Of a DNA stretch of 64,000 bases, positions 1 to 64,000 are shown piece after piece; position 1 is the stretch's first letter; every line of letters starts with the position of its first letter. This DNA is from Polaromonas sp. GTDB lineage: Bacteria; Pseudomonadota; Gammaproteobacteria; Burkholderiales; Burkholderiaceae_C. Location: the NCBI GenBank assembly GCA_030654695.1, contig JAURWY010000034.1:248001-312000 (forward strand), given 5' to 3'. The notes below the pieces were generated by a model. That model was not told the DNA's origin, did not search any database, and was given only the letters and a program-made list of their open reading frames with translations. The position numbers and the translations under genes are program-made.

Positions 1-312
1 CGTGAGTTTGCGAATCTCAGCCAGCAGCTGCTCAGCCAAAGCCGGTGAACCCAGCGCATCCATGACGACCACGCCAGCGGGTGTGATGACGAAGCCAGCG
101 TTGGAGATGAAGTTTTGATTGGCGCTGGAACCCATGGCCGACAGGCCTTCGACATACCAAGCGAGCTTCGAGACGCGCTGCGCGCTCATGTTGACATGGG
201 TACTGGCGGCGTCGGCTTGGGGAGCAGACACCGACTGCGCCTGCACGTGTGCCGCAGGCCAAAGCGCCAGCGCCAACATCAGCGGCAGCGCCCGATGTGT
301 GAAAAACTGCAT
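1..312 (-). CDS. MBL-fold metallo-hydrolase, N-terminal part (runs off the window edge)
   Basis: Minus-strand translation from 312: MQFFTHRALPLMLALALWPAAHVQAQSVSAPQADAASTHVNMSAQRVSKLAWYVEGLSAMGSSANQNFISNAGFVITPAGVVVMDALGSPALAEQLLAEIRKLT. Signal peptide followed by a typical beta-lactamase-fold N-terminus. Confidence 0.7.
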   Translation of the reverse strand, partial: MQFFTHRALPLMLALALWPAAHVQAQSVSAPQADAASTHVNMSAQRVSKLAWYVEGLSAMGSSANQNFISNAGFVITPAGVVVMDALGSPALAEQLLAEIRKLT

Positions 313-404
313 GTCTCCCCTCCCCTGTAATCGTTTAAGACTTGTCATGGCCGAAGCCAAATATAAGCCAAAAGCGAATTAAGGAGTTGGGAGATTTCAG
401 TTGA

Positions 405-2333
405 TCAGCTCGCCATGCGATCCCTGATCTGCTGTAAAGCGGCCGGGTCGTCCATGCTCGTCACATCGCCCGCATCACGACCTTCGCAAATAGCCTGAAT
501 CACGCGGCGCAGCAGTTTGCCGCTGCGGGTCTTCGGCAAGGCCGTGACAAAGCGCACGCGCGCCGGCCGGGCGACAGCACCCAAATCGCCATCGACCCGT
601 TTCATGATCTCGCGCTCAAGCTGTTGTGCAACAGCCGGATCATTCAAAGCACTGGCGTCTTTCAGCACGACAAATGCCATGGCGACTTGCCCCTTCAGGC
701 TGTCAGCCACACCGACCACCGCAACTTCAGCCACAGAGGCATGACCTGAAATACTTTCTTCGATCTCGCGCGTGCCGAGGCGGTGGCCCGCCACGTTGAT
801 CACGTCGTCAGTCCGACCGAGGATGAAGTAATAACCGTCTTCGTCGCGAATGCCCCAGTCGAAGGTGTTGTAGACCAGCTTGCCCGGGATGCTCTTCCAA
901 TACGTGTTGACGAAGCGCGCGTCGTCTTTCCAGATCGTCTGCATGAAACCCGGCGGCGTTGGGCCGTCCAGCACCACCACACCTTTTTCATTCGGCTGGG
1001 TCAGTTCTTCGCCGGTGTTTTCATGCAACAGCTTGACGTTATAGCCGTACATGGGCACACCAGGACTGCCGAACTTACTGGTCATGGGCGTCACGCCATT
1101 GGCCACGGTGAGCAGCGGCCAGCCGGTTTCGGTTTGCCAGTAGTTGTCGATGATGGGCACATTCAGGCCTTCGCTGATCCAGCGTGCGGTAGGCTCGTCC
1201 AAAGGCTCTCCGGCCAGATACAAAGCACGCAGGCTCGACAGATCGTATTTTTTGAGGAGCGCTGGGTCTTGTTTTTTAAGCACACGCACGGCCGTCGGCG
1301 CGCTGAACATGCCCGTCACCTTGTACTTTTCGACCAAGCTCCACCAGATCCCGCCGTTGGGCTGACCGTCCATGCCTTGCGTTGGCAGGCCCTCGTACAT
1401 GATGGTCGCCATGCCAGCAATCAACGGGCCGTAAACGATGTAGCTGTGACCCACGACCCAGCCAATGTCGCTGGTGGCGAAGAATGTTTCGCCGGCACGG
1501 CCGCCAAAAATATACTTCATGCTGGCCGCTAAAGCGACGGTGTAGCCTGCGGTGTCGCGCTGCACGCCTTTGGGTTTGCCGGTGGTACCGCTGGTGTAAA
1601 TGGTGTAGCTGATGTCGGTCGAGTTCATCGGCTCGCAAGGCACTTGCGCGTCGATGTGTTGCTGCCGTAATGCAGACCACAGATGGTCGCGCCCAGCAAC
1701 CCAATCCATCGGTGCGAGTTGCCGGTCAGACAACAGCACAGCGTCTGGCTTGTGGGTGGCCAGACGAATCGCTTCGTCCAGCAAGTGCTTGTAGGGCGTC
1801 GGCTTGCCGCCGCGCGAACCGGCATCGGCGCTGACGATAACTTTCGGTGTGGCGTCATCAATCCGCGAGGCCAGTGAACCGCTGGCAAAACCGCCAAACA
1901 CCACGCAATGAATGGCGCCGATGCGCGCGCAGGCAAGCATCGCAAAAGCGGCGTCGGCCACCATCGGCATGTAGATCAACACGCGATCGCCTTTTTGCAC
2001 GCCCAGCGACTGCAGGCTGGCAGCCATGCGCTGAACTTCGCGGTGCAATTCTGTGAAGGTGTAGGTTTTTTCAGTGCCGGTTTCAGTCGAAATCGCAATC
2101 AGGGCCGCCTGATCTGCACGCTCTGTCAAATGTCGGTCGACCGCGTTGTGGCACAGATTGGTTTGGCCGCCTTCGAACCAGCGCGCAAACGGTGGGTTGT
2201 CGTAATTGCAGACCCGCTCAAAGGGCTTGAACCAGTCGATCAGCTTGGCCTGCTCAGCCCAAAATGCATCCGGCTGATCGATGGACTGGCGGTAAAAGTC
2301 GGCATAGGTGACGGGGGTCGGCGCTGGGCTCAT
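405..2333 (-). CDS. prpE: Propionate--CoA ligase (acyl-CoA synthetase)
   Basis: 642 aa; YTSGTTGKPKG AMP-binding motif, N-terminal ACAS domain, C-terminal K-loop (PKTRSGKLLRR); PrpE-like N-terminus YADFYRQSIDQPDAFWAEQAKLIDW. Confidence 0.88.
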   Translation of the reverse strand: MSPAPTPVTYADFYRQSIDQPDAFWAEQAKLIDWFKPFERVCNYDNPPFARWFEGGQTNLCHNAVDRHLTERADQAALIAISTETGTEKTYTFTELHREVQRMAASLQSLGVQKGDRVLIYMPMVADAAFAMLACARIGAIHCVVFGGFASGSLASRIDDATPKVIVSADAGSRGGKPTPYKHLLDEAIRLATHKPDAVLLSDRQLAPMDWVAGRDHLWSALRQQHIDAQVPCEPMNSTDISYTIYTSGTTGKPKGVQRDTAGYTVALAASMKYIFGGRAGETFFATSDIGWVVGHSYIVYGPLIAGMATIMYEGLPTQGMDGQPNGGIWWSLVEKYKVTGMFSAPTAVRVLKKQDPALLKKYDLSSLRALYLAGEPLDEPTARWISEGLNVPIIDNYWQTETGWPLLTVANGVTPMTSKFGSPGVPMYGYNVKLLHENTGEELTQPNEKGVVVLDGPTPPGFMQTIWKDDARFVNTYWKSIPGKLVYNTFDWGIRDEDGYYFILGRTDDVINVAGHRLGTREIEESISGHASVAEVAVVGVADSLKGQVAMAFVVLKDASALNDPAVAQQLEREIMKRVDGDLGAVARPARVRFVTALPKTRSGKLLRRVIQAICEGRDAGDVTSMDDPAALQQIRDRMAS

Positions 2334-2424
2334 TTTGGGTCTCCGTTTAAACTGAATTCATAATTATTGATAACAGGCTTGCATCAGCCTGACTTCAACC
2401 CTTCAATTCAGAGCGACCCCGCGC

Positions 2425-3063
2425 TCACTTGATCAGCGACTGCACCCGCTTGAACATCTCGTGGTCGGCTGTGCGCAGCCATTCAAAAGCCACCATCTCG
2501 GTGGTGACCAATTCGGCCCCATTGCCAGCCAGTCGGTCAAAAGCGGCGTCCCGATTGCGTTCGCTGCGGGAACTGCAGGCGTCGGTGACGACCCAGACGT
2601 CAAACTCTTCTTCGAGCAAATCAAGCGCGGTTTGCAGCAAGCAGACATGCGCTTCGCAACCGGCCATCACGATGATGCCGCGACCTTCTTCTTCGGCCGG
2701 TGCCGCAGGCTTTTGCAAATGCTTGGGCAGGCTGCGGGCATTACCGCCCTGCGTTGCTTTTCGGGCTGGCGGGCGCAGCCAATCCGACAGACCGTCAGCC
2801 ACCGCGCTGAAAGACTGCTTGTTCATCACCCTGCCGCCGGCTTGCTCAATGGCGGCCTGCAATTCCGGGACGTTCGGGCCCAGATCGTCAGGACTTTGGG
2901 CTGTGCCCCAAACAGGCACTTGCAACGCTTCAGCGAGGCGCGCCAGGCGCAAGGCATTGGCCAACACCCGATCGTTCTCAAAAATGGAAGGCATCAGGCG
3001 GACTTGGTAGTCCACCAGCAACAATTGGGATTCTTCAACGTCAAGCAGCATAGAGATGTCCAA
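2425..3063 (-). CDS. Isochorismatase-family cysteine hydrolase
   Basis: LLLVDYQVRLMPSI and GCEAHVCLLQTALDLLEEEFDVWVVTDACSSRS motifs. Confidence 0.8.
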   Translation of the reverse strand: MDISMLLDVEESQLLLVDYQVRLMPSIFENDRVLANALRLARLAEALQVPVWGTAQSPDDLGPNVPELQAAIEQAGGRVMNKQSFSAVADGLSDWLRPPARKATQGGNARSLPKHLQKPAAPAEEEGRGIIVMAGCEAHVCLLQTALDLLEEEFDVWVVTDACSSRSERNRDAAFDRLAGNGAELVTTEMVAFEWLRTADHEMFKRVQSLIK

Positions 3064-3203
3064 TAAAAAAGGATGTTCGGATGGCGGGGATGCAGGTCAC
3101 CCGCGATGCGGCATCTTGCCAGAAGTTGGCAATGGACATTCACAAGTTCATGCACCCAGAATCGGCTAGCGACCCAGTGGGCATCATTCCCAGCGTCAAA
3201 AGA

Positions 3204-3857
3204 TCACATGCCGCCGAGGTCCTGAATGGCATCGACCACCAAACCGGTGCCAATCGCAATCAGCAAGATGTCGGAAGCAACGCGCACATAGCGGTGGCCT
3301 GAAGGCGGAACGCCAAGCGTGACCACTATGGCGGCGGGAACCGTGTGGTAAATCACGGCCGGAGCCAAGCGCTGGCCCACGCTGTAGTAACGAACTTGGC
3401 CCGGAGGCATGCAGCCATTGTGTTTTCTCGACAAGCCGGGTGGGCAACGTCCAGTCCGGTACTCATTGCCGTAATAGTCGTGCACAGCAGAACGCTGACG
3501 CTCTTGAAAATAAGAGCCTGCCCGACTGCCAGCGTGGGCCTGCCCTTGTCGATCAGGGCCAGAGCGGTCGCGGCTTTGTCGCGCTTCATCACGTCGATCT
3601 TGACCGCGTCGGTCAGCGTCTCGCAGATCCGTGCCGTGCACCTCCAAGCCCTGCCTGTCAGAACCCGGTGAATGCTTGCCGCCTTTGCCGCTGTCGTTGT
3701 CGTGCCGACCACCGCTGGGTCCGTCTGATCGCTCCGCCAGTGCTGCGCCACAAAGCAGCAAGGCGGACAACAACACCAGCAGTTGACGGCTCAGGAGCGG
3801 AATCAAAGGCTTGGCGTCACATGGGGGTTGGGACAACTGGTTTTCAATTGAAGGCAT
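3204..3857 (-). CDS. RcnB/CigR-like exported hypothetical protein
   Basis: Signal peptide, Gly/Arg/Asp-rich low-complexity middle, C-terminal CPPGLSRKHNGCMPPGQVRYYSVGQRLAPAV motif followed by a hydrophobic tail. Confidence 0.55.
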   Translation of the reverse strand: MPSIENQLSQPPCDAKPLIPLLSRQLLVLLSALLLCGAALAERSDGPSGGRHDNDSGKGGKHSPGSDRQGLEVHGTDLRDADRRGQDRRDEARQSRDRSGPDRQGQAHAGSRAGSYFQERQRSAVHDYYGNEYRTGRCPPGLSRKHNGCMPPGQVRYYSVGQRLAPAVIYHTVPAAIVVTLGVPPSGHRYVRVASDILLIAIGTGLVVDAIQDLGGM

Positions 3858-4065
3858 AATTTTTCTTTGTCAGGACAAACGTCAAAGTGAATTGTTGTTT
3901 TGACCGATGGCGTACGACAAATTAGTCGCGTGCTGGTACACGCCAAAGTTAATTACTCGGTATTCATTTTTATTCCAGCGTTGCCATGCCATCTGATTTT
4001 TAAGTACTGCGTAAAGAATTGTCTCGCGACCATCGCCACTGTTACAAGTCTGTTAAAACAGCATC

Positions 4066-4818
4066 ATGAAACGATCAGCGATACCCGTTCCGTGGCTGAT
4101 CGTCGGCGAAGAGTTTCCCGACGTAAGCAGCGCTTGGGGAGCCAACGACCCTGCGCCAGGGTTGCTTGCCGCAGGCGGCGCGCTGAACGCGCCAAGCTTG
4201 GTACGAGCCTACAGCGCGGGTATCTTTCCGTGGTTCAGTCTTGGCCAACCGATTTTGTGGTGGAGCCCGAACCCTCGCATGGTGCTCAAGACCGGCCAAT
4301 TCAAATTGCACAGATCCCTCCAAAAAACGCTCAAGAAATTCACCGGATCCACCAACTGCGCTGTCAAAATGGACAGCGCATTCGATCAAGTCATCGGCGC
4401 TTGTGCCATCTCCCCGCGCGACGGTCAAACGGGCACCTGGATCGTGCCAGACATGATCACTGCCTACACCGCTCTGCACCGAGCTGGACATGCCCACAGT
4501 GTTGAGACTTGGGTCAACGGGGAACTGGTCGGTGGGCTCTACTGTGTCAATCTGGGCGGCATGGTCTTTGGTGAGTCCATGTTTGCGCGACAGACAGATG
4601 CCTCCAAAATTGCATTGGCTGCGTTGGTCGCTTTTTGCAGAGCCAAGGGCATCAGCATGATAGATTGTCAACAAAATACGCAGCACTTGTCATCGTTTGG
4701 GGCTAGCGAAATGAACCGAAAAGAATTTGTCGCCCACGTCAGCCAACAGACTGAAAAACCAGCGCCCGAGTGGAGATTCGAGCCCCCTTTTTGGGCTGAG
4801 ATTGGCATGAAATTTTGA
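4066..4818 (+). CDS. aat: Leucyl/phenylalanyl-tRNA--protein transferase
   Basis: GLLAAGG.L....L..AY..GIFPWF....PILWWSPNPR and GGLYGV-like (GGLYCVNLGGMVFGESMF) motifs. Confidence 0.93.
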   Translation: MKRSAIPVPWLIVGEEFPDVSSAWGANDPAPGLLAAGGALNAPSLVRAYSAGIFPWFSLGQPILWWSPNPRMVLKTGQFKLHRSLQKTLKKFTGSTNCAVKMDSAFDQVIGACAISPRDGQTGTWIVPDMITAYTALHRAGHAHSVETWVNGELVGGLYCVNLGGMVFGESMFARQTDASKIALAALVAFCRAKGISMIDCQQNTQHLSSFGASEMNRKEFVAHVSQQTEKPAPEWRFEPPFWAEIGMKF

Positions 4819-4853
4819 TGCATCACGCTTAACATCACGACGCACTGACAACC

Positions 4854-5597
4854 GTGACCCATCTCAACGACTTGCCGCTGCAGACTCTGCAGTTTTATGC
4901 CACGGCGCCCTACCCGTGCAGCTATTTGCCAGACAAACAGGCACGCTCCCAAGTGGCAACGCCTAGCCATCTGATTCAGAACGAGGCTTATTCACAACTG
5001 GTGGCCAACGGATTTCGACGCAGCGGCATGTTCACGTATCGGCCCTACTGCGATGGCTGCCAAGCCTGCGTCCCGTTGCGGGTGCTCGTCAATGACTTCA
5101 AACCTGACCGCAGCCTGCGCCGTGCGTCGATGCAGCACCAACACCTTGAAGCCCGGGTACTCAAGCTGGGGTTCTCCGCCGAGCACTACGACCTTTATCT
5201 GCGCTACCAAAAAAGTCGGCACGCGGGCGGCGGCATGGACCAAGACAGCGTGGATCAATACACCCAATTTTTGCTGCAGAGCCGAGTTAATTCACGCTTG
5301 GTGGAATTCAGGGACCCTGTGCCTGATGGTGAAGCGGGTCCCCTTCGAATGGTGTCGATTCTAGATCTGCTCGATGACGGTATTTCAGCGGTTTACACCT
5401 TCTACGAACCAGACGCTAAAGCGGCTTATGGCAACTACGGCGTGCTCTGGCAGATTCAACAGTCTCGACTTCTTGGCTTGCCTTTTTTGTATCTTGGCTA
5501 CTGGATCGCAGAAAGCCAAAAGATGAATTACAAGGCGCGCTTTAAGCCTCATGAAATCCGCGTCAAGGGTGAATGGATCAGGCCGACGGGTTGCTGA
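4854..5597 (+). CDS. bpt: Arginyltransferase / aspartate-glutamate leucyltransferase
   Basis: [39 protein letters not shown] and [17 protein letters not shown] motifs; GTG start. Confidence 0.92.
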
Positions 5598-5645
5598 GCG
5601 TGACATGAGATTTCACAAAGTAAAATGCAGAAAAAAGGCTGCACC

Positions 5646-6437
5646 ATGAAAAACCCAGACACCAGCGCACAAACCACCCCGACGGTTCAGGTGATTGGGC
5701 GCATGTTCACCTTGCTAGAGATTCTCGCGGGTCGCGAAGAAGCCGTTTCACTCAAAGAGATCAGCGAAAAGTCTGGCCTTCATCCCTCCACGGCGCACCG
5801 AATCTTGAACGATCTGGCAACCGGTCGCTTTGTAGAACGGCCTGCAGCAGGAAGCTACCGGCTTGGCATGCGCTTGCTGGAGCTAGGCAACTTGGTCAAA
5901 GCTCGGCTCAGCGTGCGTGATGCAGCGCTCATACCCATGCGCGAACTGCACAAGCTGACGCAACAACCAGTCAATCTGAGCATGCGTCAAGGCGATGAAA
6001 TTGTGTATGTTGAGCGAGCCTACAGCGAACGCTCTGGTATGCAGGTGGTTCGCGCCATCGGTGGCCACGCCCCTTTGCATCTGACATCGGTTGGCAAGTT
6101 GTTTCTGGCCTTTGATGACCCTCAACGTTTGCGCAGCTATGCCACCCGAACCGGGCTGCCGGGCCACACCCGCAACAGCATCACACAACTGCCAATCCTT
6201 GAACGCGAGTTATCCAAAGCCCGCCAATATGGCATCGCCAGGGACAATGAAGAATTGGAACTGGGTGTCCGCTGTATGGCAGCAGGCATCTACGACGATC
6301 AGAACAAGTTGATTGCTGGACTGTCAATTTCAGCACCCGCCGATCGACTGGATGAAAGCTGGCTGCCCAAACTCCAAGCGACCGCCCATGAAATTTCAGT
6401 GGCCTTGGGCTGCAGCCAAGACCCCAAAGACTTTTAA
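5646..6437 (+). CDS. IclR-family transcriptional regulator
   Basis: N-terminal wHTH (SLKEISEKSGLHPSTAHRILNDLATGRFV) plus IclR effector domain. ORF opens at 5625; likely ATG at 5646. Confidence 0.88.
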   Translation: MKNPDTSAQTTPTVQVIGRMFTLLEILAGREEAVSLKEISEKSGLHPSTAHRILNDLATGRFVERPAAGSYRLGMRLLELGNLVKARLSVRDAALIPMRELHKLTQQPVNLSMRQGDEIVYVERAYSERSGMQVVRAIGGHAPLHLTSVGKLFLAFDDPQRLRSYATRTGLPGHTRNSITQLPILERELSKARQYGIARDNEELELGVRCMAAGIYDDQNKLIAGLSISAPADRLDESWLPKLQATAHEISVALGCSQDPKDF

Positions 6438-6461
6438 GTGCGGCTCTGAATTGGCTGGCGC

Positions 6462-7511
6462 TCAGCCGTCAGTCAGGCTGATCGCCTCTGCGATTTTTAA
6501 TTTTTGAATGACAATCGGGCCAGACTCAACCCAGCGACGAACGCGTTCTGCATCCGCAATACGGCTGAACTTGCCGGCCGAATCAAGAAATACCATGATC
6601 AGCTTGCGGCCAGCAATTTTGGTCTGCATGACAAGGCACTGCCCGGCTTCTGAGATGTAGCCAGTCTTTTGCAGACCGATGTCCCAGTTGGGACTTTTCA
6701 CCAAGCGATTGGTGTTGTTGTATTGCAATGTTTGGCGACCCACAGCGACTTGGTAGCCTGATGAAGTCGAGAGTTCACGTAACACTGGGTCGGCATGAGC
6801 CGCATTGACGAGGGTCGCCAGATCTTGGGCACTCGACTGATTCAGGCTGGACAAACCGGTTGGTTCAACATAACGGGTGTCCTTCATGCCGAGCATCTTC
6901 GCCTTCGAATTCATCAACCCCACAAAAGTCTGAAGTCCGCCAGGATAAGTCCGGCCAAGCGCATGCGCGGCACGATTTTCGCTGGACATCAAGGCCAGAT
7001 GAAGCAGCTCACCACGTGTCAGCGATGTACCAACCCGCAGGCGTGAACTGCTATTTTTTTCCGTATCGACATCGTCCTGGGTCACAGTCAGTACTTCATC
7101 CATGGGCAGGTTCGCGCCGCTGATGATGACGCCCGTCATGATCTTGGTCAGAGAAGCAATGGGCAACACTGCATGGTCGTTTTTGCTGAACAAAACTTCT
7201 TGGGTGTCTTGGTCGATGACCAGCGCCACGCTGGATTTGAGTGACAGCGGATCGGCTGCGCTGTGCAAACCAGCGATTTGTCCGAAAGATAATTTTGCAG
7301 GGGTGGCGGTACGCGCAACAACCGACTTTGAGCTTCGGACTTTGACTTGCTGACGCGTCGAGCTCGTTTTGGTAACCTTAGAGACACGCGTTTTCTTCGA
7401 CACTATTCGCTCACCATCCGTGGCTGCATGGGCCGCGGGAAAGCTGACAGACAGCCCTAAGACACAGAAACCAAACAATTGGGCAATGCGCTGAAGGGTT
7501 GTTTTGGGCAT
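6462..7511 (-). CDS. pbpG: D-alanyl-D-alanine endopeptidase (PBP7/8, S11 family)
   Basis: SLTKIMTG (SxxK), SSENRAAHALG (SxN) and KTGYISEAGQCL (KTG) motifs; signal peptide. Confidence 0.9.
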   Translation of the reverse strand: MPKTTLQRIAQLFGFCVLGLSVSFPAAHAATDGERIVSKKTRVSKVTKTSSTRQQVKVRSSKSVVARTATPAKLSFGQIAGLHSAADPLSLKSSVALVIDQDTQEVLFSKNDHAVLPIASLTKIMTGVIISGANLPMDEVLTVTQDDVDTEKNSSSRLRVGTSLTRGELLHLALMSSENRAAHALGRTYPGGLQTFVGLMNSKAKMLGMKDTRYVEPTGLSSLNQSSAQDLATLVNAAHADPVLRELSTSSGYQVAVGRQTLQYNNTNRLVKSPNWDIGLQKTGYISEAGQCLVMQTKIAGRKLIMVFLDSAGKFSRIADAERVRRWVESGPIVIQKLKIAEAISLTDG

Positions 7512-7741
7512 GGGCGGTTGGTCTTCTTTGGTAAAAAATGCAAAATTACGTACAACGTACTGTGCTTGAGTGTATCCAAATACAAAAAAGCACGCAATAT
7601 CAAAAACTTGCGTGACTTATTTCATGTGAAATTCCGGTTGACACGGCCCTTCCCGAGGCAGAACGCATTGCAGCGCCAAAGTTCAGGCAAGGCAAGCTAT
7701 TTTTTCAATTTTTACAAAAATTGTCGCCATCAGCCAGTATT

Positions 7742-9280
7742 TCAGCCTTGCGCTGGTACCCGATCGGCTTTGCTGTGCAGCTTGCTCAAGGCGCTCAAAT
7801 AAGCTTTGGCAGACGCCACGACGATGTCCGGATCAGAACCGACGCCATTGACGATGCGTCCACTGCTTTGCAATCGGACGGTGACTTCACCCTGGCTTTC
7901 AGTCGATCCACTGATCGCATTGACCGAGTACAAGACCATCTCGGCACCGCTCTTGACATGGGTTTCGATGGCTTTGAGTGAGGCATCGACCGGGCCATTG
8001 CCGTCTGAGCTGCCTTTGACTTCCTTGCCATCGACCGTGAAAGTGACGCTGGCTTGCGGGCGCTCTCCGGTTTCGCTGTGCTGGGACAAAGCCACAAAGC
8101 CGTATTGCTCTCGATCTTGCAAGACACTCGCGTCGCTGACCAGCGCCAAGATGTCTTCGTCAAAAATCTCGCTTTTCCGGTCCGCCAGTTCCTTGAATTT
8201 TGCAAAGGCGTTGTTGATGTCGGTCTCGCTTTCCATCTGCACGCCGAGGTCCAGCAAGCGCTGCTTGAAGGCGTTACGACCACTCAGCTTGCCCAACACC
8301 ATCTTGCTGGCGGTCCAGCCGACATCTTCGGCGCGCATGATCTCGTAGGTTTCACGCGCCTTGAGCATGCCGTCTTGATGGATGCCTGAGGCATGTGCGA
8401 AGGCGTTGGCGCCGACCACGGCTTTGTTAGGCTGCACCACAAAACCGGTTGTCTGACTGACCATCCGGCTGGCCGCCAAGATTTGCAAGGCATCGACGTT
8501 CATGTCGAGGTTGAAGTAATCACGGCGCGTTTTCACGGCCATGACGATTTCTTCAAGTGCGCAATTGCCTGCGCGTTCGCCCAAGCCATTGATGGTGCAC
8601 TCAACCTGCCTTGCGCCGCCGATCTTCACGCCGGCCAAGGAGTTGGCCACCGCCATGCCGAGGTCGTTGTGGCAGTGCACGGACCAGATCGCCTTGTCGC
8701 TGTTGGGCACGCGCTCGCGCAGCGTCTTGATGAAGTTTCCATAAAGGTCCGGCACCGCATAACCCACGGTGTCGGGCACGTTAATGGTCGTCGCACCCTC
8801 GTGGATGACGGCTTCGAGCACGCGGCACAAGTAGTCGATGTCGCTGCGGTAGCCGTCTTCAGGGCTGAACTCGACATCCGCCACCAAATTGCGGGCGAAC
8901 CGAACTGACAGTTTGGCCTGCTCCAACACCTGCTCTGGCGTCATGCGGAGTTTCTTCTCCATGTGCAAGGCGCTGGTGGCGATGAAGGTGTGGATGCGCG
9001 CTGAACGTGCACCCTTCAGGGCTTCAGCAGCACGTGAAATATCGCGGTCATTGGCGCGTGCCAGCGAGCAAATCGTCGAGTCCTTGATCGCATTGGCGAT
9101 CGCCTGCACGGCATCGAAGTCACCGTTTGAACTGGCGGCAAAACCGGCTTCGATCACATCGACTTTGAGCCGCTCAAGCTGGCGTGCAATGCGCAGCTTT
9201 TCATCGCGGGTCATGGATGCGCCCGGGGACTGTTCGCCATCGCGCAAGGTGGTGTCAAAAATAATCAATTTATCAGTCAT
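7742..9280 (-). CDS. leuA: 2-isopropylmalate synthase (short form)
   Basis: [32 protein letters not shown] and LeuA dimer domain; 512 aa. Confidence 0.92.
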
Positions 9281-9318
9281 CTCACGTCTCCTGAAATCTA
9301 GTTAGCTAATTCAGTTCG

Positions 9319-11022
9319 TCAGTCTGCAATGGTAGCGCTGACCGGGGCCAAATTACCGCGCCCTGCTTGGCTTCGTTGCAGTCCTGAGAGGATGGCCTTG
9401 AGTGAGGCCGAGACGATATTGCCGTCCATGCCGACGCCAAAAAGCGTTTCCTCATTGACGCGCAATTCAAGGTAAGCCACGGCCTGCGCGCTGGCGCCCG
9501 ATCCGATCGCGTGTTCGCGGTAATCCAGCACGCGGACCACCTGCCCGGTGGCCGCCATCAGCCCTGCCACAAAGGCGTCTATCGGACCCGTGCCGCTGCC
9601 GTGAATAGCGTGCACATGGTCACCCAAACGCACGTCCGCCTTGATGCTGAAAAGCTTGCCGTCTGCGTGTGTGCTTTCTTCGATCATCAGGCGCTCTGGA
9701 GCGACCACGGTTTGCACGCCATAAGTGGTCTGAAACAGCGCAAACAAGTCTTGCGCCGTGAGTTCTTTGCCGCTGGTGTCCATCACGCTCTGCACCACTT
9801 GGCTGAATTCGATCTGCAGACGCCGCGGCAACTCCAAGCCAAACTCATGCTCCAGCAGATACGCAATACCGCCCTTGCCCGATTGACTGTTAACGCGAAT
9901 GACCGCCTCGTAACTACGACCCAAGTCCATCGGGTCAATCGGCAAATAAGGCATGTCCCAGACTTCACCATCTTGGCGCGCGGTGAAGGCTTTTTTGATG
10001 GCATCTTGGTGCGAGCCGGAGAACGAGGTGTAAACCAAATCACCGGCATACGGATGACGCGGATGCACCGGCAACTGGTTACAATACTCGACGGTTCTAC
10101 GCACCTCATCGATGTCCGAGAAGTCGAGACCGGGCGAGACGCCCTGCGTATAAAGATTCAACGCGATGTTGACCAGATCGACATTGCCGGTGCGCTCGCC
10201 ATTGCCAAACAAGCAGCCTTCAATTCGGTCAGCACCAGCCATCAACGCCAGCTCGCCAGCGGCTGTGCCAGTGCCGCGGTCGTTGTGTGGATGCACGGAG
10301 ATGACGATGGCGTCACGCCGAGCCAAATGCCGGTGCATCCACTCCATCATGTCGGCAAAAATATTCGGCGTTGAATGCTCGACCGTCGACGGCAAGTTGA
10401 TGATGCACTTGTGCTCGGGCGTCGGTTGCCAGACGTCAGTGACAGCATCGACCACGCGTTTTGAAAATGCCAGCTCGGTGCCCGACCACATTTCGGGCGA
10501 GTATTGAAAAGTCCAACGCGTCGCAGGTTGCGCGGCCGCCAGTTGCTGAAACAAGCGGGCGTTGGCAGTGGCCAAGGCAACGATCTCGTCTTCGTTCATG
10601 CCGAGCACAACCCGGCGCATGACCGGTGCCGTTGCGTTGTAGAGATGGACGATGGCTTGCTTGGCCCCTTGGAGGGCTTCAAACGTGCGACGAATCAAAG
10701 GCTCGCGCGCCTGCGTCAACACCTGAATCGTGACGTCGTCCGGGATCAGGTTCTCGTCAATCAAGCGGCGCAAAAAGTCAAATTCGGTTTGCGAGGCGGA
10801 TGGGAAACCGACTTCAATTTCTTTGAAACCAATCTTCACCAGCATCTCGAACATCTTGAGCTTGCGGGGAATGTCCATCGGTTCTATCAAGGCTTGGTTG
10901 CCGTCCCGCAAGTCGACACTGCACCAGATCGGCGCTTGCGTCAGCACGGCATCTGGCCAAGTGCGGTCAGTCAAATGAACCGGGGCGAAGGCTTTGTATT
11001 TGCTAGAAGGTGTGTTCAACAT
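9319..11022 (-). CDS. leuA: 2-isopropylmalate synthase (long form)
   Basis: [61 protein letters not shown] opens at 11070; [12 protein letters not shown] start at 11022 is likelier. Confidence 0.9.
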
Positions 11023-11072
11023 GTTGATCTCGACAGTGTGAAAGTAAAAAAACAAAAACCGACTTGCCAATG

Positions 11073-11106
11073 AAAAACGGCCCGTTGCTGTTGCAGACGG
11101 GCCGTT
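11073..11106 (-). terminator. Attenuator-type intrinsic terminator between leucine leader peptide and leuA
   Basis: Minus strand AACGGCCCGT-CTGCAACAGCA-ACGGGCCGTT followed by a T run: perfect 10-bp stem (11076-11085 with 11097-11106). Confidence 0.8.
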
Positions 11107-11126
11107 GATGGGATAACGCGTGCGCG

Positions 11127-11180
11127 CTACCGTCTCCGCCCAAAGGAAGATAGTAGTAGAGCGAGCGAAATTAAATTCAT
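11127..11180 (-). CDS. leuL: Predicted leucine leader peptide [17 protein letters not shown] (17 aa)
   Basis: Minus strand ATG AAT TTA ATT TCG CTC GCT CTA CTA CTA TCT TCC TTT GGG CGG AGA CGG TAG. Five Leu codons including CTA-CTA-CTA, directly upstream of the terminator hairpin. Confidence 0.75.
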
Positions 11181-11243
11181 AGCAATCAATGTATCACAAA
11201 ATTTTAGCGGTCGATCAAGGCAGAAACTATGACCGGTATGGTC

Positions 11244-12056
11244 TTATTTGTGCAAACCGCGCTCGTCGGGTTCATCGGTTGAAGTTGAAATCACGCTGGT
11301 CTGCAAGCCCTTGGTTTTGCGCCAGCCATAAAGGGCGTAACCGGAAAAGCCGTAAATCACGAACAATGCAAACATCACGATGGGCGGATGAATGTTGATG
11401 ACCGCAATGGCCAAGGCAATGGCCACGATCACCACGAAGGGCACACTGCGCTTCAAGCTCAAATCCTTGAAGCTGTAAAAAGGCACATTTGTGACCATGG
11501 TCAAACCAGAATAGAGCATCAGCGCAAACATAGGCCAGCGGACCTCTTCACCGCTGATACCGAGGTCGGTCAACAGCCAGATAGCTCCGGCCACCAACGC
11601 AGCCGCAGCAGGTGACGGCAAACCTTGGAAGAACTGCTTGTCTACCACAGCGGTGTTGACGTTGAAACGTGCCAGCCTCAAGGCGGCACAAGCGCAATAC
11701 ACAAAGGCCGCAATCCAGCCCCAACGCCCAAGACTGGTCAGAGCCCACATGTAAGCGATCAAAGCCGGGGCGGCACCAAAAGACACCATGTCAGCCAGTG
11801 AGTCCATCTGCTCACCAAAGGCACTCTGCGTGTTTGTCATACGCGCCACGCGGCCATCCAGACTGTCCAGCACCATCGCAGAAAAAACGCCAATGGCAGC
11901 GAGATCGAAGCGGCCATTCATGGCCATCACGATGGCGTAAAAACCACCAAACAAGCCCGCCAGCGTGAAGAGGTTGGGCAGGATGTAAATGCCCTTGCTG
12001 CGCTTGCGCGTCAAGACTTCGCCAGAAGCCAATTCAGAATCTTCACCATCACTCAT
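11244..12056 (-). CDS. pssA: CDP-diacylglycerol--serine O-phosphatidyltransferase
   Basis: CDP-alcohol phosphatidyltransferase motif DSLDGRVARMTNTQSAFGEQMDSLADMVSFG. ORF opens at 12101. Confidence 0.9.
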   Translation of the reverse strand: MSDGEDSELASGEVLTRKRSKGIYILPNLFTLAGLFGGFYAIVMAMNGRFDLAAIGVFSAMVLDSLDGRVARMTNTQSAFGEQMDSLADMVSFGAAPALIAYMWALTSLGRWGWIAAFVYCACAALRLARFNVNTAVVDKQFFQGLPSPAAAALVAGAIWLLTDLGISGEEVRWPMFALMLYSGLTMVTNVPFYSFKDLSLKRSVPFVVIVAIALAIAVINIHPPIVMFALFVIYGFSGYALYGWRKTKGLQTSVISTSTDEPDERGLHK

Positions 12057-12194
12057 GGGACACGCTCCAAGTCGGGTTAACCGCCAATTCGACAGCAGCA
12101 TTTAAAAAACGAAGGCGATGCGCCATTACACATAGAGGATACCAAACGCCGCGTCTGCGGCAGGATCTCACAGACATGCTGAGACTTCAAATAC

Positions 12195-12224
12195 AAAAGC
12201 CGCGCAATCGCTTGCGCGGCTTTT
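12195..12224. terminator. Bidirectional intrinsic terminator
   Basis: AAAAGCCGCGCAA-tcgc-TTGCGCGGCTTTT, perfect 13-bp arms downstream of ilvC. Confidence 0.7.
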
Positions 12225-12261
12225 GCCGATAACCGTCCGGGCCAAAAAGGCCCGGCCCGCA

Positions 12262-13396
<1,135 letters not shown>

Positions 13397-13405
13397 AACT
13401 GAACT

Positions 13406-13897
13406 TCAAACCCGGAGGATTCTCTCACCCCGGCCAATGCCGCTGGCACCCGTGCGCACTGTTTCCAAAATCGCACTGCGCTCAATGGCTTCTAAAAATG
13501 CGTCGTTCTTGGTCAGATCACCGGTCAGCTCAATGGTGTAGCTCTTCTCGGTGACGTCGATGATGCGACCGCGAAAAATATCCGCCATGCGCTTCATTTC
13601 CTCGCGCTCTTTACCGACCGCGCGCACCTTCACCATCATGAGCTCACGCTCGGTGTAGGCGCCTTCGGTCAGGTCAACCACCTTGACCACTTCGATGAGC
13701 CGATTCAGGTGCTTGGTGATTTGTTCAATGACGTCGTCCGAACCCGTGGTCTGGATCGTCATGCGCGACAAGCTGGGGTCTTCCGTGGGCGCCACGGTCA
13801 GACTCTCGATGTTGTAACCCCGGGCAGAGAAAAGACCAACCACACGCGACAGCGCACCGGGTTCGTTTTCGAGCAGGACAGCAATGATGTGTTTCAT
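13406..13897 (-). CDS. ilvN: Acetolactate synthase small subunit
   Basis: MKHIIAVLLENEPGALSRVVGLFSARGYNIESLTVAPTEDPSLSRMTI (ACT domain). Confidence 0.95.
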   Translation of the reverse strand: MKHIIAVLLENEPGALSRVVGLFSARGYNIESLTVAPTEDPSLSRMTIQTTGSDDVIEQITKHLNRLIEVVKVVDLTEGAYTERELMMVKVRAVGKEREEMKRMADIFRGRIIDVTEKSYTIELTGDLTKNDAFLEAIERSAILETVRTGASGIGRGERILRV

Positions 13898-14090
13898 AAG
13901 AATGGATTCCTCTTTTCGCTGCCCTCCCCTGCACACGGTAATGTGCAGGCTCGGCAGGCAATAGATTCGTCTTGAATCGGGTCAATGGAAAAAATGGGCT
14001 AAGGCGAATAAGCCATCAATGCCTCAACGCCTCGCTTGAATAACGCTGCAGCATAAAAAAACCGCAGGCGCCAAAGGACTGTTTGAAGCC

Positions 14091-15872
14091 TTAAAGGTCT
14101 TCACTCCCCAGCAGCATTTCAGTGATGCCCTTGCCGGCCTGAACCATCGGGAAGACGTTTTCGGTCGGGTCTGTGCGGAAGTCCATGAACACCGTGCGGT
14201 CCTTCAAGCGGCGCGCTTCACGCAACGCTGGCTCGACATCTTCAGGACGTTCGATGAGCATACCGACGTGGCCATAAGCCTCAGCCAGCTTGACGAAGTC
14301 AGGCAGGGCGTCCATGTAGCTGCTGCTGTAGCGACCGGCGTATTCAACTTGCTGCCACTGCCGCACCATGCCGAGGTAGCGGTTGTTCAGCGCGACGATC
14401 TTGATCGGCGTGTTGTATTGCAGGCAAGTCGAGAGTTCTTGGATGCACATCTGCACCGAGCCTTCACCCGTGACGCAGAAAACTTCGCTGTCCGGCTTGG
14501 CCAGCTTGACGCCCATGGCGTAGGGAATACCCACGCCCATGGTGCCCAAGCCACCCGAGTTGATCCAGCGGCGCGGCTCGTCAAACTTGTAATACTGCGC
14601 AGCCCACATCTGGTGCTGACCGACGTCAGAAGTGATGTAGGTGTCGGCATCCTTGGTCATGTTCCAGAGAGTTTCGACCACGTATTGCGGTTTGATCACA
14701 TCGCCGCTGCCGAGGCTGTACTTCATACAGTCACGCTGGCGCCAGCCGGCAATGGTGTCCCACCAGCCGCCCAAGGCATTTGCATCAGGCTTGAGGCCCG
14801 ACTCGCGAATCATGGCGATCAGCTCGGTCAGTACGTCCTTGACATCGCCGACGATCGGAACATCAACCTTGACGCGCTTCGAAATGCTGGACGGGTCAAT
14901 GTCAATGTGAATGATCTTGCGTTCGTTTTGCGCAAAGTGCTTGGGGTTGCCAATCACGCGGTCGTCAAAACGGGCACCGACAGCCAGCAACACGTCGCAA
15001 TGCTGCATCGCGTTGTTGGCTTCGACGGTGCCGTGCATGCCCAACATGCCCAGGAACTTTGGGTCACTGGCGGGGTACGCCCCTAAGCCCATCAAGGTGT
15101 TAGTGCACGGGTAGCCGAGCATGTTCACCAGCGTGCGCAACTCTTCTGAGGCATTGCTCAGCAGCACGCCGCCGCCGGTGTAAATGTAAGGGCGCTTGGC
15201 CGCCAACAACAGCTGCAAAGCCTTGCGGATTTGTCCGCTGTGGCCCTTGCGCACCGGGTTGTAGCTGCGCATTTCAACCGTGTCCGGGTAGTGAAAAGCG
15301 CACTTCTTGAAGGAGACGTCCTTCGGGATGTCCACCACCACCGGCCCCGGACGTCCGGTGCGCGCGATGTGAAAGGCTTTCTTGAGGGTCACCGCCAAGT
15401 CACGCACGTCCTTGACGAGGAAGTTGTGCTTGACGATTGGTCGTGTGATGCCCACGGCGTCGCACTCTTGGAAGGCATCCAGACCAATCGCATGCGTGGG
15501 CACTTGACCGGTGATGATGACCATCGGGATGCTGTCCATGTAGGCCGTCGCAATGCCGGTCACGGCATTTGTCACACCCGGACCAGACGTCACCAGCGCG
15601 ACCCCGACTTCGCCGGTGGCGCGGGCGTAACCGTCAGCGGCGTGAACGGCCGCCTGCTCGTGGCGCACGAGCACGTGCTGAATCGTGTCTTGTTTGTAAA
15701 ACGCGTCGTAAATGTAGAGGACTGCGCCGCCTGGGTAACCCCAGATGTGTTTGACGTTTTCAAGCTGGAGTCCGCGAACCAAAATTTCGGCGCCCATCAA
15801 CTCGGGATGTTTGTCGTCGGCGTGCTGCACGGCAGCTGCTGCGGAAGCAATTTCCGCTTTGGAGATTTCCAT
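14091..15872 (-). CDS. ilvI: Acetolactate synthase large subunit (biosynthetic type)
   Basis: GYPGGAVLYIYDAFY, TPP-binding GGLGTMGVGIPYAMG; 593 aa; followed by ilvN and ilvC. Confidence 0.95.
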   Translation of the reverse strand: MEISKAEIASAAAAVQHADDKHPELMGAEILVRGLQLENVKHIWGYPGGAVLYIYDAFYKQDTIQHVLVRHEQAAVHAADGYARATGEVGVALVTSGPGVTNAVTGIATAYMDSIPMVIITGQVPTHAIGLDAFQECDAVGITRPIVKHNFLVKDVRDLAVTLKKAFHIARTGRPGPVVVDIPKDVSFKKCAFHYPDTVEMRSYNPVRKGHSGQIRKALQLLLAAKRPYIYTGGGVLLSNASEELRTLVNMLGYPCTNTLMGLGAYPASDPKFLGMLGMHGTVEANNAMQHCDVLLAVGARFDDRVIGNPKHFAQNERKIIHIDIDPSSISKRVKVDVPIVGDVKDVLTELIAMIRESGLKPDANALGGWWDTIAGWRQRDCMKYSLGSGDVIKPQYVVETLWNMTKDADTYITSDVGQHQMWAAQYYKFDEPRRWINSGGLGTMGVGIPYAMGVKLAKPDSEVFCVTGEGSVQMCIQELSTCLQYNTPIKIVALNNRYLGMVRQWQQVEYAGRYSSSYMDALPDFVKLAEAYGHVGMLIERPEDVEPALREARRLKDRTVFMDFRTDPTENVFPMVQAGKGITEMLLGSEDL

Positions 15873-16109
15873 GATGAACCTTTGTGAATTTCTCTAACGA
15901 AATAACTTGGGTGCCTCTTCGCCCGTTCTTGTGAAACTGCGTCGAGACTTGAGGCCAAAACCATAAGCAGACTTATATTCCGCCGAGTCATGACCCGTTT
16001 GCCTTTTAATTTGCAGCGCGTATTATGGCACCCGCGCCTGAGCTCATGCCCTGGCCACTTCAAATCGACTAGTAAAAATAAGCCTAGGGACAACCGGAAC
16101 TCATCATCG

Positions 16110-16676
16110 TTGGCAACTGAACAAGAACTTTCAGACTTTCTCAAGAGCGTTGAAAAACGCGCCTTCAAACGCAGCATGTACCACGTGCGCGACGAGGAGG
16201 CGGCACTTGACATTGTTCAAGACACCATGATGAAGCTGGCTCAGCATTACGGCGACAAGCCGGTAGGCGAGTTGCCCATGTTGTTTCAGCGCATCCTGTC
16301 CAACAACACCTTGGACTGGTTCCGCAGGCGCAAAACCCGCAATGCGCTGTTCTCCAACATGAATGAATTCGAGTCCACCGGAGATGACGGCGATTTCGAT
16401 CTTTTGGAAACTTTAGAGAGTTTGGTGGACTCCGACGGGACAGAAAGCGCGCAAGACGCCACTGAGCGGGCACAAACCATGCATCAAATCGAATTACAGA
16501 TACAGCTCTTGCCAGGACGTCAACGAGAAGCCTTCCTGATGCGTTATTGGGAGGAGATGGATGTTGCGGAAACAGCTGCGGCCATGGGTTGCTCAGAGGG
16601 CAGTGTCAAAACACACTGTTCACGCGCAGTTCAGGCCCTCAGCAAGGCTCTGAGCGCCAAAGGGATCAAATTATGA
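16110..16676 (+). CDS. ECF-like RNA polymerase sigma factor
   Basis: RDEEAALDIVQDTMMKLAQHY (region 2) and LPGRQREAFLMRYWEEMDVAETAAAMGCSEGSVKTHCSRA (region 4). ORF opens at 15990; TTG at 16110 (LATEQELSDFLKSVEKRAF) is a plausible start. Confidence 0.82.
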   Translation: MATEQELSDFLKSVEKRAFKRSMYHVRDEEAALDIVQDTMMKLAQHYGDKPVGELPMLFQRILSNNTLDWFRRRKTRNALFSNMNEFESTGDDGDFDLLETLESLVDSDGTESAQDATERAQTMHQIELQIQLLPGRQREAFLMRYWEEMDVAETAAAMGCSEGSVKTHCSRAVQALSKALSAKGIKL

Positions 16677-17101
16677 AAAATGCATTACTCAACAAGACCG
16701 ATGTCTTGCAAGACCGCCAAGGCCTGAAGTTGGCCTCTTACCTCAGCTTAGGCACGGTTGAGTTGCCACACGATATTTCTGAGCGTTTGCGGGTGGCCCG
16801 TGTTCAGGCCTTGTCGCAACGAAAAGTCTCTCACTTGGGCTCGGCCCGCACCATCGTCGGCAATGGCGGCAGTGCGGCACTGACATGGGGCCATGACGAA
16901 GGCTTGGGTTTATGGAGCCGCATCGGCGCCATCGTACCGTTGATCGCACTGGTGGTCGGCATGTTGCTCATCAATTCCATGCAAGACGACAACCGTGCGC
17001 GCGAGTTGGCTGAGGTCGACGTCTCCCTGCTGACGGATGTGTTGCCGCCCGAGGCATTTGCCGACCCTGGTTTTATCCAATTTCTCAAAGCTGAACTTTA
17101 A
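16673..17101 (+). CDS. DUF3619-like membrane protein
   Basis: MKNALLNKTDVLQDRQGLKLASYLSLGTVELPHDISERLRVARVQAL; single TM; ATGA overlap with sigma factor stop. Domain name from memory. Confidence 0.65.
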   Translation: MKNALLNKTDVLQDRQGLKLASYLSLGTVELPHDISERLRVARVQALSQRKVSHLGSARTIVGNGGSAALTWGHDEGLGLWSRIGAIVPLIALVVGMLLINSMQDDNRARELAEVDVSLLTDVLPPEAFADPGFIQFLKAEL

Positions 17102-17117
17102 GGACAAACGGGTCCAT

Positions 17118-17807
17118 ATGACTTTCATGCCGGTTTCGCGCCTTATCTTTGCATCTCTCAAAAAGTGGCTTGCATGGCCTCTGTTGACGGTATTTGCACT
17201 CATGGCATCGAGCACCTTCAGTCAGACCGACCGCAGTTCTGCACCCGGCAGTCGAGCCGTTGCCCCCACAGCATCGACGACGACCAAGACGGATGCAACC
17301 AGCCCGAAAAAACCGATTGAATCAAAATCAGGTTGGTCGAAACTAACCCCTCAGCAAAAAACGGCGTTGCAACCGCTGTCTCGCAACTGGGACTCGCTCA
17401 GCGCTGGGCAGCAACGAAAATGGTTGGAAGTCTCACGCAACTACCCTTCACTGTCCGCTGCGGACAAGGCCAACATGCACAGTCGCATGGCCGAATGGGG
17501 TGCCCTCAGCAACCGCGAACGTGCTGAAGCCCGGCTCAATTTCGCCACCACCACGGAGCTGGCTCACGAGTTGACACCCCAAGAGAAAAAAGCCAAGTGG
17601 GAGGCCTACCAGTCACTCAGCGCTGAAGACAAGAAAAAACTAGCCGAGAAGGGATCCCGACCTCCAGTTGGCGCAGCCACAGCCATACGACCGGTTGCAC
17701 CGCAAAAACTGGTCACCCTGCCCACCCCAGCGAACACGGCCATCAAGCCGCCTAAAATGCCGGCTGACTCAAGCGCAAACGACAGCGCCGCCACGGCCGA
17801 CCATTGA
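17118..17807 (+). CDS. DUF3106-like exported protein
   Basis: WSKLTPQQKTALQPLSRNWDSLSAGQQRKWLEVSRNYPSLSAADKANMHSRMAEWGALSNRERAEARLNF repeats. Confidence 0.7.
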   Translation: MTFMPVSRLIFASLKKWLAWPLLTVFALMASSTFSQTDRSSAPGSRAVAPTASTTTKTDATSPKKPIESKSGWSKLTPQQKTALQPLSRNWDSLSAGQQRKWLEVSRNYPSLSAADKANMHSRMAEWGALSNRERAEARLNFATTTELAHELTPQEKKAKWEAYQSLSAEDKKKLAEKGSRPPVGAATAIRPVAPQKLVTLPTPANTAIKPPKMPADSSANDSAATADH

Positions 17808-17859
17808 GTTCGGGTGCCGGTCTGGCATCAGCCCCAACTTAACGAGCGACACCCTCTTC

Positions 17860-18366
17860 ATGCCCGACGACTTCAAAACCCCCTCACTGCGCAGGCGCAT
17901 GGCCTGCTGGCTGTACGAGGGCATGCTGATGTTCGCGGTCATGTTCATCGCCGACTATTTGTTCAGCACCTTGACCCAAACGCGCAACGCCATGGACAAC
18001 CGGCATGCACAACAAGCCTTTTTGTTTTTGGTTTTCGGCATTTACTTCGTCTGGTTCTGGGCCCATGGCCAAACACTGGCCATGAAAACCTGGAACATCC
18101 GTGTCACCGACTTGCAAGGCCGCAACATCAGCCAACAACGCGCCCTGCTGCGCTACACCCTGAGCTGGGTCTGGTTTCTGCCGCCACTGGCCGTCAGCTG
18201 GCTGTTTGGGGTGGAGGTCAAAGAAGCCTTGGTGCTGGCCGGTGGCTGGATCGCCATCTGGGCCATCTTGTCGCGCTTTCACCCTCGCCGTCAGTTCTGG
18301 CATGACGCCATCGCCGGAACCCGGCTGGTCACTTTTAGACATCCACCGGTGAAACGAGCTTCATGA
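17860..18366 (+). CDS. RDD-family membrane protein
   Basis: MPDDFKTPSLRRRMACWLYEGMLMFAVMFIADYLF ... RQFWHDAIAGTRLV. Confidence 0.82.
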   Translation: MPDDFKTPSLRRRMACWLYEGMLMFAVMFIADYLFSTLTQTRNAMDNRHAQQAFLFLVFGIYFVWFWAHGQTLAMKTWNIRVTDLQGRNISQQRALLRYTLSWVWFLPPLAVSWLFGVEVKEALVLAGGWIAIWAILSRFHPRRQFWHDAIAGTRLVTFRHPPVKRAS

Positions 18367-18752
18367 CAAATGCACCCGTCAATCCCCAAAAATTGCGCAA
18401 GGGTCTGTCGCGTATTTGGCATGCGGCAGGCTATTCACTGGCTGGACTGCGTGCAGGCTGGCACGAGACCGCTTTTCGGCAAGAAGCCGTTGCCAGCATC
18501 GTCTTGTTTCCCGTCGCATTTTGGCTGGGTCAAAGCTGGCTTGAAATCGCCTTTCTTATCGCCTGTCTGGTGCTGGTGATGGTGGTTGAGTTGCTCAACA
18601 CAGCGGTAGAAAGCGCCATTGACCGCGTTGGCCCCGAATGGCATGACCTGTCCAAGCGTGCCAAAGACATCGGCAGCGCTGCTGTCTTACTGTGCTTGCT
18701 GTTGTGCAGCGGCGTTTGGTTGACGGCGCTGTTCCAGCGCTTGACGACGTGA
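18363..18752 (+). CDS. dgkA: Diacylglycerol kinase
   Basis: ELLNTAVESAIDRVGPEWHDLSKRAKDIGSAAV signature. Confidence 0.93.
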   Translation: MTNAPVNPQKLRKGLSRIWHAAGYSLAGLRAGWHETAFRQEAVASIVLFPVAFWLGQSWLEIAFLIACLVLVMVVELLNTAVESAIDRVGPEWHDLSKRAKDIGSAAVLLCLLLCSGVWLTALFQRLTT

Positions 18753-18760
18753 GCCAAGTG

Positions 18761-19354
18761 ATGCGGGACAAGCCAGCATTTTCTGTCTGCGTTTATTGCG
18801 GCTCGCGACCGGGCGCTGAGCCGGCTTACGCTGAAGTCGCCCAACAAGTCGGTCGCTGGATTGCCGAGCACCATGGCCAGCTCGTCTATGGCGGCGGTCA
18901 CAACGGTTTGATGGGCCTCATGGCCGACGCCTGCCTGCAAGCAGGTGGCCGCGTCATTGGCGTGATTCCCAAAGCGCTGGTCGACAAAGAATGGGCGCAC
19001 ACCGGCTGCACCGAGCTGCATGTGGTGGACACCATGCACGAACGAAAACGCATCATGGCTGAGCACGCCGATGCATTTTTAGCGCTGCCCGGCGGCATCG
19101 GCACCTTCGAAGAATTTTTTGAAGTCTGGACGTGGCGTCAGCTGGGCTACCACGACAAGCCGGTCGGCCTGCTGAACCTGAACGGCTACTACGACAGCTT
19201 GTTGGTATTTTTGAACTCTGCCGTGAAGCAAGGCTTCATGAACGAATGGCAGATGAACCTGATCCGCACCCACACCGACGCAGCCCACTTGCTTGAAGCG
19301 CTAGTGACCGAAGCGGGCCTTTCCTCAGAAAAACTGCGGCTAGACCAGATCTAA
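18761..19354 (+). CDS. LOG-family (TIGR00730-type) nucleoside monophosphate phosphoribohydrolase
   Basis: CVYCGSRPGAEPAYAEVA, VYGGGHNGLMGLMADA, LPGGIGTFEEFFEVWTWRQLG (PGGxGTxxE). Confidence 0.9.
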   Translation: MRDKPAFSVCVYCGSRPGAEPAYAEVAQQVGRWIAEHHGQLVYGGGHNGLMGLMADACLQAGGRVIGVIPKALVDKEWAHTGCTELHVVDTMHERKRIMAEHADAFLALPGGIGTFEEFFEVWTWRQLGYHDKPVGLLNLNGYYDSLLVFLNSAVKQGFMNEWQMNLIRTHTDAAHLLEALVTEAGLSSEKLRLDQI

Positions 19355-19376
19355 ATTTAGACCTACAACCCGGCGT

Positions 19377-19745
<369 letters not shown>

Positions 19746-19753
19746 TTAAAAGC

Positions 19754-21445
19754 TTACGCCCGAAATTGACTGGTGACAGGATAGCGCCAATCTTTGCCGA
19801 AGCTGCGGTGGCTAACCCGAATGCCGATAGGCGCTTGGCGCCGTTTGTACTCGTTGATCTTGATCAGGCGCGTGATGCGCTCGACCACTGCAGCATCAAA
19901 GCCAGCCGCCACCATGCTGTCGATGCTTTCGTCATTCTCCATGTAGCGCGTCAAGATGGCGTCCAACACCTCGTAAGGCGGCAAGCTATCTTGGTCGGTC
20001 TGGTCGGCACGCAATTCAGCACTTGGGGGGCGCGTGATGATGCGATCAGGGATCGGGTTGTCACAGGTGCCGTAGGGGTTGTTCTCGTTGCGCCAGCGCG
20101 CCAGCTTGAAGACCGTTGTTTTCAGCAGGTCCTTGATGACCGCAAAACCGCCGGCCATGTCGCCGTAGAGCGTGCAATAACCTGTGGCCATCTCGCTCTT
20201 GTTGCCAGTGGTCAGCACGATCGAGCCAAATTTATTCGACAGCGCCATGAGAAAAACACCGCGAATGCGCGCCTGAATATTTTCTTCCGTCGCGTCTTCG
20301 GGCAAGCCCTTGAACTCGCTGTCCAAAGAAGCCTTGAAGGCCTCGAACTGCGGGTTGATGGAGATTTCGTCGTAGCGCACATGCATGCGGTCGGCCATCT
20401 CACGCGCGTCAATCCAAGAAATGTCGGCGGTGTAAGGCGACGGCATCATCACCGTGCGCACCTTGTCTGCGCCCAAAGCGTCGACAGCAATGGCCAGCAC
20501 CAAAGCCGAATCAATGCCACCTGACAGACCCAGAATGGCACTCGGAAAGCGGTTCTTGCCAAGGTAGTCACGCACACCCAGCACCAGCGCGTCCCACAGG
20601 TCAGCTTCGATACTGCGCGTCGGGGCCATCTCGGCCTGCAAAGTCAACTTGCCCGCCGACGTGCGCGTTGCAGCCACGTCAAACAACGCTTCCTGGAAGC
20701 TCACCGCCCGACCCGCCAGCGTGCCGTCCGCTTGCATGGCAAACGAGTGACCTTCAAACACCACTTCGTCTTGACCACCGACCAAATGGGCAAACACCAG
20801 TGGCAAGCCCGTGGCCAGCGCACGACTGCGCATCATGTCTTCGCGCTCAGTGCCCTTGCCGCCATGAAAGGGCGAGGCATTGATGACCGCCAGCAACTCG
20901 GCACCAGCGGCCTTGGCCAACTGTGCGGGCTCGTCAAACCAAGCGTCTTCGCAGATCAGCAGGCCGACTGAAACACGGTCAGCGCCCTCGCCCACCTGAA
21001 AAACACAATAACCTTGACCGGGCGTGAAGTAACGCCGCTCATCAAAGACTTGGTAGTTGGGCAGTTCGCGTTTGGCATAGGTGTGCGTGCGCAGGCCTTC
21101 TTGGAGCACATGCGCGGCGTTGCTGAGTTGCGGCACCGTCACGCTGCGCGTGCGCAAACCCAGTCCAGCGTCATTCAAGCTCGGGCTGCCGACCACCACG
21201 GCCAAACCCTTTAACCCGGCCAGCTCACGGGCTACAACATCCACGGCATCATCGCAGGCTTGGATAAATGCTGGACGCAAAAAAAGATCTTCAGCGGCGT
21301 AACCGCAAATAGCCAGTTCGGGCGTGAGCACCAAGCGCGCGCCGTCAGCGTAGGCTTGGCGTGCGGCGTCGATGATCTTGCGGGCATTCCCCGTCATGTC
21401 GCCGACCACATAGTTCAGCTGGGCAACGCAAATTTTCAGTAGCAT
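19754..21445 (-). CDS. nadE: Glutamine-dependent NAD+ synthetase
   Basis: Nitrilase-like amidase domain plus SGGIDSALVLAIAVDALGADKV. ORF opens at 21490; MLLKICVAQLNYVVGD start at 21445 preferred. Confidence 0.93.
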   Translation of the reverse strand: MLLKICVAQLNYVVGDMTGNARKIIDAARQAYADGARLVLTPELAICGYAAEDLFLRPAFIQACDDAVDVVARELAGLKGLAVVVGSPSLNDAGLGLRTRSVTVPQLSNAAHVLQEGLRTHTYAKRELPNYQVFDERRYFTPGQGYCVFQVGEGADRVSVGLLICEDAWFDEPAQLAKAAGAELLAVINASPFHGGKGTEREDMMRSRALATGLPLVFAHLVGGQDEVVFEGHSFAMQADGTLAGRAVSFQEALFDVAATRTSAGKLTLQAEMAPTRSIEADLWDALVLGVRDYLGKNRFPSAILGLSGGIDSALVLAIAVDALGADKVRTVMMPSPYTADISWIDAREMADRMHVRYDEISINPQFEAFKASLDSEFKGLPEDATEENIQARIRGVFLMALSNKFGSIVLTTGNKSEMATGYCTLYGDMAGGFAVIKDLLKTTVFKLARWRNENNPYGTCDNPIPDRIITRPPSAELRADQTDQDSLPPYEVLDAILTRYMENDESIDSMVAAGFDAAVVERITRLIKINEYKRRQAPIGIRVSHRSFGKDWRYPVTSQFRA

Positions 21446-21458
21446 GGGCAGACAGTCA

Positions 21459-22820
21459 ATGAAAAGAGAGCCATTGAAAAATAACGTCAACGATTATGTC
21501 ATTCGGGTTTTCAATTCCCCCTTGGAGGTAGATGCCATCGCGTGGGACGACCTGCTGGCGCAGCAAAACCCGGCGGGCACGCTGAACCCCTTCGTGCGGC
21601 ATGCCTATTTGGCGGCCATGCACGCCAGTGGCAGCGCTTCGCCCAAGACCGGCTGGACGCCGCGCTTTGTGGCGCTGTACGACGGCGAAACGCTGATGGC
21701 GGCTTGCGCGCTGTACCTGAAGGTTCACTCGTACGGTGAGTACGTTTTTGACTGGGCCTGGGCCAATGCTTACCAGCAACACGGCTTGGCCTATTACCCC
21801 AAAGCTGTTGTCGCACCGCCGTTCACGCCCGTGCCCGGCCCACGCCTGTTGGCCCGCGACGCTGCCTCGCGCGTGATGCTGGTGAAGGCGCTGATGGCTT
21901 GGTGTGAAGCCGAGCAGCTGTCATCGCTGCACTTGCTGTTTGTGGCAGACGAGGACATCGCCGCGTGTACGGAGGCGGGGCTGATGCTGCGTCACACCAT
22001 CCAATTCCACTGGAAGAATGTGGCCCCCACGCTTGTCGCTTCGCGTACTGCGCTGCCCCCCGAGGGGGTGCTTTTCCCCTTGGGGCGGCCCGGCGGGGAA
22101 ACCTTAGCCCCCACGCTGGTCGGGTCGCGTACTGCGCTGCCGCCCACAAAATTTAAAGATGTCGACGAATTTTTAGCGACGCTGAATCAAGAAAAGCGCA
22201 AAAAAATCCGTCAAGAGCGGCGCAAGGTGGCTGAGGCGGGTGTGGTTTTTCGTTGGTCTCGAGGCGCTGACATCAGCGCGGAAGATTGGGATTTTTTCTA
22301 CCGTTGCTACGAACGCACGTATCTTGAGCATGGCAACGCGCCTTACCTGAACCGTGATTTTTTCGAACGTATGGCCAAGACCATGCCAGAGAACTGGCTG
22401 CTGTTTGTGGCTGAACGGGATGGCGCGCCGATGGCCTGCAGTTTGATCGCCCTGAGTGCAGAAACATTCACAAGCGATGGTCAGTCGGCAGCCTCTGAGA
22501 ACCTAATAAAAACCGCTTACGGTCGCTATTGGGGTGCGCTCGAACGCGTCGACTGTCTGCACTTTGAGGCTTGTTATTACCAGCCCCTGCAGTGGTGCAT
22601 CGCACACGGTTTTGACAGTTTTGAAGGGGGTGCGCAGGGTGAGCACAAGATGGCAAGGGCGCTGTTGCCGGTCAAAACCACCAGCGCGCACTGGCTGGCG
22701 CATCCCTCATTTGCGGATGCCGTTGAGCGTTTTCTGGAGCGTGAAGGCCAAGGCATTGCCAACTACATGGAAGACCTCGAGCGGCGCAATCCGTTCAAGC
22801 CGGCCAAGCCGGGCGCATAA
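21459..22820 (+). CDS. GNAT/FemAB-like (DUF482-type) protein with an in-frame repetitive insertion
   Basis: LNPFVRHAYLAAMHASGSASPKTGWTPRF, KRKKIRQERRKV, EGGAQGEHKMARALLPVKTTSAHWLAHPSF. Interrupted by APTLVASRTALPP...APTLVGSRTALPP between HWKN and KFKDVDEFLATL. Confidence 0.8.
   Translation: MKREPLKNNVNDYVIRVFNSPLEVDAIAWDDLLAQQNPAGTLNPFVRHAYLAAMHASGSASPKTGWTPRFVALYDGETLMAACALYLKVHSYGEYVFDWAWANAYQQHGLAYYPKAVVAPPFTPVPGPRLLARDAASRVMLVKALMAWCEAEQLSSLHLLFVADEDIAACTEAGLMLRHTIQFHWKNVAPTLVASRTALPPEGVLFPLGRPGGETLAPTLVGSRTALPPTKFKDVDEFLATLNQEKRKKIRQERRKVAEAGVVFRWSRGADISAEDWDFFYRCYERTYLEHGNAPYLNRDFFERMAKTMPENWLLFVAERDGAPMACSLIALSAETFTSDGQSAASENLIKTAYGRYWGALERVDCLHFEACYYQPLQWCIAHGFDSFEGGAQGEHKMARALLPVKTTSAHWLAHPSFADAVERFLEREGQGIANYMEDLERRNPFKPAKPGA
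22023..22147. repeat. Repetitive palindromic element inside a CDS (two 35-nt direct repeats flanking a palindrome-rich core)
   Basis: GCCCCCACGCTTGTCGCTTCGCGTACTGCGCTGCC (22023-22057) and GCCCCCACGCTGGTCGGGTCGCGTACTGCGCTGCC (22107-22141). The core contains CCCCCCGAGGGGG, CCCCTTGGGG and GGCCCGGCGGGG. Confidence 0.75.
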
Positions 22821-22845
22821 AGATACAAATCTTTACTAGCTCGGC

Positions 22846-23250
22846 TCAAGTTATCCGCAATCCCAACCAGAGCGCAGCACCAGCGGCGATACCCACCAAG
22901 ACCAGTGCAGCACCAAAACGCGCTGTGCGCTTGCGCATGGCGTCAATGCGCTGAATCAACTGCGCGTTTTGCTCGGCCAAAGAGGTGATCAAGCGCGTTG
23001 ACTCCGACAGTTGGTGTTGTAACTCGCCCACCACCGATTGCAAAGTCCCAATCTGCGTTTGCAAACTTCCCAGCGTTAAAAGCTCTGGCGGATGCCGGGA
23101 CTGCTCTTCTAGATCGGCGGCGTGATCAACCCCCTCCTTGTTGGCCACTGAGCCCCAGAGTTTTTTGGCGCCCGCAGCCACCTTCGGCGCATTACGCACC
23201 ACCTCCGACCAAGGAACACTTTGCAATACAGTCAACCAGCCTATAGCCAT
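22846..23250 (-). CDS. Hypothetical protein with coiled coil and C-terminal TM
   Basis: 134 aa; LQTQIGTLQSVVGELQHQLSESTRLITSLAEQNAQLIQRIDAM then hydrophobic C-terminus. Confidence 0.6.
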   Translation of the reverse strand: MAIGWLTVLQSVPWSEVVRNAPKVAAGAKKLWGSVANKEGVDHAADLEEQSRHPPELLTLGSLQTQIGTLQSVVGELQHQLSESTRLITSLAEQNAQLIQRIDAMRKRTARFGAALVLVGIAAGAALWLGLRIT

Positions 23251-23330
23251 CGAAAAAACCTTTCAGGGACAATCAAAATCCTGCTCTCCAATATAGCGCC
23301 ATCAGAGCCGCTGCGTACCGAAAGAATTCC

Positions 23331-23708
23331 ATGCCATCCAAGACCGCTGCCCACCCCAATTACATCGTCCAATTGATCGAAGACTCTGGCCTCAGCGCAG
23401 ACCAACGCGCAGCGGCAGAACTTCGCTTTCGCATGGCTCTTGAATTCGCCTTGGGCGGCCCTGAGTATGTGCTGCCCTCGCTGCAAGCCTACATGCTGGC
23501 ACAAGCCCTGAACGAGCCGAGCGAAGATGATGAAGCCGATGAGGCCGCAGACAACTCAAAAGGCGCAGACGACGACGAAGCCGGCGGCACGCAGCAAATG
23601 ATCACCCTCTGGGAAAAAGCAGAAAGTGACGCCATCCGCGCGGCGCTCAAGCCCTTGAGCAAGCAAATGGACGAGGCTCGCTTTGAGATCGTACCCGTCA
23701 AAGTGTGA
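23331..23708 (+). CDS. Hypothetical small acidic protein
   Basis: 125 aa ORF with ATG start, followed by a terminator. Confidence 0.6.
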   Translation: MPSKTAAHPNYIVQLIEDSGLSADQRAAAELRFRMALEFALGGPEYVLPSLQAYMLAQALNEPSEDDEADEAADNSKGADDDEAGGTQQMITLWEKAESDAIRAALKPLSKQMDEARFEIVPVKV

Positions 23709-23725
23709 AATGAGCGCGTCATGAG

Positions 23726-23761
23726 AAAAGCGCCTACAACTTGCAAGTTGTAGGCGCTTTT
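23726..23761. terminator. Bidirectional terminator, 36-nt perfect palindrome
   Basis: AAAAGCGCCTACAACTTG-CAAGTTGTAGGCGCTTTT between convergent genes. Confidence 0.75.
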
Positions 23762-23790
23762 CTAGGACTCAAAAGAAAACTGAAAAAGAA

Positions 23791-24330
23791 TCAAACTTCT
23801 AAAGATTTGTTATGGGCCGCAATGCCGTCCATGATTTCTTTGTGGGCTGCTTCCGGGCCTTCCCAGCCTTGAATCTTGACCCACTTGCCGTCTTCCAAGT
23901 CTTTGTAGTGCTCAAAGAAATGGGCGATGGTTCTCAGGCGCAGCGGATTCATGTCTTCCGGTTTTTGCCACTGGGTGTAGAGCGAGCACTTCTTATCGAT
24001 GGGCACGGCCAAGACCTTGCCGTCTTCACCGGCTTCGTCGGTCATTTTCAAAATGCCAATGGCACGGCAGGTCACCACCACGCCAGGGATCAACGGCACG
24101 GGCGTGATCACCAGCACGTCGACTGGATCGCCATCGCCGCTCAGCGTTTTAGGCACGTAGCCATAGTTGGTCGGGTAGTGCATGGACGTGCTCATGAAGC
24201 GGTCTACAAAAATAGCGCCCGTTTCTTTATCGACTTCGTATTTCACTGGATCGGCATCCATCGGGATCTCGATGATCACGTTGAACGAATCGGGGGCATT
24301 TTTACCAGGGGTTACTTTGGATAAAGACAT
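23791..24330 (-). CDS. ppa: Inorganic pyrophosphatase (soluble)
   Basis: [61 protein letters not shown] opens at 24555; start at 24330 preferred. Confidence 0.95.
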
Positions 24331-24588
24331 GAAATGAAGGGTTCCTGACGTACTTTGGAGTTGTGGATGAGGTGCGAACGCTGCTGAATAAGCGGTGGTT
24401 TGGTCGGTATTTACCCTCATTTTACTGATCCAGTCCTTACGAAAACTAAATTTGTCATCTTTTGGCGGTAAATTTCGAAGGTTGGCCAATCGCCTCCGGG
24501 TTTTGATCTGGGGTTGAGGAAGCAACGCAAGGCGGTGTTCGCCCCGGCGTTGCACCGAAATCCTGAAGACAACAACTGGAGAAAACCT

Positions 24589-26655
24589 ATGCTTGGCAAC
24601 TCAGCGCTCATTTTGGCGCTAGCGTGTGGACTCATCGCCGTCGGTTACGGCGTCTGGGCCCGCAGCTGGATCCTGTCCCAAGACGCGGGCAACCCGCGCA
24701 TGCAAGAAATCGCCGCCGCTATCCAAACAGGTGCGGCCGCTTATCTGGCTCGTCAATACACCACCATCGCCATCGTCGGCGCCGTCCTGACGATATTGAT
24801 TGGTATTTTTCTGGACGTGCCCAGCGCCATCGGCTTTGTCGTGGGTGCGGTGCTGTCTGGCCTTTGCGGCTTCATCGGCATGAACGTGTCGGTGCGCGCC
24901 AATGTGCGCACAGCGCAGGCCGCCACGCGCGGCATTGGCCCCGCCCTAGACGTTGCCTTTCGCGGCGGAGCCATCACCGGCATGCTGGTGGTCGGACTCG
25001 GGCTGCTGGGTGTCACCGGTTTCTACTGGTTTCTGGTTGGCAACGGCAATTACACGCCGGCCACCAATCTAGCCAACTTGCTGAACCCTCTGATCGGTTT
25101 TGCCTTCGGCTCCTCGCTGATCTCGATTTTTGCGCGACTCGGCGGCGGTATTTTCACCAAAGGCGCTGACGTCGGTGCGGACTTGGTCGGCAAGGTTGAA
25201 GCCGGTATTCCAGAAGACGACCCACGCAACCCGGCCGTGATTGCCGACAACGTCGGTGACAACGTCGGCGACTGCGCTGGCATGGCGGCCGACTTGTTTG
25301 AAACCTACGCCGTCACGCTGATCGCCACCATGGTGCTGGGTGCCCTGCTGATCACCAGTGCCGGCACCGCCGCCGTGGTGTATCCGCTGGCGCTGGGTGC
25401 GGTCTCGATCATCGCGTCCATCATCGGCTGCTTCTTCGTCAAAGCCACGCCCGGCATGACCAACGTCATGCCCGCGCTGTACAAAGGCTTGGCCGTTGCC
25501 GGTGGCCTGTCGCTGATCGCCTTTTACTTCGTCACCACTTGGCTGATGCCTGACAACGCCATCAAAGCGGTTGGCAGCCAGATGGCCTTGTTCGGTGCCT
25601 GCACCGTCGGCTTGGTGTTGACTGGTGCGCTGGTCTGGATCACCGAGTACTACACCGGCACGCAGTACCCGCCGGTCAAGCACATTGCTCAGTCGTCGAC
25701 CACGGGCCACGGCACCAACATCATTGCCGGTCTCGGCGTGTCCATGCGCTCGACCGCCTGGCCGGTGGTGTGTGTCTGCATCGCTATTTGGGTGTCCTAC
25801 CAACTGGCTGGGCTGTACGGCATTGCAATTGCCGCCACCTCGATGTTGAGCATGGCGGGCATTGTGGTCGCACTTGACGCGTATGGCCCGATCACTGACA
25901 ACGCTGGCGGTATCGCTGAAATGGCCGACATGCCGGCCAGCGTGCGCGCTGTAACCGACCCGCTGGACGCTGTGGGCAACACCACCAAAGCCGTGACCAA
26001 AGGCTACGCCATCGGCTCAGCCGGCTTGGCCGCGCTGGTGCTGTTTGCCGACTACACGCACAAACTCGAAGCCTACGGCAAAGCCATCACCTTCGACTTG
26101 AGCAATCCGATGGTCATCATCGGCCTCTTCATTGGCGGCCTGATTCCTTACCTGTTCGGGGCCATGGCGATGGAGGCCGTGGGCCGTGCAGCCGGTTCGG
26201 TGGTGGTCGAAGTGCGGCGTCAGTTCCGCGATATCAAGGGCATCATGGAGGGCACCGGTAAGCCAGAGTACGACACCTGCGTCGACATGCTGACCAAAGC
26301 CGCGATCAAGGAAATGATGATCCCTTCGCTGTTGCCCGTCGTGGTGCCGATTCTGGTCGGTCTGCTGCTCGGCCCCGCCGCTTTGGGTGGCTTGCTGATG
26401 GGCACCATCGTCACCGGTCTGTTTCTGGCGATCTCGATGTGCACGGGTGGCGGCGCCTGGGACAACGCCAAGAAATACATTGAAGACGGACACCACGGCG
26501 GCAAGGGTTCTGAAACCCACAAGGCAGCCGTCACCGGTGACACCGTGGGCGACCCCTACAAAGACACTGCCGGCCCAGCCATCAATCCGCTGATCAAGAT
26601 CATCAACATCGTGGCTCTGCTGATCGTGCCGCTGATGATGCAGTTCCACGGCTGA
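24589..26655 (+). CDS. hppA: Membrane-bound proton-pumping pyrophosphatase
   Basis: [49 protein letters not shown] signature; start [14 protein letters not shown]. Confidence 0.95.
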
Positions 26656-26679
26656 GTTACAGCATTCATTCGCCTGTTA

Positions 26680-26704
26680 AAAGCCCGCCTAGTGCGGGCT
26701 TTTT
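26680..26704 (+). terminator. Intrinsic terminator downstream of hppA
   Basis: AAGCCCGC-CTAGT-GCGGGCTTTTT. Confidence 0.7.
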
Positions 26705-26716
26705 CACGCCCAGACC

Positions 26717-27187
26717 TCAGGCGACTTTGAGCGGCGCACGGCTTTGGTCGTTGTGGAGGTGGACAAACTTCTTGAGCAACCGGCTGAACTCGATATTTTC
26801 TGCTGGCGAGAGTTTGGCCAGCATCTTGTCGCGCAGCTCGTAAATCGACGGCGCCATGCTGGTCAAAACAGCTTCACCCTCCGCTGTGAGCACCAAGCGA
26901 CGACGGCCCCGCGGCAAGACTTCGCGCTGTATCCAGCCCTTGGCCTCCAGCCGCACGGCCATGTCTGCGGTAGTGGACTTGTCCAATGCCACCAAGCCGG
27001 CCAAGGTCAGTTGGTCAATGCCAGGGGCTTCTTGCAACATCCGAAGCACAGCGTATTGCGTCGGCGTGATGTCCATGTGCATGGTTTCACGAAACATGGA
27101 CACCGAGATTTGCTGCGCCCGCCTGATCAAATGACCGAGCTGGTCGTAAAGATCCAAGTCCAAATCGCTGTTCATAGGCTCTGACAC
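26717..27187 (-). CDS. MarR-family transcriptional regulator
   Basis: LTLAGLVALDKSTTADMAVRLEAKGWIQREVLPRGRRRLVLTAEGEAVL wHTH. Confidence 0.88.
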   Translation of the reverse strand: MSEPMNSDLDLDLYDQLGHLIRRAQQISVSMFRETMHMDITPTQYAVLRMLQEAPGIDQLTLAGLVALDKSTTADMAVRLEAKGWIQREVLPRGRRRLVLTAEGEAVLTSMAPSIYELRDKMLAKLSPAENIEFSRLLKKFVHLHNDQSRAPLKVA

Positions 27188-27202
27188 AAGCGCCCTCGCA
27201 AA

Positions 27203-28168
27203 CTAAATGTCCAGCACCAAACGCGCGGACTTGGAGCGCGAGCAGCAGGGCAAAAATTGATCGTTGGCGGCCTGCTCTTCAGGCGTCAAATACATGTCCC
27301 GGTGGTCTGGCACGCCCTCGATCACGCGCGTCAGGCAGGTGCCGCACACGCCCTGTTCGCAAGAGCTGAGTATCTCGACTCCCGCAGCAGCCAGCGCATC
27401 CAGAATCGTCTGCTCTTTCCCCACGGTCACGATTTGCCCTGAACTCGCCACCTGCACCTCAAAGGTTTCGTCGGTGGCGACGGGCGAAACATCTGCGCCA
27501 AAAAACTCATAGTGCAGCTGCGCTTCGTTCCAGCCACTGCTTCGCGCGGTCTCCAAAACGGCGTTCATGAAGCCCTTCGGACCACAGGCATACAGGTGAA
27601 CATCGGGCTCCGGCTTGGCCAGCAGTTTAGCGATGTCGAGCTTTTGCGCGGGCACCGCATCGTCGACATAAAAGGCTACTTTGGCCGCCAGACCCGTCTC
27701 CGCCATGCGAGCCCGAAATGCAGTGCGTTCAACCGACCGCGTGCAGTAATGCATCTCAAAATCTGCGCCCGTAGCGGTCAGCCGTTCAGCCATGCACAAA
27801 ATAGGCGTCACCCCAATGCCACCTGCCAACAGCACATGCCGCTTGGCCTCATGCGCCAGCATGAAGTGGTTTTTAGGCGCGCTGATCTGCAACGCATCGC
27901 CGACCTTGACCTGCTCGTGCATGGCTTTGGAGCCCCCGCGCGAGTTGGCGTCTTTGAGCACCGCAATTTGATAGCGGTGGTTTTCACCCGAGCTGTTGCA
28001 CAGCGAGTACTGGCGAACCAAGCCGCCTGGCAAGTGCACATCCACATGCGATCCGGCAGAAAACGCCGGCAACGGTTGGCCGTCTACGGCCACCAGCTCA
28101 AAGCTGTCGATGTCTAAGGCTTCGGTATTTTTTTGGGCGACCCGAACGGTCAACGTTGCATTCAACAC
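27203..28168 (-). CDS. vanB: Vanillate O-demethylase oxidoreductase-type protein (PDR/VanB)
   Basis: FNR-like domain (RQYSLCNSSGENHRYQIAV) and C-terminal plant-type 2Fe-2S (CEQGVCGTCLTRV). Confidence 0.85.
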   Translation of the reverse strand: MLNATLTVRVAQKNTEALDIDSFELVAVDGQPLPAFSAGSHVDVHLPGGLVRQYSLCNSSGENHRYQIAVLKDANSRGGSKAMHEQVKVGDALQISAPKNHFMLAHEAKRHVLLAGGIGVTPILCMAERLTATGADFEMHYCTRSVERTAFRARMAETGLAAKVAFYVDDAVPAQKLDIAKLLAKPEPDVHLYACGPKGFMNAVLETARSSGWNEAQLHYEFFGADVSPVATDETFEVQVASSGQIVTVGKEQTILDALAAAGVEILSSCEQGVCGTCLTRVIEGVPDHRDMYLTPEEQAANDQFLPCCSRSKSARLVLDI

Positions 28169-28177
28169 AGTGGTTCC

Positions 28178-29224
28178 TCAAGCGTTCGCGTCAGGGGTTT
28201 GGCCTTCTGCCACCAGCAGCCGGTCAATCACCTTGCGGGACTGAATGCCGCCGGTGTCAATATTCAACTTCAGCAGTTTGCGCTGCGGCCACAGGGTCAA
28301 GTTTTTTTGCTGGCGTTCCAGCATTTCTAAATCTTCGCTGAAGATTTTTCCTTGGCCTTCACGGATCGCGGCCGTCAATGCTTCGTCATCCGGTTTGAAC
28401 TTGCGGGCCATGCCCCAGAAATACCAAATCGACGTTTCTGTCTCGGGTGTGATGAAGTCGGTGACGATGCTGTAGACCTTGTGCTCAGCCGGTGCGTTGT
28501 AGCCGTCGTGCCCCAAATGCGCCACGCCGACCTCGATCATCACGTTGCTGGGCGGGCTGAAGCGGCAGACCTGCCAGCGGTCCACCAAGACGTCGTCAGC
28601 CAGATGGTTGCCGCGCAAGGCGAGCTTCCAAAACGGCGGCGGCTCCACAGACGACATGAAGCGACTCGTCACCACCTTGTCTCCGTCAACCGTGGTTTTG
28701 CAGGGCGTCTCGTCGATTTCCCGCTGGCCAATGCTGTTGGCGTGCACGTAAGTCTCGTGGGTCAGGTCCATCAGGTTGTCGACCATCAGCCGGTAATCGC
28801 AATTGATGTGGTACAGCCCGCCGCCAAAAGCCCATTCCGGATTGCCATGCCAGTCTTGCACCGGGATGCTGCTGACATCCGCCAAACCCGCCTCGCCAGG
28901 CCAGACCCAAATAAAACCGTAACGCTCTTCAACCGGGTAGCTGCGGTTCGCCGGGAAACCCTGCACCCGCTGCCCCGGCATGCCCAGGGTCTTGCCCTCG
29001 CAGCCCATTTCCAAGCCGTGATAGCCACAAACCAGCCGGCCTTCTTTGACGAATCCAAGTGACAGCGGCGCACCCCGATGGGGGCAGAAGTCTTCTAGCG
29101 CGGCCACTCGATTTTCAGGTCCGCGGAAGAACACGATCCGCTCACCGCAAATCATGCGACCCAAGGGCTTAGCCTCCAGTTCATTAGCGGTTGCAGCCAC
29201 ATACCAAGCATTTTTAGGAAACAT
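28178..29224 (-). CDS. vanA: Rieske aromatic ring-hydroxylating oxygenase, vanillate O-demethylase type
   Basis: Rieske CPHRGAPLSLGFVKEGRLVCGYHGLEMGCEGK; N-terminus MFPKNAWYVAATANELEAKPLGRMICGERIV; next to vanB. Confidence 0.87.
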   Translation of the reverse strand: MFPKNAWYVAATANELEAKPLGRMICGERIVFFRGPENRVAALEDFCPHRGAPLSLGFVKEGRLVCGYHGLEMGCEGKTLGMPGQRVQGFPANRSYPVEERYGFIWVWPGEAGLADVSSIPVQDWHGNPEWAFGGGLYHINCDYRLMVDNLMDLTHETYVHANSIGQREIDETPCKTTVDGDKVVTSRFMSSVEPPPFWKLALRGNHLADDVLVDRWQVCRFSPPSNVMIEVGVAHLGHDGYNAPAEHKVYSIVTDFITPETETSIWYFWGMARKFKPDDEALTAAIREGQGKIFSEDLEMLERQQKNLTLWPQRKLLKLNIDTGGIQSRKVIDRLLVAEGQTPDANA

Positions 29225-29457
29225 AAAAAACCTTTAGTCAAAAAAGATGCGCCAAGCATCCACACACTGAAAACTGAGCCACATTCGACGACACCGCCGC
29301 CAAACAACATTTGACGGTAAGTATACGGAATCTGAAGGCAGGAGCGGATAGACGTTAACCCTAGGAGCTACCATCTAGTGTGGGACTACGCGGACTTGAA
29401 TCAAGACAAAAAGAAATAGGCTTCAAAAAAGCAATTTGCAATCGCGTTTTCCAGGCA

Positions 29458-29928
29458 TCAACTGGACGCTTGCAGACCCCAACGCGCCACCGCCGCGTCA
29501 TCGCTGACGCGGGCGTCAACCCAGCGGGAACCAGCAGGTGTTTCCTCTTTTTTCCAAAAAGGGGCTTGCGTCTTCAGGTAGTCCATGAGGAACTCACAGG
29601 CCTGAAAACTCTCGCCACGGTGCGCTGAGGTGACGGCCACCAAGACGATTTGATCCAAGGGCTGCAGCAGTCCGACACGGTGAATCACGCGCGCCGCAAA
29701 GATATCAAAGCGCGCCATCGCCGCATCGATCATGGCCTCAATGGATTTTTCGGTCATCCCCGGGTAGTGCTCAAGCTCCAGCGTGGCGACCTGATCGCCC
29801 TCATTTCGGTCACGCACCGTGCCGATAAAACTGCACACCGCACCGACGCGTTTGTCGCTCGCGCGCAGCGCCAAAATTTCGGCAGTGAGATCAAAGTCTT
29901 CGGTTTGAACGGATACGCGAGCCAGCAT
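29458..29928 (-). CDS. moaE: Molybdopterin synthase catalytic subunit
   Basis: VGAVCSFIGTVRDRNEGDQVATLELEHYPGMTEKSIEAM. ORF opens at 29976. Confidence 0.93.
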   Translation of the reverse strand: MLARVSVQTEDFDLTAEILALRASDKRVGAVCSFIGTVRDRNEGDQVATLELEHYPGMTEKSIEAMIDAAMARFDIFAARVIHRVGLLQPLDQIVLVAVTSAHRGESFQACEFLMDYLKTQAPFWKKEETPAGSRWVDARVSDDAAVARWGLQASS

Positions 29929-29929
29929 C

Positions 29930-30181
29930 TCAGCCTCCGGTGACTGGTGGGAAAAAAGCAACTTCGCAGCCTTCACTCAAAGCGGCTGACTCGTCACTCA
30001 TCATTTGGTCCAGCGCCATGCGCACCGGTTTGCCGCGGGCCAGTGCCTGTGCATGGGCTGGGCTGACGGCCAACAGTTCGTTGCGCAAGTCGGCCAAGGT
30101 GGCGGCCGTGGTCTCACGCTGCTCACTGCCCTGCCCCAGCGCCTCTCGGATGGAGGCGAAATATTTGACGGTGATTTTCAT
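29930..30181 (-). CDS. moaD: Molybdopterin synthase sulfur carrier subunit
   Basis: MKITVKYFASIREALGQ... C-terminal FFPPVTGG. Confidence 0.93.
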   Translation of the reverse strand: MKITVKYFASIREALGQGSEQRETTAATLADLRNELLAVSPAHAQALARGKPVRMALDQMMSDESAALSEGCEVAFFPPVTGG

Positions 30182-30220
30182 GGGCTTGATGTGATGAACT
30201 TCAGGAGTCTTGCAGGCGGC

Positions 30221-31501
30221 TCAGGACAACAGTGCAGAAAAAGGAATGTAGCTGACCACGTCGCCCGGCGCGATGGTTTTGCCGGGCGGGTTGTCGACCA
30301 GTCCATCGCCCCAAACCGCCGAGGTGAGCACGCCAGAACTTTGATTCTCAAACAAGGCCAAACCACCGCCGGCCACTTGCTTGACACGCAAAAATTCACG
30401 ACGCTTGTCAGCCTTGGGCCAACTGAAGTGAGCCACTGCCGTCATGGCTTGTGGTGCCAACGCCGTCACACCCAAAAGCTTGAGCACAAAGGGTCGCACC
30501 AACAACATGAAGGTCACAAAACTCGACACCGGATTGCCTGGCAAACCGATGAAATGCGCGAATGGGTCAGCGCTTGAAGACTGAATGCGACCGTACGCAA
30601 AGGGTTTCCCCGGCTTGATGGCCAGCTGCCAAAGCTTGAGTTCGCCCAGCGTTTGCACGGCAGGTTTGATGTGGTCTTCTTCACCCACCGAGACGCCGCC
30701 GCTGGTGAGAATCAGGTCGTGCTGCAGCGATGCCGCAGCGAGTGCCTGCACCGTCGCGTCAAGCCGGTCGGGCACGATGCCGAGGTCCGTCACCTCGCAG
30801 CCCAAGCGCTTGAGCATGGCCCGCAAGAAAAACCGATTCGAGTTGTAGATGGCGCCTGGCGGCATGTCCGCTGGTGCAACATCGCCCGGCATGACCAGTT
30901 CGTCACCGGTCGAAAAGAGGGCCACGCGGACTGGGCGTGTCACTTTCAATTGGTCAAAGCCAATGCTGGCGGCCAAGCCTAAAGCCGCTGGCGACAGCCG
31001 TTGGCCGCGAGCCAAGACCACGGCACCGCACGCCACGTCTTCGCCCCGGCGACGGATCCATTGGCCGGCCTTGGGGACGTTCAACAAGCGCACGCTGGCG
31101 CTGCCCGTCAAGGCTTCGGTGTCTTCTTGCATGACCACTGCGTCCGCGCCAGGCGGGATCGGTGCGCCCGTGAAAATACGCGCGGCGGCCAAGGGCTCCA
31201 GTGCATGGCCATAACTGCCAGCCGGAATACGCTGGGTCACTTGCAACACATCGCTGGTGGCCAGATCAGCGCTGCGCACAGCGTAACCATCCATCGAGCT
31301 GTTGTCGTGACCGGGCACATCGAGGCTGGAGACCAAGTCTTCAGCCAGCACGCGACCATCGGCGTCAAAGGTCGAGACGGTTTCAAGGTCTGCCAGCGGC
31401 AAAGCCATGGACAACAACTCGGCCAGCGCTTCATCCAGCGGGCGCAATGGCTGGCGAACGGGTAAGGGAGATGTCGCAGCAGGTGTCGAAGGATTGAGCA
31501 A
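30221..31501 (-). CDS. moeA: Molybdopterin molybdenumtransferase
   Basis: DVPGHDNSSMDGYAVRSAD, LTSGGVSVGEEDHIKP, GLPGNPVSSFVTF. Confidence 0.95.
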   Translation of the reverse strand: MLNPSTPAATSPLPVRQPLRPLDEALAELLSMALPLADLETVSTFDADGRVLAEDLVSSLDVPGHDNSSMDGYAVRSADLATSDVLQVTQRIPAGSYGHALEPLAAARIFTGAPIPPGADAVVMQEDTEALTGSASVRLLNVPKAGQWIRRRGEDVACGAVVLARGQRLSPAALGLAASIGFDQLKVTRPVRVALFSTGDELVMPGDVAPADMPPGAIYNSNRFFLRAMLKRLGCEVTDLGIVPDRLDATVQALAAASLQHDLILTSGGVSVGEEDHIKPAVQTLGELKLWQLAIKPGKPFAYGRIQSSSADPFAHFIGLPGNPVSSFVTFMLLVRPFVLKLLGVTALAPQAMTAVAHFSWPKADKRREFLRVKQVAGGGLALFENQSSGVLTSAVWGDGLVDNPPGKTIAPGDVVSYIPFSALLS

Positions 31502-31513
31502 GCTCAGCCCCTT

Positions 31514-32062
31514 TCAAAATTGGTAGTTGTCCGCGTCGTAATCAAAGCGCTGTTCATTTTGGACGAGATACTCGGCCACACTGTCAGGGTCGTTCAAATC
31601 CAGCACCGGCAGCAAGGTTGGCACGGGCAGACTTTGCGGTGCATCGGTGGCAATGGCCACGATGAAGGCATCATCGGGGTAGCGCACCGGCAAAGGCTCG
31701 TAATCAGCCGTCGGTGCGCGCCAAACTTCAATCTTCAGCAAGTCACTGCTTTTAAAACCTTCGACCAAGACCCAGTCAACACCGTTGTACAGCTCAGCAA
31801 TCAGATGGTGCACGCTGAGCTCGGACGGCTTTTCGAATTCACGCATCAGCGCTAAGCGCGTGTTGGAAGCCGCGACGACTTCAAAGGCGCCGGCTTCGCG
31901 GTGCCGCCAAGTGTCTTTGCCGGGCCGGTCAATGTCGAAGTTGTGGTGGGCATGCTTGACGATGGAGACCCGAAGCCCGCGCAGTTTCAGCGCCGGAATC
32001 ACCTGCTCAACAAGCGTCGTTTTGCCGGAGCCGGAGTAGCCGGCGAAGCCAACCACTTTCAT
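31514..32062 (-). CDS. mobB: Molybdopterin-guanine dinucleotide biosynthesis protein B
   Basis: VVGFAGYSGSGKTTLVEQVIPALKLRGLRVSIVKHAHHNFDIDRPGKDT. Confidence 0.93.
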   Translation of the reverse strand: MKVVGFAGYSGSGKTTLVEQVIPALKLRGLRVSIVKHAHHNFDIDRPGKDTWRHREAGAFEVVAASNTRLALMREFEKPSELSVHHLIAELYNGVDWVLVEGFKSSDLLKIEVWRAPTADYEPLPVRYPDDAFIVAIATDAPQSLPVPTLLPVLDLNDPDSVAEYLVQNEQRFDYDADNYQF

Positions 32063-32098
32063 GCTCGGCTTTCCAGTAAGCGCTTTACCGGGGTCAGT

Positions 32099-33553
32099 TC
32101 AATGCGCATGCTCAGCCACGTAAGCCTTGATCAAGTCCACATCTGCAGCCATGAGCTTGACGCGTTTTGGCAAGGCCTCGATGCCATCGAAACCGGGCGG
32201 ACGCTCTGGCGGGCGACCCAGCGCTTCTTCGATCGTCGCGGCAAACTTGATCGGCAAAGCAGTCTCCAGCACCAGCATCGGGACGCCGGGTGTAAGGTGC
32301 TCGCGCGCGACTTTGACGCCGTCGGCGGTGTGCGTGTCGACGACCACGCCAAAGCGCTGATAGGTCTCGCGGATGGTCTGCAAGCGGTCAGCGTGAGTGC
32401 TCTTGCCGCTGGCAAATCCGTAGCGCGAAGCGGCTTGCTGGAAAGCTGGATGATCGCTCAAATCGAAAAAGCCTTGCGCGCTGAGCTGGCGACCAAACAA
32501 GTCTTGCGTTTGTGCGGCATCACGGCCCAACAGGTCAAAGACAAAGCGTTCAAAGTTTGAGGCTTTGGAAATGTCCATCGACGGGCTGGAGGTTTCGTGC
32601 GTGTCCGCACCGACGCGCACGCGGTACACACCGGTGCGAAAAAACTCGTCCAACACATCGTTCTCGTTGGTCGCCACCACCAGTTGGTGAATCGGCAAGC
32701 CCATCATGCGGGCCACATGGCCGGCGCAGACATTGCCGAAGTTACCCGACGGCACCGTGAAGCTGGCTTTGCCACCCGTGGCGGATTCAGGCAATTGAAA
32801 ATAACCAGCGAAGTAGTAAACCACCTGGGCCATCAGCCGCGCCCAATTGATCGAGTTGACAGTGCCGATCTTGTATTGGCGCTTGAAAGCCAAGTCGTTC
32901 GAGACCGCCTTGACGATGTCTTGGCAATCATCAAAGACGCCATCGATGGCGATGTTGTGGATGTTCTCGTCAAGCAAGCTGAACATTTGCGCTTGCTGAA
33001 ACGGGCTCATGCGGCCGTTCGGCGAGGTCATGAAAACACGCACGCCTTTTTTGCCGCGCATGGCGTACTCAGCCGCGCTGCCGGTGTCGCCACTGGTGGC
33101 GCCCAAAATATTGAGTTCTTCGTTGCGACGGCCCAGCTCGTATTCAAACAGGTTCCCGAGCAACTGCATGGCCATGTCTTTGAAGGCCAGCGTCGGGCCA
33201 TTCGACAAAGCTTGCAGATAAAAACCGGCTTGAGATGCATCGGTTGCCGCGTCTTCGAGTTTTTTCAGCGGCACAATTTCAGCGCTGCCAAACACGGCTG
33301 CGGTGTAAGTCTTGCGGCACAGCGCCCGTAGATCATCGGCAGGAATGTCGTCGATGTAGAGCGAGAGAATTTCAACGGCCAAGTCGGCGTAACCTTGCTT
33401 CAGGTAAACCTCGCGCCAAGCGGCCAGCGTGACTGCGTCAACCACCGGGTAATGCTCAGGCAGGTACAGGCCGCCATCAGGCGCCAAGCCTTCCAGCAAA
33501 ATTTCACAAAATTGTTTGCGGTCTGCATGACCGCGGGTGGAGAGGTAGCGCAT
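32099..33553 (-). CDS. thrC: Threonine synthase
   Basis: MRYLSTRGHADRKQFCEILLEGLAPDGGLYLPEHYP; ILGATSGDTGSAAEYAMRGKKGVRVFMTSPNGRMSPFQQAQM. Confidence 0.95.
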   Translation of the reverse strand: MRYLSTRGHADRKQFCEILLEGLAPDGGLYLPEHYPVVDAVTLAAWREVYLKQGYADLAVEILSLYIDDIPADDLRALCRKTYTAAVFGSAEIVPLKKLEDAATDASQAGFYLQALSNGPTLAFKDMAMQLLGNLFEYELGRRNEELNILGATSGDTGSAAEYAMRGKKGVRVFMTSPNGRMSPFQQAQMFSLLDENIHNIAIDGVFDDCQDIVKAVSNDLAFKRQYKIGTVNSINWARLMAQVVYYFAGYFQLPESATGGKASFTVPSGNFGNVCAGHVARMMGLPIHQLVVATNENDVLDEFFRTGVYRVRVGADTHETSSPSMDISKASNFERFVFDLLGRDAAQTQDLFGRQLSAQGFFDLSDHPAFQQAASRYGFASGKSTHADRLQTIRETYQRFGVVVDTHTADGVKVAREHLTPGVPMLVLETALPIKFAATIEEALGRPPERPPGFDGIEALPKRVKLMAADVDLIKAYVAEHAH

Positions 33554-34890
33554 CAGGCCAGCTCCTCCTTACGGATGCGGGTGATCGGTGCCAGCACCGT
33601 CGGCAAGAGCTGCATCTGTGCGATGGCCGCGTTCATGTTGGCCTCGACGCAGTCGTGCGTGAGGATGATCAAATCCGTCTGCGTTGAGCCTGCGCCACCG
33701 ACCTCATCGGCTTCGCGCTGCAACATGGCGTCAATGCTGATACCAGCGTCGGCTAGCAAGCCGGTCACACGGGCTAACACACCGGCTTGGTCTGCCACCT
33801 TCAGGCGCAGGTAATAACTGGTCACCACCTCGGTCATCGGCAGAATCGGCGTATCACTCATGGCGTCTGGCTGAAAGGCCAGATGCGGCACGCGCTGTGC
33901 CGCACCAGCGCCATGCAAGCGCGTGATATCGACCAGGTCAGCGATCACCGCGCTGGCGGTCGGCTCACTGCCGGCGCCCTTGCCGTAATACAGCGTCGTA
34001 CCCAAGGCGTCGGCTTGCACCATGACGGCGTTCATCGCACCCTCGACATTGGCGATCAAGCGCTTCGCCGGCACCAAGCTAGGGTGCACGCGCAACTCAA
34101 CGCCATTGGCCACACGTTTGGTGATGCCCAACAGCTTGATGCGGTAGCCCAGCTGCTCGGCGTATTTAATATCCTGTGCATTCAGCTGAGTGATGCCCTC
34201 GACATAAGCCTTGTCAAACTGCACCGGAATGCCGAACGCGATGGCCGACATGATGGTGACCTTGTGGCCAGCGTCCACGCCTTCGATGTCAAAAGTTGGG
34301 TCGGCTTCGGCGTAGCCGAGTCGCTGCGCATCTTTCAAGGCGACGTCAAAGTCCAAACCTTTGTCGCGCATTTCGCTCAAGATGAAATTGGTCGTGCCGT
34401 TGATGATGCCGGCGATCCACTCGATGCGGTTGGCGGTCAAGCCTTCGCGCAGCGCCTTGATGATCGGGATGCCGCCAGCCACCGCCGCTTCAAACGCCAC
34501 CATCACGCCCTTGCGGTGCGCAGCAGCAAAAATCTCGGTGCCATGCACAGCGATCAGGGCTTTGTTGGCCGTCACCACGTGTTTGCCCGCCTCAATCGCT
34601 TCCATCACCAATTGCCGCGCAATGCCGTAGCCACCGATCAACTCAATGACGATGTCGATTTCAGGGTTGGCAATGACCGCCCGCGCGTCATTCACCACTT
34701 GCACGTCGGGACCGACCACCGCTTGCGCACGCGCTGTGTCAAGGTCTGCCACCATGGCGATTTCAATGCCGCGGCCGGCGCGCCGCAGAATTTCTTCTTG
34801 ATTGCGCTGCAACACGCTGAAGACACCACTGCCGACAGTTCCAATGCCCAGAAGGCCCACTTTGATCGGCTTCAGATTGCTTGATTTCAT
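33553..34890 (-). CDS. hom: Homoserine dehydrogenase
   Basis: KVGLLGIGTVGSGVFSVLQRNQEEILRRAGR; GIINGTTNFILSEM; C-terminal ACT. Confidence 0.96.
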   Translation of the reverse strand: MKSSNLKPIKVGLLGIGTVGSGVFSVLQRNQEEILRRAGRGIEIAMVADLDTARAQAVVGPDVQVVNDARAVIANPEIDIVIELIGGYGIARQLVMEAIEAGKHVVTANKALIAVHGTEIFAAAHRKGVMVAFEAAVAGGIPIIKALREGLTANRIEWIAGIINGTTNFILSEMRDKGLDFDVALKDAQRLGYAEADPTFDIEGVDAGHKVTIMSAIAFGIPVQFDKAYVEGITQLNAQDIKYAEQLGYRIKLLGITKRVANGVELRVHPSLVPAKRLIANVEGAMNAVMVQADALGTTLYYGKGAGSEPTASAVIADLVDITRLHGAGAAQRVPHLAFQPDAMSDTPILPMTEVVTSYYLRLKVADQAGVLARVTGLLADAGISIDAMLQREADEVGGAGSTQTDLIILTHDCVEANMNAAIAQMQLLPTVLAPITRIRKEELA

Positions 34891-34987
34891 GCTTGATTGA
34901 GTAAAGTAAAAAGGACTGATCCGACTCGACTACCCGGCAGGCTGGCAGCACGTGGCCACGACGGCCAAGCGGAAAGTTAAACGCGCG

Positions 34988-36259
34988 TTATGCGGCTGCT
35001 TTGACTGAAACCAGGGAGGGCGCCGCAGCACTGCGATGGCGATAGCCTTCGAGGAATTTAGCGATCCGGCCAATGGCTTCACGCAAGTCATCTTCGTGCG
35101 GCAAAAAAACGATGCGGAAGTGGTCTGGCGATGGCCAGTTAAAGCCCGTTCCTTGTACCAGCAGCACCTTGGTTTCTTGCAGCATTTCAAAAATGAATTC
35201 TTGGTCATTGGCGATCGGGTAAATCTTTGGGTCAAGCCGCGGAAACATGTACAGCGCAGCACTCGGCTTGACGCAAGTCACACCCGGAATGGCCGTGATC
35301 AATTCATGCGCGATGTCGCGTTGACGGCGCAGGCGGCCGCCCTCGCCCACCAGATCATTGATGCTTTGATAACCACCCAGCGCTGTTTGAATCGCCCACT
35401 GGCCCGGCACGTTGGCACACAGGCGCATGCTCGACAGCATGTTCAGGCCTTCGATGTAGTCGCGCGCACGTTTTTTGTCGCCAGACACCACCAACCAACC
35501 CGCGCGATAACCGCAAGACCGATAGCTTTTAGACAAAGAATTAAAGGTCAATATGAGAATGTCGTCTGACAGGCTGGCAATGGCTGTGTGCTTGCGGCCG
35601 TCGTACAGCACCTTGTCATAAACCTCATCGGCAAAGATCACCAAATCATGCTGCCGCGCCAGCTTGATGATCTCGCGCAACAATTCATCCGAGTAGAGCG
35701 CACCCGTTGGATTGTTCGGATTAATCACCACGATGCCCTTGGTGTTGGGCGTTATCTTGCGTTTGATATCAGCCAGATCCGGCATCCAACCATTGGCCTC
35801 GTCGCACAGGTAATGCACTGGGGTCCCGCCCGATAAGCTCACCGCCGCTGTCCAGAGCGGGTAATCGGGGGCGGGCAGCAACAACTCGTCACCGTCATTG
35901 AGCAACGCATTGGTGGCCATGACGATCAACTCACTCGCCCCATTACCGAGGTAAATGTCATCCAGCGTCACACCCTTGATGCCCTGCTTCTGCGTCTCGT
36001 GCATGACGGCCTTGCGCGCGCCGAAAATACCTTTGGAATCCGAGTACGCCGCCGAGTTAGGCAGGTTGCGGATCATGTCCTGCTGAATTTCTTCAGGGGC
36101 GTCAAAACCAAACACGGCCAAATTGCCGATGTTGAGCTTGATGATTTTGTGCCCTTCTTCTTCCATCTCACGCGCCGCCTCCATCACCGGGCCACGGATG
36201 TCATAGCAGACGTTCGCCAGCTTGGCTGATTTAGTGATGGGTTTGGCTTGCGTTTGCAT
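34988..36259 (-). CDS. PLP-dependent aminotransferase (AlaA/AlaC-like)
   Basis: YDIRGPVMEAAREMEEEGHKIIKLNIGNLAVFGFDAPEEI; NPNNPTGALYSDE; SLSKSYRSCGYRAGWLV. Confidence 0.88.
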   Translation of the reverse strand: MQTQAKPITKSAKLANVCYDIRGPVMEAAREMEEEGHKIIKLNIGNLAVFGFDAPEEIQQDMIRNLPNSAAYSDSKGIFGARKAVMHETQKQGIKGVTLDDIYLGNGASELIVMATNALLNDGDELLLPAPDYPLWTAAVSLSGGTPVHYLCDEANGWMPDLADIKRKITPNTKGIVVINPNNPTGALYSDELLREIIKLARQHDLVIFADEVYDKVLYDGRKHTAIASLSDDILILTFNSLSKSYRSCGYRAGWLVVSGDKKRARDYIEGLNMLSSMRLCANVPGQWAIQTALGGYQSINDLVGEGGRLRRQRDIAHELITAIPGVTCVKPSAALYMFPRLDPKIYPIANDQEFIFEMLQETKVLLVQGTGFNWPSPDHFRIVFLPHEDDLREAIGRIAKFLEGYRHRSAAAPSLVSVKAAA

Positions 36260-36457
36260 AAAATCTTTCGCTCAATTCTTGGCCTGCGACTTGTTTGCTG
36301 CTGTGGAAAGGTGTGCAGTCAAACAGACTGGGCGGAATCCATAATTTGACCACATAGAATAACATTCCAACACAGGCCTCATACTCGCTAAGACCAACCA
36401 GCAACTGACTCTCACTGAGACCCTCATTTCGCCCCAAATAACCTCACACAAAAGCCC

Positions 36458-36847
36458 ATGAAACTTCAGCCTGACAAATTCGACGTCCAGTCCATCCTAG
36501 GTTACGGGCCGGGCTGGGTGGGTTTGGGCAGAAACGGCGTCGGCGAAAAAATTGAACGCAGCGTCATCATCGGCTCTCGCGGAGAACTCATTGACTGGCA
36601 TTGCACGCGGTTTGAAGACTTCGGTGCCGAGCATTTCGACCAGCTGGCGGGCTACAGCCCCGAATTGGTCCTTTTTGGCAGCGGCACGCGTTTGCGCTTT
36701 CCGCCACCCGCTTTTTTACGCAGTTTGATGGCCAAGCGCATTGGCCTAGAAACCATGGACACACTGGCGGCTTGCCGGACTTACAACATCCTTGCAGGCG
36801 AAGGTCGCCACGTCATGGCGGCACTGCTGATTGAGCCTAGCAACTGA
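36458..36847 (+). CDS. Mth938-like domain (DUF498/Xcc1710-type) protein
   Basis: MKLQPDKFDVQSILGYGPGWVGL ... PELVLFGSGTRLRFPPPAFLRSLMAKRIGLETMDTLAACRTYNILAGEGRHVMAALL. Confidence 0.82.
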   Translation: MKLQPDKFDVQSILGYGPGWVGLGRNGVGEKIERSVIIGSRGELIDWHCTRFEDFGAEHFDQLAGYSPELVLFGSGTRLRFPPPAFLRSLMAKRIGLETMDTLAACRTYNILAGEGRHVMAALLIEPSN

Positions 36848-36976
36848 CGAGCCTGCTCGCAAAAGCTCTTTCGGAGTAAAATATTGGGTTGCATTAGGCG
36901 CAAAACTGAGCATGACAGCCTCTTTTGCAGCTGAAAGCCAACGCCCAATCACAACTTTTGTCAGGGTCTACGCAGT

Positions 36977-37471
36977 ATGGCAGTCGTCGTTAATAAACTT
37001 CTCCCCGAATTTGAAGCAGTCGCCACAGGCGGTCTCAAAGTCTCCAACCAAACCCATTTGGGCAAAGTTGTCGTCATGTATTTTTACCCTAAGGACAACA
37101 CTCCGGGGTGCACCACGGAAGCCATGCAGTTTCGTGACAAATACAAGGATTTTGTCAAAGCCGGTGCCACGGTTTTTGGCGTGTCCCGCGACAACATGAA
37201 ATCACACGACGAGTTCAAGTCCAAGCTTGAGTTGCCGTTTGAGCTGATCGCCGACACTGAAGAAAAAATGTGCCACATGTTTGGCGTCGTCAAGAACAAA
37301 ATTATGTACGGCAAAAAGGTCAAGGGCATTGAGCGCAGCACCTTTTTGGTGGGCCCTGACGGCCAACTCAAAGCTGAATGGCGCGGCCTCAAGGTGCCGG
37401 GTCATGTAGAAGAAGTACTGAAGGCCGTTAAAGAACTCAACAAGGCTGAAAAGGCTGAAAAAGCCGCCTGA
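36977..37471 (+). CDS. bcp: Peroxiredoxin (BCP/PrxQ type)
   Basis: VVMYFYPKDNTPGCTTEAMQFRD; GVSRDNMKSHDEFKSKLELPFELIAD. Confidence 0.93.
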   Translation: MAVVVNKLLPEFEAVATGGLKVSNQTHLGKVVVMYFYPKDNTPGCTTEAMQFRDKYKDFVKAGATVFGVSRDNMKSHDEFKSKLELPFELIADTEEKMCHMFGVVKNKIMYGKKVKGIERSTFLVGPDGQLKAEWRGLKVPGHVEEVLKAVKELNKAEKAEKAA

Positions 37472-37560
37472 TTTTTGCCATCTGATCGGCAGAAAACTGT
37501 CATATGCCTCGTGCATAATGATTACATGTTGTTGACACACCAACTGCCCTCCACACCAAA

Positions 37561-37589
37561 GCCGCCCCGGCAACGAGGCGGCTTTTTTG
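37561..37589 (+). terminator. Intrinsic terminator downstream of bcp
   Basis: GCCGCC-ccggcaacga-GGCGGCTTTTTT. Confidence 0.65.
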
Positions 37590-37614
37590 TTTCCGGAATC
37601 CTCAACTTCACTTT

Positions 37615-39300
37615 GTGAGTCACAAGCCCATGCCCCTGCCACCCGCCCCGACCAAACGTGCCGCCCTGCTCTCAACCGACGCTTTGAACGTCCCCGCGCG
37701 CTCTTCAGCCAAGGCTGGCCGAAAATCAGGGCCTGTCGACGTGCCAAGCAAACCTCGTCCGCAGCCTTTGGAGAAACACCCGGTCGTCGAGCCCGAGCAC
37801 CCGACGGCCTTTTTAGAAAAAAACCGCCCAAGTCCGGTCAAGACATTGGCAACTCATTCCAAAAAAGAAACCCCAGCGCCTGCGGCCAAGTTGCGCAAAC
37901 CAAAACCCACCGGTCCGACCAAACTCTTTGTTCTGGACACCAATGTGCTGATGCACGACCCGATGTGTTTGTTTCGGTTTGAAGAGCACGACATCTTTTT
38001 GCCGATGATTGTTCTGGAAGAGCTCGACGGCCACAAGAAAGGCATGAGCGAAGTCGCCCGCAATGCGCGCCAGACCAGCCGCACGCTGGACGCACTGGCG
38101 GGCGCGCAAGGCGCCGACATCGCTAAAGGCTTGAGCTTGGACACCACAGGGCATTCTGAAGCGCGCGGTTCCCTGCTTTTTCAGACCCGGCCGCTCGACT
38201 ACACCTTGCCCATGAGCCTGCCACAAGGTAAAGCTGACAACCAGATTTTGGGCGTCGTGGAAGCACTGCGCAAAGAACAAGCACCTCGTGAAGTGGTGCT
38301 GGTCTCTAAAGACATCAACATGCGTGTCAAGGCGCGTGCACTTGGTTTACTCACCGACGACTACCAAAACGACAAGACGCTAGAAGATGGCGATCTGCTG
38401 TACCCCGGCTCGCTGGCATTACCGACGGATTTCTGGACGCGTCAAAGCAAAACGATTGAAAGCTGGCAGCAAGGAAGCTACACCTTTTATCGCATCACCG
38501 GGCCGATTGTTCCCAGCCTGATGATCAACCAGTTTGTCTACTTTGAAGCGCCTGGCGAGCCACCGCTGTATGCGCGCGTGACCGAGATTCGCGCCAAAAC
38601 AGCCGTCCTCAAGACGCTGAAAGATTTCAACCATCTGAAGAATGCGGTGTGGGGCGTGACCACACGCAATCGCGAACAGAACTTCGCGATGAACCTGCTG
38701 ATGGACCCTGAAGTGGATTTCGTCACACTCGCCGGCAACGCCGGCACCGGCAAGACGCTGATGGCCCTGGCCAGCGGCTTGACACAGGTACTGGACGACA
38801 GGCGTTACACCGAGATCATCATGACGCGGGCCACCGTGTCTGTCGGTGAAGACATCGGTTTTCTGCCCGGCACGGAAGAAGAAAAAATGGGCCCGTGGAT
38901 GGGCGCACTGGACGACAACCTCGAAGTGCTGGGCAAGACAGAAAGCGGCTCTGGCGAATGGGGCCGGGCTGCCACCAATGAGCTGATCCGCTCGCGCATC
39001 AAAGTCAAAAGCATGAACTTCATGCGTGGCCGCACCTTCCTCAACAAGTACGTGATCATTGACGAAGCGCAAAATTTGACGCCAAAGCAAATGAAGACGC
39101 TCATCACACGCGCCGGTCCGGGCACCAAGATCATCTGCATGGGTAATTTGGCCCAGATCGACACGCCCTATCTGACCGAAGGTTCCTCCGGCCTGACCTA
39201 CGCCGTGGACCGTTTTAAGGGCTGGCCGCATGGTGGTCATATCACCTTGGCACGTGGTGAACGTTCGCGTCTGGCGGACTTTGCCAGCGAAGTTTTGTAA
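37615..39300 (+). CDS. phoH: PhoH-family protein (PIN domain + PhoH ATPase)
   Basis: LFVLDTNVLMHDP (PIN) and VTLAGNAGTGKTLMALASGL ... IIDEAQNLTPKQMKTLITRAG. Confidence 0.93.
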   Translation: MSHKPMPLPPAPTKRAALLSTDALNVPARSSAKAGRKSGPVDVPSKPRPQPLEKHPVVEPEHPTAFLEKNRPSPVKTLATHSKKETPAPAAKLRKPKPTGPTKLFVLDTNVLMHDPMCLFRFEEHDIFLPMIVLEELDGHKKGMSEVARNARQTSRTLDALAGAQGADIAKGLSLDTTGHSEARGSLLFQTRPLDYTLPMSLPQGKADNQILGVVEALRKEQAPREVVLVSKDINMRVKARALGLLTDDYQNDKTLEDGDLLYPGSLALPTDFWTRQSKTIESWQQGSYTFYRITGPIVPSLMINQFVYFEAPGEPPLYARVTEIRAKTAVLKTLKDFNHLKNAVWGVTTRNREQNFAMNLLMDPEVDFVTLAGNAGTGKTLMALASGLTQVLDDRRYTEIIMTRATVSVGEDIGFLPGTEEEKMGPWMGALDDNLEVLGKTESGSGEWGRAATNELIRSRIKVKSMNFMRGRTFLNKYVIIDEAQNLTPKQMKTLITRAGPGTKIICMGNLAQIDTPYLTEGSSGLTYAVDRFKGWPHGGHITLARGERSRLADFASEVL

Positions 39301-39314
39301 CAAACTACGCTCAT

Positions 39315-39354
39315 AAAAAACCCGGCGTTGCCTTGCGGCACGCCGGGTTTTTTT
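39315..39354. terminator. Bidirectional intrinsic terminator
   Basis: AAAAAACCCGGCG ... CGCCGGGTTTTTTT between convergent phoH and phaR. Confidence 0.7.
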
Positions 39355-39375
39355 ATAGGGGCTTCAATGAAATGT

Positions 39376-39978
39376 TCAGCGTTTCAGACCAAAAGCGGTG
39401 AGCATCTGCTCGCTCTGCTTTTGCATCTGCTCCTGCATTTGCGTGAACAGCGATTTGGACTGCTCAACGTAGGTTCCCATCATGCCCTGCATCATCGGCG
39501 ATTGAGACTTCATGAGCTGAGCCCAAGTTTCGGGCGACATGCCTTTGGACTGCTCACTCATCTTGACTTGCAAGTCCATGAAAGACTCCACATTTTTTTC
39601 AAGATACGCCCCCATGAAACCCTGCATGGCATTGCCATAAAAACGGATGATATTGGCCAGCACCGCCTCGGTGAACATAGGCGCGCCACCGGTTTCTTCT
39701 TCAAGGATGATTTGCAGCAAAATGCTGCGCGTCAGGTCGTCGCTGCTCTTGGCATCGCGCACCACAAAGACAGTCCCGCTCATCACCAGCTGCCGGACAT
39801 CCGTGAGGGTGATATAGGTGGAGGTGGCGGTGTCGTAGAGACGCCGGTTCGGGTATTTCTTAATCACCCGGATGGGGACAGCCTTGTCGACAGGACTCTT
39901 CAATGATTCGGCATCGGATTCCCCGGTGCTATTTTTAGCTTTTGACAAAGTTCTGATTCTTTCAAGGACGTGAGGCAA
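39376..39978 (-). CDS. phaR: Polyhydroxyalkanoate synthesis repressor
   Basis: RVIKKYPNRRLYDTATSTYITLTDVRQLVMSG. Confidence 0.92.
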   Translation of the reverse strand: MPHVLERIRTLSKAKNSTGESDAESLKSPVDKAVPIRVIKKYPNRRLYDTATSTYITLTDVRQLVMSGTVFVVRDAKSSDDLTRSILLQIILEEETGGAPMFTEAVLANIIRFYGNAMQGFMGAYLEKNVESFMDLQVKMSEQSKGMSPETWAQLMKSQSPMMQGMMGTYVEQSKSLFTQMQEQMQKQSEQMLTAFGLKR

Positions 39979-40121
39979 CTTGGGTTCATTCTAGAAAGCT
40001 CTGAGCCGCTTTCATCCCTTGGTTTACCCTCAAGCTTAGCGGGTCTGCGGGGCGCCCACGCAAGGGTAGTCCTTGCGCAAGCCCTACAAACAGCTTTGAA
40101 TCAGAAAATCCGAGCCCAAAC

Positions 40122-40455
40122 CTAAACGGTTGCGGCGCCAACACCGACGATGGTCACGCTGACGGTCGCGGCCACGCTGCCGACATGGTCGTCCAGCAGG
40201 TTGAAGCTGAAAGTCTCGACCTTGCTCTGGCCTACGGCCAAGTACGCGATAGCCGAATTAGCCACGCTGTAATTCCACGTCACTTGGCCGCCCAATCCCG
40301 TGGTGTGGTCGATGTCGATCAAACTGTCCGCAAAGTGCCCAGTGCGCCTGCGCTAGGCGCCACGGTGCTGAAGGTGAAGTCGCCTGCCCTGGTCACCACA
40401 CCTGTCACGCTGCCAGAACTGGTATTCAGGAACACCTGGACTTTATTCCCCCTAT
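40122..40455 (-). pseudogene. VCBS-repeat/RTX-adhesin fragment, frameshifted remnant
   Basis: Minus strand: IDIDHTTGLGGQVTWNYSVANSAIAYLAVGQSKVETFSFNLLDDHVGSVAATVSVTIVG (VCBS-like), preceded in another frame by VQVFLNTSSGSVTGVVTRAGDFTFSTVAPSAGALGTL. Confidence 0.6.
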
Positions 40456-40817
40456 TACAAGCCAGCCTTAAATTCTGATTAGCGCGTGCTGAGCCCACGT
40501 CATTACAAATTTAAAATAGTTATAAAAATGACTTCAATATTTTAATAAATTAATTAATATTATTAATTTATGAAAAATACAATAAAAATTAATAATAAAA
40601 TACTGATTTAAAAAGTTCAAGGCTCTAATAACTTGCTGCCTTTCGTACATGTCTACGGTGGCAAAAAATCAAATTTATGACAAGCACATTTGACACAATT
40701 TCATGAGTTGCTGGACCGCGAGGGTGCAGGCACCGGTGTCTACAAAAAATTCAAAGCGTCAGGGCATTACCCGCCTAGCGTTGGCCCTTGAATCTTGACC
40801 CCCCCACTCACACCGCC

Positions 40818-43800
40818 ATGAAAATACACGTCAGTGCCACGCAAGTAGGGGCGCGCCTGCTGGAAACCCTGATCATCACGGCGCTGTATGGGGCATTGGG
40901 CAAGTTGTGCTTGACGCTGCCAAATGCATTCATGGCCGGGCCTCTGCCCCTGCTTTGGCTACCCGCAGCCCTCGCGCTGGCCGCCTTCATGCAGTTGGGT
41001 TGGCGCGCCAGCGCCGGGGTCTGGTTAGGGGCCCTCGCAGCCGGCAGCTCACTCATCTCAGGGGATATCAACCAACACGCGGTGGCCTCCCTGGTGTTGA
41101 TCGCGAGCGGCTCCACCGCACAAGCCGCCTTGGCGGCCTGGCTCATTGGGCGCTTTCTAGGCATTGGTCAATTCACCACACCCGCCAGCCAGCAACGCAT
41201 GGTGCGCATGACACCGCTGCGTTTAGCGACGTTCATGACCGTCCTTATTGCGCTGGCAACCACGCTTGTTCCCAGTATTGACACCGCCAGTCTGGTGCTA
41301 TCGGGTGAGGCTCCGCGATCCGCTGAGGCCAGCCTAACGCGAACCTGGTGGATGGGCGACTTGGTCGGCATGCTGAGCTTTGGCCCCCTGTTGTATTTTC
41401 TGGCGCTGAAATTTCGCAAGATGCCATTTCAACGTGACTCAGTTTTACTCAGTTTGGCTTGCCTGCTCATGGGTATGGGCATCTTGGAGCTTGGCGTTGA
41501 TGAACAGTCCTTCGGCAAGCAAAAAATCAAATCTCTGAGCGCGGACGCGAGTGAATTAATTGCCATGCACGACGGCCTGATGCAAGCCCAAGTGATGCAG
41601 ATGTTCGCACTGAAAGCACTTTTTGAATCCTCAAAAGTAGTCAGTCCCAATGAGTTCCAGACCTTTAGCGCAGAACTCCTAAAACAAGACCCAGTCACAA
41701 GCGTCCTGAGCTGGGCTCCCCGCATACCGGCAGCAGATCGCGCTCATTTTGAAAAACAAATGCATCGAGAGGGTGACTCTTCATTTGTGATTTTTGAGCA
41801 CGGTGCTGCGGGTAAAAAGGTGGCCACAGGGGTGCGCGACACCTATTTTCCCATCACCCGCGTCGAGCCGCTGGCAAAATTTGGCCACATACAGGGGTTT
41901 GACTTGGGGTCCGACGCTCTGCGCCTCGCAGCGATTCAACAAGCCACGACCAGCGGCAGGCTGACGGCCAGCGCGCCGACTCACTTAGTGCAAAGTCCAA
42001 GTGGCTTCCCCGTCGTATTGACCATGGCGCCGGTTTACCAACAGGACATGCCATTGGCCAGCGCCAGCCAGCGCCAGCAAGCCCTCAGCGGCGTGATCGT
42101 CAGCGCCTTTCAACCTGACGCCCGTTTTACAGAAATACGCCGTGGCTTGCGCCCAACCCATACGGAGTACTTTGTTTTTGATCAGGCAAATGGCGCGAAC
42201 GGTGTCGAGTCCCAATTGATCGCTTCGTCTGCGTCCAATGAGAACGCACGCCCCCACGCTCACCTAGAGCCAGAGCAGTTGCGACAAGGCCTTTACGTTG
42301 AACACACTTACGAATTTTTGGGCCGCCAACGCCTGATGATTGTGCGGCCCGACCAAAAAGCTGCGCCAATGATGATCCACTGGGAAGACTGGCTGATCAT
42401 CGCTTTTTGCTTTTTGCTGGCGGGCACGTTGCTGCAATTTCAAGGCCAGCGCGAGGCCCAAGACATGCGGTTAAAAACATCGACTAAAGGGCGCACTGAA
42501 CAGGCTGAGTTCACCCAACAGCTGCTCGAACAGCTGCCCATTGGGGTCGCCTTGCGCACCGCGCAAGGTGACTTTATCGATGCCAATCCAGCATTCCTGA
42601 CGCTGCTGGGACGAGCGCATGCTCCATTCAAAGCCATGACCAATGCAGAAGTCACTCCGCCCGAGTACCAGGCGTTGGACGCTGCCCAAATCATCTCCCT
42701 GCAGACAACGGGAAGTTATGGACCCGTTGAAAAAGAATACGTTCGCCCCGATGGCAGCCGCGTGCAGGTTCAGGTGAGCGGGCGCAACGTCACGCTAAAT
42801 GGCCGGACCGTGCTGCTGTCGGTGGCCGAAGACATTTCGGTCAGGCGCAAGGCTGAATTCCGACAGGCGCAATCGCAAAAGATGGATGCCATTGGCCAGC
42901 TCACAGGCGGTTTGGCACACGACTTCAACAACATGCTGGGCATCATCATCGGCAGCCTGGATCTGCTGGCCAGCCAACTGGGGGCTAACGAACCCGCCCA
43001 GGCCAGACTGAACATCGCCCTGACCGCCGCGCTGCGGGGTGCCGACCTGACGCGCGGCTTGCTGGCCGTGGCCCGCACTCAGACGGTCAGCCAAGAAGCG
43101 GTGGACCTGAGTAACCGTCTCAACGAACTGCTGCCGCTGATGCAGCACACCGCCGGCAAAGCCGTTGAGGTGACCTTGTCGCTGGAAGACAAGCTGATGG
43201 TTGAAGTGGACCCCGGCGGGCTGGCCAGCACCGTGCTGAACCTGGTGATCAACGCCCGCGATGCCATGCCCGACGGCGGCCGCCTCACATTGTCGAGCAA
43301 GCTGCGCACGATTCAAGCGGATGAAGTCGGTATCAGATTAAAGCCCGGCCAATACGCCGAACTGAGCGTGAGTGACACGGGCAAAGGCATGGGCCCCGAG
43401 GTTTTAGCCCGTGCGCTAGACCCATTTTTTACCACCAAGGAGCGCGGCCGAGGCACAGGCCTGGGGCTGTCGATGGCGCATGGGTTTGTCAAACAATGTG
43501 GCGGTGACCTGACGATCTACAGCGAATCCGGCCATGGCACCACGCTGCGACTGATGTTGCCCATCGTGGCAGCAGCAGACGCCGGCACGACGACCGGGAC
43601 GGCCGACCTTCAAACAGCTGAAGCCATGCCTCACGGCCACGAACGCGTGCTGGTGGTGGATGACGAAATTGAACTGCTGGCCGTCACCGCCAACTGGCTC
43701 AAGGCACTCGGCTACGAGGTGACCCCGTGCGCCACACCGACTTCGGCGCTGGCCGCTTTACGCGATGGCATCACCGCAGGCCGACCCTACACGCTGATGG

Positions 43801-44024
43801 TGACCGACGTCATCATGCCGGGCATGAATGGTTTCGAGCTGGCCCGCGCTGCCCGCGTCGACCAACCAGACATGGCGTTGCTCTACATCTCAGGCTTTGC
43901 CGATGTGGCGGACCGTGGGCTCGAGCGACCCGGCGGCGCCATTCTTGAAAAGCCGTTCCGGCAACCGGCATTGGCCACCCTGGTGCGTCAGGCCTTGACA
44001 CCCACATTGAAAGAAACCTCATGA
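40818..44024 (+). CDS. Hybrid sensor histidine kinase: MASE1-like membrane domain, CHASE, PAS, HisKA, HATPase, REC
   Basis: [19 protein letters not shown] (H box), [12 protein letters not shown] (N box), [15 protein letters not shown] (G box), C-terminal REC ([13 protein letters not shown]...[15 protein letters not shown]). ORF opens at 40788; ATG at 40818. Confidence 0.88.
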
Positions 44025-45208
44025 TCAAACGCCCCTGCGTTGCCCTGCTCGACGATGACCTTGCCATGTGTGATTTCATGAGCGAAGTCTTGCAGGCCGC
44101 GGGCTACGGCACCGTGATGGCCCATGACGGCCGCGAGCTGGCCACCCTGTTGGTGGCACAACCTGAGTTACTGATACTTGACATTGCCATGGCACACATG
44201 GACGGCATTGAGGTGATTCGCCAACTGGCCGCCGCCCGCTTCTCCGGACGACTGGTGATTGTGAGCGGCCACAGCGCGGCCATGTTGCAGTCCGCCAAAC
44301 TGTTGGCCGAGTTGCAGGGCGTGCGGGTTGCGGGCATCTTGACCAAGCCATTTCGCGCCGAAAATTTGCTGGCTATGCTGCAAGCGCCTGAATTGCAGGC
44401 CACCAAGCCGAGGCTTCTCCATGAGATCAGCCTAGACGATCTGGCACGGGGCATTGAAAACAATGAACTGGTGCTGCACTACCAACCGCAAGTCGCGCTG
44501 ACCGATGGTGCCTGGGTGGGCGTGGAAGCGCTGGTGCGCTGGCAGCATCCGCAGCATGGCCTGCTGTACCCGGATGCCTTCATTGCGCTGGCTGAAACCA
44601 GCGGACTGGCCCTGCCCCTGACGCGCAAAGTGATCAATCTGGCTCTGGAGGAATGCATGCGCAATGCCAGCAGCTTGGGATTTACCGGCACCTTGTCCAT
44701 CAACTTGCCGCCGGTTGCCATGACCGACCTGACGTTTCCCGAGGCCGTGCTGGCGGCCGTCGACCGGGTTGGGTGCAAGGCTGAAAAAATCATGTTTGAG
44801 GTGACCGAAACCTCAGTACCAACCGACCCGACCAGGGCGATGGATATCCTGACCCGCTTGCGACTCAAGGGATTTGCGTTGTCGATTGATGACTTTGGCA
44901 CGGGGCACTCATCACTGGAGCATCTGCAAAATTTTCCGTTCAGCGAGCTCAAAATTGACCTGGTCTTTGTGCGTGCCGCCGAGACCGATGCCGCCTCGCG
45001 CATGATCGTCGAGAGCTCCATTGCATTGGGCCGCCAGTTGGGTCTGAAGGTATTGGCCGAAGGCGTTGAAAACGAAGCTTCTTGGCACTGGCTGCGCAAC
45101 GCTGGCTGCGAGCTGGCCCAAGGCTATTTCATCGCCAGACCCATGCCGATTGAAAACATGGCGGCTTGGCAACTTGAGTGGGAAACCCGGCGATTGAGTT
45201 TGACCTGA
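44021..45208 (+). CDS. Response regulator with EAL phosphodiesterase output domain
   Basis: N-terminal REC (ALLDDDLAMCDFMSEV...LLILDIAMAHMDGIE) then EAL signature (GVEALVRWQHPQHGL; SIDDFGTGHSSLEHLQNFPFSELKID). Confidence 0.9.
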   Translation: MIKRPCVALLDDDLAMCDFMSEVLQAAGYGTVMAHDGRELATLLVAQPELLILDIAMAHMDGIEVIRQLAAARFSGRLVIVSGHSAAMLQSAKLLAELQGVRVAGILTKPFRAENLLAMLQAPELQATKPRLLHEISLDDLARGIENNELVLHYQPQVALTDGAWVGVEALVRWQHPQHGLLYPDAFIALAETSGLALPLTRKVINLALEECMRNASSLGFTGTLSINLPPVAMTDLTFPEAVLAAVDRVGCKAEKIMFEVTETSVPTDPTRAMDILTRLRLKGFALSIDDFGTGHSSLEHLQNFPFSELKIDLVFVRAAETDAASRMIVESSIALGRQLGLKVLAEGVENEASWHWLRNAGCELAQGYFIARPMPIENMAAWQLEWETRRLSLT

Positions 45209-45260
45209 AGACGGTTGCAACAGGGGTCAAGCACCAAGCTTGACCGGCCCCCTACCGACG

Positions 45261-45294
45261 AAAAAAAAGCACCGAGCTGTTACGCTAAGTGCTT
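45261..45294 (-). terminator. Intrinsic terminator downstream of the tRNA-Val 3' fragment
   Basis: Minus strand AAGCAC-ttAGCgtaacaGCTcg-GTGCTTTTTTTT. Confidence 0.6.
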
Positions 45295-45310
45295 GATTTC
45301 CCTACCAATT

Positions 45311-45341
45311 TTGGTTGGCGCGAATGGACTCGAACCATCGA
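45311..45341 (-). repeat. Duplicated tRNA-Val 3' end (candidate att site)
   Basis: ttggt(t)ggcgcgaatggactcgaaccatcga matches 53228-53258 (ttggt(a)ggcgcgaatggactcgaaccatcga) at 30 of 31 positions; 25-nt exact core. Confidence 0.8.
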
Positions 45342-45993
45342 GCTGAAGTAGCTTTTGCTACCAGCGTGACCATGGGCCCCCGTGAGTCGCTTCGCTTGGT
45401 CACAAAGGCACATCGTCACTTGGCTTGTGTTTGCAGGTCTGTGGGTTTGGTCAGTGGCAAAGACGGCGTACCGTCATTGCCAAGCTGCAGGGGAGTTACG
45501 TAGCCAGTTGCTTTGCAATGATGGCTTCATGAGCGCTGTGGCGCTGGGTGTGTGTCTCAGCTCGCTTACGCATCGTGCTGGCATCCCAGCTCGACCAGCG
45601 TTGGTGATCCACAGCTACGTCAAAGTTACATAACGCCGCATTTCAGAAAGTGATCGCCAGTCACTGCGCTGGAGCGGTCACCAGTCATCGGCGCTTCCCA
45701 GCCGCTTCGCCTCTTACGCGCCGCCGTCTGTTGCCCTAGTGGTGTGCTTAGGTTGTGGCTTGCTTGCTTCGCAAGCGTTGCCCGTGCTGGTCTACCCGTC
45801 CGCCACCCAAGGGGGCTCCCTTAGCCCGCACGTTTACTTGGTTGGCTTTCCTTTACTGGCCTGTAAGTCGGCGTGACCACTGGATTTTTGACCAGGCTGG
45901 TCGGCACTACTGCGCTGCTGGGACCCAGCGAAGTGGCGCACTATCCGTATGCTGGGTGGTTGATAAAAGTAGCCTTTAAGCTACAATGAGTTT

Positions 45994-46320
45994 GTGTATG
46001 AATTGCGGCACTACTTTAGTCCTGATGGGCAAGACCTATTCGCCCGCTGGCTTGATGGGTTGAGGGACCGACAGGCTCAAGCCCGGGTTGCCGCTCGTCT
46101 GATTCGGCTGAACAATGGTAATTTTGGGGACTGCAAACCTGTTGGCGAGGGCGTCTGGGAACTGCGTATTGATTGGGGGCCGGGCTACCGGGTTTACTAC
46201 GCCATTGAAGGTAAGCGCGTTATCTTGCTGTGTGACGGTGGCGACAAGCGAGGCCAGTCAACAGACATTGCCCGAGCGATTGAACGATGGAAAGAATGGC
46301 AGCAAAGGGGAAAGAAATGA
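45994..46320 (+). CDS. Type II TA toxin, RelE/HigB (Gp49-like) family
   Basis: YELRHYFSPDGQDLFARWLDGLRDRQAQARVAARLIRLNNGNFGDCKPVGEGVWELRIDWGPGYRVYYAIEGKRVILLCDGGDKRGQSTDI. Confidence 0.9.
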   Translation: MYELRHYFSPDGQDLFARWLDGLRDRQAQARVAARLIRLNNGNFGDCKPVGEGVWELRIDWGPGYRVYYAIEGKRVILLCDGGDKRGQSTDIARAIERWKEWQQRGKK

Positions 46321-46607
46321 CCGTAATCATGAAACATGATGACTGGCTCTTTGAGCAACTCAAAGACGCAGCGTTCGCAGCCGAGTTCATCAACGCTGCG
46401 AGTGAGGACGATGATCCAAAGACCTACTTAACGGCTCTTAGAAAAGTCGTCGAAGCGCGGGGCGGCATGGCATCTATTGCCGAAAAGGCTCATCTTTCAC
46501 GCGAGACCCTGTACCGCACGCTCTCAAGCCGCGGCAACCCAACCATCAGGACACTCAGCGCCGTACTCAAAGCTACCGGCTTGAAATTCGAGGTCACTGC
46601 CCACTAA
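46317..46607 (+). CDS. Type II TA antitoxin (putative addiction module antidote, XRE-type HTH)
   Basis: DDPKTYLTALRKVVEARGGMASIAEKAHLSRETLYRTLSSRGNPTIRTLSAVLKATGLKFEV; overlaps toxin by 4 nt. Confidence 0.9.
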   Translation: MTVIMKHDDWLFEQLKDAAFAAEFINAASEDDDPKTYLTALRKVVEARGGMASIAEKAHLSRETLYRTLSSRGNPTIRTLSAVLKATGLKFEVTAH

Positions 46608-46868
46608 GCAGCTTGGGAAATTTGTGGGGGTGAATGCTGCACCATTGAGACCATCGGCAAGGCCATCGTGAACGGCACGACATTGGCGGCATCAATCAAC
46701 ATGTCTTGGCTCAGGTGGGCATAGAGCTGGGTGGTCTTGATCTGGGTATGGCCGAGAATCTTTTGCACTTCACACAAGCTACGTCTGGCGTTGACCAGAA
46801 AGCTAGCAAAGCTGTGGCGCAGGTCATAGATGCGGACATAGATCTGGTGAGCGCCTATTGTGCGGTCG
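46604..46868 (-). pseudogene. Tyrosine recombinase (integrase), C-terminal fragment
   Basis: Minus-strand: IYVRIYDLRHSFASFLVNARRSLCEVQKILGHTQIKTTQLYAHLSQDMLIDAANVVPFTMALPMVSMVQHSPPQISQAA*. Contains RHSFAS..LGH....T..YAH motif; no N-terminal half. Confidence 0.8.
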
Positions 46869-46892
46869 CCAGATTAAATTCCGAATAGTCAC

Positions 46893-47864
46893 TCAGCGGT
46901 TTTCGATCACAGTGTTCTCAAGGCGACCAATTTTGTCAATCTCACAGATCACACGATCGCCGTCTTTGAGGTAACCCTTAGCCGGGACCATTCCATCGGT
47001 GCCGCTCCATCGGCCGCCTAGCTCTGTATCAGTAGACCAAGCTGTGCCGCTGGGTGTGCCGGTGATGATGACCATGCCAGGCCGTAGCGTCACGTTGACC
47101 GAGAAAAAATGAACTAACTCGGCAACACTCCAAATCATCTGAGACGTACTGCTGATTTGGCGAAGTTCACCGTTGACCCAAGAGCGCACCATCAGGTTTT
47201 GTGGGTCGCCAAGTTCGTCGGCGGTCGTAATGCAAGGCCCAAGAGGTGCGCTAGAGTCAAAAAACTTGCCCCGACCCAGTTCATACCAAAAGCTACCGTC
47301 AGGGCGGCTACGCACCTGACGGTCTCGCGCGGTGACGTCGTTGACAATGGTGTACCCGAACACATGTTCAAGCGCTCGCTCCTTCGGAATATGTCGGCCT
47401 GGTTTGCCAATAACAACTGCCAATTCCACCTCACCATCAAGCTTCTGAGTCAGAACCCGATCAAGAACGATGTTTGCTCCAGGGCCGACCACACAATCGC
47501 CAGTCTTGATGAAAAACTCAGGCTCCTTGCCGCTGATATCAGCGTTGGCTTTTTCGGCGTTGTGGCTCAGATAGTTGCTTCCCGAACAAAGGATGGAGCT
47601 TGGGATCATTGGCGCCAAAAGATGCACTTGTGCGCTCGGTATGCGGCCGACACCGCTCTCTATGCTGTTTGCGACGGCCTGCTCAAAGCCGGGGCGTAAC
47701 ACCTGCCAGTGCTCAATGACCGAAATGGTGTTGCCCAGGTGAACGGCAGCTTCGTGCGTGAATGCGGGATTAGCTTGGTGCGAGGCCAGCACATCGACAA
47801 CGAAGTCGTTATCGAGCACGCCCACGCGAGGGCCAAAAAATGACTGAAAATTAATGATTTGCAT
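46893..47864 (-). CDS. Fumarylacetoacetate hydrolase-family protein
   Basis: LDGEVELAVVIGKPGRHIPKERALEHVFGYTIVNDVTARDRQ; GMVIITGTPSGTAW. Confidence 0.88.
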   Translation of the reverse strand: MQIINFQSFFGPRVGVLDNDFVVDVLASHQANPAFTHEAAVHLGNTISVIEHWQVLRPGFEQAVANSIESGVGRIPSAQVHLLAPMIPSSILCSGSNYLSHNAEKANADISGKEPEFFIKTGDCVVGPGANIVLDRVLTQKLDGEVELAVVIGKPGRHIPKERALEHVFGYTIVNDVTARDRQVRSRPDGSFWYELGRGKFFDSSAPLGPCITTADELGDPQNLMVRSWVNGELRQISSTSQMIWSVAELVHFFSVNVTLRPGMVIITGTPSGTAWSTDTELGGRWSGTDGMVPAKGYLKDGDRVICEIDKIGRLENTVIENR

Positions 47865-47896
47865 AAAAGGGGACCGGTTGGATAAAGAAACTCAGA

Positions 47897-48871
47897 TCAC
47901 TCGATTTTGCCCATCTTGGTCAGCACCGCATCCAGCCTTCGCGTGTCAACCTGCAAAAAACGTGCAAAGTCCTCACTGTCCAAATACTGAATGGGCGTGC
48001 GTTGTGCGGCCATAGCTTGTATGAATGCGGGGTGCCCCGAACCCTCTTTGACCGCCGCACGCAAGCGATTAACGACCGCATCGGGCGTTCCCACCGGGGC
48101 GAAGACGCCTGTCCAAAGATAAAACTCGCCGTCATGTCCTAATTCGCGCGCTGTGGGCACATCAGGTTGCGAGGGAATACGGTCTCGGCTCATAGCCGTT
48201 AATAAGCGCAGTTTGCCTGATGCAATATGCGCTGCAATGGCACCGGGTGTTTGCATGGTGGCATCAACTTGACCAGCCAATAAAGCTTGAATTTGTTGGC
48301 CACCGCCGCTAAAAGGAGCGTGGATCATCTGCAATCCAGCCGCATTCGCCAGAATTTCCATGGCCACGTGCGTGGTGCCATAAATGCCAGACGAACTGTA
48401 TGACACCTTGCCAGGCTGGGCTTTTACGTCGCGTATGAAGTCAGCCAAGGTATTCCATTTGCTGTCAGCGCGTACCGCTAGAACCGTAGGATCGGCAGTC
48501 AAGCGTGCAATAGGCTTGAACTGATCCATTTGAAAAGTTGCAGCTCGGCCACTGATGCGATCAGAAATTGGAATGGTAATGATGCTGGGCAAGGCCATCA
48601 TCAAGGTGTAGCCATCGGGCCTTGCCTTGGCTGTGGCTGACATGCCGATAGCCCCTCCGGCCCCACCGCGGTTGTCAATCACAATGTTGTGACCTAGGTT
48701 GACAGCCATCCCAATGGCCAAAGGGCGAGCGGTGATATCGGAAACGCCCCCAGGGGTGAAGGGGACGATCATTGATATTGGACGATCCGGAAACCCCTGC
48801 GCCTGCACAGTGGCGCCAACGAAGAATGCCAGCAAGCTGAGACTAGTTTGAACGCAGCGAATAAACTTCAT
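47897..48871 (-). CDS. Tripartite tricarboxylate transporter substrate-binding protein (Bug/TctC family)
   Basis: FPDRPISMIVPFTPGGVSDITARPLAIGMAVNLGHNIVIDNRGGAGGAIG; start MKFIRCVQTSLSLLAFFVGATVQAQ. Confidence 0.9.
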   Translation of the reverse strand: MKFIRCVQTSLSLLAFFVGATVQAQGFPDRPISMIVPFTPGGVSDITARPLAIGMAVNLGHNIVIDNRGGAGGAIGMSATAKARPDGYTLMMALPSIITIPISDRISGRAATFQMDQFKPIARLTADPTVLAVRADSKWNTLADFIRDVKAQPGKVSYSSSGIYGTTHVAMEILANAAGLQMIHAPFSGGGQQIQALLAGQVDATMQTPGAIAAHIASGKLRLLTAMSRDRIPSQPDVPTARELGHDGEFYLWTGVFAPVGTPDAVVNRLRAAVKEGSGHPAFIQAMAAQRTPIQYLDSEDFARFLQVDTRRLDAVLTKMGKIE

Positions 48872-48998
48872 TGTCAACTCCCTTGTGGAAAAAGATATTT
48901 TTCGATTTTGATCCAACTTTGTTCAATGCTGCCACCGGGGAAACCCCTTGAAAATGTGCTTATGCTGAAGGTGGATTGCCCCAAAAATGCGCTTGCCG

Positions 48999-49301
48999 TC
49001 AGTTCAGAAAATCCCTGCTCTGAATATCGCGGGCATGGTGCAAAACTCGGACGACGATGACGCCTGACTCTTCAGGGATGTAGTACAGGTTGTACGAGGT
49101 CGATGTCGGCCAACACCTGATGTCCGCGCTTAACTCAGGACGTGCTCTACCCATCAATGGCTGCAAGGCCAGTGTCTGGGCTTCTTTCTCGATGACATCC
49201 AAAACATGGTCAGCAGCCTCGAAGCTTTGCTCCGAAATAAACGACCACGTTTCCAGAAGGTCAGTCTGCGCACTACGGGCAAAAAATACCGATGCCATCA
49301 A
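48999..49301 (-). CDS. parE: Type II TA toxin, RelE/ParE family
   Basis: FFARSAQTDLLETWSFISEQSFEAADHVLDVIEKEAQTLALQPLMGRARPELSADIRCWPTSTSYNLYYIPEESGVIVVRVLHHARDI. Confidence 0.9.
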   Translation of the reverse strand: MMASVFFARSAQTDLLETWSFISEQSFEAADHVLDVIEKEAQTLALQPLMGRARPELSADIRCWPTSTSYNLYYIPEESGVIVVRVLHHARDIQSRDFLN

Positions 49302-49561
49302 GACGTTTTCTTAAGCGCACGGCCTTGGGACTTGATGGCGGCCATGTCCATTTTGCTGACGTGACCAGCGTTCACATCGGCCATGCCTTGAGCGATGTCG
49401 GCCCTGATGGCGGCCAGACTGGATTGCTGCACTGATTGGTAAGCCTCGAACAGCCGCAGTGCTTCGCGGATGACTTCACTGGCCGAGCCATAAAGACCCG
49501 ATGCAACATGCTGGCGCACCCGCGCTTCAAGCTCCATCGGCAAAGATACGTTTAAAGCCAT
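49298..49561 (-). CDS. parD: Type II TA antitoxin, ParD family
   Basis: MALNVSLPMELEARVRQHVASGLYGSASEVIREALRLFEAYQ (RHH). ORF opens at 49648. Confidence 0.9.
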   Translation of the reverse strand: MALNVSLPMELEARVRQHVASGLYGSASEVIREALRLFEAYQSVQQSSLAAIRADIAQGMADVNAGHVSKMDMAAIKSQGRALKKTS

Positions 49562-49775
49562 AAAACCTCCATGAGTGGCAAAGATTGCCATCTTATGGCA
49601 TTTATCTACTTGCAGCGATGCCGTTCTGGAATTCACCACAACACTCAAGCGTATTCAGCAAAGTCCTAGCGCTAGACCAGCTGAACCAGCATTGACCATT
49701 GAAACCATCGGCAAGTCGTAACTGTCCGCGAATCCCCATATTGCGCGGATGCGCGATGTTGGTTAGGCCGGCCGA

Positions 49776-50267
49776 TTAAATGTTGATGACGCGCTGAAGT
49801 AGCGCGAAGGAAACGCGCCACTCATGGCGATCCTCGCAGACGATGGATGCCGTTTTCTGGTTAATCCGTGCGATCTTGCCGAACTTCCTGATCAGATCGC
49901 GTCCTTCAAAGCTCACCGTGTCGCCGACTGCAAAGTCTTCTCTGCGTGGCAGAACTTCTTTGGGCGGCGGTGGAATCTTTGCGCAGGAGTCCAGTGCAAC
50001 GGCGGCATAGGGAACTCGTCTGTACTTGCCGTCGTGCGAGGCTTGAATCATGAGTTGGTCTGGCTTGAACTCGATGACCTTGGCGGTGCGCATGCAGTTG
50101 TCGCGCACGTCCCAATATTGAACCGCCTGGCCGACGTGCAATTGCTGGCGAATGGCAATGATGCGCGCAGGCTGCATGAGCAAATGCGCCACTGCGGTTT
50201 GCAGTTGCAGCAGCTCCAAGTCGCTGGCCTGGGTAGCTAGAGTAGACATCAGGTTATGCCAGTCCAT
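49776..50267 (-). CDS. Uncharacterised ORF inside the IS66-family element (two SH3/KOW-like repeats)
   Basis: HVGQAVQYWDVRDNCMRTAKVIEFKPDQLMIQASHDGKYRRVPYAAVAL and AVGDTVSFEGRDLIRKFGKIARINQKTASIVCEDRHEWRVSFALL. Start MDWHNLMSTLATQ at 50267 (ORF opens 50303). Confidence 0.7.
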   Translation of the reverse strand: MDWHNLMSTLATQASDLELLQLQTAVAHLLMQPARIIAIRQQLHVGQAVQYWDVRDNCMRTAKVIEFKPDQLMIQASHDGKYRRVPYAAVALDSCAKIPPPPKEVLPRREDFAVGDTVSFEGRDLIRKFGKIARINQKTASIVCEDRHEWRVSFALLQRVINI

Positions 50268-50309
50268 AGATTTGCCTCGTCGCCCTTTCTCGCCCCCTTG
50301 CACGGGCTG

Positions 50310-51848
50310 TCAAATTTGAGTGATAGATTGCCGCTTCCAGTTGAATGGCAACAAGTCGGCAAGTTTAGTCACGGGTTGATTGGGCAGGCGCTTGAGCACA
50401 TCGCTAAGCCAAGCATAGGGCTCCACCCCATTGAGCCGGCAGGTACCGATGAGCGAATACATGGTGGCGGCCACGTGGCCACCTCGCTCAGCACCTAGGA
50501 ATAGCCACGCTCGCCTGCCGACGGCAACCGGACGTATGGCGGCCTCGATCAGGTTGTTATCGGGCATGAGGATTCCGTCTTCGGTGTACCGAGTCAACGT
50601 CGCCCATTGCCGTAAGGCATAGCCAAAGGCTTGTCCCAATTCGCTGCGCGCCGGAATGCCGGGGGCATGGCCTGCAAGCCACGCATGGAACTGATTAAGC
50701 ACGGGGCGCGACTGGGTCTGCCGGGTCAGCAGCTTCTGGTCGGGCGGGTGGTCTTTGATGTGGGACTCGATCTCGTAGAGCTTGGCAATCCAGGCCAGCG
50801 CCTGCGCGGCCAGCCCTTGTGGGTTGGGGTCTTTGCGGGCCACCTCAAAGAAATGCCGTCTTGTGTGAGCCATACAACCGACGGCTACGATGGCACCCGA
50901 TTTGAGCAAGGCGTCATAGCCCGAATAGGCGTCGATTTGCAAGTAACCGCGGTAATCCTTCAAGAACCGCTGCGGATGGATCCCCTGACGTGTCCTCGTA
51001 AATTCAAAGACAACCGAGGGCGGGTGCACCGCCCACTGGCCTTGGCCATCTTGGCGCTGACCGGCGCCCAGATAGGCCCACAGTCTGCTGGTGTGTGTCG
51101 TGGCCTTGCTTGCATCGCGCAATTGCACAGTCGTGTCGTCGCTATGCAAGCGAGGCGCTGACAAGGTGTGCGCAATCAGCGGTGCCAGCAGGACACTCAA
51201 CAGCTCAGCGCTGGCGAGTTTCCAATCAGTCAAGGTGGAGCGCGGCACGTCAAAGCCGTGGCGACCCAAAATCATGGACTGGCGGTTCAACGGCACGTGG
51301 TCTGCGTAGGTGGCCGTCAGTATCTGTGCCAACAAGCTGGCATCCGCATTGCTCTTTGGCAATGGAGATGGCTGTGCATAGGCCGTACGCACCGTGCTCT
51401 GGCCGTCTTTGGTGCAGGCATACTTGATGCGAACGTGCTCCAGCACGAGCAAGCGCGCGGGTATGTATTGCAGGGTTTCGCTCAACTCCTCGCCGAGGGG
51501 TTTGACGCTATCGAATTGGGCCACCTGCTGCGCATCTAGGTGGTATTCAATGCGTTGGCGTGGCAGGTCCTTTGGCAATGCCGGGCGGCCCTGGCGATGG
51601 CGCTCGTAAGAGACCTTTTGTTTGACGACGGGCGGCAGAGGTAAATTGAGTATCTCGGCGAAGAGTTCGGACTGTGCGCTCAGGCGCTCACTGCTGGCGC
51701 CAAACTGGGCGTGACGCAGCTTCAATATCTGCTGGTGCATGGCCTCAACGGCGGCGCTGTATTGTGCATGCAGCTTGACCAGGAGCGCCTTCAAAACGGC
51801 ACAATCATCAGGCAGTGTGTCAACGTTCAAAGGGGCCAAGGCGAGCAT
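50310..51848 (-). CDS. tnpC: IS66-family transposase
   Basis: HSDDTTVQLRD..., GYLQIDAYSGYDALLKSG...VGCMAHTRRHFFEV, MPDNNLIEAAIRPVAVGRRAWLFLGAERGGHVAATMYSLIGTCRLNGVEPYAWL. Confidence 0.96.
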   Translation of the reverse strand: MLALAPLNVDTLPDDCAVLKALLVKLHAQYSAAVEAMHQQILKLRHAQFGASSERLSAQSELFAEILNLPLPPVVKQKVSYERHRQGRPALPKDLPRQRIEYHLDAQQVAQFDSVKPLGEELSETLQYIPARLLVLEHVRIKYACTKDGQSTVRTAYAQPSPLPKSNADASLLAQILTATYADHVPLNRQSMILGRHGFDVPRSTLTDWKLASAELLSVLLAPLIAHTLSAPRLHSDDTTVQLRDASKATTHTSRLWAYLGAGQRQDGQGQWAVHPPSVVFEFTRTRQGIHPQRFLKDYRGYLQIDAYSGYDALLKSGAIVAVGCMAHTRRHFFEVARKDPNPQGLAAQALAWIAKLYEIESHIKDHPPDQKLLTRQTQSRPVLNQFHAWLAGHAPGIPARSELGQAFGYALRQWATLTRYTEDGILMPDNNLIEAAIRPVAVGRRAWLFLGAERGGHVAATMYSLIGTCRLNGVEPYAWLSDVLKRLPNQPVTKLADLLPFNWKRQSITQI

Positions 51849-51960
51849 CTTTAGTTAACGTTTCTAGAGCTCAAGCGTTGACAAAATGACGGCCAAAAAG
51901 GCGTAAAAATCGCAATAAAAATGCCTGAATAACGGGCAAAAAAATAGCCCGCCTTGCGCT

Positions 51961-52311
51961 TTAGCTGACGCGCGTCGCACTCACAGTTTTGAAGCTACTT
52001 TGAGCGATCGGCATGCCCTCCAGCCAAGCTGATAACTGCGCCATGTTCAGGCCTGCCTTGGCAATTTCACCGGGGCGTGCAAAGCGTGCGCCTTCGAGCC
52101 GTTTGTACCAAAGGGCAAAGCCGGTTCGGTCCCAGTAAAGGATCTTGACGCGGATGCGGTGGCGGCACAAAAAAACAAAAAGATGACCTGATAGTGGGTT
52201 GGCGCTGAACAGCGGCTCTACCAGCACAGCTAGGGCGTCAATCGATTTACGCATGTCCACCGGATGCTCGCAGATCCACGCGCAAGTGTTGGAGTTCACC
52301 AGCATCGGCAA
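51961..52311 (-). CDS. tnpB: IS66 accessory protein TnpB (IS66 Orf2)
   Basis: VDMRKSIDALAVLVEPLFSANPLSGHLFVFLCRHRIRVKILYWDRTGFALWYKRLEGARF. Confidence 0.95.
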   Translation of the reverse strand: MPMLVNSNTCAWICEHPVDMRKSIDALAVLVEPLFSANPLSGHLFVFLCRHRIRVKILYWDRTGFALWYKRLEGARFARPGEIAKAGLNMAQLSAWLEGMPIAQSSFKTVSATRVS

Positions 52312-52313
52312 GC

Positions 52314-52778
52314 CTAACGAAATCCGCCGCCGCTCAGGCGCTCGGTGATGATTCGCATGACACGGTCAGCATAGTGGCCCGTGAGCGCCACATCAACGCC
52401 ACCGAGTTTGATGGACAGCTTGGCGTCACGGCCCTGGTGCTCGGCATCCGTTCGCGCAGAGAATTGTGGCGACTCTTTTGCAGGGCTGGCCTGCGTTGCG
52501 CTCAATGGCACAGCCAAGAAGCCTGGCAGCGACTGGATCTCAGATTGCACCTCTTGGTGCGGTGTCGGCAAGCTGCTGTGCAACTGCTGCCTCAACACCT
52601 TGCGCCATTTGAAGAAGGTGGCCTTGGCAAGCCCGCGCTCCAGACAAAACTGACTCAGGCTAAGGCCTGAACTTTCGTGGTCACGCACAGCCTGCCGCCA
52701 GAATTCTTCACCGTGTCGGGTCAGTGGTGCGCTGTTGCTGCGTTGCGCCACTTCTAAAAAGTTGGGGGTTGGTTCCAT
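52314..52778 (-). CDS. tnpA: IS66 accessory protein TnpA
   Basis: FWRQAVRDHESSGLSLSQFCLERGLAKATFFKWRKVL helix-turn-helix. ORF opens at 52802. Confidence 0.88.
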   Translation of the reverse strand: MEPTPNFLEVAQRSNSAPLTRHGEEFWRQAVRDHESSGLSLSQFCLERGLAKATFFKWRKVLRQQLHSSLPTPHQEVQSEIQSLPGFLAVPLSATQASPAKESPQFSARTDAEHQGRDAKLSIKLGGVDVALTGHYADRVMRIITERLSGGGFR

Positions 52779-53180
52779 ACGGCTTAGGATGCCTGCGATC
52801 AACTACCTCCGCAATATGGGGATTCGCGGACAGTTACATCGTGACGGGCACGCCGTTCTACGCCATCGGCACGGTGTTGCGCATGTATTTCGGCAGACTG
52901 CGTGGCTCTGTGCGGCCTTGGCTTATGGATTGGTGACCGGATCTCATCACCCCTGCCCTTACCTTAACGCTCGAGGTGGGTGTGGTCCGGCTTTTCGATC
53001 TAGCGATAAGCTCCGATGGTTTTTTTGCACTTAACAAGCTGCCGTGCAAAAAATATCGGATTGAAGAAGGAAGAGCTGATCCAACTGCTAAAAAACGAGA
53101 CTGTCTTCAACGTGCTTTTTCACACTTTTTTCACACTCGCCTAAATAATCAACACTTGTCCACCACACTTCAGAAACCAA

Positions 53181-53223
53181 AAAACCCCGTAAGCTGTTGA
53201 AAATCAACGACTTACGAGGTTTT
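53181..53223. terminator. Terminator hairpin downstream of intact tRNA-Val
   Basis: AAAACC(C)CGTAAG-ctGTTGAaaaTCAACga-CTTACG AGGTTTT. Confidence 0.65.
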
Positions 53224-53228
53224 ATATT

Positions 53229-53305
53229 TGGTAGGCGCGAATGGACTCGAACCATCGACCCCCACCATGTCAAGGTGGTGCTCTAACCAGCTGAGCTACG
53301 CGCCT
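53229..53305 (-). tRNA. tRNA-Val (GAC)
   Basis: AGGCGCGTAGCTCAGCTGGTTAGAGCACCACCTTGACATGGTGGGGGTCGATGGTTCGAGTCCATTCGCGCCTACCA; anticodon GAC; encoded CCA. Confidence 0.95.
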
Positions 53306-53403
53306 GTACTGTTCGATCTAGTCATTGTAGCAGTCAGAAACATCGATTCTGGACAGGCATCTAAAAATTGACGTGGAAACATTCCTACAACTTAAAAGCG
53401 GGC

Positions 53404-55638
53404 TCAACGCCTCCGCGCAGCGCGCACCCCGGCAACCTCAGCCACCACGCCCAGCACATGATTCAATCGGCCTGAGTCGCCCACTTCTACCGTGAAGGTC
53501 ATCCACGCGGTACCGCCCCGGTTGTCTTTGACCGATTGCGTCTGGACACCAATGACGTTCATTTTTTCTTTTGAAAAAACTTCTGAAATATCGCGCAGCA
53601 GACCTTGGCGGTCGGTCGCCTCGATCGCCACATCGACCGGATACAAGGCACCAGCGGCAGCCTGTTGACCACCCCACGCCACATCAATCACACGGTCTGG
53701 ACTGCCGGACGCCATGTTGCGAAAGTTGCTGCAGTCAGCCCGGTGAATACTCACGCCGCGGCCTTTGGTGACGAAGCCCAAAATCGCATCCGGCGGTGCC
53801 GGCTTGCAGCACTTGGCCAACTGCGTCAACAAGGAGTCGAGGCCCACCACCAGCACCCCGCCCGAAGTGCTTTTAGCGGACTTGTCCGAGCGCGGCTTTT
53901 TGGCCAGAACGTAATCGTCTTGGGTTGGCGATGGCTCAGGCGGGTTGAGCATGTTTTCGATGGTGCGCAGCGACAACTCGTCTTTGCCAACCACCTCAAA
54001 CAGGTCTTCTGCATTTTTGAAACCCAGCTGCGATGCCAAGTCGTCCAGCTTGATGGCCGTCTTGCCTTCACGCTGCAGTAATTTTTCAACCGCTTCCCGG
54101 CCACGCGCCACCGTCTGCTGCATGGCTAAGCCATTGAACCAAGCGCGCACTTTGGACTTGGCCCGGGCGCTCGACAAAAAGCCCAGCTCCGGGTTCAGCC
54201 AGTCGCGCGACGGCCCGCCTTCTTTGACGGTGATGACCTCTACGGTCTGCCCATTTTGCAAGGGCGTGTTGAGCGGTACCATGAAGCCGTCCAGACGTGC
54301 ACCACGGCAACGATGGCCTAGGCTGGTGTGAACGCTGTAAGCGAAGTCGACCGAGGTGGCACCGCGAGGAAGTTCAACCACAGCCGCCTCAGGTGTCAGA
54401 ACGTAAATACGGTCTTCAAAAAGACCCTGCCCGGCACTTTGCGCCTTGGCCGACAGGGGGCCAGACAGATCGCGTTCCCAAGCCAACAATTGGCGCAGCA
54501 CCGCGATCTTGGCGTCGTACTCGCTGCTGGCTGAGACACCCGCGTAGCCCTTGGTGCCCGCTTCTTTGTAGGCCCAGTGCGCTGCCACGCCGTGTTCTGC
54601 ATGGTCGTGCATGGCTTGCGTGCGGATCTGGATTTCAACCGCGCGCCCAGCGTCATCTCGGACCACGGTGTGCAGCGATTGGTACCCGTTGGCTTTGGGT
54701 TTGGCGATGTAGTCGTCAAACTCACCGTCGATCGGCGTGTAATTGGCATGCACAAAAGCCAGCGCGGCGTAGCAGCCTTTGACGTCAGCAGCGATCACAC
54801 GCAGAGCGCGAATGTCAAACACCTGGTCAAAGTCCAGCGACTTGCCACGCATCTTTTTGACGATGCTGTAAATGTGTTTGGGCCGGCCCTGCACCAGCGC
54901 CGCAATGCCCTGCTGATTCAGTGAGCGCTCGAGTTGCGCCCGCAGCGTCTCCATGAAGCCTTCACGGTAAGCGCGCTTTTCGTCGAGCAGGCGAGCCACT
55001 TGCTTGTAGGTGTCGGGTTCAAGAAAGCGGAAGGCCAAATCTTCCATTTCCCATTTGAGCTGCCAGATGCCCAAGCGGTTGGCCAAGGGCGCAAACACAT
55101 GCAGCGACTCATGCGCCAGTGAAGGCGGCGGCTCTTGCTTGCTGGCAGCGCAATAGCGCAGGGTCTGCAACCTTGACGCCAACCGCAACATGACCACGCG
55201 CAAGTCGCGCGAAAACGCCAGTAGCATTTTGCGCACATTTTCAGACTGGACTGCCGGGTCTTCTGTCAACTGTGCATGGGCATTGGCCGTGCGCGCCTGA
55301 CGTTGCACGTTCACCAGTTTGTTGGTTTCAAGTGCGAGCGTGGCGAAGTTTGCACCAAAAGCTTTGGTGATGACCTCCAGCGGCTTGTTCAGGTGCGGGC
55401 ACGAATGCACCAGATAAATGGCGGCCTGCATTGCCTCGCTGCCGCCGATTGATTTGAGAATGGCGACCACCGCATCGGCATGGGCCAGAATGTTTTCGCC
55501 CGTGTCTAGCGACTCACTGCCAATCAGCGGTTCGGCAAAAGCGCGAGCGCGCAGCAAAGCCTGCGGCTGATCTAAAGAGGTGTCCGCCGTGGCGGCCAGA
55601 ATCGCACCACTGTCGGTCAGTGTTCCATTACTTTTCAT
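53404..55638 (-). CDS. relA: RelA/SpoT-family (p)ppGpp synthetase
   Basis: HD-region, synthetase FDQVFDIRALRVIAADVKGCYAALAFVHANYTPIDGEFDDYIAKPKANGYQSLHTVV, TGS and C-terminal ACT. HD residues appear degenerate. Confidence 0.92.
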   Translation of the reverse strand: MKSNGTLTDSGAILAATADTSLDQPQALLRARAFAEPLIGSESLDTGENILAHADAVVAILKSIGGSEAMQAAIYLVHSCPHLNKPLEVITKAFGANFATLALETNKLVNVQRQARTANAHAQLTEDPAVQSENVRKMLLAFSRDLRVVMLRLASRLQTLRYCAASKQEPPPSLAHESLHVFAPLANRLGIWQLKWEMEDLAFRFLEPDTYKQVARLLDEKRAYREGFMETLRAQLERSLNQQGIAALVQGRPKHIYSIVKKMRGKSLDFDQVFDIRALRVIAADVKGCYAALAFVHANYTPIDGEFDDYIAKPKANGYQSLHTVVRDDAGRAVEIQIRTQAMHDHAEHGVAAHWAYKEAGTKGYAGVSASSEYDAKIAVLRQLLAWERDLSGPLSAKAQSAGQGLFEDRIYVLTPEAAVVELPRGATSVDFAYSVHTSLGHRCRGARLDGFMVPLNTPLQNGQTVEVITVKEGGPSRDWLNPELGFLSSARAKSKVRAWFNGLAMQQTVARGREAVEKLLQREGKTAIKLDDLASQLGFKNAEDLFEVVGKDELSLRTIENMLNPPEPSPTQDDYVLAKKPRSDKSAKSTSGGVLVVGLDSLLTQLAKCCKPAPPDAILGFVTKGRGVSIHRADCSNFRNMASGSPDRVIDVAWGGQQAAAGALYPVDVAIEATDRQGLLRDISEVFSKEKMNVIGVQTQSVKDNRGGTAWMTFTVEVGDSGRLNHVLGVVAEVAGVRAARRR

Positions 55639-56569
55639 CTGCGGCCATTAAAAAATCAGCAACGACCGCGACCTGGTCTGCGGACGTCATGGTCGGTGCA
55701 TGGCCGACGCCTTTGAACTCCACCAACCTTGCGCGCGGGCCGCTTTCCGTCATGGCCTTGGCGGTGTCAACGCTCAACAAATCTGACTCAACACCGCGCA
55801 GCAGCAATGTGTTGGCAGAGATTTGGTCATACAAGCGCCACAACAGAGCCTGTCCTTTTTCGGTGGCGGTTTCAGTCGCGGCACAAAAAGGCTCGGCAAT
55901 GGCCGGGTCGTAATGCAGCTTCCAACGCTTAGGCGCTGTAGTGTCTGGATTGTCAACAAGCCGCAGCATCGGCGTGGACAGGGCCAGCCACTGCGCTGGC
56001 GTGTGCGGCCCAAAGCTTGACGATGTCGCCCACATGGCGTCAGCCGCCTGTTGCACTGATTCAAACTCACCGCTCTTGCCCAAATAGGTGCCGATGCGCT
56101 GAAGTGCAGACCATTCAACCGTGGGTCCAACGTCGTTCAGCACCAATTTTCGCACGCGCTGCGGCAGCGGTAAATCTGGCTGACCACACATCAAAAGGCC
56201 GATCAAACCACCCATGCTTGTGCCGACCCAATCCAGCACACCGATGGGTGCTTCAGCTTGCAGCTTGGCAAACAAGGCGAGCATGTCCGCCGCATAAGCC
56301 GGAATTTGGTAGCCCGCCGGGTCTTTCAGCCAGTCACTTTGGCCGCGGCCAACCACGTCAGGGCAAATGACCCGCAAAGATGATCCGGCCACACTGGCGC
56401 GCTCACACAGGGCGCGGGCCAGCACGTCAAAGTCTCGGCCCTGCCGCGTCAAACCGTGCACGCACAACACCACATGGGCGCTGGCAGGGTCGCCCCATTG
56501 CCAGTAGGCCATGCGGTGAGAACCCGTGGCATCGGGGCAATTGACGAAATGAAGCGTCGGCTGAATCAT
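55628..56569 (-). CDS. Alpha/beta hydrolase
   Basis: VVLCVHGLTRQGRDFD; DWVGTSMGGLIGLL nucleophile elbow; overlaps relA start. Confidence 0.85.
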   Translation of the reverse strand: MIQPTLHFVNCPDATGSHRMAYWQWGDPASAHVVLCVHGLTRQGRDFDVLARALCERASVAGSSLRVICPDVVGRGQSDWLKDPAGYQIPAYAADMLALFAKLQAEAPIGVLDWVGTSMGGLIGLLMCGQPDLPLPQRVRKLVLNDVGPTVEWSALQRIGTYLGKSGEFESVQQAADAMWATSSSFGPHTPAQWLALSTPMLRLVDNPDTTAPKRWKLHYDPAIAEPFCAATETATEKGQALLWRLYDQISANTLLLRGVESDLLSVDTAKAMTESGPRARLVEFKGVGHAPTMTSADQVAVVADFLMAADEK

Positions 56570-56662
56570 GGCTTAAATCGTTTTTAACTGAATTGATAAT
56601 AGAGATAGCGCTAAACAAATAGCACCGACTGACTTGATCCTAATTCATCCACAGGAAACCCC

Positions 56663-57433
56663 ATGCTCAAAGGTAAAACAGCACTCGTCACCGGCTCCAC
56701 CAGCGGCATCGGTTTGGGCATTGCCAAATCACTCGCGGCGCGCGGCGCCAACATTGTGGTGAATGGCTTCGGCGACCACGAAGGCCCCAAAGCGGAGATT
56801 GCAGCACTCGGTACGCAAGTTGCGTTCCATGGCGCGGACATGAGCAAGCCCTTAGAGATTGAAGAGATGATGACCTTCGCTGCCAAACAGTTCGGTCGGG
56901 TCGACATTTTGGTCAACAACGCCGGCATTCAGCATGTCGCCAAGATTGAGGATTTTCCGATCGACAAATGGGACGCTGTGCTGGCCATCAATTTGTCCAG
57001 CGCTTTTCACGCCATGCGCCTCGCCCTGCCCGCCATGAAAGCCGCCAACTGGGGCCGCATCATCAACGTGTCGTCTGCTCACGGCTTGGTCGGCTCGGCC
57101 GAAAAATCAGCTTACGTGGCGGCCAAACACGGGCTGATCGGCCTGACCAAAGTCGCCGCACTAGAGACAGCCACCAGCGGCGTCACCTGCAACGCGATCT
57201 GCCCAGGCTGGGTCTTGACGCCCTTGGTTCAAAAACAAGTTGACGCCAAAGCGGCCGCACAAAACATCAGCAACGAAGAAGCCAAACGCCAGTTGCTGGG
57301 AGAGAAAGAGCCCTCGATGCAGTTCACCACGCCCGAAGAACTCGGCGAGTTGGCGGTGTTTTTCTGCTCACCCGCAGGCAACAACGTGCGCGGCGTGGCT
57401 TGGAACATGGATGGCGGTTGGGTGGCTCAATAA
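56663..57433 (+). CDS. bdhA: 3-hydroxybutyrate dehydrogenase (SDR)
   Basis: MLKGKTALVTGSTSGIGLGIAKSLAARGANIVVNGFGD ... YVAAKHGLIGLTKV; NAICPGWVLTPLVQKQ. Confidence 0.9.
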   Translation: MLKGKTALVTGSTSGIGLGIAKSLAARGANIVVNGFGDHEGPKAEIAALGTQVAFHGADMSKPLEIEEMMTFAAKQFGRVDILVNNAGIQHVAKIEDFPIDKWDAVLAINLSSAFHAMRLALPAMKAANWGRIINVSSAHGLVGSAEKSAYVAAKHGLIGLTKVAALETATSGVTCNAICPGWVLTPLVQKQVDAKAAAQNISNEEAKRQLLGEKEPSMQFTTPEELGELAVFFCSPAGNNVRGVAWNMDGGWVAQ

Positions 57434-59016
57434 AAGAGAACTTGGTGCAAGGCCTCGACAAGCCGCTGCAATTCAGCGGCGTTTTTGGCCGTGCCGTAAA
57501 CATAGCGATCGGGTCTGACCAAAACGACCGCTGTATCAAGTTCATCAAGCCACTTCTTGAAAACACCCTCACGCTCGGTGACAACGAGCGCAGGGAGCAC
57601 GTCCAAACTCGGGTGTGCTTCTGATCGGACAAGCACTTGCGATCCTTGAAGGCGTTGCCATTTTTCAGCGCTTTCCACATCAAGCCAAGCAAGCGATTCG
57701 ACAGACGCCGATACCAGCAGGAAGCCCGGTCCCACCAGATCGTCAAACCGATGAAAAGGCTCTGAACCCGTCTGCACCCAAGGCTGAACAAACAAGGTTC
57801 CGGCACCCCCACGCGGTTGAGACTTTGCGTCCCTATCGATCAAGCCGCTCTGCAAACCCGGAATGAATTTCTGCCGAACAGTTTCCGCCTTGCCTGCAGC
57901 CATTTCTTCAAGCAATCGGGCATCACGTTGCCGTGCAGCCGCCTCATCAAGTTCACCGATGATCAGACCAAACGACTTGGCGTGGCTGACGATGGTCCGA
58001 ACATGGGGTTTACGCTCTTCGCCGTAGGTGTCGAGTAGTTGAGGGCTTGCGCCCAGTCGCTCGACGGCATCCAACTTCCAGACCAGATTGATCGCGTCCC
58101 GAATGGCGGCGCACAGCCCCTGACCCAAAAATGGCGGCATCTGGTGTGCGGCGTCACCCATCAGAAAGACCCGGCCAAAGCGCCATTCGTGCACGACCAA
58201 TGCATGAAAGCGATAGACCGCATGTCGACACAACTCCAAAGCATGGGTGTCCACAAATTCGGCCAGCACCTGACGGATGGATTGCTCGCTGGAAAAATCA
58301 GCCGGTTTTTCGCCGGGCAACATCTTGATCTCCCAGCGACGCAACTGACCCGGTCCCACAATGTAAGTCCCAGGGCGCGACGGCCGGCAGTACTGCACAC
58401 AACGCGGTGGCAGCTTGACATCAGCACGCAACCAAGCGTCGACGACGATCCAGTACTCATCAAATGCAAGATCATCAATCGCCGCTGAAAACTGCTCCCG
58501 CACAGGACTTCTTGCACCATCACAGGCGACAACGTAACGGGCCTCAAATGCGAGCATCTGCCCGTCTTCAAGGCGTCGAACGTTCACCGTCGCAGAAGCA
58601 TCGGTCTGGCTCAAGCTGACGAATTCATGCTGCAGAAAAACGTGAACCTGCTCGAAACGCTCCACGCCTTTGCGCAGGGTGGCCTCAAGCTCCGGCTGCA
58701 CAAACATCCAAGTCGGCTCCCAAGCCAGCGGGTGCGGTGGCGGTTGCGGATAAAACCGTTTGATGGTTTGCCCCTCAACACCGACAAAATCAGTCCCGGG
58801 ATGCGGCACGGTAGACCGGGCGATGTCGTCAGCCAATCCACACGCTTGGAAGACGCGCATGGCCTCGTGGTCAGCGGTGATCGCCCGCGGCTTGTCGTAA
58901 ATCGCGGGGGCTTGTTCAATCACCGCGACCCGATACCCACGTTGGCCCAAAAGATTGGCCAGGGTGGCACCGGCAGGACCATAACCAACCACCAGCACAT
59001 CAAACTGCGTCATCAA
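57427..59016 (-). CDS. FAD-dependent monooxygenase (MhpA-like 3-(3-hydroxyphenyl)propionate hydroxylase type)
   Basis: VLVVGYGPAGATLANLLGQRGYRVAVIEQ; RVFLMGDAAHQMPPFLGQGLCAAIRDAINLVWKL. Confidence 0.87.
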   Translation of the reverse strand: MMTQFDVLVVGYGPAGATLANLLGQRGYRVAVIEQAPAIYDKPRAITADHEAMRVFQACGLADDIARSTVPHPGTDFVGVEGQTIKRFYPQPPPHPLAWEPTWMFVQPELEATLRKGVERFEQVHVFLQHEFVSLSQTDASATVNVRRLEDGQMLAFEARYVVACDGARSPVREQFSAAIDDLAFDEYWIVVDAWLRADVKLPPRCVQYCRPSRPGTYIVGPGQLRRWEIKMLPGEKPADFSSEQSIRQVLAEFVDTHALELCRHAVYRFHALVVHEWRFGRVFLMGDAAHQMPPFLGQGLCAAIRDAINLVWKLDAVERLGASPQLLDTYGEERKPHVRTIVSHAKSFGLIIGELDEAAARQRDARLLEEMAAGKAETVRQKFIPGLQSGLIDRDAKSQPRGGAGTLFVQPWVQTGSEPFHRFDDLVGPGFLLVSASVESLAWLDVESAEKWQRLQGSQVLVRSEAHPSLDVLPALVVTEREGVFKKWLDELDTAVVLVRPDRYVYGTAKNAAELQRLVEALHQVLFY

Positions 59017-59022
59017 AGCACC

Positions 59023-59934
59023 TTACACATGGCGTGAAACGTCAGCATTCAAAAGTTCGAGCACGGCGGCAGCAAACACCGCCGGCACTTCTTGCGGCAT
59101 GTTGTGGCCAACACCGGGGACCACTCTGTGTGAACGCGGACCTGTGAAACTTTGCGCAGAAGCACCCGCTTGTGAAGGCGCACGCACACCATCGTCAGCA
59201 CCGTCAAACGTGATGCTTGGCACCGTGATCGGCGGCTGCTTGGCCAAACGGGCCTCTATGTCTAAATAAGCCGGATCACCCGCAGCCAAAGCAAAGCGAT
59301 GGCGATACGACTGAATCACAACGTCGACGAAATCAGGGTTGTCAAACGCCGCTGCGCTTCGCTCAAAGGTCTCCTGGCTGAAGTTCCAGGTTGGCGACCA
59401 CAGCTTCCACAACAGCTGCGTCACAGCACGACGATCTTTCTCCAGACCGGCACGACCCCGCTCGCTGTGAAAATAATACTGATACCAAAGCATGTGCTCC
59501 CTCTCCGGTGCATCCGGCACCATCGCACGCGCAATATTCTGGATGTTGTAACTGTTGAAAGACACCAGACCCGAACAACGCTCAGGCCAAAGCGCGGCAA
59601 CCACACAGGCGGCGCGACCGCCCCAGTCATAACCCGCCAACACGGCACGCGGTATCCCTAAGGCATCCATCAACGCCAGCAAATCGGCGCCCAGTGCGGC
59701 CTGCTCACCGGAGCGTGGCGTCTGCGCATTTAAAAACCGGGTCGGTCCGAAACCACGCAAATAAGGCACGATGACTCGGCAACCAGCGGCCGCCAGAATA
59801 GGCGCGACTTCTGCGTAAGCCTGAATGTCGTAGGGGAAGCCATGCATCAAGAAAACAGGCGATCCGTCTGGCGGCCCGGATTCCGCGTAAGAGACATCAA
59901 GCACGCCTGCGTTTATTTTTTTCAGTGATGTCAT
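59023..59934 (-). CDS. Alpha/beta hydrolase (epoxide hydrolase-like)
   Basis: VFLMHGFPYDIQAYAEVAPILAAAGCRVIVPYLRGFGPTRF; AVLAGYDWGGRAACVVAALWPERCSGLVSFN. Confidence 0.85.
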   Translation of the reverse strand: MTSLKKINAGVLDVSYAESGPPDGSPVFLMHGFPYDIQAYAEVAPILAAAGCRVIVPYLRGFGPTRFLNAQTPRSGEQAALGADLLALMDALGIPRAVLAGYDWGGRAACVVAALWPERCSGLVSFNSYNIQNIARAMVPDAPEREHMLWYQYYFHSERGRAGLEKDRRAVTQLLWKLWSPTWNFSQETFERSAAAFDNPDFVDVVIQSYRHRFALAAGDPAYLDIEARLAKQPPITVPSITFDGADDGVRAPSQAGASAQSFTGPRSHRVVPGVGHNMPQEVPAVFAAAVLELLNADVSRHV

Positions 59935-60014
59935 CGTTAGCTCCAGTGAGATGGCCCTATTTTCCACTCAAGCACATGGCCTGTCTTGTGCAACCCATGG
60001 CGGCGCACCGTGTA

Positions 60015-60764
60015 TCAGCGACTTTGCACCGGGCATCTAAAGTCGTCATCCCAGGGAATCGGCAGCGCGTCGTCGGCTTTGCAGGCAGCATCCGTCGGCA
60101 GGCATTCTTTGCGCAGCTCCTTAAATTCCAAGCGCAAAGCAACCCGACGGCTTTTTTCCGGTTGATTGAGAATGGCCGAATTAAAGGACGACCCGCCCAC
60201 CAGAAACTGTTGGCGTATGGCCTTGCGGTCGTCTAGGCTGGGCGCGTCCGGTGCACTGGCGTCGAGCAGCACGCACAGTACGCGTTGGGAGCGCTCCAGG
60301 CTGAGGTTGAGGTTGTGCAGGTAACTGCCTTCCTGGCTGGCAAATCCCTCCACCACGTAACGGCGTAACCACTTGCGGCATTGGGGCGTGCGCGCCACGT
60401 CCAGCACCTCAGGAACAAAGGTCCGCAAAAACGCCATGCGGTCTTCGGATAACTGGTTGCCATTTTTTTTGAATTCAGCCAGGGGGCCGAAGTTGATGGT
60501 CTGCCCGTTGATTTTGACGCCGCGAAATTCGGGCCGCTGCGCCATTTTGTCCATATCGGCCATGCAGGTCATGATCGACTCTTCTCGGTCTTTGCGCATG
60601 TCCTCGCTCGAGCGCAAGCCCTGGGTTACCACCATCAAGGCCACTGCCATGGCGACCAGAAACAGCACCATCAAGGCCGTCATCAGGTCGGAAAAGGAAA
60701 TCCAGAACGGTTTTTCTGCCTCTTCTCTGGAGCGCCTGCGCCGTGGCGTTTGCAATCTAAACAT
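60015..60764 (-). CDS. zorB: ZorB-like MotB/OmpA-domain protein
   Basis: RRRSREEAEKPFWISFSDLMTALMVLFLVAMAVALMVV (MotB-type TM with D), OmpA-like VVEGFASQEGSYLHNLNLSLERSQRVLCVLL, FLVGGSSFNSAILNQPEKSRRVALRLEF. Resembles ZorB of Zorya systems from memory. Confidence 0.72.
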   Translation of the reverse strand: MFRLQTPRRRRSREEAEKPFWISFSDLMTALMVLFLVAMAVALMVVTQGLRSSEDMRKDREESIMTCMADMDKMAQRPEFRGVKINGQTINFGPLAEFKKNGNQLSEDRMAFLRTFVPEVLDVARTPQCRKWLRRYVVEGFASQEGSYLHNLNLSLERSQRVLCVLLDASAPDAPSLDDRKAIRQQFLVGGSSFNSAILNQPEKSRRVALRLEFKELRKECLPTDAACKADDALPIPWDDDFRCPVQSR

Positions 60765-60771
60765 GGTGCGT

Positions 60772-61752
60772 CTATTTCATCGCCGCCAGGTAAGCCGAGG
60801 TCTTGCGCAGTTCCGCCAGAACGTCCCGCATGACAGCGACTTGGGCTTCTGTCGCCACAACGAGGCGCTCCAAGCTTTCCTGCCCCGAGCCGGCTTCAAA
60901 CAGACTGTCAATCAGGTGTTGCAGGCTCTCCACCTGACTGTAGCGGGCACTGAGCAGCGCTTTTTCCATCCAGGTAAATAGCATGGCCAGTGCGATGGCC
61001 AACGCCGACACAAAAAAGGCCTGTCCCACGGTATGCACCAACAGGCTGAGCTGAGCTTGGGTGGTGGCGGGGTCCGACACATCAAAATGGATCAGGCCGT
61101 TAATCAGCCCCGAAAAAGTGCCAATAATCCCCAGCCCCGTCAGTATGCCGGGCACGTGCTTGTAAAAGTCAGAGCGCAAAGGTGAGTCCACCAACGCATA
61201 CTCCGAAAAAAAGGTTTCAGCTAGGGCCGATGCGCGCCAGCGCCGTACTCTGCTGCTGACGGGATCCGGTAACTCGTTGCGCTTGTCCAGCGCGTCGGAA
61301 TACTCGGCCCACAGGCTGGAGAGCTGCGGGTCGTCCGCCACTTTGCTTTCAATGTCCGACAAGTCCACCACCGCGCCGCCGGACTTGGCTTTCATCGCAT
61401 TGAAAAACAGTTCGGACAGCACACGCACACGCTCTTGCGGCCCAGAAACCATACGATCCGCTTGGACGCCGTCCCTGGGTACGTTCAGGCAATGGGCGTA
61501 TTGGGCCCATAGGTGCGCCATGCGCGGCTCGGTCATGACGTCGCTTTCCAGCTTGTCCAGATCGACCGCGCCATTTTTAGCGCCCGCTTTTAGGTCTTCC
61601 AATTTGGCCAGCACCCTGGCCAAGCGGCCTTTTAATTGCAGTGCGGGTATGACAAAACGGCTCAGGAAGTTAAGGGCGATGAGCGCTATGAGGCTGAGCA
61701 CCAGCATCAAGTGCCATTGCTGCCAAAACCCGGTTTGAGTGAGACTTGTCAT
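60772..61752 (-). CDS. zorA: ZorA-like MotA/TolQ/ExbB-type proton-channel protein, short C-terminal tail
   Basis: ALAETFFSEYALVDSPLRSDFYKHVPGILTGLGIIGTFSGLINGLIHFDVSDPATTQAQLSLLVHTVGQAFFVSALAIALAMLFTWMEKALLSARYSQVESLQHLIDSLFEAGSGQESLERLV. Start MTSLTQTGFW at 61752. Confidence 0.7.
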   Translation of the reverse strand: MTSLTQTGFWQQWHLMLVLSLIALIALNFLSRFVIPALQLKGRLARVLAKLEDLKAGAKNGAVDLDKLESDVMTEPRMAHLWAQYAHCLNVPRDGVQADRMVSGPQERVRVLSELFFNAMKAKSGGAVVDLSDIESKVADDPQLSSLWAEYSDALDKRNELPDPVSSRVRRWRASALAETFFSEYALVDSPLRSDFYKHVPGILTGLGIIGTFSGLINGLIHFDVSDPATTQAQLSLLVHTVGQAFFVSALAIALAMLFTWMEKALLSARYSQVESLQHLIDSLFEAGSGQESLERLVVATEAQVAVMRDVLAELRKTSAYLAAMK

Positions 61753-61813
61753 ACTAGACGTTCCGTTGTTGTTTGGCCGCCAATTCAGTGTAGCGGACTT
61801 GAAGTACAGACGT

Positions 61814-61847
61814 AAAAAAAGCACCTGACGAATACTCGTAAGTGCTT
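61814..61847 (-). terminator. Terminator downstream of tRNA-Lys
   Basis: Minus strand AAGCACTTACGAGTATTCGTCAGGTGCTTTTTTT. Confidence 0.6.
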
Positions 61848-61864
61848 GATTAAATTGAAGAATC

Positions 61865-61940
61865 TGGTGGGACGTGCGGGGGTCGAACCCACGACAAACG
61901 GATTAAAAGTCCGCTGCTCTACCAACTGAGCTAACGTCCC
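61865..61940 (-). tRNA. tRNA-Lys (TTT)
   Basis: GGGACGTTAGCTCAGTTGGTAGAGCAGCGGACTTTTAATCCGTTTGTCGTGGGTTCGACCCCCGCACGTCCCACCA; anticodon TTT. Confidence 0.95.
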
Positions 61941-61999
61941 ACTTATTCTTCTTGGCTCTCCTCTGACTAAGATTTTGTCCGAATCAGCTGAGCCTCGAA

Positions 62000-62839
62000 T
62001 TATAGCGTCCTTTTGGGCTTAATTTGAGACCCTGAAGCTATTTTGTCAAGCAACCAACCTGCCGCGCAGACACCGAAGGTCGACGTGACGCTGACCACTG
62101 ATCCGTAACCATGACAATTCAGACTACCGTCATTGGCCTCGTTGGGGAGGTCAACTTCGCACAATGCATCGGGCTGCACGATGGGCTCACGACTGAAGAC
62201 GCAGGCGATACCGATGTTGCCCACGCGTGCAGCGCCCTGCTCTTTGCGCAGTCGGTAACGCAGCTGTGCGAGCAAAGGATCGTGTGTGGTGAGTGAGAGG
62301 TCTTCGATGTCAACGCGGTGCGCGTGACGCTTACCGCCTGCGGCACCGACCGTGATGAAGTTCACGCTGTGCTGAAGTGCCCAAGCAGCCATGGCTGTTT
62401 TGGCCCTGACTTGATCACAAGCATCCAACACGGCCAGGGGCGCGTTGTTGTCCAGTCCATCAAGCCCTGCGATGTGCGGCCAATTGCTTGCGTCGACGAA
62501 TTCTTCAACACAGGTCACGACACAACTGGGGTTGATCAAGCCAATGCGCTCGCGCATGGCTTCGACCTTAGACTGTCCCAGCGTGTTGTCCAAAGCGTGA
62601 AGTTGGCGGTTGATGTTGGACTCAGAAATATGGTCGAGGTCGATCAGCGTGAGTTTGGCAACGCCGCTGCGGGCGAGTGCTTCTGCAGCCCATGAGCCCA
62701 CACCGCCCAAGCCCACCACCACCACATGGGCTTGACGAATGCGCTGGGCACCAGCCTGGCCATAGAGCCGCGCTAGACCGCCAAAGCGACGCTCCAGATC
62801 AGCTGGCGCGGCAGCGTCCAGCGGCAACAAATCAGGCAC
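62000..62839 (-). CDS. tcdA: tRNA threonylcarbamoyladenosine dehydratase
   Basis: RFGGLARLYGQAGAQRIRQAHVVVVGLGGVGSWAAEALARSGVAKLTLIDLDHISESNINRQLHAL. Confidence 0.92.
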   Translation of the reverse strand: MPDLLPLDAAAPADLERRFGGLARLYGQAGAQRIRQAHVVVVGLGGVGSWAAEALARSGVAKLTLIDLDHISESNINRQLHALDNTLGQSKVEAMRERIGLINPSCVVTCVEEFVDASNWPHIAGLDGLDNNAPLAVLDACDQVRAKTAMAAWALQHSVNFITVGAAGGKRHAHRVDIEDLSLTTHDPLLAQLRYRLRKEQGAARVGNIGIACVFSREPIVQPDALCEVDLPNEANDGSLNCHGYGSVVSVTSTFGVCAAGWLLDKIASGSQIKPKRTL

Positions 62840-63960
62840 TAAAGAGTTCGCTCAAGGCGCCAGATCTGGTATTTGAGCCCAGCAACGGCACCGAGCAAAA
62901 TCGCAGCCAAGGCGACAAAGCTGGTGGCACTCAAGGTTGAAATACCGGACAAACCCTGTCCGATGGTGCAGCCCATAGCCGCCACACCGCCAACACCCAT
63001 GAGGGTGGCGCCGATCAGATGGTTGGCAGTGTCTTCGGTACCGCCGAAGCCTTCCCAGCGGAACGAGCGCGTAGCCAATGAATAAACCGCAGAACCCGCG
63101 ACAACGCCGACAACAGAAACAATGCCCAAGGTCAAGACCTTGCTTTTGTCGCTGAAGAACATCAACCAGTCGAGCGTGTAAGCCACCGGCGAGACAAAGC
63201 TCATGGCTTCTGCGCGGCCGGAATTGGTAGCCAAAAATACAGCTTCTAAGGTCTCAGGATGCTCGGGCACAAAACCAAAACTGCCGCTGACCCACCACAG
63301 GGCGGTGATGATGGCACCAACCCCAAGGCCAGCAAACAAGTTATCAAAACGTAAAAAATCTCGGCCCGCCAAAGCCCACACGATGAAGCCAAGACCGAGT
63401 GCCAGACCCAGTGCCAGAGCGCTTGAGGCAGGCGGCAAACCAGTTGAATTTGAGAGCCACTGGCCGAGCGTCGCGGGTGTCGAAAAATCAATGGCCACAC
63501 TGTCTACCGTGTTGACCCGCAGCACGGCGGTGATGCCTTTGAGTGTGGCAAAAGCAGCCAACCCCATGACGATAAAAACAACCAAGGACTTTAAGTTTCC
63601 AGCACCCACGCGCACCAAGGTTTTGCTGCCGCATCCAGATGCCAACACCATGCCAAAGCCGAACATCAAGCCACCCACCAACGCTGACAACCAAATAAAG
63701 CGGTTGGCAACGTAAAGGGTCTTAGTGGGGTCGATCAACCCTGCGGCAGCCAGGCCGGCAAAGCCGATCAAAGCAACGCCGGCAGCCAAACCCCACATGC
63801 GCATGCGCGTCCAGTCGCCCATGCTCAGAATGTCGCTGACCGCGCCCATGGTGCAAAAGTGGGTGCGCTGTGTGATGGCTCCGAACAGTGCCGACAGGGC
63901 AAAAGAAGCCCAGAGGATTTGACTATTGAGAGTTTGAAGAGCAGAGATGTCCATCGCCAA
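62839..63960 (-). CDS. YeeE/YedE-family (thiosulfate) transporter
   Basis: RTHFCTMGAVSDILSMGDWTRMRMWG; MFGFGMVLASGCGSKTLVRVGAGNLKSLVVF; MGVGGVAAMGCTIGQGLSG (conserved Cys motifs). Confidence 0.88.
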   Translation of the reverse strand: MAMDISALQTLNSQILWASFALSALFGAITQRTHFCTMGAVSDILSMGDWTRMRMWGLAAGVALIGFAGLAAAGLIDPTKTLYVANRFIWLSALVGGLMFGFGMVLASGCGSKTLVRVGAGNLKSLVVFIVMGLAAFATLKGITAVLRVNTVDSVAIDFSTPATLGQWLSNSTGLPPASSALALGLALGLGFIVWALAGRDFLRFDNLFAGLGVGAIITALWWVSGSFGFVPEHPETLEAVFLATNSGRAEAMSFVSPVAYTLDWLMFFSDKSKVLTLGIVSVVGVVAGSAVYSLATRSFRWEGFGGTEDTANHLIGATLMGVGGVAAMGCTIGQGLSGISTLSATSFVALAAILLGAVAGLKYQIWRLERTL

Positions 63961-64000
63961 TACCGCCGTTTTCGCTGTTACTTGAGTTTGGCAAGACGCT

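What the first reader, a model, noticed from the sequence alone, without database searches (positions are those of the whole stretch)
60015..61752. Orphan ZorAB-like module: a Zorya-type proton-channel pair without a recognisable ZorC/ZorD/ZorE effector
Seen directly: two adjacent same-strand genes encode an ExbB/MotA-type channel protein and a MotB/OmpA-domain protein. The MotB-like protein has the N-terminal EAEKPFWISFSDLMTALMVLFLV segment I associate with ZorB. Downstream is an unrelated alpha/beta hydrolase and upstream is tRNA-Lys, so no ZorC, ZorD or ZorE gene is in the window. Established knowledge: Zorya systems need ZorAB plus nuclease-type effectors, and the long cytoplasmic ZorA tail is part of signal transmission. 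Here only about 65 residues follow the last TM segment. Inference: this is a minimal or alternative ZorAB-derived system (different effector, non-defence role, or effector elsewhere), or a decayed Zorya.
Basis: partly seen in the sequence, partly recalled or inferred. Interest (0 to 1): 0.75.

Follow-up and report, generated by a model that had tools for sequence, protein, structure and literature searches.

The report
Short-tailed stand-alone ZorAB motor pair
Two adjacent genes encode the ion-driven motor of the Zorya anti-phage system, but in a conserved form that has lost the signalling tail and the effector genes and gained a duplicated motor-base segment, which suggests the motor does a job on its own.

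Summary
Window 60772-61752 (-) and 60015-60764 (-) encode a type I ZorA core and a ZorB; best matches are Zorya I, not MotAB, TolQR or ExbBD. No ZorC/ZorD match exists in the host genome (99.85% complete). The same architecture recurs in at least 27 GTDB loci of Limnohabitans, Rhodoferax and other Comamonadaceae: a ZorA of about 325 residues with 59-65 residues after TM3 (long-tail relatives 317-617) and a ZorB with intact motor aspartate and peptidoglycan motif. All form one ZorB clade nested among long-tail Zorya I systems. ZorA carries a tandem duplication of the ~55-residue cytoplasmic module between TM1 and TM2. The unit is exactly two genes plus ~50 bp upstream, found at about five unrelated chromosomal sites, with clean empty sites (ahcY-prfC) in relatives. 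dN/dS of 0.03-0.19 argues against decay. All 16 long-tail ZorA loci taken from the same family have zorC-zorD beside them. This is a new variant of a known kind: a stand-alone ZorAB motor. Its function (self-contained ion-flux defence, or an envelope role) is inferred and untested.

The parts
60772..61752 (-). zorA-like gene, 326 aa: TM1, duplicated cytoplasmic module, TM2-TM3 channel core, 62-residue tail
   Evidence: PADLOC ZorA1 7e-86; NCBIfam NF033916 2.6e-50 and NF041794 1.8e-44, both below their full-length cut-offs; PDB 8qyd/8qyk about 1e-34; AF2 model matches 8qyk/8qyd ZorA, E about 1e-11
61399..61566 (-). ZorA residues 63-118: first copy of the tandem cytoplasmic module
   Evidence: Copy 1 vs copy 2: hhalign probability 97.7%, E 2.2e-12; pair score 72 against a maximum of 46 in 1000 shuffles
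61204..61368 (-). ZorA residues 129-183: second copy of the module; canonical ZorA has one copy at this place
   Evidence: Alignment with long-tail ZorA shows a ~58-residue gap in all of them
60961..61167 (-). ZorA TM2-TM3 channel core, about residues 196-264 (HVPGILTGLGIIGTF ... FTWMEK)
   Evidence: Invariant columns across short- and long-tail ZorA
60775..60960 (-). ZorA C-terminal tail, 62 residues; canonical long-tail relatives have 317-617
60015..60764 (-). zorB-like gene, 249 aa: single TM plus OmpA-like peptidoglycan-binding domain
   Evidence: PADLOC ZorB1 2.6e-82; 8qyd ZorB 1.9e-42; Pfam MotB_plug 3.9e-6
60687..60689 (-). Codon of ZorB Asp26, the conserved ion-carrying aspartate
   Evidence: Invariant in 28 aligned ZorB; the equivalent aspartate is described as critical in known Zorya (PMC11890865)
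61753..61802 (-). Conserved ~50 bp upstream leader with a -10-like TACACT at 61787-61792
   Evidence: DNA homology with relatives at another locus runs 61802..about 60001 and stops there

Best explanation
This is a derived, stand-alone ZorAB motor. Anatomy, shown here (about 0.9 sure): a Zorya I-type ZorA/ZorB pair that, in one lineage of Comamonadaceae, lost the long ZorA tail and the zorC/zorD effectors, duplicated the cytoplasmic module between TM1 and TM2, and now persists and moves as a two-gene cassette under purifying selection. Mechanism, inferred from solved Zorya ZorAB: five ZorA surround two ZorB helices; ions pass by ZorB Asp26; ZorB's periplasmic domain grips peptidoglycan when the envelope is disturbed and opens the channel. 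Because the tail that recruits effectors is absent, the output must be something else. I think it most likely that the cassette is a self-contained envelope-stress or phage-injection responder whose output is the ion influx itself (local depolarisation or growth arrest), with the thickened cytoplasmic collar gating or coupling the motor. The confidence below is for anatomy and mechanism together.
For: Family. Intact motor and peptidoglycan features (Asp26, N151/L154/R158 invariant). No ZorC/ZorD in the genome. Long-tail relatives in the same family all carry zorCD. Fixed short tail. Duplication. One clade. Purifying selection. Two-gene cassette: homology limited to 61802..60001 against relatives at a different locus; empty ahcY-prfC sites in relatives without it. 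Patchy carriage (22 of 90 Limnohabitans-genus genomes have the short-tail form; 1 of 87 in the window's own genus) and several chromosomal sites, as expected of an accessory, defence-like module.
Against: In tested Zorya I and II, ZorAB alone or with the ZorA tail deleted gives no defence (PMC11890865), so an ion-flux-only defence has no precedent in these assays. The neighbourhoods are housekeeping or metabolic (ahcY, prfC, lon, clpX, tRNA genes), not defence islands. In Limnohabitans one site is kept across many species, which also fits a housekeeping role. No phage, expression or physiological data. The monomer model is of modest confidence (pLDDT 72.6).
Confidence: 0.42

Rival explanations
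1. A ZorAB motor recruited to a non-defence envelope task (Tol/Ton/Mot-like force transmission or cell-wall remodelling), with no role against phages.
For: Stable chromosomal location beside core genes in Limnohabitans, strong purifying selection; ZorAB-like pairs occur inside type III secretion clusters in Limnobacter and in one Limnohabitans-genus genome, so the module does seem to get reused outside Zorya.
Against: Only about a quarter of Limnohabitans-genus species carry it and there is no partner gene (no TolA/TonB/GldM-like third gene), whereas envelope machines are usually core and have partners.
Confidence: 0.33
2. A Zorya-like defence sensor that recruits an unlinked effector through the duplicated collar or the short tail instead of the long tail.
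For: The pair keeps every sensor and motor feature; the duplicated module could be a new docking surface. SNF2-type helicases are encoded elsewhere in most short-tail genomes, though not in the host at that threshold, and they look generic.
Against: ZorC absent from 20 of 21 short-tail genomes searched including the host, and the host has no ZorD match at 1e-20. The cassette is gained or lost alone, which disfavours a dedicated partner. Effectors of unknown family cannot be excluded.
Confidence: 0.17
3. Decayed Zorya I remnant on its way to loss.
For: Tail and effectors are missing; one relative (L039/L114) has a zorA split into two overlapping frames.
Against: Same lengths and duplication in at least 27 loci, dN/dS 0.03-0.19, conserved motor residues, presence at several sites.
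Confidence: 0.03
4. An ordinary flagellar MotAB, TolQR or ExbBD pair mis-seen as ZorAB.
For: Shares the MotA_ExbB and MotB_plug/OmpA folds.
Against: Pfam MotA_ExbB scores just under its cut-off while Zorya I models score 1e-82 to 1e-86; the best solved relatives are Zorya I, and TolQ/ExbB structures only match at E 0.015 or worse. The genome has eight other, stronger MotA_ExbB genes.
Confidence: 0.01

Closest known systems
Zorya type I ZorAB (E. coli, PDB 8qyd; Shewanella ANA-3, PDB 8vvn)
   Same: ZorA channel core and the single-copy collar region; ZorB over most of its length including motor aspartate and peptidoglycan motif; gene order zorA-zorB
   Different: Tail 62 residues here against several hundred; cytoplasmic module duplicated; no zorC or zorD
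Zorya type II (ZorAB + ZorE) and type III (ZorAB + ZorFG)
   Same: Shared ZorAB plan
   Different: Much weaker similarity (ZorA2 3e-11, ZorB2 3e-19, ZorB3 4e-5); no effector gene; one ZorE profile finds nothing in the genome (no working control)
TolQR / ExbBD / flagellar MotAB
   Same: Ion-driven motor fold; A and B genes adjacent
   Different: Only remote sequence similarity; Foldseek E 0.015 or worse; no TolA, TonB or flagellar partner genes
ZorAB-like pairs inside type III secretion clusters (L050/L051, L079)
   Same: ZorAB without adjacent zorCD
   Different: Different subfamilies (35-40% ZorB identity to the window's), longer tails, embedded next to sctJ/sctC

Membership tests
Zorya type I system | ZorB of type I family with motor Asp and peptidoglycan-binding domain | tested here: met
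   PADLOC ZorB1 2.6e-82; 8qyd ZorB; Asp26 and N151/L154/R158 invariant. Below the full-length NCBIfam equivalog cut-off (204 vs 400 bits)
Zorya type I system | ZorA channel core of type I family | tested here: met
   PADLOC ZorA1 7e-86 over the core; phmmer 8qyd; Foldseek
Zorya type I system | Long cytoplasmic ZorA tail (needed for defence, PMC11890865) | tested here: not met
   62 residues after TM3 against 317-617 in canonical relatives
Zorya type I system | zorC (EH-signature) gene | tested here: not met
   PDLC00613 finds none in the host genome while ringing in all six long-tail genomes searched as positive controls
Zorya type I system | zorD (SNF2 helicase / Mrr nuclease) gene | tested here: not met
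   PDLC00632 finds none in the host genome at 1e-20; positive controls E=0
Zorya type I system | Anti-phage activity | not testable with these tools
   needs an infection assay
Zorya type II system | zorE HNH nickase | tested here: inconclusive
   PDLC00646 finds none, but no control genome rang; none adjacent
5:2 ion-driven rotary motor | Three-TM A subunit with channel core plus single-TM B subunit with conserved Asp | tested here: met
   stoichiometry itself not tested
TolQR/ExbBD/MotAB | Closest similarity to these families, or their partner genes nearby | tested here: not met
   neighbours unrelated

The most novel reading that the evidence does not exclude
A complete, self-sufficient two-gene ion-driven machine: a Zorya motor that has shed its effectors and tail and uses a duplicated collar to turn envelope sensing directly into an output (ion influx or mechanical force). 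It would be either the smallest Zorya-type defence or a new envelope motor of freshwater Comamonadaceae.
Probability: 0.45. Interest if true: 0.75.

Novelty: new variant of a known kind. Interest (0 to 1): 0.6.

Why it matters
In published Zorya work ZorAB alone does not protect and the ZorA tail is essential. A natural, selected ZorAB lineage that lacks both the tail and the effectors asks directly what the motor does on its own, and offers a compact system (about 1.75 kb) in which sensing and ion flux can be separated from nuclease recruitment. It also shows that a lone ZorAB hit should not be annotated as a complete Zorya system.

Tried and rejected
Decay: rejected by architecture and dN/dS. 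Integration island with a tRNA-derived attachment site: no copy of the tRNA-Lys 3' end (12 nt or longer) elsewhere in the window. Third small gene in the cassette: DNA homology ends about 0-30 bp after the zorB stop and 50 bp before zorA. Foreign base composition: zorAB GC 0.577 against 0.567 for the window, no signal. Mobile carriers: no match in the phage collection, and plasmid matches are under 50% identical. The EH_Signature Pfam search had a silent control and was replaced by the PADLOC ZorC model with working controls. The tree script labelled L039 'long'; it is the frame-split short-tail copy, so the tree's two 'changes' reduce to one.

Full report
The two genes are real and placed as described. 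On the minus strand, zorA runs 61752-60772 (326 aa from the ATG shared with relatives) and zorB 60764-60015 (249 aa), separated by 7 bp. tRNA-Lys (61865-61940) and tcdA lie upstream, an alpha/beta hydrolase downstream. Profile searches put both in Zorya type I: PADLOC ZorA1 7e-86 and ZorB1 2.6e-82, Protein Data Bank Zorya I chains at about 1e-34 and 1.9e-42. General MotA_ExbB and OmpA models score marginally, and NCBI's full-length ZorA1/ZorB1 equivalog cut-offs are not reached.

The same form recurs. A scan of one genome per GTDB species returned 38 loci. In 27 of them ZorA keeps 59-65 residues after TM3 and the PGIL channel motif sits near residue 196. All but one of the 27 are labelled Comamonadaceae (Limnohabitans, Rhodoferax, Comamonas or unnamed), Burkholderiales or betaproteobacterium; the odd one is labelled Akkermansia (L042) and is probably a misbinned contig. 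Canonical relatives have that motif near residue 128 and 317-617 residues after TM3; Limnobacter (L050/L051) is intermediate at 146. An order-wide sample of 399 genomes gave 22 with ZorA matches; only the host and one other have the short form, the rest having open frames of 523-741 residues.

Residues 63-118 and 129-183 align with each other (VDL..ES..P...LWA.Y..L ... E.FF), with hhalign probability 97.7% and E 2.2e-12, and a pair score of 72 against a maximum of 46 in 1000 shuffles. Long-tail ZorA has one copy, so the short-tail clade shows a ~58-residue insertion there. An AlphaFold2 monomer (pLDDT 72.6) matches E. coli ZorA best (8qyk/8qyd, E about 1e-11), with TolQ/ExbB at 0.015 or worse.

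The effectors are gone. Each of the 16 long-tail ZorA loci taken from the same family has the zorC and zorD clusters directly after zorB (identities confirmed on one of them). Models for ZorC1 and ZorD1 find nothing in the host genome while ringing in all six long-tail control genomes. Of 21 short-tail genomes searched including the host, one (G542) has a weak ZorC-like match (9e-11) beside a ZorD-like helicase on a different contig from its zorAB; the helicase matches in the others cover mostly the SNF2 part and look generic. ZorE was not found, but that search lacked a positive control.

The pair is a self-contained cassette. Against relatives that carry it next to tRNA-Cys and lon, DNA similarity (82-86% in most) begins at window 61801-61803 and ends at about 60001-60019 (59984 in two), that is ~50 bp before zorA to about the zorB stop. 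That leader holds a conserved CAAGTCCGCTACACTGAA with a -10-like TACACT. Across the clade the pair occupies about five unrelated sites: tRNA-Lys/tcdA (window), tRNA-Cys/lon, ahcY, beside an rpoH-like sigma factor gene (L025), and another (L076). In Limnohabitans-genus genomes that lack it, ahcY and prfC are direct neighbours in six of the nine examined, whereas a carrier has ahcY-zorA-zorB-prfC. In the window's own genus yedE-tcdA-tRNA-Lys is conserved, but what follows the tRNA differs.

The clade is single and under selection. In a ZorB tree of 68 sequences all short-tail members fall together (98/97 support), with a long-tail, zorC-bearing sequence (L041) as nearest outgroup (100/97); the one 'long' label inside is L039, a frame-split short-tail copy. 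dN/dS over 13 genome pairs is 0.03-0.19, with some synonymous distances saturated. ZorB Asp26 and the OmpA-type motif residues are invariant. Carriage is patchy: 22 of 90 Limnohabitans-genus genomes hold the short-tail form and 1 of 87 in the window's genus (a second genome there has a canonical Zorya I).

Mechanism. Published work shows that ZorA and ZorB form a 5:2 ion-driven motor, that ZorB binds peptidoglycan, that ion flow and the ZorA tail are needed for defence, and that every component has to be present for protection (PMC11890865). The short-tail pair keeps the sensor and motor and lacks the recruiting tail and its recruits. I infer a stand-alone device whose output is the ion flow or the force itself, most likely as an envelope or phage-injection responder. 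A non-defence envelope role is nearly as likely. Which of these is true has not been tested.

Known or new. I found no paper in the held library describing this form; that library omits most subscription journals, and one Zorya paper I tried by DOI was not held. It should not be called a Zorya type I system, because three defining features were tested and not met. It is a variant of the ZorAB motor.

Noticed in passing
L050:8955-10732 and L051 (Limnobacter); L079:8360-10614 (G469, Limnohabitans genus): ZorAB-like pairs lie inside type III secretion gene clusters, near SctJ (7.6e-57, 5.5e-55) and SctC (3.9e-103, 1.6e-111) genes; a Zorya-type motor associated with a secretion system.
   Followed up: partly
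L043:8415-11178, L044, L046:8388-11247: Another reduced form: ZorA with a ~330-residue tail, ZorB, then a small protein (152-193 aa) which in L043 and L046 matches only the N-terminal quarter of ZorC; no zorD beside it.
   Followed up: partly
L047, L048: zorA-zorB-zorC without an adjacent zorD cluster.
   Followed up: no
L039:27-988 (same gene as in L114): Short-tail zorA split into two overlapping frames in one Limnohabitans MAG; assembly error or a broken copy.
   Followed up: no
G542:C11:5645-9033: ZorD-like helicase (1.8e-131) beside a weak ZorC-like match, away from that genome's short-tail zorAB; perhaps another EH-signature/SNF2 defence system.
   Followed up: no
window 61805-61851 and 45253-45298: 47-bp imperfect direct repeat (79%) lying between the zorA leader and tRNA-Lys; meaning unknown.
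   Followed up: no
L042 (labelled Akkermansia muciniphila): Contig carries the Comamonadaceae ahcY-zorAB type of neighbourhood; probably a misbinned contig.
   Followed up: no
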